Shown piece after piece: positions 1 through 64,000 of a stretch of 64,000 bases of DNA (the first letter of the stretch is position 1; each line of letters starts with the position of its first letter). The DNA is from Methylomusa anaerophila. GTDB taxonomy: Bacteria > Bacillota > Negativicutes > Sporomusales > Sporomusaceae. The stretch lies in assembly GCF_003966895.1 (NCBI RefSeq), contig NZ_AP018449.1, positions 255,424-319,423 of the forward strand, in the 5' to 3' direction. A program made the position numbers and the translations under genes. Below the pieces are notes generated by a model. The model did not search any database. It was not told the origin of the DNA and saw nothing but the letters and a program-made list of their open reading frames with translations.

Positions 1-747
1 CGACAGGAGCAATATAAACAAGCCAACAACCGGAGTATAGAGATAAAAGCCGTTTTGCTCACTTGGTTTATCCAATATGTACAAGGCGGGATAATAGTTG
101 ATAAACGCCCACGGCAAGATATAAGTTAAAACGAATGAAATACCACCGCCAAAAATAGATACCGGATAGTTAATAAAATTGCGCAGCGTGAAAAACAATA
201 CATTGCCTAAATTCATGGATTTTTTCAGCCAAAAGCTTAACGATCCGAAAATAATCATCGCCCCGGCCTGGATCAAAATTCCCCCAATGATGCAAACCAG
301 CAGTACGATAATTTTATAAGCAGTCCAATCTATCCCTAAGCTAAAAATACTTGCTCCCAAAAATATTCCCGAAACAATAATTTGACCAAAACCCGTCCAA
401 TCAAAACCGTAGAACAACATGCTGATAAGAGGATGTAAAGGACGAATCAAGAATTTATCGAAGTTCCCGTTATTTATATTTTCGCCCAGTTGGTAATAAT
501 GTTTCCAAAGTGCAGTAGTAGCTACCGCATAGGAAAACAAATTCAGCGCCATTAAAAAAACAAGTTCCTGGTAATTCCAGCCGGCGACTGATTGAAATCG
601 ATGCGTCAAAATCCAAATGGTTAGATACATCAATAAATAGGTATAAAAGTTGGCAAAGATGCCACTGATGAAATTCGCTTTATATTGACTATCCGCTTTA
701 ATAAAATAGCCAATGTGAAGACCATACAGTTTTAACAAGTACAGCAT
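1..747 (-). CDS. ABC-2 type permease subunit (3' end cut by window edge)
   Basis: Integral membrane half of an ABC exporter. The reading frame opens at an ATG at 747 and runs off the left edge without a stop, giving about 249 residues. It holds several hydrophobic segments and the stretch GNFDKFLIRPLHPL, which is typical of the paired ABC-2 permeases of the COG3694/COG4587 type. It follows the next permease by only 3 nt, so the two are co-transcribed and probably form a heterodimer. The ATPase is expected beyond the window. In context it may export the product of the adjacent biosynthetic genes; that role is inferred. Confidence 0.8.
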   Translation of the reverse strand, partial: MLYLLKLYGLHIGYFIKADSQYKANFISGIFANFYTYLLMYLTIWILTHRFQSVAGWNYQELVFLMALNLFSYAVATTALWKHYYQLGENINNGNFDKFLIRPLHPLISMLFYGFDWTGFGQIIVSGIFLGASIFSLGIDWTAYKIIVLLVCIIGGILIQAGAMIIFGSLSFWLKKSMNLGNVLFFTLRNFINYPVSIFGGGISFVLTYILPWAFINYYPALYILDKPSEQNGFYLYTPVVGLFILLLS

Positions 748-750
748 CGT

Positions 751-1539
751 CTAACCTCCCTGTATGATCAGCTTTTTTATGCCCGTCTTCCACAAATAGA
801 ATGTCCCGAAGCCGAGCAGCACAATCCAGGAACAGGCCGCCGTAAGGTTAAAAAGCAACTCGCCGGTAGATATTTTATTGACAGATAAGCTTTGAGGAAA
901 TTGATATAGAAGCTGAAATGGAAGAAAATAAGAGATTTCTCTTAATACGTCCGGAAAAAACCATAAGGGAATGACCCCTCCCCCCAGGATACGAACAGTA
1001 TCCCGGAGTATTCTGACAAACCACCCCGCGTTTAAAAACGTAAAATGCAGCAAGCCAATCATATAATGCAGCAGCCAATAGATAATGATGTTTAAGACCA
1101 GCGCAACCATCAACAACAGGACATTGAGTAAACTTATTTTTAATCTAAAATTTAAAACAATCACGGCAAATATAATAACCGCTATGCCTTTCGCAGCAAA
1201 GCCGCTGAGTGTATCTCCCAGGGTTCGGGAAAACATGCCGGCCGCAAAATTGTAAGGTCGGAGCAGTTCCAGAGAAATAGAACCGTCCAAAACTTTCCCT
1301 CCTACTTCTCGAGCAACTGTATCCGTATACAGAAGACTTAAAATAATTCCCATGATTTGATAAGTAATCATATCATGAAGCGACAACTGGCTTATGCGAT
1401 AATCCCCATACAGCGATCTCCACAAGTAAATTTGAACATACAAAGCAATAATGCTGCCCAAAATACTAATTAGGGTATCCAAACGGTAAGCAAGTGAATT
1501 TTTCAAGGCTATTTTCATGATTTCATAATAGGTTCTCAT
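751..1539 (-). CDS. ABC-2 family transporter permease
   Basis: A 262-residue membrane protein with about six hydrophobic segments and the stretch GKVLDGSISLELLRPYN near residue 80, which is the counterpart of the GNFDKFLIRPL stretch in the neighbouring permease. The two are therefore the usual non-identical permease pair of an ABC-2 exporter. It lies 24 nt downstream of the aminoacyl-ligase-like gene and probably belongs to the same operon. The substrate cannot be told from sequence; export of a modified amino acid or peptide metabolite is a guess from context. Confidence 0.8.
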   Translation of the reverse strand: MRTYYEIMKIALKNSLAYRLDTLISILGSIIALYVQIYLWRSLYGDYRISQLSLHDMITYQIMGIILSLLYTDTVAREVGGKVLDGSISLELLRPYNFAAGMFSRTLGDTLSGFAAKGIAVIIFAVIVLNFRLKISLLNVLLLMVALVLNIIIYWLLHYMIGLLHFTFLNAGWFVRILRDTVRILGGGVIPLWFFPDVLREISYFLPFQLLYQFPQSLSVNKISTGELLFNLTAACSWIVLLGFGTFYLWKTGIKKLIIQGG

Positions 1540-1563
1540 CTGTTCAACCTCAAATACTGCTTT

Positions 1564-2385
1564 TTAATAGGTAACTTTGTCCAAATGAATGTTATTTTCA
1601 TTGATTACAGCTAACCAACGTTCTAAGCCAAATCCCACACAGCCTGTTACAATCTTGCCTCCATCATCAAAATTGAATGCTTTGCTAAAATGAGTATCAT
1701 GAAAATTAAATGAGGCAATCGCTACTTGTTTTTCTTTAATTTGTAATGATAACTCGTGTTTTAGTGAGTTTGCTTTTTGCAGCTTAGCTTTAATTATATT
1801 TTTTTGCGATGGATAAAACTGATCATTAGCTTCAATAATATCAGCAGATAATCCTAATTTTTGGGTAAATTCTAGTGCCAATTGTTTTGTCTTTTCTAAT
1901 TGCCTCAGCACATAATCACTAGCTCCAACAAATACAATTTCCCTGACAGTAAAATCCCACAGCCGAGTAATCCCATCAAAATTACCATGTTCATATCTAT
2001 ACACTCTAGCAAGGGTTGTAATTGCCGTATTTTCTTTAATATTGTCTCCTTCAAGCATTGGGTATATATGTAAGCAAGCAGCCGGGGTAAGATATTGTTC
2101 TTTCATAGCAATATACTCATCTTTCACTTCAGAATCTGTGGCAACGTTAGGATAAAACTCCGGTTTCACAAAACCTGCTACCGTAAGATGCTGAGGAAAT
2201 GAAGAAAAATACCCGCATTTTTCCAAAACATTTCTATTTATTAATGCAGGGACATGATATTCTTGGCCTCCCTGAGCTAGTATCCAATTTTTAAAATAAT
2301 CATCAATGAAATTTAAGGTTTTGGTTGAATCACTTGAAAAACATAGGTAACTGTTATCCAAGTAGTCCTGGTGAAAACAACACAT
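1564..2385 (-). CDS. Amino acid:[carrier protein] ligase-like protein (truncated class II SerRS homologue)
   Basis: A 273-residue protein resembling the catalytic core of atypical seryl-tRNA synthetases without the tRNA-binding arm. Such homologues are known to charge an amino acid onto the phosphopantetheine arm of a carrier protein instead of tRNA. Visible signs are a Cys in TPAACLHIYPMLEG, the motif-2-like stretch VYRYEHGNFDGITRLWDF followed by TVREIVFVG, and the motif-3-like TGCVGFGLERW; the two Cys would be zinc ligands in this family. The start is fixed by a GGAGGAG site. No carrier-protein gene was found nearby, so its partner may lie outside the window. Substrate unknown. Confidence 0.7.
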   Translation of the reverse strand: MCCFHQDYLDNSYLCFSSDSTKTLNFIDDYFKNWILAQGGQEYHVPALINRNVLEKCGYFSSFPQHLTVAGFVKPEFYPNVATDSEVKDEYIAMKEQYLTPAACLHIYPMLEGDNIKENTAITTLARVYRYEHGNFDGITRLWDFTVREIVFVGASDYVLRQLEKTKQLALEFTQKLGLSADIIEANDQFYPSQKNIIKAKLQKANSLKHELSLQIKEKQVAIASFNFHDTHFSKAFNFDDGGKIVTGCVGFGLERWLAVINENNIHLDKVTY

Positions 2386-2406
2386 TATATCTCCTCCACA
2401 GATGAA

Positions 2407-3537
2407 TTATAAAATTCCTTTTCTTTTTATTTCAAAAAATTTCTCTTTTATCTTAAACATCCTATCGAATAAATCAAGTTCCCAGTATTTAGATACTCCA
2501 TCTTTATCATAAAATTCATTAATAACCATTTGATTGATATTTAGATTAATTAAGAAATCGTCAGGCACAATATTTCCAAATAAAATATTTACTATTTTTA
2601 AAGAGTAATATATAGGTTTTTCAATTTTATTTTCAATACAAATATCATATAATTTGATCCATGATATATTTTCACTAATAATTAGTTCATGCAAATCACA
2701 AAATTTATATAAAGAAATTTCAGCTTTATCCCTCAGCCAATTTCCTTCCCAACAAAAGTTAACTGCTTCTCCATAATGATGAGCACACAAATGAATAATT
2801 TGATATTCAGCAGACAACATATATACTTTAGAATGATTGAGATCTATTAATCGACTTTCTTTTATTATTTTTTTGGTATCAAAAAAAAATTTATTTTTAT
2901 TTTTTATACTCCCATTCCAAAATACACTAAAATTGATATCAACATGAACAGGAATGCCAGAGTTATCATTAATTTTTACATGAGGAAATATTTCATGGCT
3001 TGTGAGCCTACGATTTAATTTTTCATCTTTAGTAGCAGGTATTATTTTGCGCTTAACTTTATCATAAGTTCCTTGGATAAATCCGCTTTCTTCTAATATT
3101 TTTGTTACTATGGATATATCGTCCATATCAACGAGAAAGTCAATATCTCCAAATTGTCTAAGAGAAATATCTTTATAAACGAATGGCGCCAATATTCCTC
3201 CTTTTAACATAACTGCTTTTATTTCATGATTATAAAATTGTTTGTTGATAATATCTATTTCGGTATAATAAATTATGTTTTTTCTCTTTACATGATCGCA
3301 AATTGATTTCATGGCATTATATACATTTATTTCTATAGAATTAATTAAATTAAGCTGCCAAAAAGTTTTCAGTACCAGAGGCGTTACTCTATGATGACAA
3401 CAATAATATAAAAAAGTTCCCCAATCAATTTCGTTATTGATAATTATCTCAGTTATTTTACTTTTATCTGACTCTGTAATGTTTAATCTTGAACTATATA
3501 ATACGAGTTCCGCCTCTTTATTAGGTTCAAAAGGCAT
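2407..3537 (-). CDS. Nucleotidyltransferase family protein (PF14907-like)
   Basis: A 376-residue, very AT-rich gene. The stretch AVMLKGGILAPFVYKD followed by RQFGDIDFLVD has the KGG and D-x-D pattern of the uncharacterised nucleotidyltransferase family that is often encoded in peptide and other natural-product clusters. It also has HLCAHHYGEAVNF near residue 250. A start with AAGGAG nine bases upstream fits. It lies 22 nt upstream of the ligase-like gene and 17 nt downstream of the PatB-like gene, so it is part of this operon. The biochemical role of the family is not settled; here it may modify an amino acid or carrier-bound intermediate. Confidence 0.65.
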   Translation of the reverse strand: MPFEPNKEAELVLYSSRLNITESDKSKITEIIINNEIDWGTFLYYCCHHRVTPLVLKTFWQLNLINSIEINVYNAMKSICDHVKRKNIIYYTEIDIINKQFYNHEIKAVMLKGGILAPFVYKDISLRQFGDIDFLVDMDDISIVTKILEESGFIQGTYDKVKRKIIPATKDEKLNRRLTSHEIFPHVKINDNSGIPVHVDINFSVFWNGSIKNKNKFFFDTKKIIKESRLIDLNHSKVYMLSAEYQIIHLCAHHYGEAVNFCWEGNWLRDKAEISLYKFCDLHELIISENISWIKLYDICIENKIEKPIYYSLKIVNILFGNIVPDDFLINLNINQMVINEFYDKDGVSKYWELDLFDRMFKIKEKFFEIKRKGIL

Positions 3538-3553
3538 AGTTTTATACTCCTTT

Positions 3554-4720
3554 TTATATACTAATTTTATTTACAGCCAGTTGAATTCTATTTAATGCTT
3601 CTATTAAAATTACTCTGGAACATGCGAAATTTATTCTTTGAAAGCCAGTACCATTTTCACCAAAAGCTTTCCCATCGTTCAACTTTACCCTAGCTTTATT
3701 CGTAAAGAAATCGTTTAATTCGTTGCAATCTATATTAATTTTCCTGCAATCAAGCCATCCCAAATATGTACCTTCTTGATTAACAGCACGTATTTCCGGG
3801 ATTTTTTCTGAAAAAAATTTAGACATAAAATCATAATTATTCTGTAAATAATCTAAAACTGCTTCCAACCATTGTTGGCCATAAGAATAGGCCACTTCTG
3901 CAGCGACAATTCCAAAAATATTAGGTTCGTGAACTCCTGTAAGCTTCAATTGTTTTTTGAATTTTTCTCGCAGAGCAGAATTGGGAGCAATTATATAAGA
4001 TGCACCTAAACCAGATAAATTAAAGGTTTTACCAGCGGACATAAATGTAATAGAATTTTGCGCTAATTCAAAGGACAATGAAGCAATTGGAATATGTTTG
4101 TATCCTTTAAAAACAATATCCGAATGAATTTCATCTGAAATTATTAAAACATTATATAGCATACAAAGTTCTCCAAGTTTTAAAAGTTCATCTTTTGTCC
4201 AAACCTTTCCAATAGGATTATGAGGGCTGCAAAGAATGAATAATTTTACACCTTCAGAAAGTTTTTTCTCGAAATCGTCAAAATCTATAGCATAATTCTC
4301 TTGTAAAATCAATGGACTTGTTACTAATTCCCTGTTATTAAGAGTAATACTATAGCTGAATGAACCATAACAAGGTGTTAATATTAAAATTTTATCACCA
4401 GGATCCGTAAATGCCGGAATAATATTACGAATTGAAGCTGTAACCGTATAACTATATAATAACCATTCTTCATCTATATCCCATTCATGGCGTCTATTGA
4501 TCCAACTTTTTATAATCTTCTTAAATGTATCTGGCACACCAACGTATCCATACAACCCGTGTTTAGCTCTTTCAATAATTGCATTTTCAACAGCCTTTGG
4601 GGAATAGAAGTCCATGTCTGCGATTGACATAGGCAGGATATCATGCTGCTGAAAATTAAAGTCCCACTTAAGTGACCATGTGTTTTTACGATTAATAATC
4701 TCATCAAAATTTCTCGACAT
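3554..4720 (-). CDS. PLP-dependent aminotransferase class I/II, PatB/MalY (cystathionine beta-lyase) type
   Basis: A 388-residue fold-type I PLP enzyme. Visible motifs are LPMSIADMDF near the N-terminus, CSPHNPIGKVWT, ISDEIHSDIVF and the lysine region SAGKTFNLSGLGAS, where K is the expected Schiff-base residue. The C-terminal FQRINFACSR supplies the carboxylate-binding Arg. All are hallmarks of PatB/MalY C-S lyases. It is a paralogue of the plus-strand gene at 40.4 kb but far richer in A+T, as expected of an acquired cluster. It may act as a C-S lyase or as an aminotransferase in the pathway; sequence alone does not decide. Confidence 0.8.
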   Translation of the reverse strand: MSRNFDEIINRKNTWSLKWDFNFQQHDILPMSIADMDFYSPKAVENAIIERAKHGLYGYVGVPDTFKKIIKSWINRRHEWDIDEEWLLYSYTVTASIRNIIPAFTDPGDKILILTPCYGSFSYSITLNNRELVTSPLILQENYAIDFDDFEKKLSEGVKLFILCSPHNPIGKVWTKDELLKLGELCMLYNVLIISDEIHSDIVFKGYKHIPIASLSFELAQNSITFMSAGKTFNLSGLGASYIIAPNSALREKFKKQLKLTGVHEPNIFGIVAAEVAYSYGQQWLEAVLDYLQNNYDFMSKFFSEKIPEIRAVNQEGTYLGWLDCRKINIDCNELNDFFTNKARVKLNDGKAFGENGTGFQRINFACSRVILIEALNRIQLAVNKISI

Positions 4721-4789
4721 AATTATCTCCCCCTTTACTCAACTTATAATGATGAATCAGCTGATATAATTGTTTTGGGATATGTTCTG

Positions 4790-5800
4790 TCACTTAACGA
4801 TATTACGTAAGTCATAAAAAGCTTTTTCTTCTAGTATTGAAAGGTTATTGATTTCATCTGCAATGGAATCCAAAGTTTGCCTGCTTAATCTGTTTACTTT
4901 AAATCCTTTTAAAAAAATAATTTTTATATTATCCCATTTGTTTCGAATTTCATAAAAATCGTTAATGAAAGGAGACAACTGGTTGGCATCAAAATTCCTA
5001 ACAAAGTACTGCAATACTTTTGCAAATTGTTTACGTGCTCTCCCAATATTCATTATTCTATCCAGCAAAGGAATATCTGCTAAATACAAATCACTTAATC
5101 CATTTCTTTCACTGTTTAAGTCCAAATCTACATTTTTCAAATGAAGAGCCAATTCTTTCATATTTTCAAAAACATTTTCAGTAAAAATATTTTGATTAGT
5201 ATATTCAAGCGATCGCTTTATACTTTTTTTCCAATCAAAATTGTTTCTCGGACCACTTTTATCTCCTTTTTCAAGCAAATTTAACTTTTTACAGCCATAT
5301 ATAATATCATTGAATGTAGCAAAAACAAATTTATTATCCGTATTTTTCTCTTTGCAATAAACAATTTTTTTATCAAAATCTATACCTATGATTATGATGT
5401 TATCGCAATCCTCGGGATGTATTCGTTTGTCTGGATAACGCGACTCTTTTTTATACTTTTTCGACCAGGGGCACCAATATAAATTCGTACCTACTATGAC
5501 TGGCTTGTTCTTTAATAATTCATTATGAATTATTTCAATAATTTCATTACTAAAATCTTGAGAGGTATCAATTTGTTGAAATTGAATAGAAAAGAATGAA
5601 TTTAAAATATCTTTCATTTTATCATTTTTCCTACCTATCCTAAGACCAATCGGGATATCGCTATTTTCTGAATTAAACCAAAATGACCAAGTATATAAAA
5701 ACAAAATTTTGTAATCCAATTTATACCAATTTACGATTGAACAATAAAGACTCTGACTACACGAATTTTCTGATTCTATTAAATCAAAATCTAATATCAT
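4790..5800 (-). CDS. BtrH-like N-terminal domain protein (cysteine acyltransferase/peptidase-like fold)
   Basis: The frame is open to 5911, but the extra residues are hydrophobic and lack a ribosome site. The ATG at 5800 after a GGGG tract gives MILDFDLIES and is preferred. The pattern C-x-QSLYCSIVNWY near residue 13, then KPVIVGTNLYWCPW and DCDNIIIIGIDFDKKIVYC, resembles the N-terminal domain of butirosin protein BtrH, a papain-like enzyme that transfers an acyl group from a carrier protein. Paired with the amino acid:carrier-protein-ligase-like gene this is coherent, but the assignment is by pattern only. The C-terminal half is unfamiliar and helical. Confidence 0.5.
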   Translation of the reverse strand: MILDFDLIESENSCSQSLYCSIVNWYKLDYKILFLYTWSFWFNSENSDIPIGLRIGRKNDKMKDILNSFFSIQFQQIDTSQDFSNEIIEIIHNELLKNKPVIVGTNLYWCPWSKKYKKESRYPDKRIHPEDCDNIIIIGIDFDKKIVYCKEKNTDNKFVFATFNDIIYGCKKLNLLEKGDKSGPRNNFDWKKSIKRSLEYTNQNIFTENVFENMKELALHLKNVDLDLNSERNGLSDLYLADIPLLDRIMNIGRARKQFAKVLQYFVRNFDANQLSPFINDFYEIRNKWDNIKIIFLKGFKVNRLSRQTLDSIADEINNLSILEEKAFYDLRNIVK

Positions 5801-6089
5801 TTTGTTATCAGCCCCAATTATTTTATACATTTGTGTTATAATATAAATAGCAAAGGTGAATAGCATAAAGCTATTTGTTGCTACTAGCCCATAAATCATC
5901 ATTTCCGCCAAGAAGCCTATGATTTATGGATTTTTGTCGTATTTTTATTCTGAATTACTCTAAAGTCTCACTTTGGGGTGATAATCTTACAACCACTTTG
6001 CTATTTTATAACAATTGTAAAATTTAAAATTACATTCATATACGTCAAATTTTTGTATTGTTCTCTTCCGCTTCTTAAAAATTGTTGCT

Positions 6090-6158
6090 AAATTTAAAGA
6101 GGTCATATTCCATTTTTACAGGAATATGACCTCTTACCTTTTGCTAAGTCAGTCATTA
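6090..6158 (-). promoter_or_regulatory. Attenuator copy 1 (CUGA/AGG antiterminator-terminator), leader of the AT-rich cluster
   Basis: On the minus strand the outer arms TGACT and AGGTCA enclose the inner stem CTTA/TAAG. The AGGTCA arm is also the 5' arm of a perfect terminator hairpin (AGGTCATATTCC/GGAATATGACCT) followed by TTTAAATTT. The two structures exclude each other. It lies about 290 nt before the BtrH-like start. Confidence 0.8.
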
Positions 6159-6174
6159 AATACAAAATATTGTA

Positions 6175-6202
6175 TCTATAATGTTATCAGACAAAATTTC
6201 AA
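6175..6202 (-). promoter_or_regulatory. Sigma-A-type promoter for attenuator copy 1
   Basis: On the minus strand TTGAAA and TATAGA are separated by 16 bp, immediately upstream of the attenuator. It is the only good promoter seen for the biosynthetic cluster. Confidence 0.6.
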
Positions 6203-6870
6203 TGCAAATTGGCATTAATAGAAAAAACAGTTTACATTATGTATTATATCTGGAATTATCATCAATTTCAACCATTTTTTATCGACAATTTCTCATCTGT
6301 ACTTACATATATTTTTACAAAATGACAAATTTATCTATATTCCAACTCAATTGATAACAGTCTATTTACTCAACCTGTAAAAAAATAACCCAGATGTAGA
6401 ATGGTACTATATTTTTTGATATTTAAGTTATTACCAGTTACCAGTAATATAGTTCACTGCCGACTAATCTTGAAAAGGCAAAATGCTATGCGATTACGCA
6501 CATAGCGAGGAATTGATAGTTTTGCGGAAAAAGAACAAGCGCCTGCGTTGGGCACTATATTGAACATATGTAAAAACTCCGCAAAGTGTCGATCTCCTGC
6601 TAAAAAACAAATTTGCGGATTATGGTGTTACCAGCCGGATTATTTGGCGGCCAATCACTCAGAATTAGTAGCGGCTAGATGAAAGTGGCGGTTACCATAA
6701 AGCCGAAAAATAGATTCAAATAGTTAGCGATCATCGCCCGAAACCCAGCCCGTACGCATTGTAGTGGGGATAAGCTGTCCACAGAATGCGCACAGGCAAA
6801 GTTTACGGCATAGTATTACCGATCACCCGGTATGGCTGAAACGCTCTACAAGGGTGAGGATGTCGGAACC
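6203..6870. other. Gene-poor stretch with decayed mobile-element sequence
   Basis: From 6203 to about 6470 this is AT-rich spacer with no frame I can support. From about 6480 the plus strand holds interrupted coding fragments, for example EELIVLRKKNKRLRW, reminiscent of the coiled coil of an IS3-family OrfA, with several stops. I read it as an insertion-sequence relic, at low confidence. Confidence 0.3.
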
Positions 6871-6874
6871 TGAG

Positions 6875-7267
6875 CTAACTGCTTATCGTAATACGCACAA
6901 TAGCTATGCAATAGTGACGGCATCTCAGGCATTCCGCTTGCAACGCAGCTTCGTTGTTGCCTACAGCCCAAAGCCTTTCAAGAGATATGATACAGTGCTC
7001 CAATATGCAATTGATGTTAATATAGTCACAAGATTTTTTGTGATTTTCCAGCGATTTGATGATCTTTACGAGCAGTTCGTCGCAATCATAAATATGAGCC
7101 ATTTCATAAAGCAAGTCTTCGTTTTGGGTCAATATCGCCAATTTCGCATGGGCCTTACAGGCGTTTCTGCCCAGGTAAGTGACCGTAGAAACTGTTTGTT
7201 TCAATTTGGGGTCCCACTTGGATTCGCGTAAATAATAAGTTCCGTTGGCCCGTTTTTCAATGTACAT
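6875..7267 (-). CDS. Hypothetical protein, 130 residues
   Basis: The ATG at 7267 with GGGAGG eight bases upstream starts MYIEKRANGTYYLRESKWD, a basic N-terminus ending in VSTVTYLGRN. That layout resembles the first domain of some transposases, but no catalytic motif follows. The rest is Cys-rich (HCIISLERL, ECLRCRHYC) without a recognisable motif. It sits directly downstream of an ExeA-type ATPase fragment, so it may be a passenger or relic of the same mobile element. Function unknown. Confidence 0.4.
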   Translation of the reverse strand: MYIEKRANGTYYLRESKWDPKLKQTVSTVTYLGRNACKAHAKLAILTQNEDLLYEMAHIYDCDELLVKIIKSLENHKKSCDYININCILEHCIISLERLWAVGNNEAALQAECLRCRHYCIAIVRITISS

Positions 7268-7299
7268 AGTCACAACCTCCCGTGTGACTATGAGGGCTA

Positions 7300-7463
7300 T
7301 TAAACACCAAATTCATTTTCCACCACCACCCGGACCATATGATCATCAATTAATTGTCGTTTGGTCATGGCTGCGTTTAAGAGGGTGGCGGAACAAAGGT
7401 TGTTAATCTTTCTGGCGATACCGCCTGTTGCCTCATGAATCAGGGCGACAGCCCCTTCGGTAA
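7300..7463 (-). pseudogene. C-terminal fragment of an ExeA-family AAA ATPase (mobile-element helper)
   Basis: The minus strand reads ALIHEATGGIARKINNL, then CSATLLNAAMTKRQLIDDH, ending with a stop at 7300. This is the C-terminal helical region of the ExeA/TniB-like ATPases that accompany some transposases. Nothing N-terminal to it survives: the sequence switches abruptly to helicase coding at about 7463. It is therefore a remnant that marks a past insertion or deletion. Confidence 0.6.
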
Positions 7464-7900
7464 ACAGTGATCAGAATATCCGGTGGATTTGTCAATAACC
7501 CTCGCCGTTCTTTTGGCGATGTATCCCCCGTTCTAACTGCAACCTTGATCGCCGGCAGTGGAACCGAAGCATGTTTTGCCGTCTCCTCAATCCCCTTGAT
7601 CGGGATCTCCAGATTCCGGTAAATATCATTGTTTAAAGCCTTTAACGGCGATATGTACACCACTCGGAATCCCGGATTTTTTCCCTGAGTGATTTTCTTG
7701 GTTTGGTACATGATATCCAGGCATTTTAAAAATGCGGCTATGGTCTTCCCAGACCCTGTAGGAGCGCAAATCAACACATTTCGGCCCGCATTGACTTCCG
7801 GCCACCCCAGCTCCTGCGGCATACTGGGGCGGGCGAAGGTATGTAAAAACCACTCTTTGACTATTGGGTGAAAACTCTCCATACATGCATAGTCTGGCAT
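7464..7900 (-). pseudogene. Truncated Lhr-type DEAD/DEAH helicase (N-terminal fragment)
   Basis: The ATG at 7900 has GGAGG six bases upstream. The product carries PQELGWPEVNAGRNVLI, motif I APTGSGKTIAAFL and motif Ia VYISPLKALNNDIYRNLEIP. This is the start of an Lhr-family ATP-dependent helicase, normally 700 or more residues long. The helicase reading stops making sense after TNPPDILIT at about 7463, where the ExeA-type fragment begins. DEAH motif II and the second RecA domain are missing, so it cannot work as a helicase. It lies 22 nt after the CYTH gene. Confidence 0.75.
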
Positions 7901-7921
7901 AACCGGCCTCCAAAACATCCA

Positions 7922-8572
7922 CTAGGAATCTATTGTAAAACCTCCAGTTGTATCCTCGTTAAATACTGCTTCATACAGTAAGGTCGGCGGTTCTTTCTTA
8001 ATGACTCGACTTTTCAGCTCATATCCGGCGATAAAATCCTGCAACTCTTTTTCTTTATTAAAAGCTTCTTCCAATGTTTTTGCCGTTTTCTCAATCTCCA
8101 GCAGCAAGGGGTATTTGAGAATTGGGCATGACAGTAGTTTGAGTGATAAATCCTCATACTTACCGGTTAAATTAGTTCCCGCAAATGACATAAACTCTTC
8201 ATATCCCAGTGATCTCAACACTTCATCCACATTGCCGGGAGTAACCAAAACGCCATTTCCTTTCAGAGTTTTTACTATTGAACTATCCTGAATTCCATCC
8301 GTTATTTCCTCATCTTGTTCAATCCGGATATTATACAATTTTCCTATATCAGGTTCTTTGTATCCCAAAAAATTTTTTTTGCTATTGTTCCAATTAATTT
8401 CCGAGACTCTAAGTAATTTGCCTGATTTAAATAAGTCTAGGCCATAGCTGCCTGTTTTCCATTCTATTTCATTATCTAAACTTTGTTTTAAAAAAGGCAA
8501 GGCAATCATGGCTTCATCGGGATTATCAAAGTAAACTCTGGTTTCTACTTCATAAATAACATTATTATTCAT
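7922..8572 (-). CDS. CYTH-domain protein (triphosphate-tunnel fold)
   Basis: The frame is open to 8641, but that part lies inside the attenuator, so the ATG at 8572 (MNNNVIYEVETRV) is chosen. EVETRV near the start, the acidic and basic strands (LYNIRIEQDEE, LTGKYEDLSLKL) and LLEIEKTAKTLEEA fit the CYTH family of class IV adenylyl cyclases, thiamine-triphosphatases and inorganic triphosphatases. Its exact substrate cannot be read. It has its own promoter and attenuator, so it belongs to the regulon that controls the nitrogenase-like genes. Confidence 0.65.
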   Translation of the reverse strand: MNNNVIYEVETRVYFDNPDEAMIALPFLKQSLDNEIEWKTGSYGLDLFKSGKLLRVSEINWNNSKKNFLGYKEPDIGKLYNIRIEQDEEITDGIQDSSIVKTLKGNGVLVTPGNVDEVLRSLGYEEFMSFAGTNLTGKYEDLSLKLLSCPILKYPLLLEIEKTAKTLEEAFNKEKELQDFIAGYELKSRVIKKEPPTLLYEAVFNEDTTGGFTIDS

Positions 8573-8623
8573 AGAAAAATCTTCAGCCCTTCGTTTAGAA
8601 ATAAGTGCCAACTTATCACAGTC

Positions 8624-8689
8624 AATTTTTAAAGGCTGCATTCCGCAACCATGAAATGCAGCCTTCAGCTGGATTACTGGTCAGTTGCC
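8624..8689 (-). promoter_or_regulatory. Attenuator copy 2, leader of the CYTH gene
   Basis: Outer arms CAACT/AGGCTG (one A-C mismatch), inner stem CAG/CTG. The terminator GGCTGCATT/AATGCAGCC is followed by TTTAAAAATT. It follows the family layout CUGA-hairpin-AGG. Confidence 0.7.
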
Positions 8690-8704
8690 CGCAACTCTAA
8701 TTAG

Positions 8705-8732
8705 ATTCTATTATATTTAGATATTTTGTCAA
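8705..8732 (-). promoter_or_regulatory. Promoter for attenuator copy 2
   Basis: TTGACA and TAGAAT, 16-bp spacer, minus strand, about 20 nt before the attenuator. Confidence 0.65.
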
Positions 8733-8823
8733 TGGCCGCTTCCATATGTTGAGAAAATACGGGAGCAAGAACGGTGCAGAGATGGAGTGAAAAATAGCCA
8801 TAAAATGTAAAACTGCAAGATGC

Positions 8824-8866
8824 AAAGACCCCGCAATACAGTTTCAAAGTATCGCAGAGTCTTTTT
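8824..8866 (-). terminator. Hairpin terminator after the dms-like operon
   Basis: An inverted repeat with arms AAAGAC/GTCTTT and partly paired GC-rich interior lies 3' of the ferredoxin-type subunit. The T-run is stronger on the plus-strand side (CTTTTTAG), so it may work in both directions. Confidence 0.5.
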
Positions 8867-8904
8867 AGTTGCAAGTGTTGTATCCGGTGCCCCTGACCAA
8901 AGGA

Positions 8905-9456
8905 TTAGCGCCGGGCTTGCTTGTTAGGCTTAATGGCCAGCGAAGGGGAAGTTAGGGAGGAATCCGGCAACCCCTTCACATCGGCGGTGCCGCCATACTT
9001 CTTTTTTAGATCTTTTATATCGCCATATTGTAAGGTCCGCATCAAACAAGCGTCCACACAAGCCGGATTTTCCCCTTTATCGATTAAATCGGCACATAAG
9101 TCGCATTTTCCTGCTTTACCTTCTTTGGCAATATATTGAGGGGCTTTATACGGGCAAGACCGGATACACGCCCCGCAGCCGATGCATTTTTTTCTGTTTT
9201 GCGTGACGATACCGTCCTGGGGGCGCTTGGCAAGAGCACCTACGGGGCAGCTTGGCACACACTTGGGTTTGGCGCAATGGTTACAGGAAATCGCCAGGGG
9301 ATACGCCCAGGGATCCGGATATTTGCCGCCTTCGAAGTAATCGACTTTACGGAAAAGGACGCCCACTTCCAGGTTGTTTTTATCCTTGCAGGCAATCTGG
9401 CAGGTTTTGCAGCCGGTACAAACAGTCATGTCATAAAAGAAACCTTTTTGTGCCAT
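8905..9456 (-). CDS. DmsB/PhsB-type 4Fe-4S electron-transfer subunit
   Basis: An iron-sulfur subunit that passes electrons to the molybdoenzyme encoded just upstream. MAQKGFFYDMTVCTGCKTC starts at 9456 after a GAGAG site, 14 nt after the large subunit's stop; the longer frame is not needed. Four ferredoxin-type Cys clusters are visible: CTGCKTCQIAC, CNHCAKPKCVPSCPVGA, CIGCGACIRSCPYKAP and CDLCADLIDKGENPACVDAC. At about 183 residues it is the usual length of DmsB-like subunits. No DmsC-type membrane anchor follows, so the quinone link is missing or encoded elsewhere. Confidence 0.85.
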   Translation of the reverse strand: MAQKGFFYDMTVCTGCKTCQIACKDKNNLEVGVLFRKVDYFEGGKYPDPWAYPLAISCNHCAKPKCVPSCPVGALAKRPQDGIVTQNRKKCIGCGACIRSCPYKAPQYIAKEGKAGKCDLCADLIDKGENPACVDACLMRTLQYGDIKDLKKKYGGTADVKGLPDSSLTSPSLAIKPNKQARR

Positions 9457-9470
9457 ATCTCTCACACCCT

Positions 9471-12062
9471 TCATAAAACAATTCGCTGCGGCCACTCCAC
9501 ATCAGGCAGGAGCTCTTGGTCATATTTCTCCACTTTCACGTTGCAGGAATTGGCGCCCATGTGGCCTTGGCCGGTGGGAATCCCGCCTTCAAGAATATTG
9601 ACATTGCCGCTTTTATCCACGCTATTTTCCTCATCAAGCTCAATCCAGGCGCCCTGACCGAGGGTTACCACTCCGGGCATCATCCTTTCCGTTAGATACA
9701 AAGGCCGGACGACGACACCGTGGCGGCTGGCGATTTTAACGATATCCCCCTGTTTCAGGCCCAAACTCCTGGCATCGCTGGTATTCATGATAAATTCTTG
9801 CGGGAAAGCTTCCCGCAGCCAGGGGACATTGTCAAAGAGGGAATGCGTTCGGCGGGGATAATGAATAGTATATAACTGAAGCGGGTATTCCCCTTTTACT
9901 TTGTTATTCCAATCTTGAAAAGTGTCCTCGTATCCTTCTTCCGGTTTCTCATATTTGGCAATCGGCGCTTTAACCGTCCACCCGTAGCTGGTGATTTTAT
10001 CGGCCAATTTTTGGGAGTGAATCTCAATTTTTTTACTTGGCGTCGCCCGCGGATACTTCTCAGGATTATTGCGGTAATCCTCCAATTCGGTGAAACCGAA
10101 ATGATCGCCCGGTGCCCGTTGTACCTGATAAATCCCCTTTTCCCGGAATTCCCGGAATGCAATCCGTCCGGTTTGCGGTTTGCCGGTAACCCCCAATTCT
10201 TCGATATCTTCTTCCGTAATCGTAACAAGCTTTTCATAATCTTGGCCGTTATCGGCAATAACCATGGCGCCGGCAGCCTGGTTAAATACTTGTTGTTTCA
10301 ATGGAACGGGGTCGATTTGTTTTGCATCAAGACCCAAACGTTTGCCGATTTCCACAGCGACCCAAATATCATCTTTGGCTTCAAAGACGGGATCCACCAC
10401 CTGACTGAACCACAGAAGAATTTCGCGGTTGCTGCTAAAGGAAGTGCCGTAACCGATAAAACCGCCGTACTTTTCCCACTGCGTGGTTATAGGCAGCACA
10501 ATATCCGAAAATTTTGCCTGCGTATTCAAATTGAAGGCCTGAGTTACCACGAATTCCAGTTTTTCCCGATGGGCTTCGATACCTTTGGCGGCGCCCATTT
10601 TTTGATTGAGGGTGGCCACTGCGTCATAATAGACGCAACGGATGTCAATATCTCGCCTGTCATTCTTGCCGGCGGTGTATTTTCCCGTTAACACGGCATC
10701 CCATAACTCATTCTGATTGATAGATGAAGTTAGAGGGTTTTTGATTGCCGGAACTCCTGGGTCGCCGGCTTTGACTAAACCAGGACCGGCATTGCCGGCG
10801 CGATTATGGCAGCTTAATCCCGTTCCGGCACCGGGAACGCCGATATTGCCGGTCATGCAGGCTAGGGTTATAAATGCTTGCGCCGTTTGCTCGGCCCGAT
10901 GCGTCCGGGTGGAGGCGCCGCCGCAGATGACTGACGCCGGTTTTGTCGTAGCATACTCAATGGCCAGCCGCCTAATCTTTTCGGGAGCCACGCCGCAAAT
11001 TTCGGCTGCCCATGCCGGTGTTTTGGGCTGGCCGTCCTCAATTCCTAATACATAGTCCTTAAAATTTTCTTTCGGATCCGCTCCTGCCGGCATATGGCCG
11101 GCGTCAAAGCCAACAGTACATTTGTTGAGAAATTCCCAGTCAATCAGAGGCCGTGCCGGTGAATCCTCAGTAATCATCACATACGCCATCCCCAGCAATA
11201 ACGCCGCATCGGTAGCCGGCCGGATGGGAATCCATTCATCCGCCAGTACTCTGGCTGTGTCGGTGTAGAAAGGATCAATGAAAATAAATTTTGCGCCGGC
11301 CTTCCTGGCCTGCAAAAAATTGTACGCCGGGTTACCCCCCGAACTCCAGGCCGGATTTGCTCCCCACATAATGATCAATTTGGATTGTCTCAGACGCAGC
11401 CGGTCGTTGCCGGTGCTTGAGTACGCATCCCCATATGGTCCCATGACCGCCGGGCCTACGTCAACCCAAGTGCCCCAGGAGGTGGAACCCCAGGAGGTAG
11501 TATAACCGCCAAAAAGAGATAAGGTCCGTTCCATCCCTTGCCTGACCTGCCCCAGGATGGCCTGATTACCGTAGGCCGCCTTGATACGCTTCAATTCATC
11601 GGCCACAAGGTCTAATGCCTCGTCCCAGGAAATTCGCACCCACTCGTCCCTGCCGCGCAATTCCTTATTGCCGCCGCCAGGTTGCCAATGCTTCCGCTTC
11701 ATGGGATATTTAAGGCGGTCAGCCCCCAGAACCTGCTGCCGCTGCGCCCGCCCGCGCCAACAAGCTCTTTGTTGCGGAAAATCAGGCGAATCCGGGTGCG
11801 TATCATCAGTTTTTTGCCGGACCACTACCCCGTCTATTACGTAAGCTTTGAGTACACACCGTCCGCCGCAATTGTGCCAGCAGGCGGCGTTAACCCACCG
11901 GCCTTCCTGATTGATTCCGTTTGCGAAAGCAGCTTCCGCCCGGAAAAGTCCGCAAACGGGAAATGTCATGACGGCAACGGTACCGGCAACGGCTGTTCCG
12001 GTCATTTCAAGAAAAGTTCGACGGCTAATGGGATAGTACTTCGCTTTTTCCAACAGATTCAT
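9471..12062 (-). CDS. DMSO reductase-family molybdopterin oxidoreductase, catalytic subunit (DmsA-like)
   Basis: An 863-residue bis-MGD molybdoenzyme. It begins with a twin-arginine signal (SRRTFLEMTG followed by a hydrophobic stretch), so it is exported folded by Tat. The N-terminal 4Fe-4S site is in CWHNCGGRCVLKAYV with a further Cys in QQRACWRGRAQR. SWGSTSWGTW near residue 190 is where family members carry the Ser molybdenum ligand. The C-terminal cofactor-cap region (NTSDARSLGLKQGDIVKI) is present. The substrate could be a sulfoxide, N-oxide or another oxyanion. GGAGGTGATAATGGT precedes the ATG. Operon order is PK-domain protein, TorD-like, this gene, FeS subunit. Confidence 0.85.
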   Translation of the reverse strand: MNLLEKAKYYPISRRTFLEMTGTAVAGTVAVMTFPVCGLFRAEAAFANGINQEGRWVNAACWHNCGGRCVLKAYVIDGVVVRQKTDDTHPDSPDFPQQRACWRGRAQRQQVLGADRLKYPMKRKHWQPGGGNKELRGRDEWVRISWDEALDLVADELKRIKAAYGNQAILGQVRQGMERTLSLFGGYTTSWGSTSWGTWVDVGPAVMGPYGDAYSSTGNDRLRLRQSKLIIMWGANPAWSSGGNPAYNFLQARKAGAKFIFIDPFYTDTARVLADEWIPIRPATDAALLLGMAYVMITEDSPARPLIDWEFLNKCTVGFDAGHMPAGADPKENFKDYVLGIEDGQPKTPAWAAEICGVAPEKIRRLAIEYATTKPASVICGGASTRTHRAEQTAQAFITLACMTGNIGVPGAGTGLSCHNRAGNAGPGLVKAGDPGVPAIKNPLTSSINQNELWDAVLTGKYTAGKNDRRDIDIRCVYYDAVATLNQKMGAAKGIEAHREKLEFVVTQAFNLNTQAKFSDIVLPITTQWEKYGGFIGYGTSFSSNREILLWFSQVVDPVFEAKDDIWVAVEIGKRLGLDAKQIDPVPLKQQVFNQAAGAMVIADNGQDYEKLVTITEEDIEELGVTGKPQTGRIAFREFREKGIYQVQRAPGDHFGFTELEDYRNNPEKYPRATPSKKIEIHSQKLADKITSYGWTVKAPIAKYEKPEEGYEDTFQDWNNKVKGEYPLQLYTIHYPRRTHSLFDNVPWLREAFPQEFIMNTSDARSLGLKQGDIVKIASRHGVVVRPLYLTERMMPGVVTLGQGAWIELDEENSVDKSGNVNILEGGIPTGQGHMGANSCNVKVEKYDQELLPDVEWPQRIVL

Positions 12063-12084
12063 ACCATTATCACCTCCGTAATCA

Positions 12085-12786
12085 TTAAGATTGGATCACC
12101 TCAACATTGATCAGTTCCCCGAGAGCTTCGAGATCAATCTGCAGATAACCGTCCAGAATGGCCGCCATTCCCTGGTAGAAACCTGTGCCGGCATGTTGAC
12201 GGATATCCCGGGCTAAAGCCGGTACCCAGTTTAATAGGTGATTTTTTAAAAACAGCTTGCTGTCGCGGAGAATTTCCCGGATTTCCGGTGATTGGGCATT
12301 GGACTTCTCTCTGGCCAGACAGGCCAACTGGTACATAAAATCCAATTCAAGACCCAGATGATCATCCGCTTCCTGGCGATAGTTCCTGGGTAAAAAACCG
12401 TATTGGAAATAAGCGCACCGGACCGCAAAGGTTGATTCCTGAAAAAGCAAACGTTCCTCAGACAAATAAGCCGACTCCCAAAGCGGCGCCGGCAACTGGT
12501 AAGGGCCAATGAACAACTTGGTGTAATCCCAACGCAACCGGTCATAAATCTTCTCATTCAAAACATCATACTCCCGCAGGTAATCCGCAACCTGACAGAC
12601 TCCCCGGCCAATCATTTCACTTTCCCGGGAAAAAGGGAAATCTTCCATCAGACCTGCTTTCACTATGGTCTTCAGGTAGATTGCAGAAGGTTCCTCCAAA
12701 AATATCCGGCGTAAGAAATCATAGGCAAAAATTCTAACGTCCAGGGCAGGGTGAATATGCTCCCACTGGGGTTGACTCTGAATCAT
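12085..12786 (-). CDS. TorD/DmsD-family chaperone for the molybdoenzyme
   Basis: A 233-residue, mostly helical cytoplasmic protein. The stretches YDFLRRIFLEEPS, LRWDYTKLFIGPYQLPAPLWES and DHLGLELDFMYQLACLA are the signature blocks of the TorD/NarJ/DmsD (PF02613) chaperones, which guard the Tat signal and insert the molybdenum cofactor. The start overlaps the stop of the upstream gene by 1 nt (TAATG), showing translational coupling. The client is very probably the DmsA-like subunit encoded 22 nt downstream. Confidence 0.85.
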   Translation of the reverse strand: MIQSQPQWEHIHPALDVRIFAYDFLRRIFLEEPSAIYLKTIVKAGLMEDFPFSRESEMIGRGVCQVADYLREYDVLNEKIYDRLRWDYTKLFIGPYQLPAPLWESAYLSEERLLFQESTFAVRCAYFQYGFLPRNYRQEADDHLGLELDFMYQLACLAREKSNAQSPEIREILRDSKLFLKNHLLNWVPALARDIRQHAGTGFYQGMAAILDGYLQIDLEALGELINVEVIQS

Positions 12787-13385
12787 TATCTCGCGTTTTC
12801 CTGCGCTAATTTTTCTTTTACTTCCTCTATGTTCAGCGGATTAAGAGGCTTGCAAATAATTTCGTTGACGCGAAGGTTTTTAAAACTTTGGGAAGAAGCT
12901 GCCTGTATTACTAGGGCGGTGTCTGCTCCCTTGCCCGTCCCGGCCACCGCTATCACCTGTTCGCCGCTTTTTAGCAAGCCTGCATCTACGGCCGAAAAAA
13001 CTATTTCAAAACAGACTTTAAATCCCTGGGAAAAGGTACGCAGCAGATTGGCTAGGAGAGTAGGGGTATTGGATCCGTACAATTGATCAGTATGAAAAAG
13101 CATGGTGCCAAAGTGCACTTCATGTCCGGATTCCCGCAGAGTTTTAGTTAATTCCGGGGGAAAACGATTTTCTCTTTGCTTAAAATCAAACTGATGCGGC
13201 ACTACAATCAATTTAACGTCTCTGCCGGCAAATAAATCCAAAGCTTTTCGGGCCGTGGCGCCGGTTGTGGAAGCCAGCACCACACTCTGAATTCCCGAAT
13301 CTTTCAGTCTTTCTTGAACCAGGTTAAAAGTAATTTCAGTATTCTCCGGTGTAATCTCTTCGAAATAGACAATCTTTCTTTCCAT
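12786..13385 (-). CDS. Pyruvate-kinase C-terminal-like (alpha/beta) domain protein
   Basis: The ATG at 13385 (MERKIVYFEEITPENTE) follows an AAGGAGAG site. The longer open frame would be translated attenuator sequence. SVVLASTTGATARKALDLF and KLIVVPHQFDFKQREN match the PF02887-type domain seen alone in several anaerobes, and VIAVAGTGKGADTALVIQAA is its second conserved block. Such stand-alone domains have no assigned reaction. As first gene of the operon, coupled to torD and dmsA, it may be a small-molecule sensor or a maturation accessory. Confidence 0.65.
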   Translation of the reverse strand: MERKIVYFEEITPENTEITFNLVQERLKDSGIQSVVLASTTGATARKALDLFAGRDVKLIVVPHQFDFKQRENRFPPELTKTLRESGHEVHFGTMLFHTDQLYGSNTPTLLANLLRTFSQGFKVCFEIVFSAVDAGLLKSGEQVIAVAGTGKGADTALVIQAASSQSFKNLRVNEIICKPLNPLNIEEVKEKLAQENAR

Positions 13386-13411
13386 AATTTTTGATTTTCT
13401 CTCCTTCCAAA

Positions 13412-13479
13412 TAAAATAAAACAGGCTGTATTCCAAGTTAATGGAACACAGCCTCCAGCTTTTTGCCAGCCAGTTGTCC
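13412..13479 (-). promoter_or_regulatory. Attenuator copy 3, leader of the dms-like operon
   Basis: Outer arms ACAACT/AGGCTGT (one A-C mismatch); GG replaces GA in the internal loop; inner stem CTGGC/GCTGG. The terminator GGCTGTGTTCC/GGAATACAGCC follows. Nearly identical to copy 4 at 18.3 kb, including the promoter. Confidence 0.8.
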
Positions 13480-13557
13480 GTTAATTCAAACTCCATAATG
13501 CATTTAGAGGAAATAGCAGTATAATTTAGAACTTATTTCCGTATTAGCTTAGTCCAA

Positions 13558-13586
13558 ATTATATTACACATCAAGATTGTTGTCAA
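13558..13586 (-). promoter_or_regulatory. Consensus promoter for attenuator copy 3
   Basis: A perfect TTGACA, 17-bp spacer and perfect TATAAT on the minus strand. The spacing and spacer sequence are shared with the promoter at 18362. Confidence 0.85.
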
Positions 13587-13846
13587 TATTTAAGAAAAAA
13601 ACTTGTATATTCAAGAAAAAGTATAATCCTGGCGGATCTTTTGTCAACTCTTTTTAGTGATTAAATAACCCAGTCCGGAATATTATCTTGTTTAAATTCC
13701 TGAGGAGCTTGACCTTTAAACAGCAATTCCGGGTGATTGCTTTAGTACTTTGGTTGACGTCAGGTTAGGGTATACTTAAAATTGACAGTATGCTATTACT
13801 ATGGATTTAATTCTCCTCAGCAAAGAATGCGGGGGCAATTCATTAA

Positions 13847-13966
13847 TCAGTAATAATCTATACATAACACTATCAAATTTCGGGCGTTTAGGCTTACAAC
13901 CCCGAAATCGCAAATTATAACCGGCTGAAGTTCTACGTGTTTGGCAAGCCATTTATTATTAGTCAT
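13847..13966 (-). CDS. Possible 39-residue ORF
   Basis: The ATG at 13966 has an AGGAG site eight bases upstream and reads MTNNKWLAKHVELQPVI to a stop at 13847. I recognise no family. It could be a small peptide gene or the remnant of a longer one. The rest of the gap between 13587 and 13982 shows nothing I can name. Confidence 0.25.
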   Translation of the reverse strand: MTNNKWLAKHVELQPVIICDFGVVSLNARNLIVLCIDYY

Positions 13967-13982
13967 AAACCCTTCTCCTCAG

Positions 13983-14492
13983 TTAAATTGATTGCCCCTG
14001 TATATTTTTTAGAAAATTGAGGATTATTTGTTTATAGTTATCCTCGCGGTATTCCGCCGAAAAAATGATTTTTATCATGTCGTCGGCACTCACGAATTTA
14101 ACCGCATCAACCTCGCCAGCCTGCATTACCACATCCTCCAGGGAAACATCTATAGAGGTTGCCCAAATATCGATAAAGTTACTTTTTCTTTTGAGTCTGG
14201 CTATCATAGAAAGCTTTTTATGAGAAAGGGCAATTCCCAATTCTTCTTCGACTTCACGAACAGCTCCTGTTGCGCTATCCTCGCCGGCTAGTACGGCTCC
14301 ACCGGTCATATCCCACATGCCGGGCAGCACGCGCTTGCTCAGTGAACGCTTCTGAATTAAAAATTCCCCTTTGGCATTGATAAGGTAAACGTGTACTACC
14401 AAATGATATTCTCCCTCGCGAAACGGCTGACCCCGCTCAATTGTTCTGCCTGTTTTATTGCCGTTCGCGTCTAAAATGTCCCAAAGCTCCAT
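13983..14492 (-). CDS. NUDIX hydrolase (IPP-isomerase/YfcD-like)
   Basis: A 169-residue NUDIX protein. The NUDIX box reads GGAVLAGEDSATGAVREVEEELGI, with the catalytic REVEEE core, although the first half deviates from the GX5E consensus. The N-terminus ELWDILDANGNKTGRTIERG and LIQKRSLSKRVLPGMWD are typical of the subgroup related to isopentenyl-diphosphate isomerase, whose real substrates are mostly unknown. It forms a small group with the methyltransferase gene upstream (42 nt gap). Confidence 0.8.
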   Translation of the reverse strand: MELWDILDANGNKTGRTIERGQPFREGEYHLVVHVYLINAKGEFLIQKRSLSKRVLPGMWDMTGGAVLAGEDSATGAVREVEEELGIALSHKKLSMIARLKRKSNFIDIWATSIDVSLEDVVMQAGEVDAVKFVSADDMIKIIFSAEYREDNYKQIILNFLKNIQGQSI

Positions 14493-14534
14493 GTTACACC
14501 TCTGTTCAAACCTATACTTCTCTCGATAAAGTAT

Positions 14535-15278
14535 TTACACTTCGCCAACATAGCTATGAGTATTATTTAATAATAAGATCTTCCCATTGATGCTATATTT
14601 TTCAAACACTGCCGTCAAACTATCAATAAACGTTCTAAAGTTTTTGTCTTTTTTGTTCAGAGCGTATGATGCAGACAACGTATTGCCAATATAACTTTCC
14701 AGCGATAATATGCTATTGTTTTCAAAAATCCTGTAATCATATTGTCCCTTCCGGAAAAAGGCATTACATTTTTCGGCGTTTTCGCTAATACCCTTATAAT
14801 CAGGACAAAGCTTGCTGCATAACTCGTTATGTTCTTTAATAAAATTATTACTGCTGTCCCGTGTATTCCATACTAAAATAACCTTGCCGTTTGGCTTTAC
14901 TATCCGCTGAAACTCTTTTTTAGTCTTGTCAGCATCAAACCAGTGAAATGCCTGGGCGGCAGTAATGAAATCAACGCTTTGATCGGGTAATGCCGTATCC
15001 TCGGCACTGCCGTTAACAGCCAAAACACTGTCATAGCCTTGGCAGTAATCTATACAGGCAGCCCGCATATTTGCATTTGGCTCAACCGCATAGATGGTTT
15101 TTACCTTGTCGGCAAGCTGCTTGGTAAAAATGCCTGTCCCAGCACCAACATCAGCGACAACTGCGCCTGAAGATACACCAACGTCCTTCACAAGATAATC
15201 AATAAATTCCCGGGCATAAGCCGGACGATACTTGACATAGTTATCTACCCGGCCGGAAAAACGCATTTTACTGTCCAT
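14535..15278 (-). CDS. Class I SAM-dependent methyltransferase
   Basis: The start at 15278 (MDSKMRFSGRVDNYVKYRP) is chosen over the longer frame because AAGGGGG precedes it and the extra part runs over the neighbour's 3' end. SAM motif I reads VVADVGAGTGIFTKQLA, with AVEPNANMR as motif II and DFITAAQAFHWFD as the post-II region. It is about 247 residues, typical of the UbiE/COQ5-like (PF08241) group. The methyl acceptor is unknown. Confidence 0.75.
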   Translation of the reverse strand: MDSKMRFSGRVDNYVKYRPAYAREFIDYLVKDVGVSSGAVVADVGAGTGIFTKQLADKVKTIYAVEPNANMRAACIDYCQGYDSVLAVNGSAEDTALPDQSVDFITAAQAFHWFDADKTKKEFQRIVKPNGKVILVWNTRDSSNNFIKEHNELCSKLCPDYKGISENAEKCNAFFRKGQYDYRIFENNSILSLESYIGNTLSASYALNKKDKNFRTFIDSLTAVFEKYSINGKILLLNNTHSYVGEV

Positions 15279-15324
15279 CCTGGTTGCCCCCTTATATTTT
15301 CTGAACAATGCCGGCTGTAATCGG

Positions 15325-15906
15325 CTATGCAAAATCCGCATCCACCGGCGCTCCGTTCGTTCTGGTTTGACGGTATCTCTCGATAATATGCGCATCGGCT
15401 TCAAAAGCCATTTCCGGCAGCGGACCGGCCAGCGGAAACCATTCCACCGCTGCCACGTCATCGCCCGGTCTAAGTTCTCCGTCTATGGCCCTGGCTAACA
15501 AGACGACTACCAATGTATGTAAATTTACGGCCAAATAGTTGGACATAACGCTGAGGATTGATTGAATTTTTACCGTAAGCCCGGTTTCTTCCCGTACCTC
15601 GCGTCTGGCAGCCGTAAGAAAGTCTTCATCGAATTCAATAAACCCGCAGGGCAGGCACCACATTCCCGCCTGAAAAGCGCCCTCCGCCCGTTTGCCCAAC
15701 AATACCTGATCCTCTTTTACAATTAATACGGATACTGCCGGGGCAGGATTTTTATAATGTATAAAGCCGCATTTCAGGCATGCGCTCCGCCGGCGTCCTC
15801 CCTCCTCTGTTTCAGCGCATTCCGCGCCGCAGGAAGGGCAATATTTAAAGTCACTTGTTTCATTTGATTCAAGTTTATAAGAGACAAAAACCTGTTTATT
15901 TCTCAA
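15325..15906 (-). CDS. Zinc-ribbon NUDIX hydrolase (NudC-like)
   Basis: A TTG start at 15906 behind AAGGAG gives RNKQVFVSYKLESNE; the frame is open further upstream without a better site. The zinc ribbon CPSCGAECAET with ACLKCGFIHY is followed by the NUDIX box GFIEFDEDFLTAARREVREETGL. This arrangement is that of NADH-pyrophosphatase-like and related ADP-sugar hydrolases. No cofactor specificity motif is clear. Start uncertain. Confidence 0.7.
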   Translation of the reverse strand: MRNKQVFVSYKLESNETSDFKYCPSCGAECAETEEGGRRRSACLKCGFIHYKNPAPAVSVLIVKEDQVLLGKRAEGAFQAGMWCLPCGFIEFDEDFLTAARREVREETGLTVKIQSILSVMSNYLAVNLHTLVVVLLARAIDGELRPGDDVAAVEWFPLAGPLPEMAFEADAHIIERYRQTRTNGAPVDADFA

Positions 15907-16205
15907 TGTATTTTCATTCTCCTTACGTGGCTTTTCTCTCAACAATGAAAAATATATGGTTGGAACAGAAGAAAAGCCAATTGAAAAGAGATCATTTTCT
16001 TTTGTAAAAAGAAGATGATCTCCAGCAACCAACCGGTCAATCCAGATAGTATTAATTATTTTTTATTGTAATACACTATTTGGCAATTGTCAAGTTAGTG
16101 AAATCGCCAGTGAAATCACCAAACAATGTACTTCTTCACAAATATTTTCTATATGAAACGCATTAAAGAAAAGAATTGAAATTAGCGAGAAATTACAAAC
16201 ACTTT

Positions 16206-16258
16206 GAATATGTCAAAAGGACTGTCTCATTGCCTAAGACAGCCCTTTTGACATATTC
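16206..16258 (-). terminator. Long hairpin after the porin gene
   Basis: Arms GAATATGTCAAAAGG and CCTTTTGACATATTC, with inner CTGTCT/AGACAG, lie 5 nt beyond the porin stop. There is no strong T-run, so it may also protect the mRNA 3' end. Confidence 0.6.
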
Positions 16259-16263
16259 AACAA

Positions 16264-17649
16264 TTAGAAGCGGTAATTGGTGATGAACTGATAGCCGTCT
16301 TTATAGTCGTCGAATGCAGCCCCCGACTGATTTTTATCATAGGGCTTGAGTTTGTAGTATCTGGCTTCAAAGTCGGTATTTTTGGCTATGGTAACATTGA
16401 CGCCGAGGCCAAAGCCTTTTGCACCGTCCCCGGCTGTATAAACGTTGGTGTCCCAGTTATAAGTGCCATTACTGCCGGCAATATTTAGGTTATGGCCGAA
16501 ATTCGCAGAGTCAATCGCCCAGTTGCCCAAGCGGAGATAGTCAAGGTACAGGAAATAACTGCCCGGCTTTTGGAGGTTTTGAGTCTTCCACTGCAATCTT
16601 GTAAAGAACCCGTTCTTTTCCGCATTGGAAGGAAGATTGGCGGCATTGTTTCTCACACCTTCAGCGATAATGGTGAACTGACCGGTTCTAAAGGTTGTGC
16701 CGTAAGCCAACTGTTTGAACTTGTAACCGGTTTGTTCAGGCTGGAGGGCATTCAGGTAGCCGAGAGTTACATTGGCATTTTTATCAAATTGGTATTTTAG
16801 GCTGGCCAAAGTCACATTGACGCTGGTAAAAGCTGAACCAGTATTGCCAAGAGAATTTTTCCAGTTGCTGGTTAAATCGGCGTAACCGGCAGATAAACCG
16901 AATTTGCCAAATTTCTGGCTGATGTAGAAACCGTCAATTGCGCCAGTCCCCCACAGCAGTTGGTTTTGACCAAGGGAGGCGGCAGAGGAGAACGGGATAA
17001 AGCGACCTACCTGTACGGTGGTATCGCCTCTATTCCATTCAAATTCAGCCCGATCAACCGATACCGGATCGGTACCGGAAGTTTTTATGCCTGCGTTAAC
17101 AGCGCGATTATTGCTTCGGTTTGAGGCCTCCAGCCGGCCCAAAAAATTCAGATTATCGGCCACGTTTGCGGTCAGGTTCACACGGATCCGCTCCTCAAAA
17201 CGGGTCGGAGCAGATTTGCTGGTATTATTAGCTGCTAGCCCCCAGTTATTTTGATAACGAATACGGGCGTCACCGGTGAATTTGATGGAAGAAGCATTCT
17301 TCTCCAGGTTGGCGACGCGAACTCCCAAATTGTTCAGTTCGGTAGCAAATTCTGCTTGAAGTTTATCCAAAGCAGCCTTGGTTTCAGCGTCGGCTTTTTC
17401 CGAGTTAGCCAAAGCTTTAGCGACGATAGTAGCAATTTCGTAACGGGTAAGGGCTCTGTCGCCTTTGTAGGTGCCATCGCCATAGCCGCTGACTAAGCCG
17501 GCTTTAACCAGTTTGTTAACAGCGTCATAGGCCCAGTGCTGGGCGGGAACGTCCACGAAAGGATTGGCGGGAGCAGCCAGCGTGGTGCCGACAACGCTCA
17601 GACTCAACGCGGCTGCAAGAGCTAAAACAAAATTCTTTTTCTTTTTCAT
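16264..17649 (-). CDS. SLH-domain porin (OmpM-like) of a diderm Firmicute
   Basis: A 461-residue outer-membrane protein. A Sec signal (residues 1-25) is followed by one S-layer-homology domain (NPFVDVPAQHWAYDAVNKL, then ALTRYEIATIVAKAL), which tethers the outer membrane to pyruvylated or polyamine-modified peptidoglycan in Negativicutes. Next come a short coiled-coil linker and a C-terminal beta-barrel rich in alternating aromatic strands ending in FITNYRF, with a terminal Phe. RBS AAGGGGG. It is the clearest taxonomic marker in the window. Its leader is unusually long, with an attenuator and two copies of a structured repeat. Confidence 0.9.
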   Translation of the reverse strand: MKKKKNFVLALAAALSLSVVGTTLAAPANPFVDVPAQHWAYDAVNKLVKAGLVSGYGDGTYKGDRALTRYEIATIVAKALANSEKADAETKAALDKLQAEFATELNNLGVRVANLEKNASSIKFTGDARIRYQNNWGLAANNTSKSAPTRFEERIRVNLTANVADNLNFLGRLEASNRSNNRAVNAGIKTSGTDPVSVDRAEFEWNRGDTTVQVGRFIPFSSAASLGQNQLLWGTGAIDGFYISQKFGKFGLSAGYADLTSNWKNSLGNTGSAFTSVNVTLASLKYQFDKNANVTLGYLNALQPEQTGYKFKQLAYGTTFRTGQFTIIAEGVRNNAANLPSNAEKNGFFTRLQWKTQNLQKPGSYFLYLDYLRLGNWAIDSANFGHNLNIAGSNGTYNWDTNVYTAGDGAKGFGLGVNVTIAKNTDFEARYYKLKPYDKNQSGAAFDDYKDGYQFITNYRF

Positions 17650-17932
17650 TTTTTATTCCCCCTTAAAAATATGTAAGATTTCAGATACCAGTTAAGCAGT
17701 TTAAGAGGGTAATGCCTATTGAGCGTCCAGGTTTTCCTCAATAAATATATACCCTTTTTTTGCTCAACCTATCTTACCGCCGACCAAGGAGCCGCAATAA
17801 CAGCATCCTCCCCCCCTTTCTTATTCAGCCTTGGTTTTTTTGGCGAAAGACCGCATAGTTTAGGCTAAGTAGAAATGAAAAACTATCATGAATCTATGTC
17901 ACATTTTGTAAATTAATCTAAAGATAAAAATA

Positions 17933-18067
17933 ACTCCCCTTGCCAAAACCTTGCATGAGGAGGTTAAACGGTGCTATACTTATAGCAAGGTAGACCTCTT
18001 CTCTGAGGTTTGCTGGGCAGGAAGTCGCTCAACTCTTGGTCGGGGCGGGCGGCTTCCTTTTATTCCG
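17933..18067 (-). ncRNA. Structured-RNA candidate, tandem repeat copy 1 (strand uncertain)
   Basis: About 135 bp, closely similar to the copy at 18109. Minus-strand reading: stem GGAAG/CTTCC, a helix AGCAA/TTGCT enclosing CCTC/GAGG, a hairpin GCTAT/ATAGC, then a terminator-like CTCC/GGAG pair and TTATTTTTATC. On the plus strand the GGAAGTCG/CGGCTTCC stem is followed by TTTTATT, so the other orientation is possible. I cannot assign it to a known class. Confidence 0.5.
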
Positions 18068-18108
18068 GCGAAAGTATTCCAGATAATTCCAGGTATATAA
18101 TAAAAAAA

Positions 18109-18244
18109 TACCTCCGTCATGCCAAACCTTGCATGCGGAGGTTAAACGATGCTATACACATAGCAAAGTAGACCTCTTCATGAGGTTTGCTGGGCAGGAA
18201 ATCGCTCAACTCTTGGTCGGGGCGGCGGCTTCCTTTTATTCCGG
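18109..18244 (-). ncRNA. Structured-RNA candidate, tandem repeat copy 2 (strand uncertain)
   Basis: Second copy. Differences from copy 1 cluster in loops (GTGT for AAGT in the GCTAT/ATAGC hairpin; ATGAA for AGAGAA), while stems are kept. Its minus-strand terminator CCTCCG/CGGAGG ends in TATTTTTTTATT. It lies between attenuator copy 4 and copy 1 of the repeat, in the porin leader. Confidence 0.5.
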
Positions 18245-18260
18245 GTTGAAATTTCTTTGA

Positions 18261-18328
18261 TAAAAATAAGAGGCCGTATTCCAAGTTGATGGAACACAGC
18301 CTCCAGCTTTTAGCCAGCCAGTTGTCCT
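18261..18328 (-). promoter_or_regulatory. Attenuator copy 4, start of the porin leader
   Basis: Outer arms ACAACT/AGGCTGT, GG in place of GA, inner stem CTGGCT/AGCTGG, then a terminator with arms GGCTGTGTTCC and GGAATACGGCC and a short T-rich tail. The next minus-strand features are the two tandem repeats and the porin. Confidence 0.75.
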
Positions 18329-18361
18329 TTGTTAAACAATTTGTTAATTAAGGTCAAAAAG

Positions 18362-18390
18362 ATTATATCACACATTTAGATTATTGTCAA
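18362..18390 (-). promoter_or_regulatory. Consensus promoter for attenuator copy 4
   Basis: Perfect TTGACA and TATAAT with a 17-bp spacer on the minus strand. The spacer shares most bases with the promoter at 13558, which suggests duplication of the whole leader. Confidence 0.85.
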
Positions 18391-18459
18391 TATATAGAAT
18401 AACTTATTCTGTATATTTTGTGCAACATTTTGTTTTAGCATCCTGATGATTCAGGCAGT

Positions 18460-19338
18460 TTATAACGCAGCGGATGAAGATATGGATTCGGCTATACTGG
18501 AATCTGCCGGCTTGGCCTTCTTTTCCTGGGATTGCTCATTCTGCAGCAACTCCCAAACCTTATGCCGTATCCAGCCGAACTCGGCTGACGAACGGATGCC
18601 GTCGCGGGGCCTGGGCAGATTAATGGTGACTATTTCCTTAATGGTGCCGGGATGGGCGGTCATGACCGCGACCCGGTCGGCCAAAAACACGGCTTCGTCT
18701 ATTCCGTGGGTAACGAAAACAATGGTCTTCTTAGTCTTTTCCCAAATACGGAGCAACTCTTCCTGCAAGGTCTCTCTGGTCTGGGCGTCCACGGCCGCAA
18801 ACGGTTCATCCATCAGCAGGACTTCCGGATCATAGGCCAAGGCCCGGGCAATGGCCACCCGTTGTTTCATACCGCCCGACAACTCGTGGGGATAACGGTC
18901 TTCAAAGTTTTTCAACCCCACCAGTTCAATGTACCGCTGACTAATTTCCTTTCTCTCTTTGGAAGGAACTTTTTTGATTTCAAGACCAAACTCCACGTTT
19001 TTTCGTACTGTACGCCACGGAAACAAAGCGTAGCCTTGCAATACAATTCCTCTGTCCAGAGCCGGACCGGTGATTTTTTTGCCATCCATAAATATTTCGC
19101 CGGAACTAGGGCGCGCCAAACCGGCAATCATATCCAGAAAAGTGGATTTGCCGCAACCGCTTGGTCCGACGATTGCCAGAAATTCACCTGGCTTTACGGT
19201 GAGGTCTAATTGCTTGATAGCCTCAAATTCAGTGGGTTTGTCATCACCATTACGTTTGATCTGAAACACCCTGCGAATATTACGGGCAACAATTTTGGCG
19301 TCTGTTATCGCCAAAGGCCCTGTTTGACTGACCGACAT
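18460..19338 (-). CDS. ABC transporter ATPase, nitrate/sulfonate/taurine type (SsuB/TauB-like)
   Basis: A 292-residue ATPase. Walker A is GPSGCGKST, the signature is [15 protein letters not shown], and Walker B is [12 protein letters not shown] followed by the switch VTHGIDEAV. The sequence groups with SsuB/TauB/NrtD. A Lys/Ser-rich tail of about 20 residues is extra. It is the last gene of the UroD-NifK-NifD-like operon (57 nt after the NifD-like gene), without its own permease. It may energise one of the orphan SsuC-like permeases in this window, such as that at 34.2 or 52.5 kb. Confidence 0.85.
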
Positions 19339-19395
19339 CTACCTCAACTCCCTTCTTTGCTAATAGGACGAAACATATGATGATTTTGGCCAAAA

Positions 19396-20913
19396 CTATG
19401 CCCGTATCTGCAGATCTCCTTCGTCAATGTAGGAAAATGCATCTTTCTTATACCAGTTGTCAAAATAGGGCAGCTGACTGTTGGCGCCTAAGCTACGGTT
19501 AAAAGAGGGGTTTTTGAGTATCCTGGCCACCCGTCTGGCAAATTCATAAATACCGGCGTAGCCCAGGAACAACTGGCTCTGATGAAATAAAGGCGCACAA
19601 GGAATCCCCTGCTTGGCCGCCCAGACATTGCCGCCCACATGACCGACAAATAGGTCGGGCTTTAATTTGGCAATAAGGTTTGCCTGTTCAAAAGGCTGTC
19701 CGGTGGCAACATTAAACGTTGCTTGCTCGATGGCTGCCTGCTCATCCAGCATTTCGTCACCAAACTGGTCGTAATGGTACGCCCTGAGTCCTACCACTTC
19801 AAACCCCAGATAAGTCAGCAGCTCGGCATTGGCGATAACGCGGATCTCCCCGCCGCCGATCAAGGCGCGTTTCCCTTTGAATATTTCCCGGAAGGGGGCC
19901 AGCCCTTCTTCCAGAAGTTTTACTTCCTGGTCAATGAATTGCTGCGCTTGCTTCTCAATGTCAAAAAATTTGGCTATATCCAACAGCCAGCGATTGGTGT
20001 ATTTTACTCCAATCGGGATGGTGCGAAGAATAAACGGAATGTTGAATAAAGTTTTCAGATGTTCGGAAAAGTAATCGTCATGAGTAGCGCAAATACTTAC
20101 GTTAAGGGCAGACTCCGTAGCTTTTTGGAAGTCCTCGGGATGAGCATAGCAAGGCAGTATATTCAAATTCAAATCCAGCGCTTTCAGCAAGCGGACCAGT
20201 TCGTATTCGTCAATTCGGCTCATGGACGAAACATTCAACACATTGATCGTACGGCTGGCCCGGTATTTTTCCTGTAAAATTTCAAACTCATCTCTTGTAT
20301 CCTGCACTTGGGCCGGCTCGGTTGTAATCAAACTGCGCAATATGCCGTGGTATACGGCGTCATAGGCGGTTGCCGCGATTTTGGTTTTGAACCCTTCGCA
20401 GTGCACCGGTACAATTTTGGCCTCTACTTCTTTTTGCGCCTGCTCCACCACGCTGTCCACATCATCGCCGATAATAGCCGGTACACAACTGTTGACAATG
20501 ACGATGGCGCTGGGACGGAATTCCTTATCGGCATAAAGAATAGCTTCCCGCAAATTGTTTTCCCCGCCGTTGATAACTTCATTTTCACCCAAATTGGTGT
20601 TGACCCACAAGAGGCCGCGGGAAGTGCTGTCCCTGAGTTGTTTGAAGTTTTTATTGACCCCGGCCTGGGCCAGACTGCCGCCGGCGCAGCCAATGGGTCC
20701 ATGGACGATAACCACGATATCACGGATGGTATTTATAATGGCCAAACTTAAGTTTAACTGACATATCTGGGTCTGGGCAAATTTTCTGTCGATGCCGTTC
20801 AGGCAGCCCTTTCTTCCTTTATCCACCAGGCTGCAGCAGGAGCCGCCATAAGCGCTGCAGGCTTTCAACCTGTCTTCCCGCACCGGCGGCGCTTTTTCTC
20901 TAATGTAATCCAT
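19396..20913 (-). CDS. Nitrogenase component 1-type protein, NifD-like (alpha), pair A
   Basis: 505 residues. It aligns in pattern with nitrogenase alpha subunits: HGPIGCAGG (P-cluster Cys88 region), VIVNSCVPAIIGDDVD (Cys154 region), VPVHCEGFKTKIA, and SICATHDDYFSEHL at the place of the cofactor-ligating Cys275. Several extra Cys lie near residues 18-50 (CSAYGGSCC). The His442 region is altered (LFHQSQLFLGYAG). It is not classical NifD: flanking loops differ and there is no NifE/NifN set. It follows the NifK-like gene, an inverted order, so both encode one heteromeric reductase. Likely substrate class by context: organosulfur; unproven. Confidence 0.8.
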   Translation of the reverse strand: MDYIREKAPPVREDRLKACSAYGGSCCSLVDKGRKGCLNGIDRKFAQTQICQLNLSLAIINTIRDIVVIVHGPIGCAGGSLAQAGVNKNFKQLRDSTSRGLLWVNTNLGENEVINGGENNLREAILYADKEFRPSAIVIVNSCVPAIIGDDVDSVVEQAQKEVEAKIVPVHCEGFKTKIAATAYDAVYHGILRSLITTEPAQVQDTRDEFEILQEKYRASRTINVLNVSSMSRIDEYELVRLLKALDLNLNILPCYAHPEDFQKATESALNVSICATHDDYFSEHLKTLFNIPFILRTIPIGVKYTNRWLLDIAKFFDIEKQAQQFIDQEVKLLEEGLAPFREIFKGKRALIGGGEIRVIANAELLTYLGFEVVGLRAYHYDQFGDEMLDEQAAIEQATFNVATGQPFEQANLIAKLKPDLFVGHVGGNVWAAKQGIPCAPLFHQSQLFLGYAGIYEFARRVARILKNPSFNRSLGANSQLPYFDNWYKKDAFSYIDEGDLQIRA

Positions 20914-20934
20914 TTAATATTTCCCCCCTTGTTT

Positions 20935-22275
20935 TTATCTGCTCCCTACTAAAAGTCCCAGGGCATCTTCTACCAATCGCAGGGCGCCGCTGTACCCTGC
21001 ATACGCCCGGTCAAGCACAATCCGGTTGGAAATGGGATAGGACACGCTCAAATGAGGAGCGCCAATGGCTTCGGCGAAGTCCCGGTCCAGACTGCTGCCG
21101 AAAACAAAGGCCGGACTGAATGAATTGTAATAGCGGGCGTTATTATTGCGCGGCCATACGGAATTCAAATGTTTATGGACATTGGTTGTGTCGGTGTCAA
21201 ACACCACCTTGGGCCGGATGCCGGAAGCAAAGTCGTTGAACCGGCTGACCACCAGCCGCTGCTCTTCCTCGCTAAGAACATCGGTAATGACCACCAATTC
21301 CGGCAGCCATCCCAGATCATCGGCCAGAAATTTTGCCAATGGCTGGGCATAATTGGCGTCGGCTACCACTACGCAATAGCGCTGTAAATCCAAATCATTG
21401 TAGACATCGCCCAGTCGTTCCACATAACCGTAATAGCGGGCTTTTTCGTCGGCAACCACCTTATCGACAAATTTTCGTTCAATCCCGAGGGCTGCTCCCA
21501 CTTGGTGCAAAAATTGTTCCGTGCCGGCAGGGCCGATGGGCAGCGGTACGACGATATACGGCACGCCGTGAGTTTCCTCGAAAATTTTGGCCGGCTCAAT
21601 CCCATACACATCCGACACCACGATATTCAAACCGGCTGCCGCCGATTTTTTCAGATTCTCAATGGTTTCTCCTTCGCCAAAGAAGGTGTTGACTTTATAT
21701 CCCAATTTATTAATTAATGCTTTCAGTACGTTTAAATTTCCCTTCCAAAATACATCCTGGATGGGAACAAGACCGAATAAATTGACCGTTTGTTTGTCTT
21801 TTACCGGGTTCTTCTCGACAAACTCGGCGAACAATTTGTTTAAAACAATATCATACCCTTTAAAGGAATTGCCCTTAAAGCCGCCTGTCTCGGCGGCAAA
21901 TACCGGTTTGCCCTGCTGCCGGAACCGGTTGGCTACAGAAATGGAGTCGTCGCCGATTATATCCACCATGCAGCCGGTAACTACAAAATACAAGTCACCG
22001 TCAACCACATCCAGCGTATTGGCTATTTGCTCCTCCAACCGGTCTTCGCCGCCAAATACGATGTCCTTTTCATGGACATTGGTGCTTGGCAGCGCTTGTC
22101 CGGCGCAATAGCCGCTGCCCAGATAACCTGTCGCACCATTGAGGGCATTGGCAAAGTTGCCGCCGCAGCCGGCCGACGCATGGAGAATGGATATTGCCCT
22201 GGGCAAGGCTTTCAGGGTCGCAACCGCACCTCCCATGGTGCAGAGATAACGTGGTCTTTCAACAAATCTGCTCAT
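20935..22275 (-). CDS. Nitrogenase component 1-type protein, NifK-like (beta), pair A
   Basis: 446 residues, shorter than true NifK (about 520). Three conserved P-cluster-type Cys are visible in PRYLCTMGGAVAT, ASAGCGGNFANA and VVTGCMVDIIGDD, and AETGGFKGNSFKGYD follows. The C-terminal LDRAYAGYSGALRLVEDAL is typical of the family. The start has GGAGG and lies 48 nt after the methyltransferase gene, with a triple 10-bp repeat between. It should pair with the NifD-like product encoded 21 nt downstream and take electrons from the NifH-like protein encoded at 39 kb. Confidence 0.8.
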   Translation of the reverse strand: MSRFVERPRYLCTMGGAVATLKALPRAISILHASAGCGGNFANALNGATGYLGSGYCAGQALPSTNVHEKDIVFGGEDRLEEQIANTLDVVDGDLYFVVTGCMVDIIGDDSISVANRFRQQGKPVFAAETGGFKGNSFKGYDIVLNKLFAEFVEKNPVKDKQTVNLFGLVPIQDVFWKGNLNVLKALINKLGYKVNTFFGEGETIENLKKSAAAGLNIVVSDVYGIEPAKIFEETHGVPYIVVPLPIGPAGTEQFLHQVGAALGIERKFVDKVVADEKARYYGYVERLGDVYNDLDLQRYCVVVADANYAQPLAKFLADDLGWLPELVVITDVLSEEEQRLVVSRFNDFASGIRPKVVFDTDTTNVHKHLNSVWPRNNNARYYNSFSPAFVFGSSLDRDFAEAIGAPHLSVSYPISNRIVLDRAYAGYSGALRLVEDALGLLVGSR

Positions 22276-22284
22276 TCATTTGCC

Positions 22285-22314
22285 TCCATGTAATTCCATG
22301 TAATTCCATGTAAT
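22285..22314 (-). repeat. Three tandem copies of a 10-bp unit before the NifK-like gene
   Basis: Plus strand TCCATGTAAT repeated three times without interruption. On the transcribed strand each copy reads ATTACATGGA, and the last one runs into the GGAGG ribosome site. It may be a slippage tract that alters translation or spacing. Confidence 0.8.
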
Positions 22315-22323
22315 ATCAAATCT

Positions 22324-23403
22324 TTAGTTCAATCTTTCAGGATCGATCGGATATCTGCCATACTCTCTTGCCGCCCGGAAGATGGCATGAATGTTCTCAA
22401 CCGGGGCGCCCAAAGGCATTCCGCAGCCAAGCGCCAGTATATAACCTTTCGGATTGTCATGCGCCTTGCGCAAACATTCCTTGGCGTCGCGGATCACGTC
22501 GTCCGGTGTTCCCAGATACATGGTCGCTGTCGGCTTGACATTCCCCAATATCGCCACCCGGCCACCGACTTCCTGTTTAGCGGCCGCCAAGTCGACGGTA
22601 TCATCCAGACTAAGGATGCCGGCCCCGGTATCGGCCATATCCTGCCAGATTTTTTTGGTGTTGCCGCAGATGTGCAGCGACGGGGCTTTGCCGGTTAATT
22701 CCGTAACGATCCTGGTCAAGTCGCGTAAATAAGGAAAAGCAAATTCGCGAAATTGTTTCGGGCTGATCAACGTGGCCGAAGCAGTAGGATCAGCTATATT
22801 TATTGTAGCGCCCAGTTTCGCTGCTTCTTTCACATAGACGACAGTACTATCCAAGGCAAACTTGAGCAACCGGTGGACAAACTTAGGATTGTGATAAAGG
22901 TCCCGCAGAAAGGCTTCTGTTCCCCGGATATTAGCGGCTGCGGTAAACGGTCCGCCAACGTTGCTAACCACCGGGACGCTTTCTCCCAAACGCTCACCCA
23001 AAATCTGAAGAGCGTTTAAGTGTACCGGCAGGCGCCCCCGGGTCCAGGGGTCGGGAATTTCAAGCCGGTCTAAATCGGTATATTGTCTTACTGCATGCTC
23101 GGTGATGTATGGCGAATTCTCCGCTTTTGGATATACAACCTTACTCCCGGCAGCCTCGGCAATTCCATGGAGTCCCGGGCCGGTGCCCACCGATTCGGCA
23201 CCGAACACCCGGTGGGCTTCAATTTGAGTCCGGGCTGTGTATTCAGCCGAGAAATAGCTTTCCCAATGATTAATTCCCGCCAGTTTCCCTGCTTGATGGC
23301 TGGCATTGATACTGCATGGCACCCTGTCATACGGCTTGCCGGTCAATACTGCTTCCAACCGCTCTCTCGGCGTCATTTCATCATGAAATTTTGCCGCACC
23401 CAC
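22324..23403 (-). CDS. UroD/MtaA-family corrinoid-dependent methyltransferase
   Basis: A 359-residue TIM-barrel protein of the uroporphyrinogen decarboxylase superfamily. LHICGNTKKIW provides the H-x-C zinc motif of methylcobamide:thiol methyltransferases (MtaA/MtbA), and LALGCGMPLGAPVENI supplies the second Cys. These are absent from true HemE, so methyl transfer to or from a thiol is likelier than decarboxylation. The start is GTG after AGGAGGAG. It is the first gene of the pair-A nitrogenase-like operon, behind two tandem attenuators, which links a methyl/thiol reaction to that reductase. Confidence 0.75.
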   Translation of the reverse strand: MGAAKFHDEMTPRERLEAVLTGKPYDRVPCSINASHQAGKLAGINHWESYFSAEYTARTQIEAHRVFGAESVGTGPGLHGIAEAAGSKVVYPKAENSPYITEHAVRQYTDLDRLEIPDPWTRGRLPVHLNALQILGERLGESVPVVSNVGGPFTAAANIRGTEAFLRDLYHNPKFVHRLLKFALDSTVVYVKEAAKLGATINIADPTASATLISPKQFREFAFPYLRDLTRIVTELTGKAPSLHICGNTKKIWQDMADTGAGILSLDDTVDLAAAKQEVGGRVAILGNVKPTATMYLGTPDDVIRDAKECLRKAHDNPKGYILALGCGMPLGAPVENIHAIFRAAREYGRYPIDPERLN

Positions 23404-23454
23404 TTTTTTGCTCCTCCTTTACAATAGCGCGTACAGCGGACCGGTTTCCGGCAA

Positions 23455-23530
23455 ATAAAAAAGGCAAAGACGGCTTCCTTCAAGGAATCCTTCTTTTGCC
23501 TTCAGTATTTGCTACTGATCAGTCAAATCC
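23455..23530 (-). promoter_or_regulatory. Attenuator copy 5 (proximal of two) before the methyltransferase-NifK/D operon
   Basis: Outer arms TTTGACT/AGGCAAA (one internal mismatch), inner stem TCAGTA/TACTGA. The terminator runs from AGGCAAAAGAAGG to CCGTCTTTGCCT and ends TTTTTT. It lies 52 nt before the GTG start. Confidence 0.8.
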
Positions 23531-23603
23531 GCTCTATGCTGCTGTCAATCGCCGTCTTTTGCATTCCTCGGGATCTCTAATCCAGTCGGACATGCACGGA
23601 GAT

Positions 23604-23675
23604 TAAAAGAAAAAGACTAAGACGTATCTCCAAACGGATAGCCATCTTAGCCTTCAGTCCTTCTGATCAGCTAGT
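23604..23675 (-). promoter_or_regulatory. Attenuator copy 6 (distal of two) before the same operon
   Basis: Outer arms TAGCT/AGGCTA, inner stem TCAG/CTGA, terminator GGCTAAGATGGC pairing with TACGTCTTAGTC, tail TTTTTCTTT. A transcript must pass this copy and then copy 5, giving two gates in series. Confidence 0.85.
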
Positions 23676-23702
23676 AATAATAAAAATTTTATCTTGCCCT
23701 TA

Positions 23703-23730
23703 ATTATACTGATTAATATCGATTTGTCAA
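23703..23730 (-). promoter_or_regulatory. Promoter for tandem attenuators 6 and 5
   Basis: TTGACA and TATAAT with a 16-bp spacer on the minus strand, 27 nt before attenuator 6. Confidence 0.8.
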
Positions 23731-23781
23731 TATATATTAATTTTATATATTAATTTTCCCTTATTATCAATCATCTTTTCT

Positions 23782-24225
23782 TTAATTGGAGGAATGGTGA
23801 TTGCTGTGGTCCATCCCCCCAGGTGGGGGCGTAGAAGCATCAGCCGGCGATGCCTGGTTGTCAGTCTGAGCGTTGGGATCTACTGAATTCACCAGGTCCG
23901 ATATGATCTGGCGGAATTCCGGGTCATTGGTCAGCATCTGTTTCATCATCGCCTGCATTTCAGGCTGCTTCATCATATTTTTCATGGTCTTCTGCATTTC
24001 GGGACTTTTCATCATTTCCAGGCACTGTTTCTGCATTTCCTGCGCATCCATCATGTTGTGGTCCATGGCTCCCATCTGACCCTCATTCATCACACAGTCC
24101 TGCTTGGCAGGAGGCTGCTCAGCGCTTTTTTCCGCCGCCCTCCCGATGTTTGTGCCAAAAGCCAGTCCCATGGCGGACACTGCAATGAGACCGCCCACAA
24201 TCCAACCTGTTATTTCTTTGCTCAT
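23782..24225 (-). CDS. Met/His-rich exported protein, probable copper/silver binding
   Basis: 147 residues. An N-terminal hydrophobic anchor or signal (WIVGGLIAVSAMGLAFG) is followed by a region with some 20 Met, often in MM or MxxM spacing (MMKSPEMQKTMKNMMKQ), and a His-rich tail (MDHSNHHSSN). This composition is that of periplasmic Cu(I)/Ag(I) binders such as CusF- or PcoE-like proteins, though no fold is recognised. It ends the efflux operon and may hand metal to the CusB/CusA-like pump. RBS GGGAGG. Confidence 0.6.
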   Translation of the reverse strand: MSKEITGWIVGGLIAVSAMGLAFGTNIGRAAEKSAEQPPAKQDCVMNEGQMGAMDHNMMDAQEMQKQCLEMMKSPEMQKTMKNMMKQPEMQAMMKQMLTNDPEFRQIISDLVNSVDPNAQTDNQASPADASTPPPGGMDHSNHHSSN

Positions 24226-24315
24226 AATAAAATTCCTCCCTTTTTTATTTATACATTCGAATCGTAAAAAACCTTATCTTTCTTTATCCTTTTTTATCCT
24301 TCTTCACAGTTATTT

Positions 24316-24870
24316 TTACAATACCCTTTTGGCCCCGTAATAACGCTGCCCAAAATAGTTGTCATTCATATCCCCGATAGCCACCACGCCTTTAGAGAAA
24401 GAAGTATGGATAAACTTATCGTTGCCCATATAAATACCCACATGAGAGGCTCCTGGCTCATAGGTAGTGAAATAAACCAAATCCCCTGGCTGAAGGGCCG
24501 ATATGGCCACCGTTTTTCCCACCAGAAACTGCAGGTCGGCCGTGCGGGGCATGGTAATACCTGCCTGACGAAATACGTACTGTACCAGACCTGAGCAGTC
24601 AAATCCCTGGATCGGCGAAGCACCGCCCCAGACTACGGGATAACCGAGCAGTTCGTTAGCTGCGGACAATACTTGCCCAGCCTGCCCCGGGGCCAGGAAA
24701 CCGGTTCGGCCCGTCACCTGCCGCTCATCGGCTACCGGCAAGGTGGCTCCCGACAAAATGGAATCCAGCGATTCAATAAACTGGCTGTAACCGGAGGCCG
24801 GAGCAGCCTGAACAATTCCTGGGCCGCTGAGCAATATCCCGGTAAACAGCGCAAGCATCAACTTTTTCAC
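24316..24870 (-). CDS. Secreted NlpC/P60 peptidoglycan endopeptidase
   Basis: 184 residues. A GTG start follows GGAGCGAGG. A Sec signal ends at VQAAPA. The catalytic block is GFDCSGLVQYVFRQAG (Cys), then GASHVGIYMGNDKFIHTS (His) and a further polar residue, as in gamma-D-glutamyl-meso-DAP endopeptidases (PF00877). It sits between the RND pump gene and the Met-rich protein gene. It could open the wall for pump assembly or simply be co-transcribed. Confidence 0.8.
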   Translation of the reverse strand: MKKLMLALFTGILLSGPGIVQAAPASGYSQFIESLDSILSGATLPVADERQVTGRTGFLAPGQAGQVLSAANELLGYPVVWGGASPIQGFDCSGLVQYVFRQAGITMPRTADLQFLVGKTVAISALQPGDLVYFTTYEPGASHVGIYMGNDKFIHTSFSKGVVAIGDMNDNYFGQRYYGAKRVL

Positions 24871-24938
24871 GCCTCGCTCCCCCTGTCGAACCGGCTAATG
24901 TTTCATTGTTTGTTCATAGTAGAGACCTCCTGAATTGT

Positions 24939-27900
24939 TTATAAATTCATTTTGGGTTCGACCGTTGTCTTTGCGGCGCTGCCGGCCAATCGTTTACGTT
25001 CCTGCCGCTCATTCCAGACGTAATAGATACTGGGCAGAACCACCAGGGTCAACAGGGTGGCGGTAACCAGGCCGCCTACCACAACAGTGGCCATGGGGCG
25101 CTGGACTTCGGCCCCGGTTCCACTGGTGAAGATAAGGGGGAATAAGCCGAGGCTGGCTACCAGCGCCGTCATCATAACCGGACGCAGCCGGGCGCTGGCG
25201 CCTTCGATAATGGCTTCCTCCAGGGACTTTGTCTCCCTGAGGTGCTTAATATACGTCACCATGATAACTCCATTCTGCACAGCGATACCGAAGAGGGCAA
25301 TAAACCCGACGGCCGCCGCCACCGTAAGGTACATGCCGGTGGCATAAACGGCTACAATGCCGCCCACAAGGGAAAAAGGAATGTTCATTAGGATAAGAAA
25401 AGCATCCCGGGCCGAATTAAAAGTTATATACAGGAGGAAGAATGTCAACACGATAACCGCCGGCACCACCATCGCCAGGCGGGTTTTAGCCCGCTGCTGA
25501 TTCTCGTATTGTCCGGTCCATTTGATGGAATAGCCGGGGGGAAGCTGCACTTTTTCCTTAATTACCTTGTTGGCCTCATCCACGAAGCTTACGACGTCGC
25601 GTCCCCGGGTATTTAGCTGAACAATAACCCGGTAGGCGCCGTTTTCGCTGCTGATCATGGACGGACCGTCCACTACCCGGAACTGGGCTACTTGACCCAA
25701 AGGCACGTACGCCCCGCCCGTTGCGGCGGCATTGGCGGCGGCGTCACCCATACCGCCCATTCCGCCTCCGGCGGCAGCTTTGGCCGTACTGCCGCCGGCC
25801 ACGGGAATGAGGATGTTTTGCATGGCGTTGATGTTTTCCCGGTTATCCCGGTTGTAACGGAGCAGTACGTCAAAGCGCTTCCGCCCTTCGATGGTGGTGG
25901 TGGCTGTCCGCCCCCCCACCGCCAGTTCCAAAGCGTCCTCTACATCATTGATGTTGAGTCCATAGCGCGCCACTTTGTCCCGGTCCACCTCCACCTCCAG
26001 ATAAGGAGCCCCGAAGACGCGTTCAGCCAGAAGATCGCTTACTCCGGCTACGCCGGCTAGCGCTTTTTCAATTTCAAAAGCTTTTTGCTGTAATACCTTC
26101 AGATCTTCGCCGTATAGTTTAATCCCAAGTTCGGTACGAACACCGGTGGTTAGCATGGACAAACGACCGGCAATGGGCTGGGTAAAGGCTAAATTCAGAC
26201 CGGGAATACCGGCCAGTTTAACCATCATTTCCTGCTCGATAGCAGCCTTGGTGTACCCAGGCCGCCACTGGTCCTTGGGCTTTAACGTCACAATGGTTTC
26301 AATCATATTGACGGGTGCCGGGTCCATGGCCGACTCGGCCCGGCCTACCTTGCCCGCCGACATGTCCACTTCGGGAATTTCCATGATGAGTTTATCCATC
26401 CGTTTGGCCGCTTCCACCGCTTCCGTCAAAGATACGCTGGGCAGCATGGTTGGCATGATCAGGAAGGTACCTTCGTCCAAAGACGGCATGAACTCGGTGC
26501 CAATTAAGGGCAACAGGGAGAAACCGGCAATCATGACGATGAGTGCTGCGGCGATAGTGGTCTTGCGGTATTTGATGGCCGTCTTCACAACCGGCAGATA
26601 CCAGTGATGCAGTTTTTTGACAATCCAGGTATCTTCTTCTTTGATTTTTCCCCGCAGGAGTATGGTGCAGAGCACAGGAACCAGCGTAAAAGCCAGAAGA
26701 AGCGACCCGGTCATGGCGAAGGTTTTGGTCCAGGCCATGGGGGTATAAAGTTTGCCTTCCGTCCCGGTCATGGTGAATACCGGCAGGAAGGTGACGATGA
26801 TGATGGTAATCGAGAAGAAGATGGGGGCGGCCACTTCTTTGGCCGCTGCCAGCGTCACGTCCACAATATTCCGTCGCCCGCCGTCTTCGGCCAGATGGCG
26901 GTAGATGTTCTCCACCATGACGATGGCTGCGTCGGTCATAACGCCGATACCAATGGCAATACCGCCTAAGGACATCAGATTGGCAGAAAGATGGATGCCT
27001 TTCATCCAGATCAGGGCAATCAATATTCCAATGGGAATGGCACTGGTGACGATGAGACTGGAACGGATATTGCCTAAAAAGACCAACACGATAATGGATA
27101 CCAGGATGAATTCTTCAATTAAGGCCCGGGTCAGAGTGCTTGCCGCCTTTTTGACCAGGTCGGTCTGGTCATAAAAGGGCGTAATCTTCATACCCTCGGG
27201 TAAAGTCGGCTGGATTTCGGCGATTTTTGCTTTTACTTGGTCGATAACGTTCAGTGTGTTTTCGCCCATCCGCTGGATGACAATGCCGCCGGCCGCTTCC
27301 TGGCCAAATTTGGTGAGCACGCCCCGTCTAAAGTCCGGGCCAAGAGTTACCCGGGCCACATTTTTTACGTAGACCGGTATGTTATTGTTTTGTGTTATCA
27401 CAATATTTTGGATGTCATCAACCGATTGCACCAGCCCGAGGCCGCGGATAACGTATTCCTGGCCGTTTTGTTCCACCACCTTGGCGCCGATGTTGGCGTT
27501 GCTGGCGCTGACGGCGCCAAACACCTGCCCGACACTCACCCGGTAAGCTTTCAGCAAATCCGGGTCGATATTAACCTGGTACTGGAGCACATAGCCGCCG
27601 ATACTGGCCACTTCGGCCACGCCGGGCACGGCGCTCAACTGCGGTTTGATGAAGAAATCTTCCACGGTTCTAAGTTCCGCCAGGTTATGCCGGTCGCTTT
27701 CCACCGTGTACATGAATACCTGACCCATGGGGGTACTGACCGGACCCAGGGATGGTTGCACGCCCCGCGGTAAACGTGGAATAGCTTGCTGGACTTTTTC
27801 ATTTACCACCTGCCGGGCGAAATAAGTGTCGACATTATCTTCAAAGATAACGGTAACCATGGAAAATCCGAAGGAGGAAGACGAACGGACATCCTTGACC

Positions 27901-28133
27901 TTGGGCAGGCCGCGCAGCGCCGTCTCCAGCGGATAGGTCACCTGATCCTGCACTTCTTGCGGCCCCCGTCCCATCCAGTCGGCGTAGACCAGTACCTGGT
28001 TTTCGCTTAGGTCCGGAAAGGCGTCAATGGGTGTGTCCAGCACCACAAAGCCGCCGTAGACAATTAAAAGTGCCGCAAAAGCCAGGATAAGAACCCGGTT
28101 ATTCAGTGAGATTTCAATCAGCTTATTGAGCAT
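24939..28133 (-). CDS. cusA: Heavy-metal efflux RND transporter, CusA-like
   Basis: 1064 residues, a full-length HME-RND inner-membrane pump. MLNKLIEISLNNRVLILAF opens TM1. DTPIDAFPDLSENQV is the HME-subgroup marker, SLGGIAIGIGVMTDAAIVM is the proton-relay TM4 block, and MPTMLPSVSLTEA lies in the metal-path region. A Gly/Ala-rich insertion (GGGMGGMGDAAANAAATGG) near residue 795 is unusual. It pumps Cu(I)/Ag(I) or divalent metal with the CusB- and CusC-like partners encoded upstream. The Met-rich neighbour and His-rich CusB tail favour copper or silver. Confidence 0.88.
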   Translation of the reverse strand: MLNKLIEISLNNRVLILAFAALLIVYGGFVVLDTPIDAFPDLSENQVLVYADWMGRGPQEVQDQVTYPLETALRGLPKVKDVRSSSSFGFSMVTVIFEDNVDTYFARQVVNEKVQQAIPRLPRGVQPSLGPVSTPMGQVFMYTVESDRHNLAELRTVEDFFIKPQLSAVPGVAEVASIGGYVLQYQVNIDPDLLKAYRVSVGQVFGAVSASNANIGAKVVEQNGQEYVIRGLGLVQSVDDIQNIVITQNNNIPVYVKNVARVTLGPDFRRGVLTKFGQEAAGGIVIQRMGENTLNVIDQVKAKIAEIQPTLPEGMKITPFYDQTDLVKKAASTLTRALIEEFILVSIIVLVFLGNIRSSLIVTSAIPIGILIALIWMKGIHLSANLMSLGGIAIGIGVMTDAAIVMVENIYRHLAEDGGRRNIVDVTLAAAKEVAAPIFFSITIIIVTFLPVFTMTGTEGKLYTPMAWTKTFAMTGSLLLAFTLVPVLCTILLRGKIKEEDTWIVKKLHHWYLPVVKTAIKYRKTTIAAALIVMIAGFSLLPLIGTEFMPSLDEGTFLIMPTMLPSVSLTEAVEAAKRMDKLIMEIPEVDMSAGKVGRAESAMDPAPVNMIETIVTLKPKDQWRPGYTKAAIEQEMMVKLAGIPGLNLAFTQPIAGRLSMLTTGVRTELGIKLYGEDLKVLQQKAFEIEKALAGVAGVSDLLAERVFGAPYLEVEVDRDKVARYGLNINDVEDALELAVGGRTATTTIEGRKRFDVLLRYNRDNRENINAMQNILIPVAGGSTAKAAAGGGMGGMGDAAANAAATGGAYVPLGQVAQFRVVDGPSMISSENGAYRVIVQLNTRGRDVVSFVDEANKVIKEKVQLPPGYSIKWTGQYENQQRAKTRLAMVVPAVIVLTFFLLYITFNSARDAFLILMNIPFSLVGGIVAVYATGMYLTVAAAVGFIALFGIAVQNGVIMVTYIKHLRETKSLEEAIIEGASARLRPVMMTALVASLGLFPLIFTSGTGAEVQRPMATVVVGGLVTATLLTLVVLPSIYYVWNERQERKRLAGSAAKTTVEPKMNL

Positions 28134-28145
28134 AATTCATCCCCC

Positions 28146-29447
28146 CTATTGGCCGGTGTGGCCGGTGTGACCACTGTGTTCAGCGCCCGAAGCCGCCGGA
28201 GGGGCACCAGGTATGGCCGGTGCAGTTTGGGTTCCTGCCGCCGGAGCCGGCGCCGCGCCTGAGGAGGCGCCGCTGTGGCCGCCATGGCCGGCATGGCTGC
28301 CGAACTGGCCTAGCTGGGTCTGAGAATCAATCAGGAAGGCCGCAGCCGTCACCACGGTGTCACCGGGAGATAAACCGGAAAGAACCTGGATATAGCCGTC
28401 GGCTTCCTGGCCGGTAACAATATCCCGTTTGACAAAGGTGTCTTTTCCCTGGGTCACATACACGATTTTGCGCGTACCGGTATCCAGGAGACTGGAAACA
28501 GGAATTACCAGGCTTTCGGGTAAAGGTACATTTATGACTGCGTTAACAAACAGGTTGGGTTTCAGTTTTCCCGCCGGGTTGTCCATTTCCACCCGGACTT
28601 TCACCGTGCGGGTGGCGTCATCCAAAACAGGGTTGATAAAAGTCACCCGCCCGCTGAATGTTTCGCCGGGATAAGCATTACTGGTGACACTGACCTCCTG
28701 ACCGACTTGAACGCCGGCAATATCTTTTTCGTACAAGTCGGCGTACATCCAGACGGTGGAGAGGTCAGACAGGGTATATAATTTTTCGCCTGGCATGATA
28801 TACGCGCCAGGGAGCAGCAGTTTCTCCATAACCGTGCCGCCGAACTGGGCCCGGACGGTCATGTAGGTGTTGGACTGGCGTGTGTGTTCAAGGTGGGCGA
28901 TGTCGCCGTCCGGAATTCCCAGTAACTGAAGCTTACGCCGGGCGGCGTCAAGCAGGCGGTTGTTGATTTGCACCACATCTTTGCCGGCGCCCCTAAGTTT
29001 TTGTACACTGTCCAAAGCCAGGATATACTCTTCCTGGGCCGCAATATAAGTAGGACTGTATACGGCGGCAATAGCCTGTCCCGGGGCGATATAGTCTCCT
29101 TCCGCCGTAACGTACAATTCATCTACCCGGCCTTCCACCCGGGACGTGATGTACGCCCGGCTGCTCTCATTCAGCGCCACCTTGCCGGTGGTCTTGATTT
29201 CTTTGTTGAGTTGCCTGGCTACTACCTGAGCCGTTTGCACTCCGGCCAGTTGCCTGGCCTGGGCATCCAGCCGGACCGTATCGCCGGCCACTGCCGCGCC
29301 GGCCGTCTGGTGGGCAGAATGGTCCACTGCGCTCACTGCCGGCTTATTGTGTACATACATATAATAGCCCGCCGCCGCACCGGCTGCCAAGATTCCGGCG
29401 GCCACACCGATGATCATTCCCTTTTTGGTGCGTAGTGTCTCGATCAT
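28146..29447 (-). CDS. cusB: RND efflux periplasmic adaptor, CusB-like, with His-rich tail
   Basis: 433 residues. One N-terminal membrane anchor is followed by HSAHQ, then hairpin, lipoyl and beta-barrel segments (VRAQFGGTVMEKLLLPGAY; LSTVWMYADLYEKDIAGV; VMTAAAF-like end). The C-terminal 55 residues are low complexity with His clusters (HAGHGGHSG, HSGHTGHTGQ), suggesting a metal-trapping tail. It lies 12 nt before cusA and 31 nt after the outer-membrane channel gene. Confidence 0.87.
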   Translation of the reverse strand: MIETLRTKKGMIIGVAAGILAAGAAAGYYMYVHNKPAVSAVDHSAHQTAGAAVAGDTVRLDAQARQLAGVQTAQVVARQLNKEIKTTGKVALNESSRAYITSRVEGRVDELYVTAEGDYIAPGQAIAAVYSPTYIAAQEEYILALDSVQKLRGAGKDVVQINNRLLDAARRKLQLLGIPDGDIAHLEHTRQSNTYMTVRAQFGGTVMEKLLLPGAYIMPGEKLYTLSDLSTVWMYADLYEKDIAGVQVGQEVSVTSNAYPGETFSGRVTFINPVLDDATRTVKVRVEMDNPAGKLKPNLFVNAVINVPLPESLVIPVSSLLDTGTRKIVYVTQGKDTFVKRDIVTGQEADGYIQVLSGLSPGDTVVTAAAFLIDSQTQLGQFGSHAGHGGHSGASSGAAPAPAAGTQTAPAIPGAPPAASGAEHSGHTGHTGQ

Positions 29448-29478
29448 GCTGTCATCTCCGTTCTGTTGATTCTGTCAG

Positions 29479-30777
29479 TTAAGGCAGCGTTCCGCCTGTA
29501 AACAGCGGTTTGCCGACGGCTTTTTCCAGATTGGCGGCCGCTTTCTCGTAGTTTATCCTGGCTTTATAGTAGTCGAGTTTAGCGTTGCGCAGGGCATTGA
29601 GGCTATCCAGCACAGCCATAAAATCCACTTTGCCGTTGGTATAGCTGACGATACCGGCCTGGTAGGTTTGTTCGGCCTGAGGGACAATGGTGTTTTTATA
29701 GAGATCAATCTGCCGCCAGGCCGTCTGTGCGTCAACCAGCGCCATCTGGATATCCAGCGCCGTCATGTTCTGCATATTGGTCAGTGAGGCTTGGGCGGCG
29801 TCCTTATTGGCAGCAGCGGCTTTGATCTGACTTTGGTTTTTTCCCTGCCAGATGGGCAGCATGACCATAAATCCGACTTTCCAAGTGTCCGGCTGGGTTT
29901 CCATCTCGGTTTGTTTTCTGTCTTTATAGGCGATCTGGAATTCATAATCCGGCAGGGTTTGCTTCTTGGCCAGGTCTATGCCGTTTTGGGCCATGTCCAC
30001 CTGATATTTCATTCCTAATACGGCCGGCTTTGTTTCCAGCGCTGTTTTTTGCAATGCCGTTAGATCAAAGTTAGGAGGCGGAGCGTTAAATTCTTCCTTT
30101 ACAGTAAGCACAGCATCCGCCCCACGGCCCATGGCGGTATTCAGTTTGGCTTTAGTCACAGCTTCCATGGAAGCCATGGCGAGCAAATCGGTGGTCATTT
30201 TGGAAAATTCGGTCTGGGCCCGGAGGGTATCCTGGAGAGGCACCATACCGGTGGAGTAATTAATCTGGGCGATCTGGACCAACTGCCCCATAAGCTGCTG
30301 GTTTTCTTTGCCGATCTCCAGGGCCCTGGTAGCGTACAGCAGGTCATAGTAGGCCTGTTTGGCGGCAGTATAGACCTCCACCTTTTTATCTAAAAAGTTG
30401 GCCTCAGCCATCCGCGCATCACTGGCGGCCATCTTGCCCATGGCCTTTAATTTGGCCGGGTTCATAATCTCCTGGGTCAGGCTGTATTCGGTCATCATGG
30501 CGTCAAAAGGATTTAAGTTGTTATTGGGAATATCATCTTTCATAATACCGAGTTTGGGATCGGGCCAGGCGGTGGCCGCAGGAATGCGGGCCGCTTTTTC
30601 ATCCCGGCGTTTCTGGCTTTCCACAACCGCCGGATTATTTTTCATAGCCGTATCGACTATTTGATTAAGAGTTAACGGTTCCTGTGTTTCGGCGGCCATG
30701 AGCGGTGATATCACACTAAAACTCAGCAAAAAAGTCAATACAAGCGCTTTTTCTTTTAGTCCTTTTCCTGTTTTCAT
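29479..30777 (-). CDS. TolC/CusC-type outer-membrane efflux channel
   Basis: 432 residues. A signal peptide (LVLTFLLSFSVISPLMAAE) is followed by two repeats of the outer-membrane efflux protein domain (PF02321): LTLNQIVDTAMKNNPAVVES in the first, and MVALVDAQTAWRQIDLYKN-like helices in the second. It completes the tripartite pump and proves an outer membrane in this Firmicute. It is the first gene of the operon and has a phased TATGAA operator upstream. RBS GGAAAGGAGAG. Confidence 0.87.
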   Translation of the reverse strand: MKTGKGLKEKALVLTFLLSFSVISPLMAAETQEPLTLNQIVDTAMKNNPAVVESQKRRDEKAARIPAATAWPDPKLGIMKDDIPNNNLNPFDAMMTEYSLTQEIMNPAKLKAMGKMAASDARMAEANFLDKKVEVYTAAKQAYYDLLYATRALEIGKENQQLMGQLVQIAQINYSTGMVPLQDTLRAQTEFSKMTTDLLAMASMEAVTKAKLNTAMGRGADAVLTVKEEFNAPPPNFDLTALQKTALETKPAVLGMKYQVDMAQNGIDLAKKQTLPDYEFQIAYKDRKQTEMETQPDTWKVGFMVMLPIWQGKNQSQIKAAAANKDAAQASLTNMQNMTALDIQMALVDAQTAWRQIDLYKNTIVPQAEQTYQAGIVSYTNGKVDFMAVLDSLNALRNAKLDYYKARINYEKAAANLEKAVGKPLFTGGTLP

Positions 30778-30824
30778 TGTTCTCTCCTTTCCCTGGTTTT
30801 CTTCCGGCTTAAGTCCTGTCCCTT

Positions 30825-30878
30825 AGTATACATTTAAATTATGAAGATGTTATGAAGATACTTTGAAAAACTTCTGAA
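30825..30878 (-). promoter_or_regulatory. Efflux-operon promoter with four 11-bp-phased TATGAA boxes
   Basis: A minus-strand TATACT -10 lies at 30825-30830. Upstream of it the plus strand shows TATGAA at 30840 and 30851, TTTGAA at 30862 and TCTGAA at 30873, each exactly 11 bp apart. This is the expected layout for cooperative binding of an OmpR-type regulator such as the one at 33.2 kb. Confidence 0.75.
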
Positions 30879-30948
30879 TTTTTCGCCGGACACACACCGT
30901 CATGTCCTGGATGCTGTGTAGCAGTTGGTTCTTATAAATCTGAAAAAT

Positions 30949-30992
30949 GCCGAAGAGGCGGTGCCAATGTTTCTTGACACCGCCTCTTCGGC
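30949..30992 (-). terminator. Strong intrinsic terminator
   Basis: Perfect 15-bp arms GCCGAAGAGGCGGTG/CACCGCCTCTTCGGC with T5 on the minus strand, directly after the small frame at 30998. Confidence 0.85.
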
Positions 30993-30997
30993 AGTAA

Positions 30998-31155
30998 TTA
31001 CATTTTCATTATCTTGCCAGGCGACACCAGCATATGATCGTCGCTATATTGATCATCTTCCGGCGCCTTCACAACTGCTATTTTTTTGTCAATCAATTGC
31101 CGGTTTTTCGTGAAATTCCTTTACTATGAATACCTTCCTGATTATTGTTTTGCAT
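30998..31155 (-). pseudogene. Small metal-regulon gene with an apparent frameshift
   Basis: The ATG at 31155 has an excellent AAAGGAGTG site and reads MQNNNQEGIHSKGISRKTG before a stop. In another frame the sequence continues as RQLIDKKIAVVKAPEDDQYS and ends MLVSPGKIMKM at 30998. It has its own operator and terminator, so it was a real transcription unit. Either it is frameshifted or only the short 20-residue peptide is made. Confidence 0.35.
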
Positions 31156-31208
31156 ATCTAATCCACTCCTTTCGCAATTTCTAATTATCTAATATAATAG
31201 CAGAAAAA

Positions 31209-31225
31209 TATGAATTTCCTGTGAA
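31209..31225 (-). promoter_or_regulatory. Two phased TATGAA-type boxes before the small gene
   Basis: TATGAA at 31209 and TGTGAA at 31220 on the plus strand, 11 bp apart, matching the boxes before the other three transcription units of this locus. Confidence 0.5.
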
Positions 31226-31356
31226 TATTAAAGCGGAATAACTTATTTTTTGACCTGCCTTTTAAGGCTGTGCCATGATAAGCTTTACGATTTTCCTGGA
31301 GAAATCCTCTATAGTTAGGATGGAGATACCCAGTTCCGGGGGGTATTCGACAAAAA

Positions 31357-31386
31357 GAACCAGCCTTCAAATTGAATGGCTGGTTC
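31357..31386 (-). terminator. Terminator of the repeat-protein gene
   Basis: Arms GAACCAGCC and GGCTGGTTC, minus-strand tail CTTTTTG, 42 nt past the stop. Confidence 0.8.
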
Positions 31387-31427
31387 CACCGCTGTTTTGA
31401 ATTCAAATTGTGTTGTGCATGAGAATC

Positions 31428-31898
31428 TTAATCCTTCTTGGTAATGACTCCGTCAGTTTTGGTATAAACTACCCCGTCTTTGATCCAGCCCTCAACGCTA
31501 TGGCCTCCGACTACCTGTTTGTTATATAAAGTAGGATTGTGGTCAATCACTTCATATCGGGGACCGCTTTTACCTCCTTGGCGGCCGACCTTTATTGTTT
31601 CGAGATCCTTATTGATGCGATAAGCCTTAGTAACGTTTCCGTCAACTTTGGTGTAAGCTACCTTGTCTTTGGTCCAGCCTTCAACAGTATGGCCTCCGAC
31701 TACCTGTTTGTTATATAAAGTAGGATTGTGGTCGATCACTTTATATCGGGGACCGCTTTTGCCTCCCTGGTGGCCGACCATTATTGTTTCGAGATCCGGT
31801 TTAATTTTGTTTATTTCCGGAAGAACCTGATTGGCCGAAGCCACGCCTGCCACCATCATGCTCATTAGTAAAGATGCGGTTATAAAAGTCTTTTTCAT
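31428..31898 (-). CDS. Secreted two-repeat protein of unknown function in the metal regulon
   Basis: The start at 31898 (MKKTFITASLLMSMMVAG) is set by AAGGAGG. After the signal peptide come two near-identical repeats of about 54 residues, each with LETI-x-VG-x-QGGKSGPRY, then VIDHNPTLYNKQVVGGH and VEGW-x-KD. No Cys is present and Met is scarce, so it is not an obvious metal binder; the His and Tyr in the repeats are candidates. It has its own operator and terminator beside the two-component genes, so it is probably induced by the same metal. I do not recognise a family. Confidence 0.6.
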   Translation of the reverse strand: MKKTFITASLLMSMMVAGVASANQVLPEINKIKPDLETIMVGHQGGKSGPRYKVIDHNPTLYNKQVVGGHTVEGWTKDKVAYTKVDGNVTKAYRINKDLETIKVGRQGGKSGPRYEVIDHNPTLYNKQVVGGHSVEGWIKDGVVYTKTDGVITKKD

Positions 31899-31961
31899 TT
31901 TCACTACCTCCTTGATTTTTTTGATTTTTTTGTTTTCTTTACCCATATAATACCGCGATAA

Positions 31962-31989
31962 TATGAATATCCAATGAATAACCTATGAA
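31962..31989 (-). promoter_or_regulatory. Three phased TATGAA boxes before the repeat-protein gene
   Basis: TATGAA at 31962, AATGAA at 31973 and TATGAA at 31984, exactly 11 bp apart, about 65 nt before the start codon. Confidence 0.65.
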
Positions 31990-32021
31990 AAACTTGTGTG
32001 TTTTTAAAGGACAAAAATACT

Positions 32022-32052
32022 ACTCCCAGGCAACGCAAGGCTGCCTGGGAGT
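32022..32052 (-). terminator. Terminator after the sensor kinase gene
   Basis: Perfect arms ACTCCCAGGCA/TGCCTGGGAGT, minus-strand tail ATTTTTG, 13 nt beyond the kinase stop. Confidence 0.8.
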
Positions 32053-32064
32053 CTTAAAAGCGCT

Positions 32065-33183
32065 TTAGAATTTCACGTTAGTAGTAACGGACCGGCATGG
32101 CAAATACAGGTAAAATATAGTCCCGGCGCCCGGAGTACTCTCCACGGCTACCCTGCCGCCGTGAAATTCCACCAGTTGTTTTACGATGGCCAGTCCGAGG
32201 CCTGAACCGCCGCTTTTTCGGTCCCGGGACTTTTCGCTGCGGTAAAAATGATCGAAAATGTATGGCAGGTCCGCCGGCGCTATGCCGGGGCCATTATCTG
32301 CCACCGTTATTTTGAGCCATTCTTGGCCTGTGCTTTTTTCACTGGAGGTAGTTACTTTAATATCCCCTTCGTCGTGAGTGTAGCGTAACGCATTTACAAA
32401 GATGTTGTAAAATACCTGGCTAATCCGGTCAGCATCTACCGTTATTTCAGGCAATTTATTGTCCAGATTGCAAACAACCGTTATTTTTTTCTCCTCAATT
32501 GTGGTTTTCGTTAACTGAATTGTCCTGGTGATAAGCTGGTTGATGTTGGTAAGCTGCATATGCAATGAGAGTTGACCAACTTCCGCCAGGGAAAGATCTC
32601 TCAAGTCGGTAATCAAACGGTTCAATCTTATAGTTTCCTCATGCAGCGAATTCACTTCCTCCCTGTTCATATTAATGACACCATCCAGCATGCCTTCCAG
32701 ATGGCCTTTGATAATGGCAAGGGGAGTTCTTAATTCGTGGGCAATATTGGCCAATAACTGACGCCGTAAGTTCATATTGTTCTCCAGTGTCTTGGCCATC
32801 CGGTTAAATATTTCGGCTAGATGCCCAACCTCATCTTTTGATTCAATGGGAACCCTTTGTTGAAAATTGCCCTTTTCTATCTCCTCGGCGGCAACGCTAA
32901 TCCGCCGGAGCCGTACGGTAATGCTGCGGGCCAAAAAGTAGCTTGCCGCCAAGCCTATCAGCAGCAGAACCGCCCCGACCCAGATTAATGACTGGTGAAC
33001 AGACGCCAGAAAGGTGAGTTCCGCCTGACCCATTGGCTGCATTATACCGCCACGGCCCATAACTATCAAATACTCGCGAAATAATTGGTTCATTTGTAAA
33101 TCGGCAAGAAAAATAAGTACAAAAACGGTTAGCGCGATAGACAAAAACATCAGCCCAGTAATGCGGTAGACAATGCTATTCAT
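32065..33183 (-). CDS. Membrane sensor histidine kinase (CusS/BaeS-like)
   Basis: 372 residues. TM1 is at residues 8-28 and TM2 near 60-80, with only about 35 residues between them, which is short for a metal-binding sensor domain; several Met lie in that loop (MGRGGIMQPMGQAE). A HAMP linker leads to the HisKA H-box ANIAHELRTPLAIIKGHLEG, and the HATPase N, G1 and G2 boxes (FYNIFVNALRY, VADNGPGIAP, GGSGLGLAIVKQLV). It overlaps the response regulator gene by 8 nt. By position it controls the efflux pump; copper or silver sensing is inferred. Confidence 0.85.
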   Translation of the reverse strand: MNSIVYRITGLMFLSIALTVFVLIFLADLQMNQLFREYLIVMGRGGIMQPMGQAELTFLASVHQSLIWVGAVLLLIGLAASYFLARSITVRLRRISVAAEEIEKGNFQQRVPIESKDEVGHLAEIFNRMAKTLENNMNLRRQLLANIAHELRTPLAIIKGHLEGMLDGVINMNREEVNSLHEETIRLNRLITDLRDLSLAEVGQLSLHMQLTNINQLITRTIQLTKTTIEEKKITVVCNLDNKLPEITVDADRISQVFYNIFVNALRYTHDEGDIKVTTSSEKSTGQEWLKITVADNGPGIAPADLPYIFDHFYRSEKSRDRKSGGSGLGLAIVKQLVEFHGGRVAVESTPGAGTIFYLYLPCRSVTTNVKF

Positions 33184-33874
33184 CCTTAATCGCCCCGGCT
33201 AGCTTATACCCAATCCCGTACACCGTCTGGATATAAGTCGGCTCTTTCGGATTTACTTCCAGTTTGCGCCGCAGGTTCTTGATGTGGGCGTCAATAGTGC
33301 GTTCATACCCTTCGAACGAATAGCCGTGGGCTTGCTCGACTATTTGCAGACGGCTGAACACTTTACCGGGGTTTGCCGCCATCATCTCCAATATTTTAAA
33401 CTCCGTGGGGGTAAGCTCGATAAGTTCTCCATCCCGGGTAACCTGATACATCTCCAAATTGATGGTGAGACTGCCGACTTTAATCGGTTCCTTGCGCACA
33501 ACCGCCCGGTTGGTGCGGCGCAGGATGGTTTTGGCCCGGGCTACCACCTCCTTGGGGCTGAAAGGCTTAGTGACATAATCATCCGCCCCTAATTCCAAGC
33601 CTACCAGGAGGTCACTTTCATCATCCCGGGCGGTAAGCATAATAATCGGCATGTCGTTATCCTTGCGGACTCGCCGGCATACTTCCCAACCGTCAATACC
33701 AGGCATCATCAAATCAAGCACCATAATGTCGGGCTTATGTTCTTTAACCGCCATTAGCGCGTCCACCCCGTCAGCAGCCGTGTACGCAATATACCCGTCT
33801 TTTTCAAAATATGTCTTTAAAAGTTTAACCAGTTTGGCATCGTCATCCACAATTAGTACCGAATGCTGTGCCAT
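33176..33874 (-). CDS. OmpR-family response regulator (CusR-like)
   Basis: 232 residues. The receiver domain has acidic pocket DDD near residues 10-12, phospho-acceptor Asp in IMVLDLMMPGIDGWE, Thr in IIMLTARDDESD and Lys in DDYVTKPFSPKE. A winged-helix DNA-binding domain follows (LTPTEFKILEMMAANPGKVFSR; TIDAHIKNLRRKLE). It precedes and overlaps the kinase gene. Its own promoter carries four phased TATGAA boxes, so it is likely autoregulated. Confidence 0.88.
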   Translation of the reverse strand: MAQHSVLIVDDDAKLVKLLKTYFEKDGYIAYTAADGVDALMAVKEHKPDIMVLDLMMPGIDGWEVCRRVRKDNDMPIIMLTARDDESDLLVGLELGADDYVTKPFSPKEVVARAKTILRRTNRAVVRKEPIKVGSLTINLEMYQVTRDGELIELTPTEFKILEMMAANPGKVFSRLQIVEQAHGYSFEGYERTIDAHIKNLRRKLEVNPKEPTYIQTVYGIGYKLAGAIKDE

Positions 33875-33957
33875 GTTGACCGTCTCCCCCGTTAGTCAGC
33901 CGTTTCTTTTTATTATCGCTATGTCTTGTTCTGATCTTGTTCTGATATAGTTATTTT

Positions 33958-34011
33958 AGTATACAGAAGTAATATGAAAAACTTATGAAGAAATTATGAA
34001 AAACTTATGTA
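33958..34011 (-). promoter_or_regulatory. Regulator promoter with four 11-bp-phased TATGAA boxes
   Basis: A minus-strand TATACT at 33958-33963, then plus-strand TATGAA at 33973, 33984 and 33995 and TATGT at 34006, each 11 bp apart. This is the clearest copy of the operator. Confidence 0.8.
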
Positions 34012-34060
34012 TATTACTAATTTCGCAATGTCTTAAAACTCATTAACCTCCGCAAAACCA

Positions 34061-34082
34061 TGGCCCGGCAATAGCCGGGCCA
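34061..34082 (-). terminator. Terminator of the NifH/NifB-to-permease operon
   Basis: Perfect arms TGGCCCGGC/GCCGGGCCA with an AATA loop, TTTT tail on the minus strand. Confidence 0.7.
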
Positions 34083-34167
34083 TCTCATTCCAATGGGTTT
34101 ATGTTTAATTAATTATAAGTACAATATATCAAAAAAAAGTCAGCTTGTCAAAAAGTGGAATATATTT

Positions 34168-34950
34168 TCATACTACAGCGGTTTCTTCTTTCCATCTGGT
34201 AACTCTTTTTTCAATAGCTACCAGAGTATAATTCACTATCAGTCCCAGCATCGACATGGTTATTATGGATGCATACATCCTGGGAATTTGGTACTTAACT
34301 TCGGCGTCGTACAGCAAAAATCCGAGACCGGCACTGGCACCTATCATCTCGGCGGCTATCAGTATTAAAATGGATGTTGTCGCACTCAGGCGTATTCCTG
34401 TGAATATTGAGGGAACAGAGGCGGGTATTATTACCTTTACAAATAGTATAAAAGGTGACGTACCCATGGACTTTGCCGATTTTATCAACAGCGGATCAAC
34501 ATTTTTCACACCGGCAATGGTATTCAAAAGAATTGCCCACTGCACGCCCCAAAAGATGATAGCTACTTTTGATAACTCCCCTATGCCAAAAAGAAGAATA
34601 AACACTGGAAAAAGCGCCAATGTTGACGTCTGCCTGAAGGTCTGCAGTAAAGGATCAATAAGATATTCAAATCCCTTAAACCAGCCAATAAGCAAACCCA
34701 ACGGAACGGATACCGCCAACCCCAGGCTGAAACCCAGAATGGAACGGCGGAGGCTGACGTAAAGATGCTTAAACAATTCACCAGTACTTATCAAATCAAT
34801 AAACGCAGTGAAAACTTTGGAGAATGGGGGAAGAAAGGTTGGATCCGCCAAGCCGATACGCGGCGCTACTTCCCAAATGAGCAAAAAAACTGCTACAGCA
34901 AGTAAGCGGTAAGATACTTGCAGTATCCTCTTTATCCAATTATGGACCAT
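34168..34950 (-). CDS. ABC permease, nitrate/sulfonate/taurine type (SsuC/TauC-like)
   Basis: 260 residues with six predicted membrane segments. The EAA loop reads KSAKSMGTSPFILFVKVIIPASVPSI, the ATPase contact of the SsuC family. Closest in this window to the permease at 52.5 kb (shared AVFLLIWEVAPRIGLAD-type start). No ATPase or binding protein lies beside it. It is the last gene of the NifH-NifB-aminotransferase-oxidase run, 6 nt after the oxidase gene, so it probably imports the substrate for that set using the ATPase at 18.5 kb or another. Confidence 0.85.
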   Translation of the reverse strand: MVHNWIKRILQVSYRLLAVAVFLLIWEVAPRIGLADPTFLPPFSKVFTAFIDLISTGELFKHLYVSLRRSILGFSLGLAVSVPLGLLIGWFKGFEYLIDPLLQTFRQTSTLALFPVFILLFGIGELSKVAIIFWGVQWAILLNTIAGVKNVDPLLIKSAKSMGTSPFILFVKVIIPASVPSIFTGIRLSATTSILILIAAEMIGASAGLGFLLYDAEVKYQIPRMYASIITMSMLGLIVNYTLVAIEKRVTRWKEETAVV

Positions 34951-34956
34951 AGTAAA

Positions 34957-36384
34957 TTACCTCATCTCTGTAGTTATATCTTTATCTACATCAAAGATTT
35001 TTCCCGGGTTCAGGATAAGGTTGGGGTCGAAAGCTTTTTTTACAGCTTTCATCAGTTCAAGTTCGCATGGCTGGATAACAGAACGCAAAAACTGTTTGCG
35101 TTTCAGCCCGATTCCATGCTCCCCGGATAGGCGGCCGCCAAGAAGATAGGCCGTTCTATACAGTTGTTGCCGGAATACAACAAGCTGAGCCTCCCAATCA
35201 GACAGCGGGACGGCTCCGGGCAGGATGCGCAAATGCATATTGCCGTCACCTGCATGACCGGCAATACGGTATTCAAAATGAAACTCGTTAACCAGAGCCT
35301 GAAGCTTCTCAATAAATGTCAAAAGTTCATCCACCGGGACAACGATATCCTCAGAAGCGCCAACCGGGTTCCCGGCCTGTATCGCCTTCCCCCATATCCT
35401 TCGCGCCTGCCATATTTTCTCTCCCTCAGCTTCCTCAATGCTTATACAACCGTAAGAATGACAAATTTCCTTAAGGCGGCCTTGTTTTTTCGCTAAATCG
35501 GCCGGATCCTGCGCCTCAAATTGTATAATCAGGCAGTCGCTTTCATGGCCGGCAAATGTGTTTTCCCGCTGGTAACGTTCAATGTCTGTTACTGTCTGCC
35601 TGTCCATCAGTTCCACCGAAATAGGATCAATTTCACTGTCTAACAATATCCCGACTAAATTAACAGCCGTAGATAAATTAGGAAAGGTTGCTAAAAAATT
35701 GGGTAATAACGGTGCAAGCCGCTGGAGTTTGAGCGTTACCTGGGTAATTATGCCCAAGGTACCCTCAGAACCGATAATCAGTCTAACCAGACCATACCCT
35801 GTGGCGTTCTTTTTCAAGCGTCCACCCAGCGTGACTATCTCGCCCTGCGGGGTTACTACTTCCAATGCATATACCTGATCGGCAGTGACCCCGTACTTTA
35901 CAGCCCGGTTGCCGCCGGCATTAGTCGCCACATTCCCGGCGATAACGCAGTCATCACTGCTGCAAGGGTCCCCGGCATAAAGCAATCCATGTTTCCGGGC
36001 TTCCTGCTGTATTGTTAGTGTACGGACTGCCGCTTCCACTACCATATATCTTGCTGCCGGATTAATTTGAATAATCCGGTTCATGCGGCGTAAATCAATG
36101 ACAATGCCTCCATTCACAGGTACTGCCCCTCCCGCCAGTCCGCTGCCGCCGCCACGGGGTGTTACGGGAATAAGTTGCCTGTTGGCCAGACGGACAATTT
36201 CAGCCACCTCCCCGGTGCTGGCCGGAAAAACAACCGCCTCAGGTGACTGCGACGGACCATCTTTGGTACCGGCATCATATGCATATTCAACCGGGACGTC
36301 CGAACCGGAAAATACATGATCGCTGCCGACAATTTTTCGTAATTCGGATAAGATTTCACCCGTAATTTTTTGGTAAATAGGCAT
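34957..36384 (-). CDS. FAD-linked 2-hydroxyacid oxidase/dehydrogenase (GlcD/D-lactate type)
   Basis: 475 residues of the vanillyl-alcohol-oxidase fold. The FAD-binding PF01565 part shows VTPRGGGSGLAGGAVPVNGGIVIDL-type sequence and DPCSSDDCVIAGNVATNAGG; the C-terminal FAD-oxidase domain ends in the GEHGIGLKRKQFL motif. Family members oxidise glycolate, D-lactate or other 2-hydroxyacids to 2-oxoacids. With the aminotransferase gene directly upstream, it could oxidise 2-hydroxy-4-methylthiobutanoate to the oxoacid of methionine. That substrate is inferred only from context. Confidence 0.82.
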   Translation of the reverse strand: MPIYQKITGEILSELRKIVGSDHVFSGSDVPVEYAYDAGTKDGPSQSPEAVVFPASTGEVAEIVRLANRQLIPVTPRGGGSGLAGGAVPVNGGIVIDLRRMNRIIQINPAARYMVVEAAVRTLTIQQEARKHGLLYAGDPCSSDDCVIAGNVATNAGGNRAVKYGVTADQVYALEVVTPQGEIVTLGGRLKKNATGYGLVRLIIGSEGTLGIITQVTLKLQRLAPLLPNFLATFPNLSTAVNLVGILLDSEIDPISVELMDRQTVTDIERYQRENTFAGHESDCLIIQFEAQDPADLAKKQGRLKEICHSYGCISIEEAEGEKIWQARRIWGKAIQAGNPVGASEDIVVPVDELLTFIEKLQALVNEFHFEYRIAGHAGDGNMHLRILPGAVPLSDWEAQLVVFRQQLYRTAYLLGGRLSGEHGIGLKRKQFLRSVIQPCELELMKAVKKAFDPNLILNPGKIFDVDKDITTEMR

Positions 36385-36459
36385 TGGGTACCCCTTCCCG
36401 ATCTCACCATTATTTGTATTTACTCAGGTCATGGATTGTCTCGAATTCCTTTAGGCTGA

Positions 36460-37638
36460 TCAGTTGCCATATTTAATTCGCTCAATATGTTCAAGTCTTT
36501 GGAGTGCCTTATGTAAAGTCTCCTCCGTCTTGCAAAAGGCAAATCTCAATATCAGCCGCCCTCTATTGGGATACACCCGGTAGAAGCCCGATAATGGAAC
36601 GGCCGCCACGCCAATTGTTTCGATGAGATGTTTGGCAAAAGCCACGTCATCGGACCAACCAAAGCGGCTAAAATCCGCCAAAAGAAAATACCCTCCCTGC
36701 GGCAGCAAGCATGGAATGCCTAAATGTTCCAGTCCGTTGATTAATAGATCGCGCCTGGTTGTATACTCACTTTTTAACTTTTGATAATAAGAGCCGGGCA
36801 GCCGGATGGCTTCAACAGCCGCCTCCTGCAACGGGGCGGCGGCACTAATTGTCAAATAGTTATGAGCTATCCTGATACCCTGGGTAAGCTGCGGCGGGGC
36901 TACGACATAGCCGAGCCGCCATCCTGTAACGCTATAAGTCTTGGAAAAGCCATTAACAATAATGGTCCGTTCTCTCATGCCGGCTATTGTCCATAGCTTT
37001 GCCGGCGTAATCCCGTCAAAAACTATTTCATCATAAATTTCATCGGTTAAGGCCGCGAGGTCATGCTGCCGGCAGATATCCGCCACAATGGCAAGCTCGT
37101 CAGGGTCAAAAACTCTCCCGGTAGGATTATGGGGTGAGTTTACAATAATAGCCTTCGTTCGCGGTGATAAGACTGCCGCAAGGGCATCACGTTCAATTCT
37201 GAAATTGGGCGGTCTGAGCTCAACATATACCGGCTTACCCCCGCAAAGAACAACGTCCGGCGCATAGATGGTAAATGCGGGCTCCAAAATTATAACTTCA
37301 TCACCCGGATTAACAATTGTCAAAAGCGAAGCCGCCATTCCTTCCGTCGCGCCACAGCAGACGGTAATCTCTGTTTCCGGGTCAAATTGCCCTCCATGTT
37401 GCCGGTGTAATTTCCCGGCAATACCTTTCCTCAATTCCTGGATGCCTTGTGAAAGAGCGTATTGATTGTAATCAGACTGTACTGCCGCTACAGCGGCGGC
37501 TTTTAGTTCCACCGGCGCCGGAAAATTCGGTGTCCCCCCGCCCAGGTCGATTGCGTTCCGGCTTTTGGCTAAAGTGGCAATCTCCCGAAATACAGGCAGT
37601 TGCAGGCCTCGAACCCGGTTAGCTAGAGATACCGTCAT
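36460..37638 (-). CDS. PLP aminotransferase class I (methionine/aromatic type)
   Basis: The start at 37638 (MTVSLANRVRGLQLPVF) has AAGGAAG seven bases upstream. Motifs are VNSPHNPTGRVFD, LTDEIYDEIVFDG and FSKTYSVTGWRLGYVV, with Lys in FSKT as the PLP Schiff base, and LRFAFCKTEETL at the end. The layout resembles YbdL/PatA-like aminotransferases, some of which make methionine from its 2-oxoacid. It lies between NifB-like and oxidase genes. Role in methionine regeneration is plausible but not proven. Confidence 0.8.
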   Translation of the reverse strand: MTVSLANRVRGLQLPVFREIATLAKSRNAIDLGGGTPNFPAPVELKAAAVAAVQSDYNQYALSQGIQELRKGIAGKLHRQHGGQFDPETEITVCCGATEGMAASLLTIVNPGDEVIILEPAFTIYAPDVVLCGGKPVYVELRPPNFRIERDALAAVLSPRTKAIIVNSPHNPTGRVFDPDELAIVADICRQHDLAALTDEIYDEIVFDGITPAKLWTIAGMRERTIIVNGFSKTYSVTGWRLGYVVAPPQLTQGIRIAHNYLTISAAAPLQEAAVEAIRLPGSYYQKLKSEYTTRRDLLINGLEHLGIPCLLPQGGYFLLADFSRFGWSDDVAFAKHLIETIGVAAVPLSGFYRVYPNRGRLILRFAFCKTEETLHKALQRLEHIERIKYGN

Positions 37639-37658
37639 ACACATCTTCCTTCTCTATG

Positions 37659-38924
37659 TTAAAGTGCGTTATCAGCTAATTGACTGGCAGCATATCGCAA
37701 ACCATTTTCCACTGTGTCGCAATACTCTACACTATATACTCCGTGTCTGCGCAGTTGCTCCTTGGCCTGATACCCGATACGCATTGTCAAAACCGCATCA
37801 CAGTCCTGCAATGTCTGGAAAACTCTATCCCGGTTGGTGTCTTCCTCATCGCATTCCGTCATGCCCTGGCAATATTGATCCGCTGTCCGGGTCTCCGCCA
37901 CATGAAATTCCTGACCATCGCCCTGATAAATAAGGAACTGCGATGCGTGCCCGAAATGCTGATCAACTATTTTGCCGTGTTTGGTTGTAACCGCAATCTT
38001 ATATTGCTTTCTTTCCAGGATTTGTGCCGCCGTCTCGGCCGGCGGACGGTTGCACATGCGAAATTCCTGCGAGCGGTCTTCATGCAAAAGTCCTACAGCG
38101 TCGGCCCGGCATTGCCGGCAATGCCGCATTTGCTGAATGTCAAGCTGACAAATATTCCGCATCTCATTGATTTCTTTCATACTGGTTTGGGGATAATCTT
38201 CAAACGCACTGCCGGGGGCGGGAATCAGGGGCATAATATTGGTAATAAACGCTCCCAGTTCTTTTACTTTTTTAACCAGATCGGGAATATGGCGGTCGTT
38301 GATCCCTTTGATCAGGACGATGTTGACTTTTACCAGCACCTCATGTTTAGCCAGGTATTCTATGCCGGCCAGCTGGTTTAGCGAAAGCAGCTCGGCTGCC
38401 TTGGCCCCTTCATATTTTTGTCCTTTGTAGGATACATGTTTATAAATTTTGGCGCCGATTTCCGGGTCCAACGCATTGGCGGTAACCGTAACATGATGAA
38501 TGCCAAGATCAACAATTTCCGGGGCATATTCCGGCAGCATCAAGCCATTTGTGGATAAACAAAAAGTAACGTCGTTATCGATTTCTTTTATCTGTTCGAT
38601 AGTTTCGCGGGTAAATTGCCAATCAGCCAGTGCATCGCCGGGTCCAGCTATCCCAACTACACTAAGTTCGGCAATTTGTTCTTTAACCCACTGGAATTTT
38701 TCCTTAGCAAGTTGCGGTGTCAAAACCTCGCTGGTTACGCCCGGCCTGCTTTCGTTCACACAATCAAATTTACGGTTGCAATAGTTGCACTGAATATTAC
38801 ACCTGGGGGCCACAGGTAAATGAATGCGGGCATATTTATGATGCGCATCGGCGGAATAACATGGATGCTTTTTCGTTCTCTCCAGAAGGTCCTGACTTAT
38901 GGTGCCCGGGCAAACGCAAGCCAT
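37659..38924 (-). CDS. nifB: NifB-like radical-SAM cofactor synthase with C-terminal NifX domain
   Basis: The ATG at 38924 has GGAAGAGG eight bases upstream. Radical-SAM cluster CNIQCNYCNRKFDC is followed by VNESRPG, the NifB signature. C-terminal residues from about 290 (AVTTKHGKIVDQHFGHAS) form the NifX/dinitrogenase-cofactor domain. NifB builds the carbide-containing 8Fe core of nitrogenase cofactors. Its presence says the nitrogenase-like pairs here carry a complex Fe-S-C cofactor. It has its own attenuator, 17 nt ahead. Confidence 0.9.
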   Translation of the reverse strand: MACVCPGTISQDLLERTKKHPCYSADAHHKYARIHLPVAPRCNIQCNYCNRKFDCVNESRPGVTSEVLTPQLAKEKFQWVKEQIAELSVVGIAGPGDALADWQFTRETIEQIKEIDNDVTFCLSTNGLMLPEYAPEIVDLGIHHVTVTANALDPEIGAKIYKHVSYKGQKYEGAKAAELLSLNQLAGIEYLAKHEVLVKVNIVLIKGINDRHIPDLVKKVKELGAFITNIMPLIPAPGSAFEDYPQTSMKEINEMRNICQLDIQQMRHCRQCRADAVGLLHEDRSQEFRMCNRPPAETAAQILERKQYKIAVTTKHGKIVDQHFGHASQFLIYQGDGQEFHVAETRTADQYCQGMTECDEEDTNRDRVFQTLQDCDAVLTMRIGYQAKEQLRRHGVYSVEYCDTVENGLRYAASQLADNAL

Positions 38925-38940
38925 GATTTTCACCTCTTCC

Positions 38941-39005
38941 TTTTAAACATGAAGGCCACAGAAACAGTCTCATTTCTGCAGCCTTCAGCTCATCTGATCA
39001 GCTTT
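38941..39005 (-). promoter_or_regulatory. Attenuator copy 7, between NifH-like and NifB-like genes
   Basis: Outer arms AGCT/AGGCT, inner stem TCAG/CTGA, terminator GAAGGC-GCAGAAA/TTTCTGTGGCCTTC. No separate promoter is evident, so it gates read-through from the NifH-like gene. Confidence 0.8.
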
Positions 39006-39013
39006 GCTGCTTT

Positions 39014-39889
39014 TTAGATACCGGCAGCTTTGCTGCGTACTTCTCCTGTCTCCATCGCCAGCAATTGGTCAGCCCATTGGGCAGCCCATTCTCTTAACTC
39101 GGATGTGGTCAAAGGCGACGGTACTTTGGATACGGTGGTTTCTACCACTCTTTTCGCCAATCTGCTGTAAACCTTGGCCTGCTCCGAGTTAGGCGCGGAT
39201 TCTATTGTGGTTTTTCCCTGAAGTTCCGCCTGAGTAACTGTTACTGAGCGAGGAATGTATTCCACGACTTGAGTCTTGGTTCGATTCACAAAGTCATCCA
39301 CGATTTCTTTTGCATAAGGGGCGTTGATGGAGTTGGCAATTAAGCCGCCTAAAAGAGCGCCGCCCGAATTGGAGTATTTCTGAATTCCTTTAAACAAGTT
39401 GTTGGCGGCATAAATCGCCATAAAGTCAGCCGAGGATACGGTGAACACATGCTCGGCAATTCCTTCGCGAATGGGGACGGCAAAGCCGCCGCAGACCACG
39501 TCTCCCAAAACATCATAAATGACCACATCCAGGTCCAGTTCGTCATATACTTTTAGCTGTTTTAAAAGTTGTACTGCCGTAATAATGCCCCGGCCGGCGC
39601 ATCCCACCCCGGGAGCCGGGCCGCCGGCCTCCACGCAGTAAACTCCATTATAGCCTTTAAAAATCACGTCATCAGGCTTTACCTGGCTTTTCTCCCGCAA
39701 AGTATCGAGAACGGTGGGAATGTAGGTGCCGCCCCTTAAAGTATTGGTAGAATCCGCCTTCGGATCGCAACCAAACTGCATCACTTTATAACCCAGTTTG
39801 GATAAAGCCGCGCTGATATTGGAGGTAGTGGTAGATTTACCAATGCCGCCTTTGCCATAGATTGCAATTTGTTTGATTTTTTTGCTCAC
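39014..39889 (-). CDS. NifH-like iron protein (ATP-dependent reductase component)
   Basis: A GTG start at 39889 follows AGGAGG by seven bases. The P-loop is [14 protein letters not shown]. The two Cys that hold the bridging 4Fe-4S cluster are in GVGCAGRGI and [28 protein letters not shown] is the switch II block. 291 residues is normal for NifH. It is the only such gene in the window, so it may serve both NifDK-like pairs. With NifB and no NifE, NifN or NifV, the set matches methylthio-alkane-reductase-type systems more than nitrogen fixation. Confidence 0.88.
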
Positions 39890-39918
39890 GTTGTGTCCTC
39901 CTGTCATTTTTTGTAAAA

Positions 39919-39986
39919 TAAAAAAGGCCAGACAACATTTCTGGAGAAATGTGTTCTGACCTTTGGTCTTTTACCAATCAGTCATG
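39919..39986 (-). promoter_or_regulatory. Attenuator copy 8, leader of the NifH-like gene
   Basis: Outer arms TGACT/AGGTCA, inner stem TTGGT/ACCAA, terminator GGTCAGAACACATTT pairing with AAATGTTGTCTGGCC, tail TTTTTTATTTT. The U-A and A-U swaps relative to the AGGCC copies are compensatory. Confidence 0.85.
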
Positions 39987-40006
39987 CAGTTCATTACCTT
40001 TTCCAT

Positions 40007-40035
40007 ATTATACTTAATATTTTTCAAAAACGCAA
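40007..40035 (-). promoter_or_regulatory. Promoter for the NifH-like operon
   Basis: TATAAT with TTGCGT 17 bp upstream on the minus strand, about 20 nt before attenuator 8. Confidence 0.55.
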
Positions 40036-40243
40036 GTTAATTTCAATAATCTTAACACTGCCAAATGATTCCGCTACTCATTTAACTAATTTCTTGACAA
40101 GTTCCGTGGCTAATGATAGCATGAAAAAAATAGCACCTTCATTTTAGGTAATTCCATATGCAATGGCTGATCAGGAAACTGAAGGCAAGTATAGGTTATA
40201 ACAAACTATAAACTATGCTTGGCCTTTTTTGTTGAGCGAGAGC

Positions 40244-40372
40244 GAGAGAATAGTTCCAAACGCCCATCTGCGTCGTTGCCTGAAATTTCGCGTCCTCAAC
40301 GTACACAATTCGTACGCCTCCGGCCTCGAAATCCCAGGCGCCTAGCATCTGAACATTTTGAACTATTCTCTT
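40244..40372. repeat. MITE-like element with terminal inverted repeats
   Basis: About 129 bp bounded by GAGAATAGTTC (40246) and its exact complement GAACTATTCTC (40360), with a further internal inverted repeat (GAAATTTCG versus CGAAAT) around a GTACGCCTCCGGCC core. It lies in the 5' flank of the only plus-strand gene. No coding capacity. Confidence 0.6.
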
Positions 40373-40413
40373 TGGAATAAGGAATCAAAATCTATAGAAA
40401 CAGGGTGGTTAAT

Positions 40414-41589
40414 TTGAAGGCAGTATGTTTTGATGATGTAGTAGACCGTAAAGGCAGCGGCAGCGCCAAATGGGACGATGCCGCCAGGCTTTTTGGCTCG
40501 GAGGATGTTTTACCAATGTGGGTTGCCGATATGGATTTTCCGTCTCCTCCCGCGGTGCTGGAAGCGCTTGCGGCCCGGGTTCAGCATGGGATTTTCGGCT
40601 ATCCCTCCCCCCATTCCTACGCGTATGACGCCGTTGCCGACTGGCTTGACAAGCGCCTTGACTGGAAGGCAGATCCCGGTTGGATGGTCAGTACTCCCGG
40701 CGTGGTTACAGCCATTACTTTGGCTGTGCAAACCTTTACCAAGCCGGGTGACAAAATTATCATTCAGCCGCCGGTATATCCGCCGTTTTTTTCCTGCGTG
40801 TTGAATAATAACCGGACTTTGATTGAAAATCCTTTGATTCATCAGGCGGGAGAATACCGGATGGATTTCGACGACCTGGCAAATAAAGCGCGGGATGCAA
40901 AAATGCTGATTTTGTGCAGCCCGCACAATCCGGTTGGCCGGGTCTGGTCACGCCCGGAGCTGACCACTTTGGCAAAAATCTGCGCGGATAACGGGGTTTT
41001 AATAGTGTCGGATGAAATCCACGGCGATCTGGTATATGCCGGCTATCGCCATATCCCTGTGGCGTCGCTGGAATCCGCCATTCCAAATCAGGCAGTAACT
41101 TTCATCGCCCCCAGCAAAACCTTTAATACCGCCGGTCTGTATACCTCTGTGGCCATTATCCCCGACAACAACCTGCGCCGTGAATTTGCCAAAACCGCCC
41201 AGCTACTGGGAATCGGTAAAAACAACGTATTCGGAATAACAGCCCTGGAAGCCGCTTACCGGTATGGCGCTCCCTGGCTGGACCGTTTATTGCCTTACCT
41301 CGCCGACAACGCCCAATATCTTACCCGGTATATAGCCGATAATATTCCGGCAATCAAAGTCGATAAGCCGCAAGGCACCTTTTTGGCCTGGTTGGATTGC
41401 CGCGACTTAGGGCTGGCGCCGGCTGCCCTGGCCAAATTTTTTGTGCAAAAAGCCAAAGTGGGGCTTAATGACGGTCTGACCTTCGGCAAACAGGGAAGCG
41501 GTTTCATGCGTCTCAATTTTGGCTGCCCCCGCCCCGTTCTCACGGAAGGACTTCACCGGATCAGGCAAGCGGTTTCTTCCCAATTATAA
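40414..41589 (+). CDS. PatB/MalY-type cystathionine beta-lyase (C-S lyase)
   Basis: The only gene I support on the plus strand. A TTG start at 40414 after GGGTGG gives KAVCFDDVVDRKGSGSAKWD; a GTG at 40405 is possible. Motifs: LPMWVADMDFPSPP, CSPHNPVGRVWSR, VSDEIHGDLVYAG, APSKTFNTAGLYTS (PLP Lys), FMRLNFGCPR. These define PatB/MalY beta-lyases that split cystathionine or cysteine conjugates to thiol, pyruvate and ammonia. Its 3' end overlaps the convergent MetY-like gene by 6 nt. Confidence 0.85.
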   Translation: MKAVCFDDVVDRKGSGSAKWDDAARLFGSEDVLPMWVADMDFPSPPAVLEALAARVQHGIFGYPSPHSYAYDAVADWLDKRLDWKADPGWMVSTPGVVTAITLAVQTFTKPGDKIIIQPPVYPPFFSCVLNNNRTLIENPLIHQAGEYRMDFDDLANKARDAKMLILCSPHNPVGRVWSRPELTTLAKICADNGVLIVSDEIHGDLVYAGYRHIPVASLESAIPNQAVTFIAPSKTFNTAGLYTSVAIIPDNNLRREFAKTAQLLGIGKNNVFGITALEAAYRYGAPWLDRLLPYLADNAQYLTRYIADNIPAIKVDKPQGTFLAWLDCRDLGLAPAALAKFFVQKAKVGLNDGLTFGKQGSGFMRLNFGCPRPVLTEGLHRIRQAVSSQL

Positions 41590-42762
41590 TCCGCATTTCT
41601 CGAATGACTGTTTCAGGTCGGCAATAATATCAGCGGCTTCTTCCAGACCTACACTAAATCGAAGATGACCGTTTTTAAATTCCGCGGGATAGAAGTGATT
41701 TCTTTCATCATCCGGGCCGACATAGACAATGAGGCTCTCATCATGGCCGATGGAAACAGCCGGAACAATTAGCTCAAGGGAGTTAACGAATTTATTGTGG
41801 GTAGCTGCATCGGCCTTCAGACCGAAAGAGAGAACTCCCGAATACAGGCTCATTTGTTTTTTCGCAATTTCATGCTGCGGATGGCTTTCCAGGCCGGGAT
41901 AGGCAACAAAGGCCACCGACGGATGCGCCGCCAGAAACAAGGCAACTTTCATGGCGCTTTCGCTATGTTGTTTCATGCGCAGCGGGAGAGTTACTACCCC
42001 GCGCATAATCAGCCAGGCGTTAAAGGGGCTGATAGCGCCGCCCAGATTAACCATTGCCTGACGTTTTATCTGGTCAATCAGTTCCTTGCGGCCGATGACG
42101 GCACCGCCCATGGAATCCCCATGACCATTAATATACTTCGTTAAACTATGTATAACAAGGTCGGCTCCAAGTTTGAGAGGCTGTTGTAAAAAAGGAGTGG
42201 CAAAAGTGCTGTCAACCGTAAGTAACGCTCCCCCAGACTTGGCAATTTTCGCTATTTCAGCAATATCGCTTACTCTTGTCGTAGGATTGCCGGGGGTTTC
42301 AATATGAATAATTTTTGTATTGGGACGTAATGCCTTCTTAATTTCCTCCAAATCGGCAGTGTCTAAAAGAGTCGTTTCCACGCCGTATTTACCGGGAAAG
42401 TACTCTTGCAGCAGTCTGTAGACGGCAATATAGGAAACGTTGGAACAAATGATGTGGGCATGCTGGTCCAAAAATGTAAAAAATACCCCGGCCAGGGCAG
42501 CAACGCCGCTGGCCAGCACTACGCAGTCCTCACCGCCTTCAAGGGCAGCCAGTTTTTCTTGCAGATAGATCTGGTTCGCTGACGTATTTCTGGTATAAAT
42601 CAACTGATTCGGATCACTCCAGTTAAGCGTTGACGCATCTTCCGGCAGCCGATAGCTGTTTGCCATCGTGATCGGGCGCCTTATGGCGCCTGTTTCTTTA
42701 TCAATGCCGTTCCCCACGTGGATACATTTTGTCCGGAAAGAAATCTTTGTTTTGTCAGCCAT
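41584..42762 (-). CDS. Cys/Met metabolism PLP enzyme (O-acetylhomoserine sulfhydrylase / cystathionine gamma-synthase type)
   Basis: 392 residues of the PF01053 family. The region SLTKYINGHGDSMGGAVIG contains the Schiff-base Lys (SLTKY), with VDSTFATPFLQQPLKLGAD and YTRNTSANQIYLQEKLAALEGG as further family blocks. Members use activated homoserine with sulfide, methanethiol or cysteine, or eliminate thiols. Beside nitrogenase-like genes it recalls the sulfhydrylase that captures methanethiol released by methylthio-alkane reductase. Its leader carries a strong promoter and attenuator. Confidence 0.83.
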   Translation of the reverse strand: MADKTKISFRTKCIHVGNGIDKETGAIRRPITMANSYRLPEDASTLNWSDPNQLIYTRNTSANQIYLQEKLAALEGGEDCVVLASGVAALAGVFFTFLDQHAHIICSNVSYIAVYRLLQEYFPGKYGVETTLLDTADLEEIKKALRPNTKIIHIETPGNPTTRVSDIAEIAKIAKSGGALLTVDSTFATPFLQQPLKLGADLVIHSLTKYINGHGDSMGGAVIGRKELIDQIKRQAMVNLGGAISPFNAWLIMRGVVTLPLRMKQHSESAMKVALFLAAHPSVAFVAYPGLESHPQHEIAKKQMSLYSGVLSFGLKADAATHNKFVNSLELIVPAVSIGHDESLIVYVGPDDERNHFYPAEFKNGHLRFSVGLEEAADIIADLKQSFEKCGL

Positions 42763-42802
42763 GATTCACCCTCTTTTCCTCTTAACGCTTCTGAACAAAC
42801 AA

Positions 42803-42865
42803 ATAAGACCAGGGAAAATACCCAATTGTATCTTCCCTTGGCCTTCATTTTTATGATCAGCCATT
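42803..42865 (-). promoter_or_regulatory. Attenuator copy 9, leader of the MetY-like gene
   Basis: Outer arms TGGCT/AGGCCA, inner stem TCAT/ATGA, terminator CCAAGGGAAGATAC/GGTATTTTCCCTGG followed by TCTTATT. Confidence 0.8.
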
Positions 42866-42904
42866 ACAGAGCTTAAACTATATATCAATTTCGAATTTTA
42901 TAAT

Positions 42905-42933
42905 ATAGTAATACTATTTTAGGACAATGTCAA
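42905..42933 (-). promoter_or_regulatory. Promoter for the MetY-like gene
   Basis: TTGACA, 17-bp spacer, TACTAT on the minus strand, in the gap after the radical-SAM gene, about 40 nt before the attenuator. Confidence 0.75.
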
Positions 42934-42957
42934 TGCGGTTTTTGTATTTCATTATAC

Positions 42958-44322
42958 TTAACCTGCTGACGGAATCATTGTGCCGGTATAAAAGTATTCA
43001 TTGATTTCCCGGTAAAGCTCTTTCAACCGCTCTGAGGGAATTTTGCAAATCCCTTCGTACGTTTCCGTAAAATGAATGCGCTCGTAATCAAGCTGATACG
43101 GTTTGATTGTACCTGCTTGCACCAAATCATCGTAGAAAGTCGAGCCAGGCAACGGACTGTATATACTCCAGGTGCTGCGGTCCAACTTGAGCTCTTTAGC
43201 CAGCTCAAAGGTCTTGACCACATCTTTTTCCTCCTCGCCCGGAAGACCGATCATAAAAAAGCCAAAGACTTTTACATATTTTCGGGCCAGCTTAACCTTT
43301 TCCTTAATCTGGTCCACGGTTATCCCTTTTCCCAATTTGGCCAGGCTCTGCGGCGAACCGGATTCGATTCCAAGGTCCACTTGCGTCAGGCCGGCCCGCT
43401 GCATCAGTTGCAATTCTTCTTCATTTATCAGGTCAATACGCGTGTTGGCCTGCCAGGCTATATCCACCTTACGCTCAATTAAAATTTGGGAAAAGTCTCT
43501 GGTCCATTGGCGATTAAGATTCAAAATACTGTCTTTAAACCAAATACCGTCCAGATGGTATTTATTTTTCAAACCGATAATTTGATCTACAACCAGATTG
43601 GCTGATTTTACCCGCCATTTTCGTCCCATTGTCTGATGCACTGCGCAAAAACTGCAGGGAAACGGACATCCTCGGGAGACAAGCATGGAGACTCCGCGTA
43701 TATCCCGCAATAATTGGTTATGCTGGATATACCGTTCAACGGGGAAAGAATCATAGGCTGGCGCCGGTAAACTATCCTGGTCGATAATTAATGTCTTTTC
43801 CTTAATAACGCTTTTGTCACCTTCGCGGTAACATAGGCCGGCAACGTCCGCAATGGAACTGCGGCCTTCCAAAGCAGCGACAAGTCCGCCTAAAGCCTGT
43901 TCGCCTTCGCCGCGGATAACAAAATCAACACTGTCGTTCGCCAGCACCCCGGCAGGATCAAGGGTGGGATGCACTCCCCCCAGGACAACTTTCGCCGCCG
44001 GGGCCGCTTGCCGGGTTAAAGCGGCTACTTTCAGCGCTGCCGGCAGCGTGGTGGTCATCGCACTTACTCCTACCAGACCGGGCTGGCGGTCGGCTATCGT
44101 CTTAGCCAATTCGGCGCTATCCATTAACAAACCTTGCATATCAATTAATTCAACCTGATAGCCTTGTGTTTTCAGATAGGCATAAAGGGAGGCAAGTCCC
44201 AACGGTGGTTCAAAGGGGGCAACGTAAAGGTTGCCGCCCTTAACCCAGTCAAGGTAACTATTATATCTGTTACTGAATTGTTGCCCATCATAAAATGCCG
44301 GATTAACCAATAGGATTTTCAC
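42958..44322 (-). CDS. B12-binding-domain radical SAM protein
   Basis: 454 residues. An N-terminal cobalamin-binding domain (LVNPAFYDG; GVSAMTTTLPAALKVAAL; LGGVHPTLDP) is followed by the radical-SAM core with canonical CPFPCSFC (CX3CX2C) and the SAM-binding GIESGSPQSLAKLGKG. This is the BchE/HpnP-like class B methylase/cyclase group. The start is GTG after AAGGAGG. It is the last gene of the transporter operon starting near 49 kb. Substrate unknown. Confidence 0.83.
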   Translation of the reverse strand: MKILLVNPAFYDGQQFSNRYNSYLDWVKGGNLYVAPFEPPLGLASLYAYLKTQGYQVELIDMQGLLMDSAELAKTIADRQPGLVGVSAMTTTLPAALKVAALTRQAAPAAKVVLGGVHPTLDPAGVLANDSVDFVIRGEGEQALGGLVAALEGRSSIADVAGLCYREGDKSVIKEKTLIIDQDSLPAPAYDSFPVERYIQHNQLLRDIRGVSMLVSRGCPFPCSFCAVHQTMGRKWRVKSANLVVDQIIGLKNKYHLDGIWFKDSILNLNRQWTRDFSQILIERKVDIAWQANTRIDLINEEELQLMQRAGLTQVDLGIESGSPQSLAKLGKGITVDQIKEKVKLARKYVKVFGFFMIGLPGEEEKDVVKTFELAKELKLDRSTWSIYSPLPGSTFYDDLVQAGTIKPYQLDYERIHFTETYEGICKIPSERLKELYREINEYFYTGTMIPSAG

Positions 44323-44378
44323 ACATCCATCCTCCTTCGCGATTCACTGTTTAGGTATGCACCACTCTCTACTCTTGC

Positions 44379-45164
44379 TTAAATTGCATAGACGAAAGGC
44401 TTGTCAGTTTCAGTAAAAAATTCTTTAAAAATCAACTTGCGAATTTGAACAAACTCGTAACTGCTGCGGTCACGCGGCCTTGGCAGTTCAACCGGAACAA
44501 TCCTCTTAACCGTTCCCGGCCGGTTGGACATGACCACAATTCTGTCCCCCAAATAAACAGCCTCATCTATATCATGAGTCACCAAAATCATTGTGGTCCG
44601 CTCTGTTTCCCAGATGCGCAAAATCTCTTGCTGCATCTGAATTTTGGTCAAAGCATCCAGGGCGCCGAAAGGTTCATCCAGCAGCAAAACTTCCGGCCGG
44701 TTGATTAGCGCCCTGGCAATAGCCACACGTTGCGCCATTCCCCCTGATAATTGGTGGGGATAGGCTTTTTCAAAGCCGGTTAGACCAACCAGATCAATAT
44801 GTTCCTGAACCATTTTATCTTTTTCCGTTTTTGAACCGTCTTTCAAACCAAAAGCGATGTTGCCCTGTACCGTAAGCCAGGGCAGCAACCGGTGTTCCTG
44901 AAAAACGATACCCCGATCCAGTCCCGGTTTCGAGATTGGCTGCTGCCCCAGAACAACCACGCCTTCATAATCCTCCTCCAACCCGGCAATAACCCGCAGC
45001 AAAGTACTTTTACCGCAGCCGCTGCTGCCCACTATACTGACGAATTCGCCGCTATGAATGTCAAGATCAATGTTTTCTAAGACACTCACCGTACCTGCCC
45101 GGCTGGTAAACCTTTTATTAATGCCCTGGATTGTCAAATTGCCGCCGCCAAACGTCCCACTCAT
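44379..45164 (-). CDS. ABC transporter ATPase (SsuB/TauB-like), system 1
   Basis: 261 residues. Walker A GSSGCGKST, signature [15 protein letters not shown], Walker B VLLLDEPFGALDAL, H-loop VTHDIDEAV. It belongs with the permease encoded 57 nt upstream and the binding protein before it: a complete SsuABC-type importer for sulfonates, taurine or related anions. Confidence 0.87.
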   Translation of the reverse strand: MSGTFGGGNLTIQGINKRFTSRAGTVSVLENIDLDIHSGEFVSIVGSSGCGKSTLLRVIAGLEEDYEGVVVLGQQPISKPGLDRGIVFQEHRLLPWLTVQGNIAFGLKDGSKTEKDKMVQEHIDLVGLTGFEKAYPHQLSGGMAQRVAIARALINRPEVLLLDEPFGALDALTKIQMQQEILRIWETERTTMILVTHDIDEAVYLGDRIVVMSNRPGTVKRIVPVELPRPRDRSSYEFVQIRKLIFKEFFTETDKPFVYAI

Positions 45165-45221
45165 TACGTCACCCCCGACCGGATTTTTGCTTAACTATTC
45201 ACCTTAAGGTGGGAACTGCAG

Positions 45222-46076
45222 TTAGTCTCCCGCATAGGTTGTTTTCCAGACAATCAGCCTGGTCTCCAGCCTTTTCAGCAAATCATCCATCACCTTGCCG
45301 ATTACGCCGATGGTAATCATTCCGACCAGCACAACATCAGGCTGCGAAAGTTGCCGCGCATCGTTGATCAGGTAACCGATACCCTGAGTAGCCGCGATCA
45401 ACTCCGCTGCCACTACGCACATCCAGGCCACTCCCAGTCCTACTCTAAGTCCGGTCATAACGGCAGGCAGCGCCCCGGGAATGACCACCTGGCGAATAAA
45501 TTTTCCCTTGCTCACTTCCAAAACCCGGCTCAGTTCAATAAATTTGCTGTCGGTCTGCCGAATACCGTCCAAGACATTAATCAATATGGGGAAAAATGCC
45601 CCCAAAAAGATAATATAGATTTTCGACGGCTCGCCGATGCCGAACCACAGAATAGCCAGTGGAATCCAGGCAATAGGCGGAATAGGTTTGACCACTTGAA
45701 TCAATAAATCTGTTAAACGATCTAAGACTTTGGACAAGCCGATGCCGATACCCAGTACAATACCCGTCAAGGCCGCCAATCCGAACCCTTCCAATACACG
45801 TAAAATACTCACCCCAATATGCTTTAGCAACTGGCCGTTGCCGGCAAGTTCCAGGAAGCTGCGGGCAACCTTCGTGGGCGGCGGCATTGTAACCGGTTTT
45901 ATAATACCAATCTCAAAGAGCAGTTGCCATATAACCAGCAGCAATACCGGTAAAATTACAAACTGCACCGATTTCATCAACTTAACTTTCTGCAGCGAAT
46001 TTACTATACTCAATGACCGTGGCCGCAACTGCAGCCGCATACCGGCTGCCCGTAAACTTTGTTCTTTCTGCGGCAT
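45222..46076 (-). CDS. ABC permease (SsuC-like), system 1
   Basis: The ATG at 46076 has GGAGG nine bases upstream; the longer TTG start is less likely. About six membrane segments, EAA loop ELSRVLEVSKGKFIRQVVIPGALPAV. The family imports aliphatic sulfonates, taurine, nitrate or similar. It sits between its binding-protein and ATPase genes. Confidence 0.85.
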   Translation of the reverse strand: MPQKEQSLRAAGMRLQLRPRSLSIVNSLQKVKLMKSVQFVILPVLLLVIWQLLFEIGIIKPVTMPPPTKVARSFLELAGNGQLLKHIGVSILRVLEGFGLAALTGIVLGIGIGLSKVLDRLTDLLIQVVKPIPPIAWIPLAILWFGIGEPSKIYIIFLGAFFPILINVLDGIRQTDSKFIELSRVLEVSKGKFIRQVVIPGALPAVMTGLRVGLGVAWMCVVAAELIAATQGIGYLINDARQLSQPDVVLVGMITIGVIGKVMDDLLKRLETRLIVWKTTYAGD

Positions 46077-46144
46077 AATTATCAACCTCCTCTCAATTTA
46101 TCTGATTCATAAGAGGTAGAAACAGCCTCCACCGGCCTGACAAG

Positions 46145-47152
46145 TCACTGAATGCCGGCTGCTTTCAGATAGCTGGAATCAATAAACGCGTTTATATCCA
46201 CCGGCGATTTGATAATGCCGGCATTGCGCATAAATTCTTCGCCAAGCTTCAACTCTTGAATGTCGTCGTCATGCAATACGGGACTATAATCAAACTTCGG
46301 CAGTATTTTCACCAACTGTTCCGGCGATATTTTAACTTCATCAGCAATTAATTTAGCAGCTTCCTGGGGATTGGACTTAATAAATTCACTGCCCCGCTGA
46401 TATGCTAACAGAAATTCTTTGACAATTTCCGGATTTTTGACAGCAAAATTGTTGGTAGCAACTATGACCAATAGGCCCTTTTTAATCCCGGTACCATCAA
46501 CCAGGACTTTAGCTGTTCCCTGATCTTCCAACCTGGTAATCAACGGCTCCCATATGGCAGCGGCGTCAATATCACCTTTGGCCAAAGCTGTGGCACTATC
46601 AGCCTGACTTAGATTAAGGAACTGGATATCGTCAACTGTCAGGCCGTTGTTCTTCAAGACCAGCACCAACAAGTGATGGGCAAATGACCCTTTAACAACA
46701 GCTACCTTTTTACCCTTTAAATCCTTAGCCGAAGCGATTTTTGAATCTTTGGGCACCACTATTGCCAGTCCTTGCGGTGCGGCGGCGCAAAGTCCGACAA
46801 TCCGGGTATCCTGTCCTGCCGCTTTTGGAATAATTGCCGCGGAGTCTCCCAAAAAGCCGATATCCTGTTGCCCGGCGGCAAAGGATTCATTCATCGGCGG
46901 CCCGGCGTCAAAAGAACTCCATTTGACCGTTACACCGGCTTGTTTAAGTTTGTCTTCCAGCCACCCCTGTTTTTTGGCAACGAAGATAGGTGCATACGCG
47001 GGAATAGGCTGGGTGGCGATTCTTAGTTCTTTGGCTGTTATGCCGGCAGTATTGTTAGGTTGTTCCTTAGCTCCGCTTTCTTTGCCGGTGCTGCAGCCGG
47101 TAAACAAAATGACAGACAGAATAAGCATTAAAATGAACTTTAGCTTTTTCAT
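46145..47152 (-). CDS. Substrate-binding lipoprotein (SsuA/TauA-like), system 1
   Basis: 335 residues. Lipobox VILFTGC puts the mature Cys near residue 21. ELRIATQPIPAYAPIFVAKKQGWLEDKL and WSSFDAGPPMNESFAAGQQDIGFLGD are the NMT1/SsuA (PF09084) hallmarks. It delivers the ligand to the permease encoded 60 nt downstream. The ligand is unknown; sulfonate-type is the family default. Confidence 0.85.
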   Translation of the reverse strand: MKKLKFILMLILSVILFTGCSTGKESGAKEQPNNTAGITAKELRIATQPIPAYAPIFVAKKQGWLEDKLKQAGVTVKWSSFDAGPPMNESFAAGQQDIGFLGDSAAIIPKAAGQDTRIVGLCAAAPQGLAIVVPKDSKIASAKDLKGKKVAVVKGSFAHHLLVLVLKNNGLTVDDIQFLNLSQADSATALAKGDIDAAAIWEPLITRLEDQGTAKVLVDGTGIKKGLLVIVATNNFAVKNPEIVKEFLLAYQRGSEFIKSNPQEAAKLIADEVKISPEQLVKILPKFDYSPVLHDDDIQELKLGEEFMRNAGIIKSPVDINAFIDSSYLKAAGIQ

Positions 47153-47213
47153 GGCAAACAGTCTCCTTTACCTATTAATCTTAAAATAATCCCTTATCGC
47201 CCTGACCCGGGAT

Positions 47214-47678
47214 TCACCTTGCTAACCGGTCCAGGTGTATAAAAATAGGATGCGCTTCCTCCTCCCGGGACTTCCGTACTTTGAATGTTTGGTTGCGCAC
47301 TTCTTCCGGCTCGATTATCCAAACAGCGGCCAGATCCACATCGCCCAGCTTTTCACGGATACTCACATAATGTTTTTGAAATATCGGGCCGGCCACGACT
47401 GCTTTAATTGGGCTGCCGGTAATTTGATAACTAATTCCGGTTTTACCTTTAATGGCTATGGATACTTTCTTTTTAAACCAGATGCTGCGCACCAGGTTCT
47501 TGTTGGTTACGGAGGATTCCAGCAACTCAAGATAAACCAGATTGCCATTTTCGTCGGCATGAATTGTCTGTTTTATGACCGCATGCGGAACTCCCTGGGC
47601 GTCAATTGTCGCCAATACCTTCACTGTTTCCTTATCCGCAAGCAACTCAGCAACTTCATTATCAAGCTGTACAGCCAT
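47214..47678 (-). CDS. Pyridoxamine-phosphate-oxidase-like FMN-binding split-barrel protein
   Basis: 154 residues of the PF01243 type (VKVLATIDAQGVPHAVIKQTIH; NKNLVRSIWFKKKVSIAIKG). Such small split barrels bind FMN, F420 or heme. No residue pattern points to PNP oxidation itself. Placed between a radical-SAM gene and the binding-protein gene of system 1, it may be a flavin partner in using the imported compound. Confidence 0.7.
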   Translation of the reverse strand: MAVQLDNEVAELLADKETVKVLATIDAQGVPHAVIKQTIHADENGNLVYLELLESSVTNKNLVRSIWFKKKVSIAIKGKTGISYQITGSPIKAVVAGPIFQKHYVSIREKLGDVDLAAVWIIEPEEVRNQTFKVRKSREEEAHPIFIHLDRLAR

Positions 47679-47788
47679 TGTTTTATCCTCCCTTAAACTA
47701 TCTATTATTTACTAAAGCTTGGATTGTCCCTAACTGCCTAAAAGATGACGATTGTTCAGCAGTTCCCCTCTTAATGCGAGTAGTCTCG

Positions 47789-49042
47789 TTACAATAATCT
47801 GGACAAGTCAGTGTCGGGATGATTGCCGCAACGCCGGTAATCATCATAATCAATCGGCAGGTTATATTTCACTCTGATCTCATGCAAGCCTTTCGCCAGG
47901 CGAACGAAATACTCCAGCGAAGGATTTTTCTGATCACGGAAATCCGAACCCGGCTTGGGTACCCAGACAATATATACACTGTTGACACCATGGCCGGCCA
48001 GATGCTCCGCCTCTGCCAAAGTTGACGCAAGGGCTTCCTCTTCGCTCTTAAATCCCCGGGGCTGAGCCAACTCCACCCCGCCGACGATACCGGTGCTGAC
48101 GTTGCCGCGACCAAAGATATCCACGGACCGGATCAGGCGGTTTTTCCATTCTTGATAACCGATCCATTCTGCTTTCCCGGGGCAAATCCAGTTGAATAGC
48201 TCCTCATTTAACACTTCCAAGTCGGAAGTATAACTGGTAAGACCGGTTTCCTCATAGAGCCGCGCCAACTGTTTTTCATTAAAAGATGTGGCAATTAACT
48301 GGCTGGGAAACTTCTTGGATTTGAAGTTTTCGCCGATAGCCTGCAATATCTCAATATAAAAATCCACCTCCTGATCGAAAGGCTCCGGCCCGTTGGTGTT
48401 GGACCCGGACGTAAGGCAAATGCCGGTAAATCGCCCAGGTTCTTTTAATGCTTCCCGAATGGTCTCCGAAACATCACGAGGGTCCAGTTTGGAAGGAATA
48501 CCCAGTTCAGATCTCTGTTGTTTAAAATGAGTCACAATATCGCAATAGCGGCAGCCTTTGTCATTGGCCCAAAAGTGGCAAAACCCGGACTGAAACACAT
48601 TTAACCGTTGTGGCCGCGCGCTAACAATGTAACTCATCGGAATGCCTGAACCGGTTTTTTTGTCGTAGTAAGCCGGCTTCGGCCAGTATTCCACCTCTTC
48701 CAATACCTGTTTATTATCCGTCAGCACCGTTTTACCGTCCACAACATCAACAATATACGGGTTCTTTTCCGGCGGTGTCGGATCAACAATTATCGAAGTA
48801 CCGTCCCTTAACAGCAAAGATTCGGGAACAGGAGTAAGTTTAGCATCACGGGAACCGAAAATATAAGGACTGCGCACCTGGTGCAGTGAATTATCCATCG
48901 CCTTTAAGGCACGGTCGGTATAATGTACTCCCCGGCGCTGGACATCAATTTTTAAAATAATGAGCGCCGGTATTTCCGGATATTTAGCGATAATTTCATT
49001 CAAAGTTAATTCGGCCTTTGCCTTTGGTAAAATAACAGCCAT
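47789..49042 (-). CDS. Radical-SAM protein with CX8CX2C cluster motif, paralogue 1
   Basis: 417 residues. The cluster motif is CHFWANDKGCRYC (C155, C164, C167): eight, not three, residues between the first two Cys. An N-terminal domain of about 110 residues (IPALIILKIDVQRRGVHYTD; PYIFGSRDAKLTPVPESLL) precedes the barrel, and VKPGSDF-like VPKPGSDFRDQKNPSLEYF closes it. Two paralogues lie at 51.2 and 60.6 kb, and a truncated relative of the N-terminal domain at 54.6 kb. It heads the system 1 transporter operon, so the imported compound is a candidate substrate or product. Confidence 0.75.
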   Translation of the reverse strand: MAVILPKAKAELTLNEIIAKYPEIPALIILKIDVQRRGVHYTDRALKAMDNSLHQVRSPYIFGSRDAKLTPVPESLLLRDGTSIIVDPTPPEKNPYIVDVVDGKTVLTDNKQVLEEVEYWPKPAYYDKKTGSGIPMSYIVSARPQRLNVFQSGFCHFWANDKGCRYCDIVTHFKQQRSELGIPSKLDPRDVSETIREALKEPGRFTGICLTSGSNTNGPEPFDQEVDFYIEILQAIGENFKSKKFPSQLIATSFNEKQLARLYEETGLTSYTSDLEVLNEELFNWICPGKAEWIGYQEWKNRLIRSVDIFGRGNVSTGIVGGVELAQPRGFKSEEEALASTLAEAEHLAGHGVNSVYIVWVPKPGSDFRDQKNPSLEYFVRLAKGLHEIRVKYNLPIDYDDYRRCGNHPDTDLSRLL

Positions 49043-49092
49043 TTTCCCATACCCCCTAAATAATTTTATTGTTTTTATTTGTATATAATAAA

Positions 49093-49132
49093 AAAGAACA
49101 GACTACTACTCGGAAGTAGTTACCTGTTCTTT
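49093..49132 (-). terminator. Terminator between the DUF2294 gene and radical-SAM paralogue 1
   Basis: Arms AAAGAACAG/CTGTTCTTT with inner CTACTTCCGAGTAG and minus-strand tail TTTTTTATT. It lacks the CUGA block, so it is not one of the attenuators. Confidence 0.75.
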
Positions 49133-49178
49133 GTTAAGAAGAATAACTATGACAATGATAGATTCGCCTTGTCAGGCT

Positions 49179-49535
49179 TTAATCCAAATATATTGTCCAG
49201 CAAGCTAAGTTTCTTTCCGGAATCCAACTGGGGAAAAAAAATCTGATTTTCTTCTTTAGTATCAACTGAAGAATTTCTTCAATCCCATTGACACATTTAG
49301 TTACATACAAGCAACGATAGACCATAACCTTATCCCAGTGCCCGGATTCCACAATCAATTCCTCAGCTTTGGTTAAAAATCCGTCAATCAAACAAATTAC
49401 TGTATCATTGGCTATTTTTACTTCTATCTTTTTTGGCCCCCTGCTAATTTGTTCTTTGATAAATTTGGCGAATTCTCTCTCCAGTTGTTGCTCCTTAGAA
49501 GCAAGATTCCGCCCCGGATATTGTTTAATATCCAT
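49179..49535 (-). CDS. DUF2294-type protein
   Basis: The ATG at 49535 follows a GGGGGG tract. 118 residues with KFIKEQISRGPKKIEVKIA, then DTVICLIDGFLTKAEELIVE, the pattern of DUF2294 (PF10057), a small cytoplasmic family of unknown function that often lies near molybdenum and formate-dehydrogenase genes. It has its own promoter and attenuator, the unit ending at the terminator at 49.1 kb. Confidence 0.65.
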   Translation of the reverse strand: MDIKQYPGRNLASKEQQLEREFAKFIKEQISRGPKKIEVKIANDTVICLIDGFLTKAEELIVESGHWDKVMVYRCLYVTKCVNGIEEILQLILKKKIRFFFPSWIPERNLACWTIYLD

Positions 49536-49684
49536 CAAACACCCCCCAGGTAAGGAAAACCGTTAACGCTACCCGCCCTTTGCATTCAGCAATTGGCCCT
49601 TGGCTCATAAAAAATTTCTAACCGACAAGGGCGCCAAGGGATTTTTTAGTTATCCCTGTTAGGATTAAACAAATTCGATACCGA

Positions 49685-49755
49685 TAAAAAGAAAAGGCCA
49701 AAGAGTTAGTTATATACCAACTTCTTTGGCCTTTAGTTTTTTTCTAATCAGCCGT
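49685..49755 (-). promoter_or_regulatory. Attenuator copy 10, leader of the DUF2294 gene
   Basis: Outer arms GGCT/AGGCC, inner stem TTAG/CTAA, terminator AGGCCAAAGAAGTTGG with CTAACTCTTTGGCCT, tail TTTTCTTTTT. About 150 nt lie between it and the start codon. That part holds another hairpin (CCCTTGGC/GCCAAGGG, 49597-49640) with a T-run on the plus strand. Confidence 0.85.
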
Positions 49756-49769
49756 ATATTCTTTTTAAC

Positions 49770-49798
49770 ATATTATCATTTTGCAAACCCTTTGTCAA
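49770..49798 (-). promoter_or_regulatory. Promoter for the DUF2294 unit
   Basis: TTGACA, 17-bp spacer, TAATAT on the minus strand, 15 nt before the attenuator. Confidence 0.75.
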
Positions 49799-49834
49799 TA
49801 ATATCTGCTATATTTCCATATTTTTAATGTTTGC

Positions 49835-49878
49835 TATCTGTATGTATCCAGTACTTTGTCATAGATATCCTCTATGAC
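49835..49878 (-). pseudogene. 44-bp scar of a NifK-like gene 3' end
   Basis: These 44 bases are identical to 56628-56671, the last codons of the pair-B NifK-like gene (IEDIYDKVLDTYR and stop). No other part of that gene is here. It marks a duplication or recombination breakpoint directly upstream of the DUF2294 promoter. Confidence 0.85.
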
Positions 49879-49913
49879 ACTACCTGTAAGTACTAATTTG
49901 CCAAAAAAAACAG

Positions 49914-49951
49914 AGCTCTCTAGTCAGCCTATTTGCTTGACTAGCAGAGCT
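49914..49951 (-). terminator. Terminator of the system 2 operon
   Basis: Arms AGCTCTGCTAGTCA/TGACTAGAGAGCT on the minus strand with a run of eight T. The 150 nt between it and the binding-protein stop at 50105 stay open for about 30 codons past that stop but show nothing recognisable. Confidence 0.85.
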
Positions 49952-50104
49952 TTTTCAACTTATTTTACTGCAAAACTCAGGTTTCTGGTTTAATCAATTA
50001 TCATGCCATTATATCGCTGCTGATACCGGCAATCCATTAATAGTAACGGCAGCATGACTCACAGCCTCCCTGAGCAGTTTTTGGCTCTGACTTGTGACAC
50101 ACTG

Positions 50105-51154
50105 TCAGCGGTCACGAAACGGATTAAAATCATTTGTATACACACTGCTCACTTTTACCTGGCCTTCTTTAAGTTTTCCTTCCTGCACCAGCCAGTCAAT
50201 CCAGATTTTAAGATCACCCTCGGAAATTACGCCGCCTTTGCTGGCTATGCCTGTATGCCGCCAATATTTTACCCCTTCAGTATTTTCATTACGTTTTCGC
50301 TTGTTAATAATATTTTCCATCCTGTCTACAACTTCATCCCGCGGCGTAGTATTCGCCCATTCAATAGCTTTAGCCAGCCCTTCGACAAATTTTTTGACCG
50401 TGTTAGGGTTCTCTTTAATAAACTTTTCCGACATAACAAGGCAACTGGAATTGAAATTACCAAATAGTTGATAGTCAGTAACAACAGAACGGACACTACC
50501 CCGTTCCATGGCTTTGTCCCGCCAGAAACCTGTCATAAAGGAGGCTTCAACCTGCCCCTGCCGCAGGGCCTGTTCGGTATTGGCCGGTGGCGTAACAACC
50601 AGTTCTACTTTACGAATTTCATCTTCTGTTAAACCCGCTTTACGCAGATACGATTTAATCATAACTTCATGGTGGGCACCAAGGGTATTAACGGCAATTT
50701 TTTTGCCGATTAGATCCCGGGCCTCTTTGATCGGGCTGTCTTGCAACACAACCAGCGACCCATGCGATTTTTCATTCACGCCATTACTGCTAATAACTGC
50801 TTTAACCGGCGCATTGGCTGCTTTCAAGCCAATAACTGAACCGGTAAAAGCCGAGCCAAAATCAATATCACCGGTTGCCGTCGCCTGGATGTCCTGCGGG
50901 CCGCTGATGGTATTACCAACCCATTTTAGCTTAATAGGAGCTAAATAGCCCAGGTCTTCCGCCAATTCCGCCAGTGTAACCTGGCCCGTCCAGCCCTGGT
51001 AGCGCAATTCAGTTATCTCCACTACACCCGGAGTAGCGCTCTTGGCCGCCTTTTCATCTTTCTGTCCGCAGCCTGCCACAGCAAACGCAGTTGCCAGAAC
51101 CAGCGCCAATAAAACAATATTCCTGCTAAAAAGCCTATGGTACATAGCGATCAC
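50105..51154 (-). CDS. Substrate-binding lipoprotein (SsuA/TauA-like), system 2b
   Basis: A GTG start at 51154 behind GAGGG is preferred over an upstream TTG. Lipobox FAVAGC. YQGWTGQVTLAELAEDLGYL and KWVGNTISGPQDIQATATG are shared almost word for word with the binding protein at 53.5 kb, so the two are recent paralogues. LRQGQVEASFMTGFWRDKA differs where ligand specificity is set. It follows radical-SAM paralogue 2 by 56 nt. Confidence 0.83.
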   Translation of the reverse strand: MIAMYHRLFSRNIVLLALVLATAFAVAGCGQKDEKAAKSATPGVVEITELRYQGWTGQVTLAELAEDLGYLAPIKLKWVGNTISGPQDIQATATGDIDFGSAFTGSVIGLKAANAPVKAVISSNGVNEKSHGSLVVLQDSPIKEARDLIGKKIAVNTLGAHHEVMIKSYLRKAGLTEDEIRKVELVVTPPANTEQALRQGQVEASFMTGFWRDKAMERGSVRSVVTDYQLFGNFNSSCLVMSEKFIKENPNTVKKFVEGLAKAIEWANTTPRDEVVDRMENIINKRKRNENTEGVKYWRHTGIASKGGVISEGDLKIWIDWLVQEGKLKEGQVKVSSVYTNDFNPFRDR

Positions 51155-51210
51155 ATACAAAACCCTCTTTCTAATTGTACTTGCACCGGGAATTTTATCT
51201 CCTACAGTTT

Positions 51211-52473
51211 CTACAGCTGAGGAAACTTGTACTGAGACAATTGAAGACCTTCAAATTGTTCGGTTTCAATCCGGTAAGCATCATGTATTGCGGTACTGTT
51301 GGCCGAACAATCATATAACTGGTCGATTGTAAACCCATATTTACGATGAATGGCTGCTGCCTTTTTGGTCAAATCAAAATGCCATGCCGTTTCAGGTGTC
51401 CGGTGTCCTTCGAGCTTGGACCCCGGATTGGGGCACCAGGCGCCGGCAAAGCAAATCACCCCTTTGGACGCAAGATATTCCACACCTTCAAGAATAGACT
51501 GCTTTGGTTCAATGCCGGCCACGATATTAGAACGAACTTTCCCTTTGCCAAAGACCTCTGCGGCATATTCCAGCGCTTTCACCCAGTTAGTCCGGCCACC
51601 ACAGCGCTTCTCCTTCCCCGGGCAAATAGCTTTGAAGATGTTCTCCTCCCAAATCTCAATATTCAAGGCGATAGTCCGGTAGCCGGCTTCTTTATATTTT
51701 TCCACACCACGATAATCCACCGGAGCGCCAATGACTGCCGTGCCGTTGAAATCATCAAGCCCCGTGAGTTCCTTTATTTCTTCCGCTACATCGGCATAGT
51801 AATCCAGTTCCCGGCGTTCCGGGATAAATCCACCAGTAACATTGACATGATTGCCACGCCCTTGCTTATAGGCTGCAGCTACAACCTCGGCTACCTGTCG
51901 GGGAGTTTTTATGAAAATGTTTTCCTGGCTGTAGGCTCCGGCAGTTGAATTAATATTGCAATACAAGCAATCTTCGTCTGTTTCCTTTAACGCACACTCA
52001 TTACTATAGCAAACACCTACGCCACCCTCCGGAATAAACGCAGCGATATGTCCGAACGGTTCCCCGTCGCTGGTTTTATAATCAAGCAACTCCGGTCGTT
52101 TGTAAAATTCGATTTCGGCAATTCGCTCTTGCTGTTTATAGATAACCGGCCTCCCGTTTTCCGCAACCAGCCGATACTTGGATTGCGGATCCCAGCGAAA
52201 ATTAACCCGAAGCCCGTGCGGCAAATAGAAGATAGCAGGCAGTAAAAAGCCTGAGTGATGGGCCTTATCCATATCAAAAAGGATATGAATTTGTTCCTGG
52301 TACTTTGTACCGATTTCGAACTGTTTTACATCATCGGCCTTAAAGCTAATGCCCTCGACAAACAGTTCAATTTTCAGTTCAAGTTCTTGATATAACGCTT
52401 TCTTAATGGCTTCTTGCGAAATATCCCCGTTATAATTATCCATTTCATTTTTTTTCACAGTAGTTATTGACAT
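51211..52473 (-). CDS. Radical-SAM protein with CX8CX2C cluster motif, paralogue 2
   Basis: 420 residues. Cluster motif CALKETDEDCLYC (C160, C169, C172). Family blocks are LFVEGISFKADDV, NFRWDPQSKYRL, GGFIPERRELDYYADVAEEI, NIEIWEENIFKAICPGKE, and RSNIVAGIEPKQSILEGVEYL with CFAGAWCPNPGSKLEGHR. It is highly similar to paralogue 3 at 60.6 kb. It sits between an SsuC-like and an SsuA-like gene, so it probably acts on what that transporter imports. RBS AGGAGTG. Confidence 0.78.
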   Translation of the reverse strand: MSITTVKKNEMDNYNGDISQEAIKKALYQELELKIELFVEGISFKADDVKQFEIGTKYQEQIHILFDMDKAHHSGFLLPAIFYLPHGLRVNFRWDPQSKYRLVAENGRPVIYKQQERIAEIEFYKRPELLDYKTSDGEPFGHIAAFIPEGGVGVCYSNECALKETDEDCLYCNINSTAGAYSQENIFIKTPRQVAEVVAAAYKQGRGNHVNVTGGFIPERRELDYYADVAEEIKELTGLDDFNGTAVIGAPVDYRGVEKYKEAGYRTIALNIEIWEENIFKAICPGKEKRCGGRTNWVKALEYAAEVFGKGKVRSNIVAGIEPKQSILEGVEYLASKGVICFAGAWCPNPGSKLEGHRTPETAWHFDLTKKAAAIHRKYGFTIDQLYDCSANSTAIHDAYRIETEQFEGLQLSQYKFPQL

Positions 52474-52493
52474 GATTCTTCACTCCTAATCTT

Positions 52494-53330
52494 TTAAATA
52501 CTAACCTCGGGTTTCCATATGGTAAACTTTTTTTCCAAATAAATCAGCGTTTTATTCACAAGCAACCCAATGATAGAGATCGTTATAATCCCGGCATACA
52601 TATTGGGAACTTGGAAGCTGTATTGGGAATAAATAATCAAATAACCAAGACCGGCTTTGGCGCCAATCATTTCAGCCGCCACCAGTACCAGAATGGACGT
52701 GGCTCCTGACAGCCTGATCCCGGTAAAAATTGACGGAACGGCTGCGGGTAAAATAACCTTATAAAAGAGTGTAAAATGGGATACTCCCATGGACCGGGCT
52801 GATTTAATCAGTAAGGGGTCAACATTTTTCACCCCGCCGATGGTGTTCAACAGGATAGGCCAGGAGCAGGCGTAAACTACAATGGCAATTTTGGACACTT
52901 CGCCGATTCCCAGTAACAAAATAAACAGCGGGAATAAGGCCAGGGCCGCGGTATTTCTAAAAGTTTCGACAAGCGGATTTAATACCTCGGAAACCACTTT
53001 ATACCAGCCCATGGCAATTCCAAGGGGGATACCATAAGCTATGGCCAAAAAGTACCCGCCCCAGGCCCGTACCAAACTAGATATAACATGATCAGCCAAT
53101 TCGCCTGACTGCAACAGTTGCCACCATGCTTTAAGTACATCTGATAGCGGCGGAAGAAAGGTTCTATCAGCCAAGCCTGTTTGCGGTGCTACTTCCCAGA
53201 GAATAAGCAACACTAAAATCGCCACAGTTTTTTTGAGCAATGTACCAGCCAGTCTAAATCCCTCGATTCCCCTAATTTTATAAGCCGTATTTTTTTCCTG
53301 TAAAACACCAACTACTCTGACATTAGTCAT
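52494..53330 (-). CDS. ABC permease (SsuC/TauC-like), system 2
   Basis: About 278 residues, six membrane segments; EAA loop KSARSMGVSHFTLFYKVILPAAVPSI. The second of two adjacent ATG codons (53330) has AGGTGG six bases upstream. Closest in the window to the permease at 34.2 kb. It is preceded by attenuator 11 and a binding-protein gene, but no ATPase is encoded nearby. Confidence 0.84.
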   Translation of the reverse strand: MTNVRVVGVLQEKNTAYKIRGIEGFRLAGTLLKKTVAILVLLILWEVAPQTGLADRTFLPPLSDVLKAWWQLLQSGELADHVISSLVRAWGGYFLAIAYGIPLGIAMGWYKVVSEVLNPLVETFRNTAALALFPLFILLLGIGEVSKIAIVVYACSWPILLNTIGGVKNVDPLLIKSARSMGVSHFTLFYKVILPAAVPSIFTGIRLSGATSILVLVAAEMIGAKAGLGYLIIYSQYSFQVPNMYAGIITISIIGLLVNKTLIYLEKKFTIWKPEVSI

Positions 53331-53357
53331 CATCTGCCACCTCTTTCTGTTCTCAAA

Positions 53358-53422
53358 TTAAATACTGCAGGCCACATTATTTCTAACGGAATTACTGGCC
53401 TGCAGTATTTTCTGCTCAGCCC
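53358..53422 (-). promoter_or_regulatory. Attenuator copy 11, between binding-protein and permease genes
   Basis: Outer arms GGCT/AGGCC, inner stem GCAG/CTGC, terminator CAGGCCAGTAATTCCG with GGCCTG arm, weaker tail ATTTAATTT. It sits inside an operon, so it may set the ratio of binding protein to permease. Confidence 0.75.
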
Positions 53423-53468
53423 ACTCTCTACGCTGACCTACCACCAGCGGCAAAATTACATCAACTTA

Positions 53469-54521
53469 TTATTTTTCATTGACATACGGATTGAATTCAT
53501 TTGTATATACATCCGACGGTTTAATCTGGCCTGCCTTAAGCTTACCCTCTTTTACCAACCAGTCAATCCACATTTGTATTTCCGTATCGGAAGCCAGGCC
53601 GCCTTTGCCCGATACCCCTGTACTCCTCCAATAATTTACTGTTGAAGCATCTTCATTTCTCTTTCTCTCTTTAATGATCTTCTCCATACGGGCAATCACT
53701 TCTTCCCGCGGAGTAGCTTTGGCCCATTCGATTGCTTTAGCCGTTGCTTCAACAAATTTCCTCACAGTATTGGGGTTGTCCCTAATAAATTTTTCAGTAA
53801 AAACATAGCCACCGCCGGTAAATTTTCCGAATATGTCATAATCAGTGAAAACTGTGCGAACACCGCCTCTGTCGAAAGCTTTGTCTTTAAACATTCCGCC
53901 TAAAATCGCCCCGTCAACCTGCCCTTGCCGTAATGCCTGCTCGGCATTTACCGGTGGTAGAACCGCTAAAGTAACCTGCTTGATTTCTGCTTCTGTTAAA
54001 CCTTGTTTACGCAAGTACTCTTTAATGATAAATTCATTATGCGCAGCGGGAGTATTAACGGCAATCTTTTTACCAATAAAGTCACGCCCGTCCTTCAGTG
54101 GACTATCTTGATTAACCACCAAAGCATAATAAGATTTATCATCCACACCATAGTAACCAATAACATATTTTATTGGTGCATTTGAAGCTTTTAAATTTAC
54201 AATAGCCCCGGTAAAAGCGCCACCAAAATCAATATCTCCGGTAGCTACTGACTGGATATCCTGCGGTCCACTGATGGTATTTCCAACCCATTTGAGTTTT
54301 AGTGGGGCCAGGTAACCCAAGTCCTCTGCCAATTCAGGAAATAGTACCTGGCTGGCCCAACCTTGATATTTTATTTCAGTTTTCTCCAATGCGCCTTTAT
54401 CATTTTGCACTACCGCATGTTCTTCCTTTTTACCGCAGCCTGCCAATACAAGCATAATCATTAGAGCTAACAAAATTAAAACAGCAACCTTGCTTCCCAA
54501 AACTTTTGTACGCATGTTCAT
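53469..54521 (-). CDS. Substrate-binding lipoprotein (SsuA/TauA-like), system 2a
   Basis: 350 residues. Lipobox LVLAGC, RBS GAGGAGG nine bases before the ATG. YQGWASQVLFPELAEDLGYL and KWVGNTISGPQDIQSVATG show near identity to the paralogue at 50.1 kb. Two binding proteins flanking one permease suggest two related ligands feeding one channel. Confidence 0.84.
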   Translation of the reverse strand: MNMRTKVLGSKVAVLILLALMIMLVLAGCGKKEEHAVVQNDKGALEKTEIKYQGWASQVLFPELAEDLGYLAPLKLKWVGNTISGPQDIQSVATGDIDFGGAFTGAIVNLKASNAPIKYVIGYYGVDDKSYYALVVNQDSPLKDGRDFIGKKIAVNTPAAHNEFIIKEYLRKQGLTEAEIKQVTLAVLPPVNAEQALRQGQVDGAILGGMFKDKAFDRGGVRTVFTDYDIFGKFTGGGYVFTEKFIRDNPNTVRKFVEATAKAIEWAKATPREEVIARMEKIIKERKRNEDASTVNYWRSTGVSGKGGLASDTEIQMWIDWLVKEGKLKAGQIKPSDVYTNEFNPYVNEK

Positions 54522-54553
54522 CGGTAACGACCTCCTCTTCAGTCTTTGGTTAA

Positions 54554-54847
54554 TTATTTATAATCGACAAGATAAGGCTGGTACTCGGGAGGTGTTGGAC
54601 TTGATAAAATAAAGGTACCGTCACGCAGGGTTAGAGATTCCGGCAGCGGCAACAATTTACCGTCACGCGATCCAAAGATACTGGGAGCTTGAATCTGGTG
54701 TATCGTCGGATTGACATGCTCAAGTGCCGCAGCACTGTAGGCTACGCCTCTGCGATAAACGTCAGTCTTAAGAATGATTAATTCAGGAATATCCTGATAT
54801 TTTTCTACAGTATGTAGATAATTTTTTCGTTGGCTGGATTTTGGCAT
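54554..54847 (-). pseudogene. Truncated relative of the radical-SAM N-terminal domain
   Basis: The start at 54847 (MPKSSQRKNYLHTVEKY) has AAGGAG. The 97 residues IPELIILKTDVYRRGVAY, IQAPSIFGSRDGKLLPLPES and SSPTPPEYQPYLVDYK match the first 100 residues of the protein at 47.8 kb, then stop before the Cys motif. It is either a decayed gene or a free-standing domain kept on purpose: it still has its start site and an attenuator. Confidence 0.7.
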
Positions 54848-54935
54848 ACGCCTCATCTCCTTCTGATTCTTATTACTTTTGGTAATACTTGCAAGCGCTT
54901 TTATTTTCATACGTTTCACTGCGATTCTGGGTAGT

Positions 54936-54996
54936 TTAAAAGAGGCTCTTACCTTTTGGGTAAGAGCCTCCGTAAGTCCTACGGTCAGCCTGATAT
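54936..54996 (-). promoter_or_regulatory. Attenuator copy 12, before the truncated radical-SAM gene and binding protein 2a
   Basis: Outer arms GGCT/AGGCT, inner stem CCGTA/TACGG, perfect terminator AGGCTCTTACC/GGTAAGAGCCT with TTTTAAAC tail. Confidence 0.8.
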
Positions 54997-55005
54997 TTTT
55001 AAATT

Positions 55006-55393
55006 TTACTTTACCGATTGCAGATTGCTTTCAGCATTTACTCCAATATAACCGATAGCATTGTACTTGTGGGCATATATTGATGCCCCTAGGGCTCCAG
55101 CATAGGTTGGATCCATTTTAGTCTCGCCTATTTCAACGCCGAGAAGCTCTTTTAGCGCAAGTTTCATGCCAATATTATTAGAAACTCCTCCTGTGAAAAT
55201 AAAGGTTGGCTCCATGCCGATTCGATTCAGTAAATTACGAATACGCCGGGCAGTGGCATAATGAATCCCTGCCGTCCGCACGTTTCGTGCCTTTGGCCTT
55301 AAGAGATATTACTTCAGATTCGGCAATGACCGGAAAATAAAGCCGTTCTTCCAGCGTCAATGCGAACGCCAGTGCGGCAATCCCGTTTTTCAT
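55006..55393 (-). pseudogene. Remnant of a BadF/HgdC-type ATPase activator, frameshifted
   Basis: Frame one reads MKNGIAALAFALTLEERLYF and VIAESEVISLKAKGTKR. Then a shift near 55280 moves to AGIHYATARRIRNLL, TFIFTGGVSNNIGMKLALKE and DPTYAGALGASIYAHK. These are the C-terminal blocks of 2-hydroxyacyl-CoA dehydratase activators and their relatives, but the N-terminal ATPase half and the cluster Cys are lost. A decayed gene behind a still intact attenuator. Confidence 0.75.
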
Positions 55394-55434
55394 TCTCTGT
55401 GGTGTCGCTTATGCAGCATGGGAGTCTATTTGGT

Positions 55435-55500
55435 AAAAAAAGCCAAGTAATTCCTTAGTGGAATGACTTGGCCTGCAGTATAATAATCTGCTCAGCATGT
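55435..55500 (-). promoter_or_regulatory. Attenuator copy 13, before the HgdC-type remnant
   Basis: Outer arms TGCT/AGGCCA (bulged), inner stem GCAG/CTGC, terminator GCCAAGTCATTCC/GGAATTACTTGGC with T-run. Confidence 0.75.
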
Positions 55501-55659
55501 TACTTGATTGCCCTACCATAAAAACAGGATACAGATCGCCCATTTACCGACGTTTACTAATCTCTTAGAAATATTATATTTATAATAGCAGCTAACTGTC
55601 CCCATGTAAGTCGCCCACACGACACGATGGGAGCAGCATATATCATTTTTGTAAATCCA

Positions 55660-55893
55660 TCAGACAGTTTCATTAAAGTTGTTCCGCAAACTTCCAGCAA
55701 TATGGCGATACCCAAAAATACCCATTGCATTTAATTTGTCAGCAACCGACTCATATTGAACAGATATTTTTTCCCATTGCTCCCACCATTCCAAAAAGCA
55801 TTGCTCAGCTAAATGCAGAAATAACCCCTCCTTATTCTCAAAATGGTAATACAAATTGCCTTTGCTGCATCCCGTCGCAGCAACGAAATTTTT
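55660..55893 (-). pseudogene. TetR-family regulator fragment
   Basis: The minus strand reads NFVAATGCSKGNLYYHFENKEG, the recognition helix of a TetR DNA-binding domain, and runs to a stop at 55660. The first helices before NFVAATG are missing and the ligand domain ends after some 50 residues (SLRNNFNETV). Non-functional remnant. Confidence 0.65.
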
Positions 55894-55943
55894 ATCGAAC
55901 TACACTGCCCAAAATACCGACAAAAACAAAAAGCAGGCTGCAC

Positions 55944-56543
55944 TTAGCCCTGCTTCTGTGTTTCCGGAAATATGTCTTTAAGGTTTATTTGCAATTCGGG
56001 GAAGATTATTGGAGTTATAGTATTGTCGCGGCTGAAATACTCTGATTCTCTATATTTGGATAGTTCCTCATTCAAGTAAAGCCTGCTTATTATCTGATGT
56101 ACCGGATCCACGATCCAATATTCCAAAACACCGTTTTGTTCATAGAGTCTGCGTTTCTTAATGATATCAATGCTGGCTGTTGCGGGTGACAGAACTTCAA
56201 TAATTAGATCCGGACTGCCTTTGCAGCCTTTCTCTGTGATATTAGACTTATCACAAATCACCGTTATATCCGGTTCTACTGCATAAGTATTTTTGTCATT
56301 GCTGGTTTGTTTATCGAAGGTAACGCCAAAAGGCGCTATGAAAACCTCGCATGTTTTACCTTTTAAATTTAAATGGTTGGCAAATTCATTAAATAACCTG
56401 CCTACAATTCTTTGATGCTCGGTTGATGGCGGAGCCATCATGTATGCTACGCCGTCAATAATCTCCCACCGTTCATTCTCGGGCCAATTTAGGTAGTCGG
56501 CATAAGTATAAACTCTATCATTCCTGATGGCGTTACTGCCCAT
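55944..56543 (-). CDS. Uma2-family putative restriction endonuclease-like protein (DUF820)
   Basis: 199 residues. PPSTEHQRIVGRLFNEF and VEPDITVICDKSN precede DLIIEVLSPATASIDIIKKRRLYE, with the PD-(D/E)XK-like Asp...Glu core of the Uma2 family, and EYWIVDPVHQ. The family is common, mobile and of unproven function. RBS GGGGAG. It separates the pair-B nitrogenase-like genes from the remnant zone at 55-56 kb. Confidence 0.8.
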   Translation of the reverse strand: MGSNAIRNDRVYTYADYLNWPENERWEIIDGVAYMMAPPSTEHQRIVGRLFNEFANHLNLKGKTCEVFIAPFGVTFDKQTSNDKNTYAVEPDITVICDKSNITEKGCKGSPDLIIEVLSPATASIDIIKKRRLYEQNGVLEYWIVDPVHQIISRLYLNEELSKYRESEYFSRDNTITPIIFPELQINLKDIFPETQKQG

Positions 56544-56626
56544 GTTCTCATCTCCCCGAATCGTCCTTTCCCTTAGTATAACAAATTATTGGAAAAGTAA
56601 ATAGGAGCAAAGCCATGATGCGTTTG

Positions 56627-57943
56627 TTATCTGTATGTATCCAGTACTTTGTCATAGATATCCTCTATGACTCTAAGCCCCCCGTTGTAACCGGCATAGC
56701 CGCAATTTAAAATCAGCCGGTAAGCAACAGGGACACTGACTATCAGAAGATCGGCGCCTATCTCGCGGGCCAAATCCCTTTCCCAGCCGCTGCCGAGAAT
56801 CAATGCCCTGTGTTTGTGGGCATCGGCCCTGATTTCTTCTTGAATAGCACCGGCATCCACTAAAAAACCAACCGTAGCCGAACGCAATTCAGAGATATTT
56901 TTAAACTGCTCTTGAATAGCCGCCTGAAATTCTTCCGGCGTATCATCAACAATAAACTGCCTGGCCGGAAGAATGCCAAGCTCGTTCAGCAGATATTTGG
57001 AAAGGCCGACAGCGTAAGAAGCATCTAGAATTGTATAAAACCGCCGGGGCAGGCCGTATCTGAATTCAAGCATGAAGTCGGCCATTCGCTCAATATGCAT
57101 GTAGAACTTTTCTTCTTCCTTTTTTATAAAAGCTTCCGTTTTATCTTTGTCAAGAGCGGCAAAATCAGCAACCTGCCGCAAAAATTTCGTTGTTTCCACC
57201 CCGCCGATTGGCAGATAGGGAAAATGAATATAGGATGTGCCGTATTTATTTTCCAGATGTTTGGCAATCCCCAGACCCGGCCAGGCGCTGACAACAATAT
57301 TAAACTCGGCCTGCGGGATGGTCTTCCACTCCTGTACCCCCCGGGATTCTGAACCAAAAAGGATATTGACTTTAAGTCCGATGCCTTCCAATATTCGTTT
57401 GATTTCTTCCAAATTACCGTTCCAAAAGGGATCTTGATAGGGAATAGTGGCGAATACGTTGGCCAGACCTTTGATTTTCCCGGTCCCCGCCTTGAATTTG
57501 TCCACATATTGGTCGATAATCGCCTTAACCACCGTCTCATGGCTTACATAATTATTGCTTTTGAAACCGCCTGTTTCCGCATATACAATCGGTTTATCCA
57601 GGTCTTGATATCTACTGGTTACTTGTCCGATGTCGTCGCCGATAATATCGGAAGTGCAACCGGTGAGTACTACATAAAGGTCGGCATCGATCACCTTAAA
57701 GGCGCCTTCAATCACGCTTCCCAATTTCTCTTCGCCGCCAAAAACAATCTCCGCTTCACTGGCGTTGGTGCAAGGCACGGTGTTCCCGCCGGCATAGCCT
57801 TCGCCTTGTCCCAGCAGCCTGTTGATTTTGTCACCGCAGCCAGGACCGGAATGCAAAATAGGCACAGCTCTTTTTATGGCTGTTACCGACTGTTGCGCGC
57901 CCAGCGCGCATGAATATCGCGGCTGCTCAATAAAACCCGACAT
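56627..57943 (-). CDS. Nitrogenase component 1-type protein, NifK-like (beta), pair B
   Basis: 438 residues. Cluster Cys are in PRYSCALGAQQS, SGPGCGDKIN and VLTGCTSDIIGDD. AETGGFKSNNYVSHE and LILNCGYAGYNGGLRVIEDI are shared in pattern with the pair-A protein, of which it is a diverged paralogue. The start overlaps the NifD-like gene by 17 nt, so the pair is translationally coupled. Here D precedes K, unlike pair A. Its last 44 bp recur at 49.8 kb. Confidence 0.8.
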   Translation of the reverse strand: MSGFIEQPRYSCALGAQQSVTAIKRAVPILHSGPGCGDKINRLLGQGEGYAGGNTVPCTNASEAEIVFGGEEKLGSVIEGAFKVIDADLYVVLTGCTSDIIGDDIGQVTSRYQDLDKPIVYAETGGFKSNNYVSHETVVKAIIDQYVDKFKAGTGKIKGLANVFATIPYQDPFWNGNLEEIKRILEGIGLKVNILFGSESRGVQEWKTIPQAEFNIVVSAWPGLGIAKHLENKYGTSYIHFPYLPIGGVETTKFLRQVADFAALDKDKTEAFIKKEEEKFYMHIERMADFMLEFRYGLPRRFYTILDASYAVGLSKYLLNELGILPARQFIVDDTPEEFQAAIQEQFKNISELRSATVGFLVDAGAIQEEIRADAHKHRALILGSGWERDLAREIGADLLIVSVPVAYRLILNCGYAGYNGGLRVIEDIYDKVLDTYR

Positions 57944-59408
57944 CTAGGTCACCCCTGAGAAAAGAGAATGGATTTTGCTCCAACCACCATTTGCGGTAAG
58001 GCATGGTACTGTGTTTGGCAAGATTAGTTACAAATTCTTTATTATCAAGGGTTTCCAGGATTCGTTCCGCATAATTGAGCACCCCCTGATAGCCAAAGCC
58101 GAACTGCTCATCCCCGATTAAAAGAGTCGGAATCCCCAGCTTTGCCCCCCACAACGTCATGCCGCCGTGCCTGGCAATCATGATGTCCGGTCTCACCCTG
58201 TTCAAAATATTGACCAGTTCATAGGCTTGCTTGTTGCAAACATTATAATTGGGAACGTCGCCATAGGTATTCACATCATGGGCCAGGGCATCGGAAGCAA
58301 TATCCCCGCTGTCATAAATGGGGTCATGATGGAAAATAGCGGCGCCCTGGACTTCCATACCCAGTTCTCTTAAAACAGCGATCAACGAGTGCCCGTGCGC
58401 GGCTCCTGCCGTAAGATAGGCCGTCTTCCCCTGAAGTTTTTCACGATATTCCCTGAGCTTTGGCAACACGCGCTCATGTTCTTTGGCAATAATTTCCTCT
58501 ATCTCTGTTTGCCGGTCAAGAACTCTGCCCAGTTCCCGCAGCCATTGATCCGTACCCGCTATCCCGTAAGCCGGGGGCGACTTGATTTCCGGCACGCCAT
58601 AAACCTGCTCCAGCGCGGCGCCGATATAAGTGCCCAGAGTCGGACAAATCTGAATGGTAGCCGCTGCTTCGGAAATATGCTCCAGTTGGGCTATGGTTGA
58701 AAATGGCACTATATAATCTGCTTCATACCCTAACGGGTTTAACAATTCATCGAATATACGGCTGCCCCAAAAATTTATAATGTTAACCTTATTGGACTTT
58801 TTTTGCGGCGGCTTTACTATCTTTCTGACGATGGAATGGTATGCCGAATCAAAGCCTGTCGTCCAAATTTTTGATTTAAATCCTTCACAAAAGCAGGCGA
58901 CAACAGGAATGCCAAGCTCGGCCGCCAAATCGTTCGCCACCCCTTCCACATCATCGCCAATAATTCCTGAAGCGCAGGACGTTGTAATGAATATGGCGTT
59001 GGGGCCCACTCTTTGGTAGACCGCCCGGATGGTATCCGCCAGTTTTTGCGTCGCCCCGAAAATGGTATCCTGTTCCTGAATATTGGTGCTAAAATACCTT
59101 CCGATTGCCGGCGGCAGCTTTCTTTCCATCTGCCCTACCCGGTATACAAAATTAAAACAAAAAACATCCCCCGCACATCCCACCGGAGCATGATTAATAA
59201 CGGCAGCATCCTGGATCATACAAAGCTGGCAAAAAGCATTGATGGAACTGCAGCCCATACACTGGCTGAAACTTCTTACGCTGTCTTTAAGGCTGCCGCT
59301 CCGCGCACATTGAACCAGTTGGCCGGCGGTTCCCTCAAACCCTGTGATAGAGCCAAGGCGAACTTCCCGGACTTGGACCTCTGATTCTTTGAGGTTAATG
59401 ACACTCAT
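57927..59408 (-). CDS. Nitrogenase component 1-type protein, NifD-like (alpha), pair B
   Basis: 493 residues. An unusual Cys-dense segment CMGCSSINAFCQLC near residue 50 stands where NifD has one P-cluster Cys. HAPVGCAGD and ITTSCASGIIGDD give the other two. ACFCEGFKSKIW is conserved, and IQICPTLGTYIGAALEQVYG offers the Cys at the cofactor position. AIFHHDPIYDSGD and MIARHGGMTLW carry His residues near the expected cofactor pocket. The start has an AAGGGGG site and lies behind a strong promoter, attenuator 14 and a 17-bp inverted repeat. Confidence 0.8.
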   Translation of the reverse strand: MSVINLKESEVQVREVRLGSITGFEGTAGQLVQCARSGSLKDSVRSFSQCMGCSSINAFCQLCMIQDAAVINHAPVGCAGDVFCFNFVYRVGQMERKLPPAIGRYFSTNIQEQDTIFGATQKLADTIRAVYQRVGPNAIFITTSCASGIIGDDVEGVANDLAAELGIPVVACFCEGFKSKIWTTGFDSAYHSIVRKIVKPPQKKSNKVNIINFWGSRIFDELLNPLGYEADYIVPFSTIAQLEHISEAAATIQICPTLGTYIGAALEQVYGVPEIKSPPAYGIAGTDQWLRELGRVLDRQTEIEEIIAKEHERVLPKLREYREKLQGKTAYLTAGAAHGHSLIAVLRELGMEVQGAAIFHHDPIYDSGDIASDALAHDVNTYGDVPNYNVCNKQAYELVNILNRVRPDIMIARHGGMTLWGAKLGIPTLLIGDEQFGFGYQGVLNYAERILETLDNKEFVTNLAKHSTMPYRKWWLEQNPFSFLRGDLDVGFY

Positions 59409-59472
59409 ATTGAACCCCCTTGTCGATTTCCCATTAGAAAAACGCTAATGCGTCTTTTGACGACCGGCGGAC

Positions 59473-59539
59473 AAAGGACAGCCTTATTATAAGCGGAGGG
59501 TTAAGCGACAGTGTCGAAGCGTTAATAAGGCTGTCCTTT
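59473..59539 (-). repeat. 17-bp perfect inverted repeat in the pair-B leader
   Basis: AAAGGACAGCCTTATTA (59473) and its exact complement (59523) are separated by 33 nt that hold a second small palindrome CGACAGTGTCG. There is no T-run on either side. It could be an extra RNA hairpin between attenuator 14 and the start codon, or a small mobile element. Confidence 0.7.
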
Positions 59540-59570
59540 GCCGTCCTAGAACATATACTTTCTTGTATAA

Positions 59571-59635
59571 TAAAAAAGGCCTTGAGTAAACGCGTACTTT
59601 ACTCAAAGCCTCTGTTTCTTCACAGTCAGCTTCCT
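59571..59635 (-). promoter_or_regulatory. Attenuator copy 14, leader of nitrogenase-like pair B
   Basis: Outer arms AAGCT/AGGCTT, inner stem CTGT/ACAG, terminator GGCTTTGAGTAAA/TTTACTCAAGGCC, tail TTTTTTATT. The A-U pairs at the outer helix replace the G-C pairs of other copies. Confidence 0.85.
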
Positions 59636-59693
59636 AAAATCCACAATATAAAAGTTTATTAAATTATAGTATTTTATAATATTGAACTTCTAA

Positions 59694-59722
59694 ATTATAA
59701 CATTGAACTTTGTGAATGTCAA
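59694..59722 (-). promoter_or_regulatory. Consensus promoter of nitrogenase-like pair B
   Basis: Perfect TTGACA, 17-bp spacer, perfect TATAAT on the minus strand. A promoter this strong would be wasteful without the attenuator. Confidence 0.85.
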
Positions 59723-59767
59723 TTTGCATTGACTGTTTATGCAATGACTATTAGGGGACATACTGTG

Positions 59768-60430
59768 TTACATATTGCTCAACTTATTTAAGTCTATAAT
59801 TTCGATATATCGTTTACCTACATTGATAATTCCGTCTTCTTTCAATCGCCCCAAAGCAGTTGTTACTGTCTGGCGGCATGTTCCGATCATACTGGCAATA
59901 TCCTGATGAGTTAATTTTACAGCAATTCTGAGCTTTTCCCCGTCCGGATTCGAAGCTGTAGCGGCTAAATCCTTTAACAGCCAGGCCAAACGCCGGTCCA
60001 CTTCCATAGATGTCAAATTGGCTATGGCAATTTCGGCATCGCATAAGCGCTTTCCCAGCAGAGCAGCCACCCGGACAGCGAACCGGGGGCGTGCGTACAG
60101 CAGTTCGATAAAAGATTCCCCTTTCATTCGCCATATTTTACAAATATCAATGGTCTCAGCAAAAACGCAGCGATACCTTCCTGTCAATACCCCGGCTATT
60201 CCAATCACATCACCCGGCTTGCGTATTGATAACGTAATAATCTCCCCCAGGCTGGTACTTTTGTAAAGCTTAACATGTCCGGTTTCAATAAAGTAGATAT
60301 AGTTCGAGTAATCCCCCTCACTATAAAGCACATACCCTGCTTTTACCTGCATCGGGTAAGCTAAAGCCTTAAACTCTGCAATCTCATCGGGCGGCAGTGT
60401 CTCCCTCAAAATCGCTTCCGGCTTATCCAA
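59768..60430 (-). CDS. Crp/Fnr-family transcription regulator
   Basis: A TTG start at 60430 with GGAGG nine bases upstream (DKPEAILRETLPPDEIAEF) keeps the gene clear of the attenuator. Cyclic-nucleotide-type beta roll: GYVLYSEGDYSNYIYFIETGHVKLY, ISIRKPGDVIGIAGVL-like block. The C-terminal winged helix reads KLTHQDIASMIGTCRQTVTTALGRLKEDG. There is no N-terminal Cys set, so it is not an Fe-S FNR; the effector is unknown. It lies between transporter system 3 and pair B and has an attenuator of its own, so it may be a second layer of control. Confidence 0.82.
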   Translation of the reverse strand: MDKPEAILRETLPPDEIAEFKALAYPMQVKAGYVLYSEGDYSNYIYFIETGHVKLYKSTSLGEIITLSIRKPGDVIGIAGVLTGRYRCVFAETIDICKIWRMKGESFIELLYARPRFAVRVAALLGKRLCDAEIAIANLTSMEVDRRLAWLLKDLAATASNPDGEKLRIAVKLTHQDIASMIGTCRQTVTTALGRLKEDGIINVGKRYIEIIDLNKLSNM

Positions 60431-60488
60431 ATGCTCATTCCTCCCCCCTGCTTTATCAGGAAATAAATATCCGACCCTCATTTCCCGC

Positions 60489-60559
60489 AAAGGAAAAGGC
60501 CAAAGATCCGGCAACATGCCAACTATCTTCGGCCTTTAGCTTTCTTCTAATCAGCCATT
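60489..60559 (-). promoter_or_regulatory. Attenuator copy 15, leader of the Crp/Fnr gene
   Basis: Outer arms GGCT/AGGCC, inner stem TTAG/CTAA, terminator AGGCCGAAGATAGTTGGC with GCCGGATCTTTGGCCT, tail TTTTCCTTT. It lies 42 nt after the radical-SAM stop and close to copy 10 in sequence. Confidence 0.85.
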
Positions 60560-60601
60560 ATAAATTACAAAGCGAAATGTTTACTGCTAAAATAAATTCT
60601 T

Positions 60602-61795
60602 TTAAGCGGTTTTCTCTTGAAACACCGGTAATAATTCATCTTCGATTTTATAAATATCATGGCACAAAGTGGTTGGAGCCGCTGAGCAGTCGTATAGTTG
60701 ATCATAAGTGAAACCGGCCTTTCTGAAGATTGCGGCAACTTTCCTGGCCAGATCGAAATGCCACTCGGGCTCGGGCGAACGGTGACCCTCCAGGGCGGAA
60801 CCGGGATTGGGACACCAAGCTCCGGCAAAGCAGGCCACTCCTTTGGCGGCAAGGTATTCGATACCTTCCAGGGTTGATTGTTTGGGCTCAATTCCGGCTA
60901 CAATATTCGACCTTACCCGCCCATGACCAAAAACCTCCACGGCATATTCAAGCGCCATGCGCCAGTGATCCCAGCCGCCACATTGGGCTTCTTTCCCCGG
61001 GCAAATGCTCTTAAAGATATTCTTATCCCAAATCTCAATGTTCATGGCTATGGTCCGATAGCCCGCTTCCTTGTACCTGTCGATGACGTCAAGATCTAAA
61101 GGAGCTCCAATAACCCCTGTGCCGTTAAAGTCGGCCAGACCGGTGTGCTCCCTAATGGCCTCCGCTACATCTATATAGTAGTCCACTTCTCTGCGCTCGG
61201 GTATAAAGCCGCCGGAAATAGTGATGTGCCTGGCTCCTTCGTTGTAGGCGGCAGCGGCGGTCTCGCCAATTTGCTTCGGACTCTTCCAAAAAATCCCTTG
61301 TTTTTCGGCATAAGTATCTTTGGTGGCATTAATGTTGCAATACAGGCAGTCCTGGCCTTTTTCTTTCAGGGAGCATTCATTACTGTAGGCAACAAAGATA
61401 GCGCCTTCCCTATTGTACGTAGCCACCTGGGACATTTCCGCACCGTCGGATGTTTTTAAGTTATAGTACTTGGGACGTTTTAAAAACTCAGTTGGGAAAA
61501 GTTCCTGGCCATTATGAGTCAGGTAATATTTCCCATCATCATAATGAATTGCGTATGGGGACCGGGTATCCCACCGGAAAGCCAGCTTTAACCCGCCGGG
61601 AGAAGTAAACCCAACGGGAAAATCGATTCCAACATGAGGGTGATGGTCCATTTCAAACAAGACATGAACCTGCTCCTGATACTTACCACCTAAATCAAGA
61701 TTTTGAAAAATCATCGGGTTGACATTGACGCCCTCAACAAACAGGGCGTTTTTAATTTCCAATTCTTTGTAAAGTTGCTTTTTCAGGTCGCTCAT
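60602..61795 (-). CDS. Radical-SAM protein with CX8CX2C cluster motif, paralogue 3
   Basis: The ATG at 61795 has GGAGG seven bases upstream; the one at 61801 is too close. Cluster motif CSLKEKGQDCLYC near residues 141-153. LFVEGVNVNPM, GGFIPERREVDYYIDVAEAI, NIEIWDKNIFKSICPGKE and CFAGAWCPNPGSALEGHR match paralogue 2 closely. About 397 residues. It follows the binding protein of system 3 by 95 nt, the same radical-SAM/SsuA pairing as at 51 kb. Confidence 0.78.
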   Translation of the reverse strand: MSDLKKQLYKELEIKNALFVEGVNVNPMIFQNLDLGGKYQEQVHVLFEMDHHPHVGIDFPVGFTSPGGLKLAFRWDTRSPYAIHYDDGKYYLTHNGQELFPTEFLKRPKYYNLKTSDGAEMSQVATYNREGAIFVAYSNECSLKEKGQDCLYCNINATKDTYAEKQGIFWKSPKQIGETAAAAYNEGARHITISGGFIPERREVDYYIDVAEAIREHTGLADFNGTGVIGAPLDLDVIDRYKEAGYRTIAMNIEIWDKNIFKSICPGKEAQCGGWDHWRMALEYAVEVFGHGRVRSNIVAGIEPKQSTLEGIEYLAAKGVACFAGAWCPNPGSALEGHRSPEPEWHFDLARKVAAIFRKAGFTYDQLYDCSAAPTTLCHDIYKIEDELLPVFQEKTA

Positions 61796-61889
61796 TTTCA
61801 TTCCTCCCTAATTTAATCTCCCTAATTAATATCTTCTGCTGACCGGGTTCTCAACTTTTCTGACCAAGTCGGCAGCTTCTTCTTGTTTA

Positions 61890-62924
61890 TCATTTCGCCG
61901 GATCATAGGCTAATTTCTGCGGGAAAGTCTGTTGCAAGGGGTCAACCACTATTTTGTCTTTCAATTCAAAGCCACCTTTAATCAGCTTGTTTTTGATCGC
62001 ATATTCATAAACGTCTTTCAACTGGGCAACGTCTTCGGCAGTTAACCGGATTTCGTTGGTAATATCTTTAATATCCCTGGCTACGGCCTCTTTAGGCAGC
62101 TTTACAGCTTTAAAGGCAATTTCACCTGTCTCTTCCGGGTGTTCGTTAATCCATTGGGAAGCTTCATCAAGGGCCAGAAGAATTCGTTTGGCTGCTTCCG
62201 GTTTTTCTTTTAACAGTTTTTCTTTGACTACCAGGAAGCCCCGTGCTTCGAAGGGAATGTCGGCCTGTGAACCTATAATCCTGGCTCCCGGGACCTTTAC
62301 AGCTTTATCTAGCCAGGTGCCGCTAAAGAAGGCAAGGTTGATGTCTCCCCGGTCAAAGGCAGCGAATATTTCCGCCGCCGAAGTCAAGCCGACACGATTT
62401 ACCTCCCCTTCTTTATATCCATTTTTGTCCAAATACCTGGAGACGATGTACTCCTGCACAGTAGCTTTAGAAACACCGAAATTTTTGCCTTTTATGTCCT
62501 GGGGGGAATTAATGCCATCCCGGGCGACAACTTTTGTTTTATCAGCTTTACCTGTCTGGATAAAGCTGATGATCCGCAGGTCGCCGGTGTTGAATCTGGA
62601 CAGAGCGGCAAAGTCCATTGCTTCGCCTACGTCCACCTGATCGGCCAGCGCCGCGTTTAAAGTATCAATACCAAAAGAATAAGTACTTATCTGCGGTTCT
62701 ATGCCATGTTTCGCAAAAAAACCTTTTTCCCTGGCCACATGGAACTGCAGGCTAAAGGTACCTGCGTCCACCCCGAACCGCACAGGTATTGGCTTTTGAT
62801 CAACAGATTTTCCGGATGCATTCTTATCGGCGGTTTGGCTCCCACAACCGGCAAGGATAATCGTTAACAGCGTAATTAACAGTAAGCTTAATAATTTGCT
62901 TTTCAATTTGCTTTTTTGTTTCAT
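61890..62924 (-). CDS. Substrate-binding lipoprotein (SsuA/TauA-like), system 3
   Basis: 344 residues, lipobox TIILAGC. VRFGVDAGTFSLQFHVAREKGFFAKHGIEPQ is of the NMT1/SsuA type, split here by position 60. DRGDINLAFFSGTWLDKA is the specificity-region counterpart of the system 2 proteins, from which it is clearly diverged. RBS GGGAG. It works with the permease encoded 66 nt upstream. Confidence 0.84.
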   Translation of the reverse strand: MKQKSKLKSKLLSLLLITLLTIILAGCGSQTADKNASGKSVDQKPIPVRFGVDAGTFSLQFHVAREKGFFAKHGIEPQISTYSFGIDTLNAALADQVDVGEAMDFAALSRFNTGDLRIISFIQTGKADKTKVVARDGINSPQDIKGKNFGVSKATVQEYIVSRYLDKNGYKEGEVNRVGLTSAAEIFAAFDRGDINLAFFSGTWLDKAVKVPGARIIGSQADIPFEARGFLVVKEKLLKEKPEAAKRILLALDEASQWINEHPEETGEIAFKAVKLPKEAVARDIKDITNEIRLTAEDVAQLKDVYEYAIKNKLIKGGFELKDKIVVDPLQQTFPQKLAYDPAK

Positions 62925-62990
62925 TAACTCAGCTCCCGCCCCGTACTTTGTATTTTTTAATTTCCCAATATATCCATTTGTTTAGCGAAT

Positions 62991-63773
62991 TCACTTGCCG
63001 CCAAAACGATTTTCAGTTGTGATGCCGTATCTTCCCAAAGCTTGGGCGCTAATGACCCGGATAAGCTTATCGGTAAAGAACCCCATCAGCCCCAGGGATA
63101 TCAAGCCGATAAATACCCAGTCGGTTTTAAAATAGAGCCGTGACGTCCAGATCAGGTAACCGATGCCTTCGTTGGCCGCAATCATTTCCGCGCCCACAAT
63201 TGCCATAAAAGAGTTTCCCATGGCCAGCCTTACACCGGTGAAGATATAAGGAATTGTAGCCGGAATAACAACATGGAAGAAAATTTGAGTCTCCGAAGCC
63301 CCAAGGCTTCTGGCAGCCCTGATTTTTTCTTCATCCAGGGCCAGCACACCTGATGCCGTATTTAGCATGACAATAAACGATGTACCGTACATGATAAGGA
63401 TCAGTTTCGATTCCTCGCCGATGCCAAACCACAAAACAAATAAAGTAATGAAGGCAATTGAGGGAATAAAACGGAAAAAGTTAAGATATGGATCAATCAA
63501 CTGGCGAAAAATCTTAACATGGCCTATGAGTAAACCAATAGGCGCTCCCCATAAGCTTCCTAGCAGCCATCCGGCTAAAACCCGGCGCAAACTAACAAGA
63601 ACGAAGTTTAACCAGGAGCCATCGGCAAGTAATTCCATTAATCCGTGCACAACGTCCAGAGGACCAGGCAGAAAATCAGGCTTGCCAAATGTAAGCGAAG
63701 CAAGCTGCCAGATACCGATTGCAGCCAGCCAGGACGCAACACCGATTTTGAGTAAATATTGTATGAAATTCAT
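62991..63773 (-). CDS. ABC permease (SsuC-like), system 3
   Basis: 260 residues, six membrane segments, EAA loop RAARSLGASETQIFFHVVIPATIPYI. The start ATG follows GGTGGAGG. It follows the ATPase gene by 24 nt, so the order is ATPase, permease, binding protein, radical-SAM. Confidence 0.85.
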   Translation of the reverse strand: MNFIQYLLKIGVASWLAAIGIWQLASLTFGKPDFLPGPLDVVHGLMELLADGSWLNFVLVSLRRVLAGWLLGSLWGAPIGLLIGHVKIFRQLIDPYLNFFRFIPSIAFITLFVLWFGIGEESKLILIMYGTSFIVMLNTASGVLALDEEKIRAARSLGASETQIFFHVVIPATIPYIFTGVRLAMGNSFMAIVGAEMIAANEGIGYLIWTSRLYFKTDWVFIGLISLGLMGFFTDKLIRVISAQALGRYGITTENRFGGK

Positions 63774-63797
63774 GAACCTCCACCTTTAACTGCCGAT

Positions 63798-64000
63798 TTA
63801 AACAACTAACTTTTCTTGATTCTCACATACTGATATTTCTTCGAAAAAGTTGGCTGCAATTTTCTTATAAAGATCATTGAACTCCCTGGCGGTTATGTCT
63901 CTGGGATAAGGAAGTTTTACTTCATGAATTTTATAAATTGTGGCATCCGGGGACTTGGACATAATGCCAATTCGCTGACCAAGCAGTATTGCTTCCTGGA
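63798..64000 (-). CDS. ABC transporter ATPase (SsuB-like), system 3, C-terminal part
   Basis: The frame enters from the right edge and ends at 63798: EAILLGQRIGIMSKSPDATI, then YKIHEVKLPYPRDITAREF. This is the region after the H-loop in SsuB/TauB ATPases (D-x-AV/I-x-LGDRI-x-VMS). The catalytic half lies outside the window. Confidence 0.75.
   Translation of the reverse strand, partial: QEAILLGQRIGIMSKSPDATIYKIHEVKLPYPRDITAREFNDLYKKIAANFFEEISVCENQEKLVV

Follow-up and report, generated by a model that had tools for sequence, protein, structure and literature searches.

Two tandem elements in the leader of an SLH-domain porin gene of Methylomusa anaerophila are probable pT181-type countertranscript-driven attenuators

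Introduction

Most known cases of transcription attenuation by antisense RNA concern the replication of plasmids (pT181, pIP501), with others from conjugation (pCF10) and a virulence plasmid (RnaG). In phages, the sar RNA of P22 and the c4 RNA of P1 are antisense RNAs that control antirepressor genes; their structures and hosts differ from those of the relatives described here. In pT181, an 87-nt antisense RNA (RNAI) acts on a leader in which stem-loop IV resembles an intrinsic terminator and a pre-emptor sequence pairs with the 5′ arm of that stem-loop (PMC5703833). This published anatomy fits, point by point, the predicted anatomy of an element that we describe here from the leader of a porin gene: an antisense RNA of ~80-87 nt with two hairpins including a terminator, a UUGG loop, a putative pre-emptor arm and a terminator-like attenuator (PMC5703833). 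In contrast to the pT181 system, which serves a plasmid replication gene, the present element is chromosomal, occurs as two serial copies, has a porin as its presumed target and carries an extended -10 promoter with TTGC.

Other described systems share part of this anatomy. RNAIII of pIP501 induces a terminator-like hairpin in the repR leader (PMC5703833), however, it serves plasmid copy control jointly with the CopR protein, and we liken it to our element by description. The RNAI of pSK41 is an antisense RNA of ~83 nt with two stem-loops that acts on a leader (PMC5703833), but it masks a ribosome site and thus affects translation; some phage relatives of our element are similar in this respect, whereas the porin-leader copies are not. 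In the Anti-Q/prgQ system of pCF10, an antisense RNA terminates the leader and controls conjugation, as would be expected for three relatives reported below (L044, L046 and L052) (PMC6540685). Unlike our locus, pCF10 uses the convergent prgX promoter and its target is plasmid-borne. RnaG of the Shigella plasmid pINV attenuates transcription of a surface-protein gene, icsA, by an antisense mechanism (PMC5394118); it is likened here by description, and in contrast to our element it is 450 nt long, plasmid-borne and present as a single copy. Finally, engineered tandem pT181 attenuators act as logic gates (PMC4878617). These are synthetic and receive independent antisense inputs, whereas the antisense sequences of the two natural copies are almost identical. 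Our literature search, with most subscription papers outside its coverage, returned no description of such an element on a porin or as a phage/ICE family.

Results and Discussion

A tandem repeat upstream of the porin gene

The window analysed here is a 64,000-bp stretch (C1:255424-319423) of the 4.78-Mb genome. A preliminary description of this DNA had proposed a tandem ~135-bp structured element, and our comparison bears this out: the second copy (18111-18246 of the window) is 90% identical to the first (17934-18068) across 140 positions (E 2.3e-46). We refer to these copies as the B element; their start-to-start spacing is 176-178 bp. The pair sits between the porin ORF and an ABC-ATPase ORF, 285-600 bp 5′ of the porin start codon and 3′ of the predicted porin promoter:

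16264-17649, minus strand: SLH-domain outer-membrane porin, 461 aa, the presumed regulated gene (Pfam SLH, 4.6e-11)
17927-18068, either strand: B element copy 1, porin-proximal (repeat 17934-18068; covariance model R2, 143 bits)
18105-18246, either strand: B element copy 2, the upstream one on the porin leader (repeat 18111-18246; R2, 138 bits)
18390-18362, minus strand: predicted porin-leader promoter, TTGACA-17-TATAAT with TG ahead of the -10 (consensus scan, 12/12 matches)
18460-19338, minus strand: ABC-ATPase ORF

Upstream of the porin, the minus-strand region 18460-23403 encodes a NitT/TauT-like ABC ATPase, two nitrogenase-like subunits and a uroporphyrinogen-decarboxylase-like protein. 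In Sporomusa, a nifB-like gene precedes the porin.

All four stems named in the preliminary description were found, and they fall on different RNAs. A predicted plus-strand RNA forms its two hairpins from CCTC/GAGG and GGAAG/CTTCC, and CCTCCG/CGGAGG is the attenuator stem of copy 2 on the minus strand. GCTAT/ATAGC overlaps the plus-strand -10 box; its hairpin therefore lies in the porin leader and is no part of the plus-strand RNA. The terminator-like ends claimed for both strands are indeed present on both. The view that stems are kept while loops differ holds only in part, however: in the two copies, as in many relatives, nothing is better conserved than the terminator loop CUCUUGGUCGGGG, and the stems vary by compensation.

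Predicted transcripts of the plus strand

Based on promoter motif and structure, we infer that both copies give rise to an antisense transcript of ~78 nt with two hairpins, the second being an intrinsic terminator with the conserved loop:

17951-17980, plus strand: antisense promoter of copy 1, TTGCAT-N15-TGC-TATACT, extended -10 (shared motif spacing)
17986-18064, plus strand: predicted antisense RNA 1 with two hairpins, ~79 nt long, its terminator being GGAAGTCGC...GGCTTCCTTTTATT (folding energy -43.4 kcal/mol, z -5.8; sub-threshold match to Rfam ctRNA_pT181 at 17980-18069)
18129-18158, plus strand: antisense promoter of copy 2, TTGCAT-N15-TGC-TATACA, extended -10 (shared motif spacing)
18164-18240, plus strand: predicted antisense RNA 2, ~77 nt, hairpin 1 and a terminator hairpin with a UUGG loop (fold -32.8 kcal/mol, z -3.6; covariation in 17 members)

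The promoter motif, TTGC followed by TGC before a TATNNT-like -10 at fixed spacing, was seen in 10 of the 11 members first compared, despite differing surrounding sequence, and members on viral contigs were re-found by the promoter pattern alone. The antisense -10 of copy 2 (TATACA) is weak.

The folding energies are also strand-specific. Plus-strand folds of both copies were more stable than 200 of 200 shuffles (z -3.7 each), and the minus-strand folds were weaker against shuffles (z -1.5 and -2.7). With folding confined to the span between predicted start and terminator, the antisense strand had the lower free energy in 18 of 18 members, with a mean z of -4.2 vs -2.8 for the sense strand; in the two window copies, the values are -43.4 and -32.8 for the plus strand vs -20.9 and -18.2 kcal/mol for the minus strand. 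The antisense strand is the more stable because its G-U pairs turn into A-C mismatches in the sense hairpin. Attenuators of the pT181 type are known to need such an interior loop in the sense hairpin in order to function (PMC3753616, PMC4878617).

The antisense RNA structure covaries strongly across 17 members. In the alignment of these members to R2 (A7), 91.8% of 280 cells are standard pairs, both sides have changed in 12 of the 18 pairs and 32 cells hold double changes; none of 500 shuffles reached any of these measures, and while fitting the alignment to the model's structure favours such a result, the margin is wide. Sliding the partner by 1-3 columns reduced pairing to 44-68% and left at most 10 double-change cells. 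The kissing loop is UUGG in both window copies and UUNR or CUUG in most other members; a U-turn (YUNR) loop was not seen in member G003b.

The preliminary description could not match the element to a known riboswitch, and an Rfam scan of the whole window likewise returned no family at its gathering score. The top match over both predicted RNAs was ctRNA_pT181 (RF00242), which covered 17980-18069 and 18158-18245 at full model length with scores of 28.8 and 21.1 bits, far short of the gathering threshold of 56. No genome of the 250 scanned from the class had a ctRNA_pT181 match above the cut-off, and riboswitches and other Rfam classes gave only chance-level matches. In return, R2 finds the ctRNAs of pT181 and of an S. 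condimenti plasmid at 20 bits (E 2e-4 in 1.5 kb); the reference record among the compared sequences was NC_001393. The kissing loops can be aligned in the pT181 comparison (AACU-CUUGGUCGGGG vs AAACU-UUGGUCAGGG). UUGGCG-type loops, however, recur in unrelated antisense systems (PMC3753616), so the likeness of the loops may be convergent instead of a sign of common descent. With a sub-threshold score and possible convergence, we describe the element as one that would work like pT181 RNAI and keep it out of RF00242.

Alternative folds of the porin leader

Read on the minus strand, each copy presents in order a mirror hairpin, CAAACCU with GAGGU, a small AU-rich hairpin (the antisense -10 region) and a hairpin followed by a U-run. 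In both copies this last hairpin and its U-run lie downstream of the antisense target, as expected of an attenuator. The predicted features of the leader strand are:

18183-18189, minus strand: antiterminator arm of copy 2, CAAACCU, with its partner AGGUUUG in the attenuator loop (18123-18129) (compensatory pairing in relatives)
18100-18142, minus strand: attenuator 2, ACCTCCGCATGCAAGGTTTGGCATGACGGAGGT then ATTTTTTTAT (hairpin 18110-18142; mean pair probability 0.79 in the free leader and 0.99 once the target is blocked)
18006-18012, minus strand: antiterminator arm of copy 1, CAAACCU, with its partner AGGUUUUG in the attenuator (17944-17951) (used by the minimum-energy leader fold)
17925-17962, minus strand: attenuator 1, CTCCTCATGCAAGGTTTTGGCAAGGGGAG then TTATTTTTA (hairpin 17934-17962; mean pair probability 0.09 in the free leader and 0.90 once the target is blocked)

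The putative antiterminator pairing recurs with changed bases as CACCU/AGGUG in Sporomusa, AGCCCU/AGGGCU in the G023 prophage and CAACCCU/AGGGUUG in G055. With the antisense target blocked, the attenuator had a mean pair probability above 0.8 in 14 of 17 members, and in the free leader it was 0.2 or less in 11 of the 17; these are equilibrium values that ignore co-transcriptional kinetics. Besides the two window copies, ten of these members rose from 0.2 or less to 0.32-0.97. Blocking a 5′ part lifts any downstream hairpin somewhat, so this comparison is supportive and not decisive. The shift on blocking is clear in copy 1 and weaker in copy 2. Copy 2 favours its attenuator even when unblocked, which suggests that it might terminate constitutively. 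The stretch holding attenuator 1 was no more stable than its shuffles (z -0.57). Among the folded members, the attenuator is absent in G014 (L046) alone, where the antisense RNA is kept.

Distribution of the element

We searched for relatives with two covariance models, R1 (six close copies) and R2 (ten diverse copies), covering 380 class-level and 398 phylum-level genomes, and with the promoter pattern in IMG/VR. Eighteen members were examined closely and further ones were found across Bacillota and on viral contigs. Among the carriers of the element, Sporomusa silvacetica DSM 10669 and Sporomusa sp. KB1 are the nearest relatives. In G006, G011 and G004, one B copy lies in the leader of the same porin. 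Three other genomes of the family keep the order element A (a separate leader motif described below), B element and porin, with compensatory changes.

The relatives sit in gene leaders in the same orientation, upstream of porins, Rha genes, KilAC/Bro-N and P22_AR antirepressors and conjugation genes. Antirepressor genes are the commonest neighbour. The downstream genes outside the porin loci are:

G023, L012: Rha-type prophage gene
G055, L043: Bro-N/KilAC antirepressor
G127 (L044), G013 (L052): TrbJ/VirB5-VirB6-like conjugation operon
G014, L046: VirB2/VirB8-like conjugation operon
G106, L091: gene resembling a tyrosine recombinase, by eye (a Pfam scan of 110 aa gave no match)
L160, L166, L168, L180 (IMG/VR viral contigs): P22_AR_N, Phage_pRha, Bro-N and no assignment, respectively
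L199 (phylum level): metallopeptidase-like gene with an integrase-like gene nearby, judged by eye
L201 (phylum level): Bro-N-like antirepressor, judged by eye
L200, L202, L203, L205, L208: further phylum-level members, judged by eye

The viral contigs found by promoter pattern scored 4e-14 (L166), 5e-10 (L160) and 7e-7 (L168) with R2; the E-values of our models are rough. The members used to train R2 had been picked out by eye, and L091 and L097, which are weak, were accepted partly by inspection. The members upstream of phage antirepressor or Rha genes (L160, L166, L168, L012, L043 and L201) look like a general antisense control of antirepressors in Bacillota phages, with a role comparable to that of P22 sar and P1 c4, and L044, L052 and L046 suggest that integrated elements control their transfer genes by antisense attenuation. 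The copies in our window are chromosomal, duplicated and placed on a porin, and were probably domesticated from mobile elements.

Several searches gave no further relatives. Neither the plasmids of PLSDB nor the phages of INPHARED gave a BLASTN match to the element, and the phage relatives found nothing relevant in INPHARED (a Caulobacter phage match is a 28-nt stretch). The exact core pattern had no match in IMG/VR, and in genome contigs it occurred only at two Sporomusa loci. A stricter promoter-plus-attenuator pattern gave a single chance match in IMG/VR, and the 37 matches to the promoter pattern there were mostly due to chance, with four retained after inspection and covariance-model scoring. 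Weak R1/R2 matches were set aside as plain terminators or hairpins on inspection (L045, L047-L050, L055, L063, L088-L090, L092, L093, L204, L206 and L207). A weak look-alike in G249 (L054, 1480-1600), an antisense RNA gene beside a small holin-like toxin ORF, was not counted. This locus lies upstream of another SLH porin and is possibly a type I toxin-antitoxin pair.

Proposed mode of action

The repeat, the conserved promoter motif, the covarying antisense structure, the conserved positions and the alternative folds are all observed features. Based on them, we think it likely that the region comprises two tandem pT181-type countertranscript-driven attenuators in the leader of the SLH porin gene, with termination and the effect on the porin predicted from the anatomy. 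The preliminary description had offered either a tandem cis-regulatory porin leader or a pair of plus-strand small RNAs; the evidence favours both combined, that is, antisense RNAs acting on complementary attenuators.

Polymerase starting at the predicted promoter (18390-18362, minus strand) would produce a porin leader of ~700 nt. In each B copy, the leader would first present the hairpin that is mirrored by the ~78-nt antisense RNA. When antisense RNA is absent, the CAAACCU arm, with GAGGU, would pair with part of the next hairpin, namely its loop and 5′ arm, and this antiterminator would let transcription proceed. When present, the antisense RNA would kiss the leader via its UUGG loop, zip up and cover the antiterminator arm, upon which the attenuator hairpin and its U-run could form and transcription would end before the porin. 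Two serial copies would multiply repression as consecutive gates with a common input. Since loops and stems are nearly identical, each antisense RNA should act on both copies, and the predicted cross-duplex energies (-154 and -147 kcal/mol) are near those of the cognate pairs (-175 and -164 kcal/mol). The input may vary through antisense promoter strength, leader transcription rate or a sponge; a fixed antisense supply combined with a varying leader transcription rate would set a threshold.

An antisense RNA could instead act solely by masking a ribosome site or by RNase III cleavage, with no termination. In most mobile-element relatives, the GGAGG 3′ arm closely precedes an ATG, with or without a U-run, so the hairpin there can also hide the ribosome site; in vL160, vL168, vL180 and G023b it lies right before the ATG and lacks the U-run, as in pSK41 (PMC5703833). 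In Sporomusa, GGAGG-U8-ATG starts a vestigial frame of six codons, perhaps the remains of a start site formerly hidden by the hairpin. Such frames (e.g. MLIKVS) follow the attenuator in the Sporomusa porin leaders (L010, 1638-1665; L009; L011) and there are none in the window. Both hairpins of our locus, in contrast, are followed by a U-run, and their distances to the porin start, ~285 and ~460 bp, make masking of its ribosome site impossible. As no ATG follows the hairpin and the porin start is ~285 bp further on, only transcription attenuation makes sense here, and we regard an exclusively translational or processing mechanism as distinctly unlikely.

By its promoter, structure and terminator, the plus strand could encode free-standing small RNAs, and its products might act in trans on other mRNAs, the overlap with the porin leader being incidental. 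A trans-acting RNA, however, needs none of the features that are conserved across unrelated host genes, namely the position and orientation relative to the downstream gene, the attenuator and the antiterminator arms, and this reading has hardly any probability in our view. Conservation also speaks against constitutive bidirectional terminators, duplicated by chance, that would insulate the porin from neighbouring transcription. Such a role would agree with terminator-like ends on both strands and with the stability of the unblocked attenuator of copy 2, but insulators need no pair of antisense hairpins, extended -10 or mutually exclusive pairing conserved over large divergence, and the element stands between the predicted porin promoter and the gene; we consider it very unlikely. 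We give a similarly small chance to a non-functional prophage or conjugative-element remnant that came to lie in the porin leader by chance. Relatives are mostly found in mobile elements and a truncated copy exists at C1:1997.6 kb (L003), yet the order of element A, B element and porin is kept with compensatory changes in the three other genomes of the family, and the element has been duplicated in the window lineage.

If tandem countertranscript-driven attenuation of the porin is true, then, given the relatives in phages and transfer elements of Bacillota, a widespread control principle of mobile elements has been taken over by the cell, and the locus is a natural counterpart of the tandem attenuators built by synthetic biologists. 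It could also explain how the cell adjusts the output of a major surface channel with no protein regulator involved.

A wider reading concerns exchange of antisense RNAs between loci. The truncated third copy (L003, 1430-1580) combines a strong promoter and element A with the kissing hairpin known from the porin leader and with a terminator, CCTCATGCAAGAGGATTTTTT, and no antisense promoter was found in it. Its predicted duplexes with the two antisense RNAs reach -112 and -106 kcal/mol, and on this modelling its transcript could sequester both as a sponge. Prophages carry nearly the same kissing hairpin (as in G023 and L012). One may imagine a Bacillota-wide family of mobile-element attenuators on antirepressor, Rha, conjugation and possibly integration genes, domesticated in Sporomusaceae to silence a porin, whose RNAs cross-talk among the tandem copies, the L003 sponge and prophages. 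RNAs acting across loci would then couple mobile-element and porin expression. We hold this broader scheme to be unlikely.

A second motif in the porin leader

Between the porin promoter and B copy 2 lies element A, which occupies the same place in three genomes of the Sporomusa family. It consists of CAACUGACUAGU-N-ACUAGAGGCUGUAUUCC-loop-GGAAUGCAGCCUUUUU just 3′ of strong TTGACA-TATAAT promoters, had no Rfam match and is a candidate for a new attenuator or riboswitch class. There are ~20 copies in the genome, clustered at 157-325 kb on one strand, and others in further Negativicutes:

18253-18332, minus strand: element A of the porin leader, GGACAACTGGCTGGCTAAAAGCTGGAGGCTGT...ACGGCCTC then a T-run, terminator-like, read as a first attenuator (covariance model R3, 4.5e-25, with this sequence in the R3 training set)
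13405-13484, 8615-8695 and 6082-6163, minus strand: other copies in the window
C1:210.6, 216.3, 219.3-219.5 (tandem pair), 224.8, 230.3, 233.5 and 234.6 kb, among others: copies elsewhere
L099-L111 and L129-L145: element A loci

A promoter with at least 10 of 12 matches was present within 120 bp in 22 of 26 cases, vs 6% of control windows. Judged by eye, the genes that follow element A include a molybdoenzyme operon and genes for nitrogenase-like proteins, NitT/TauT-type ABC substrate-binding proteins, flavin reductase and PNPOx-like proteins, HlyD and MFS proteins, and a porin.
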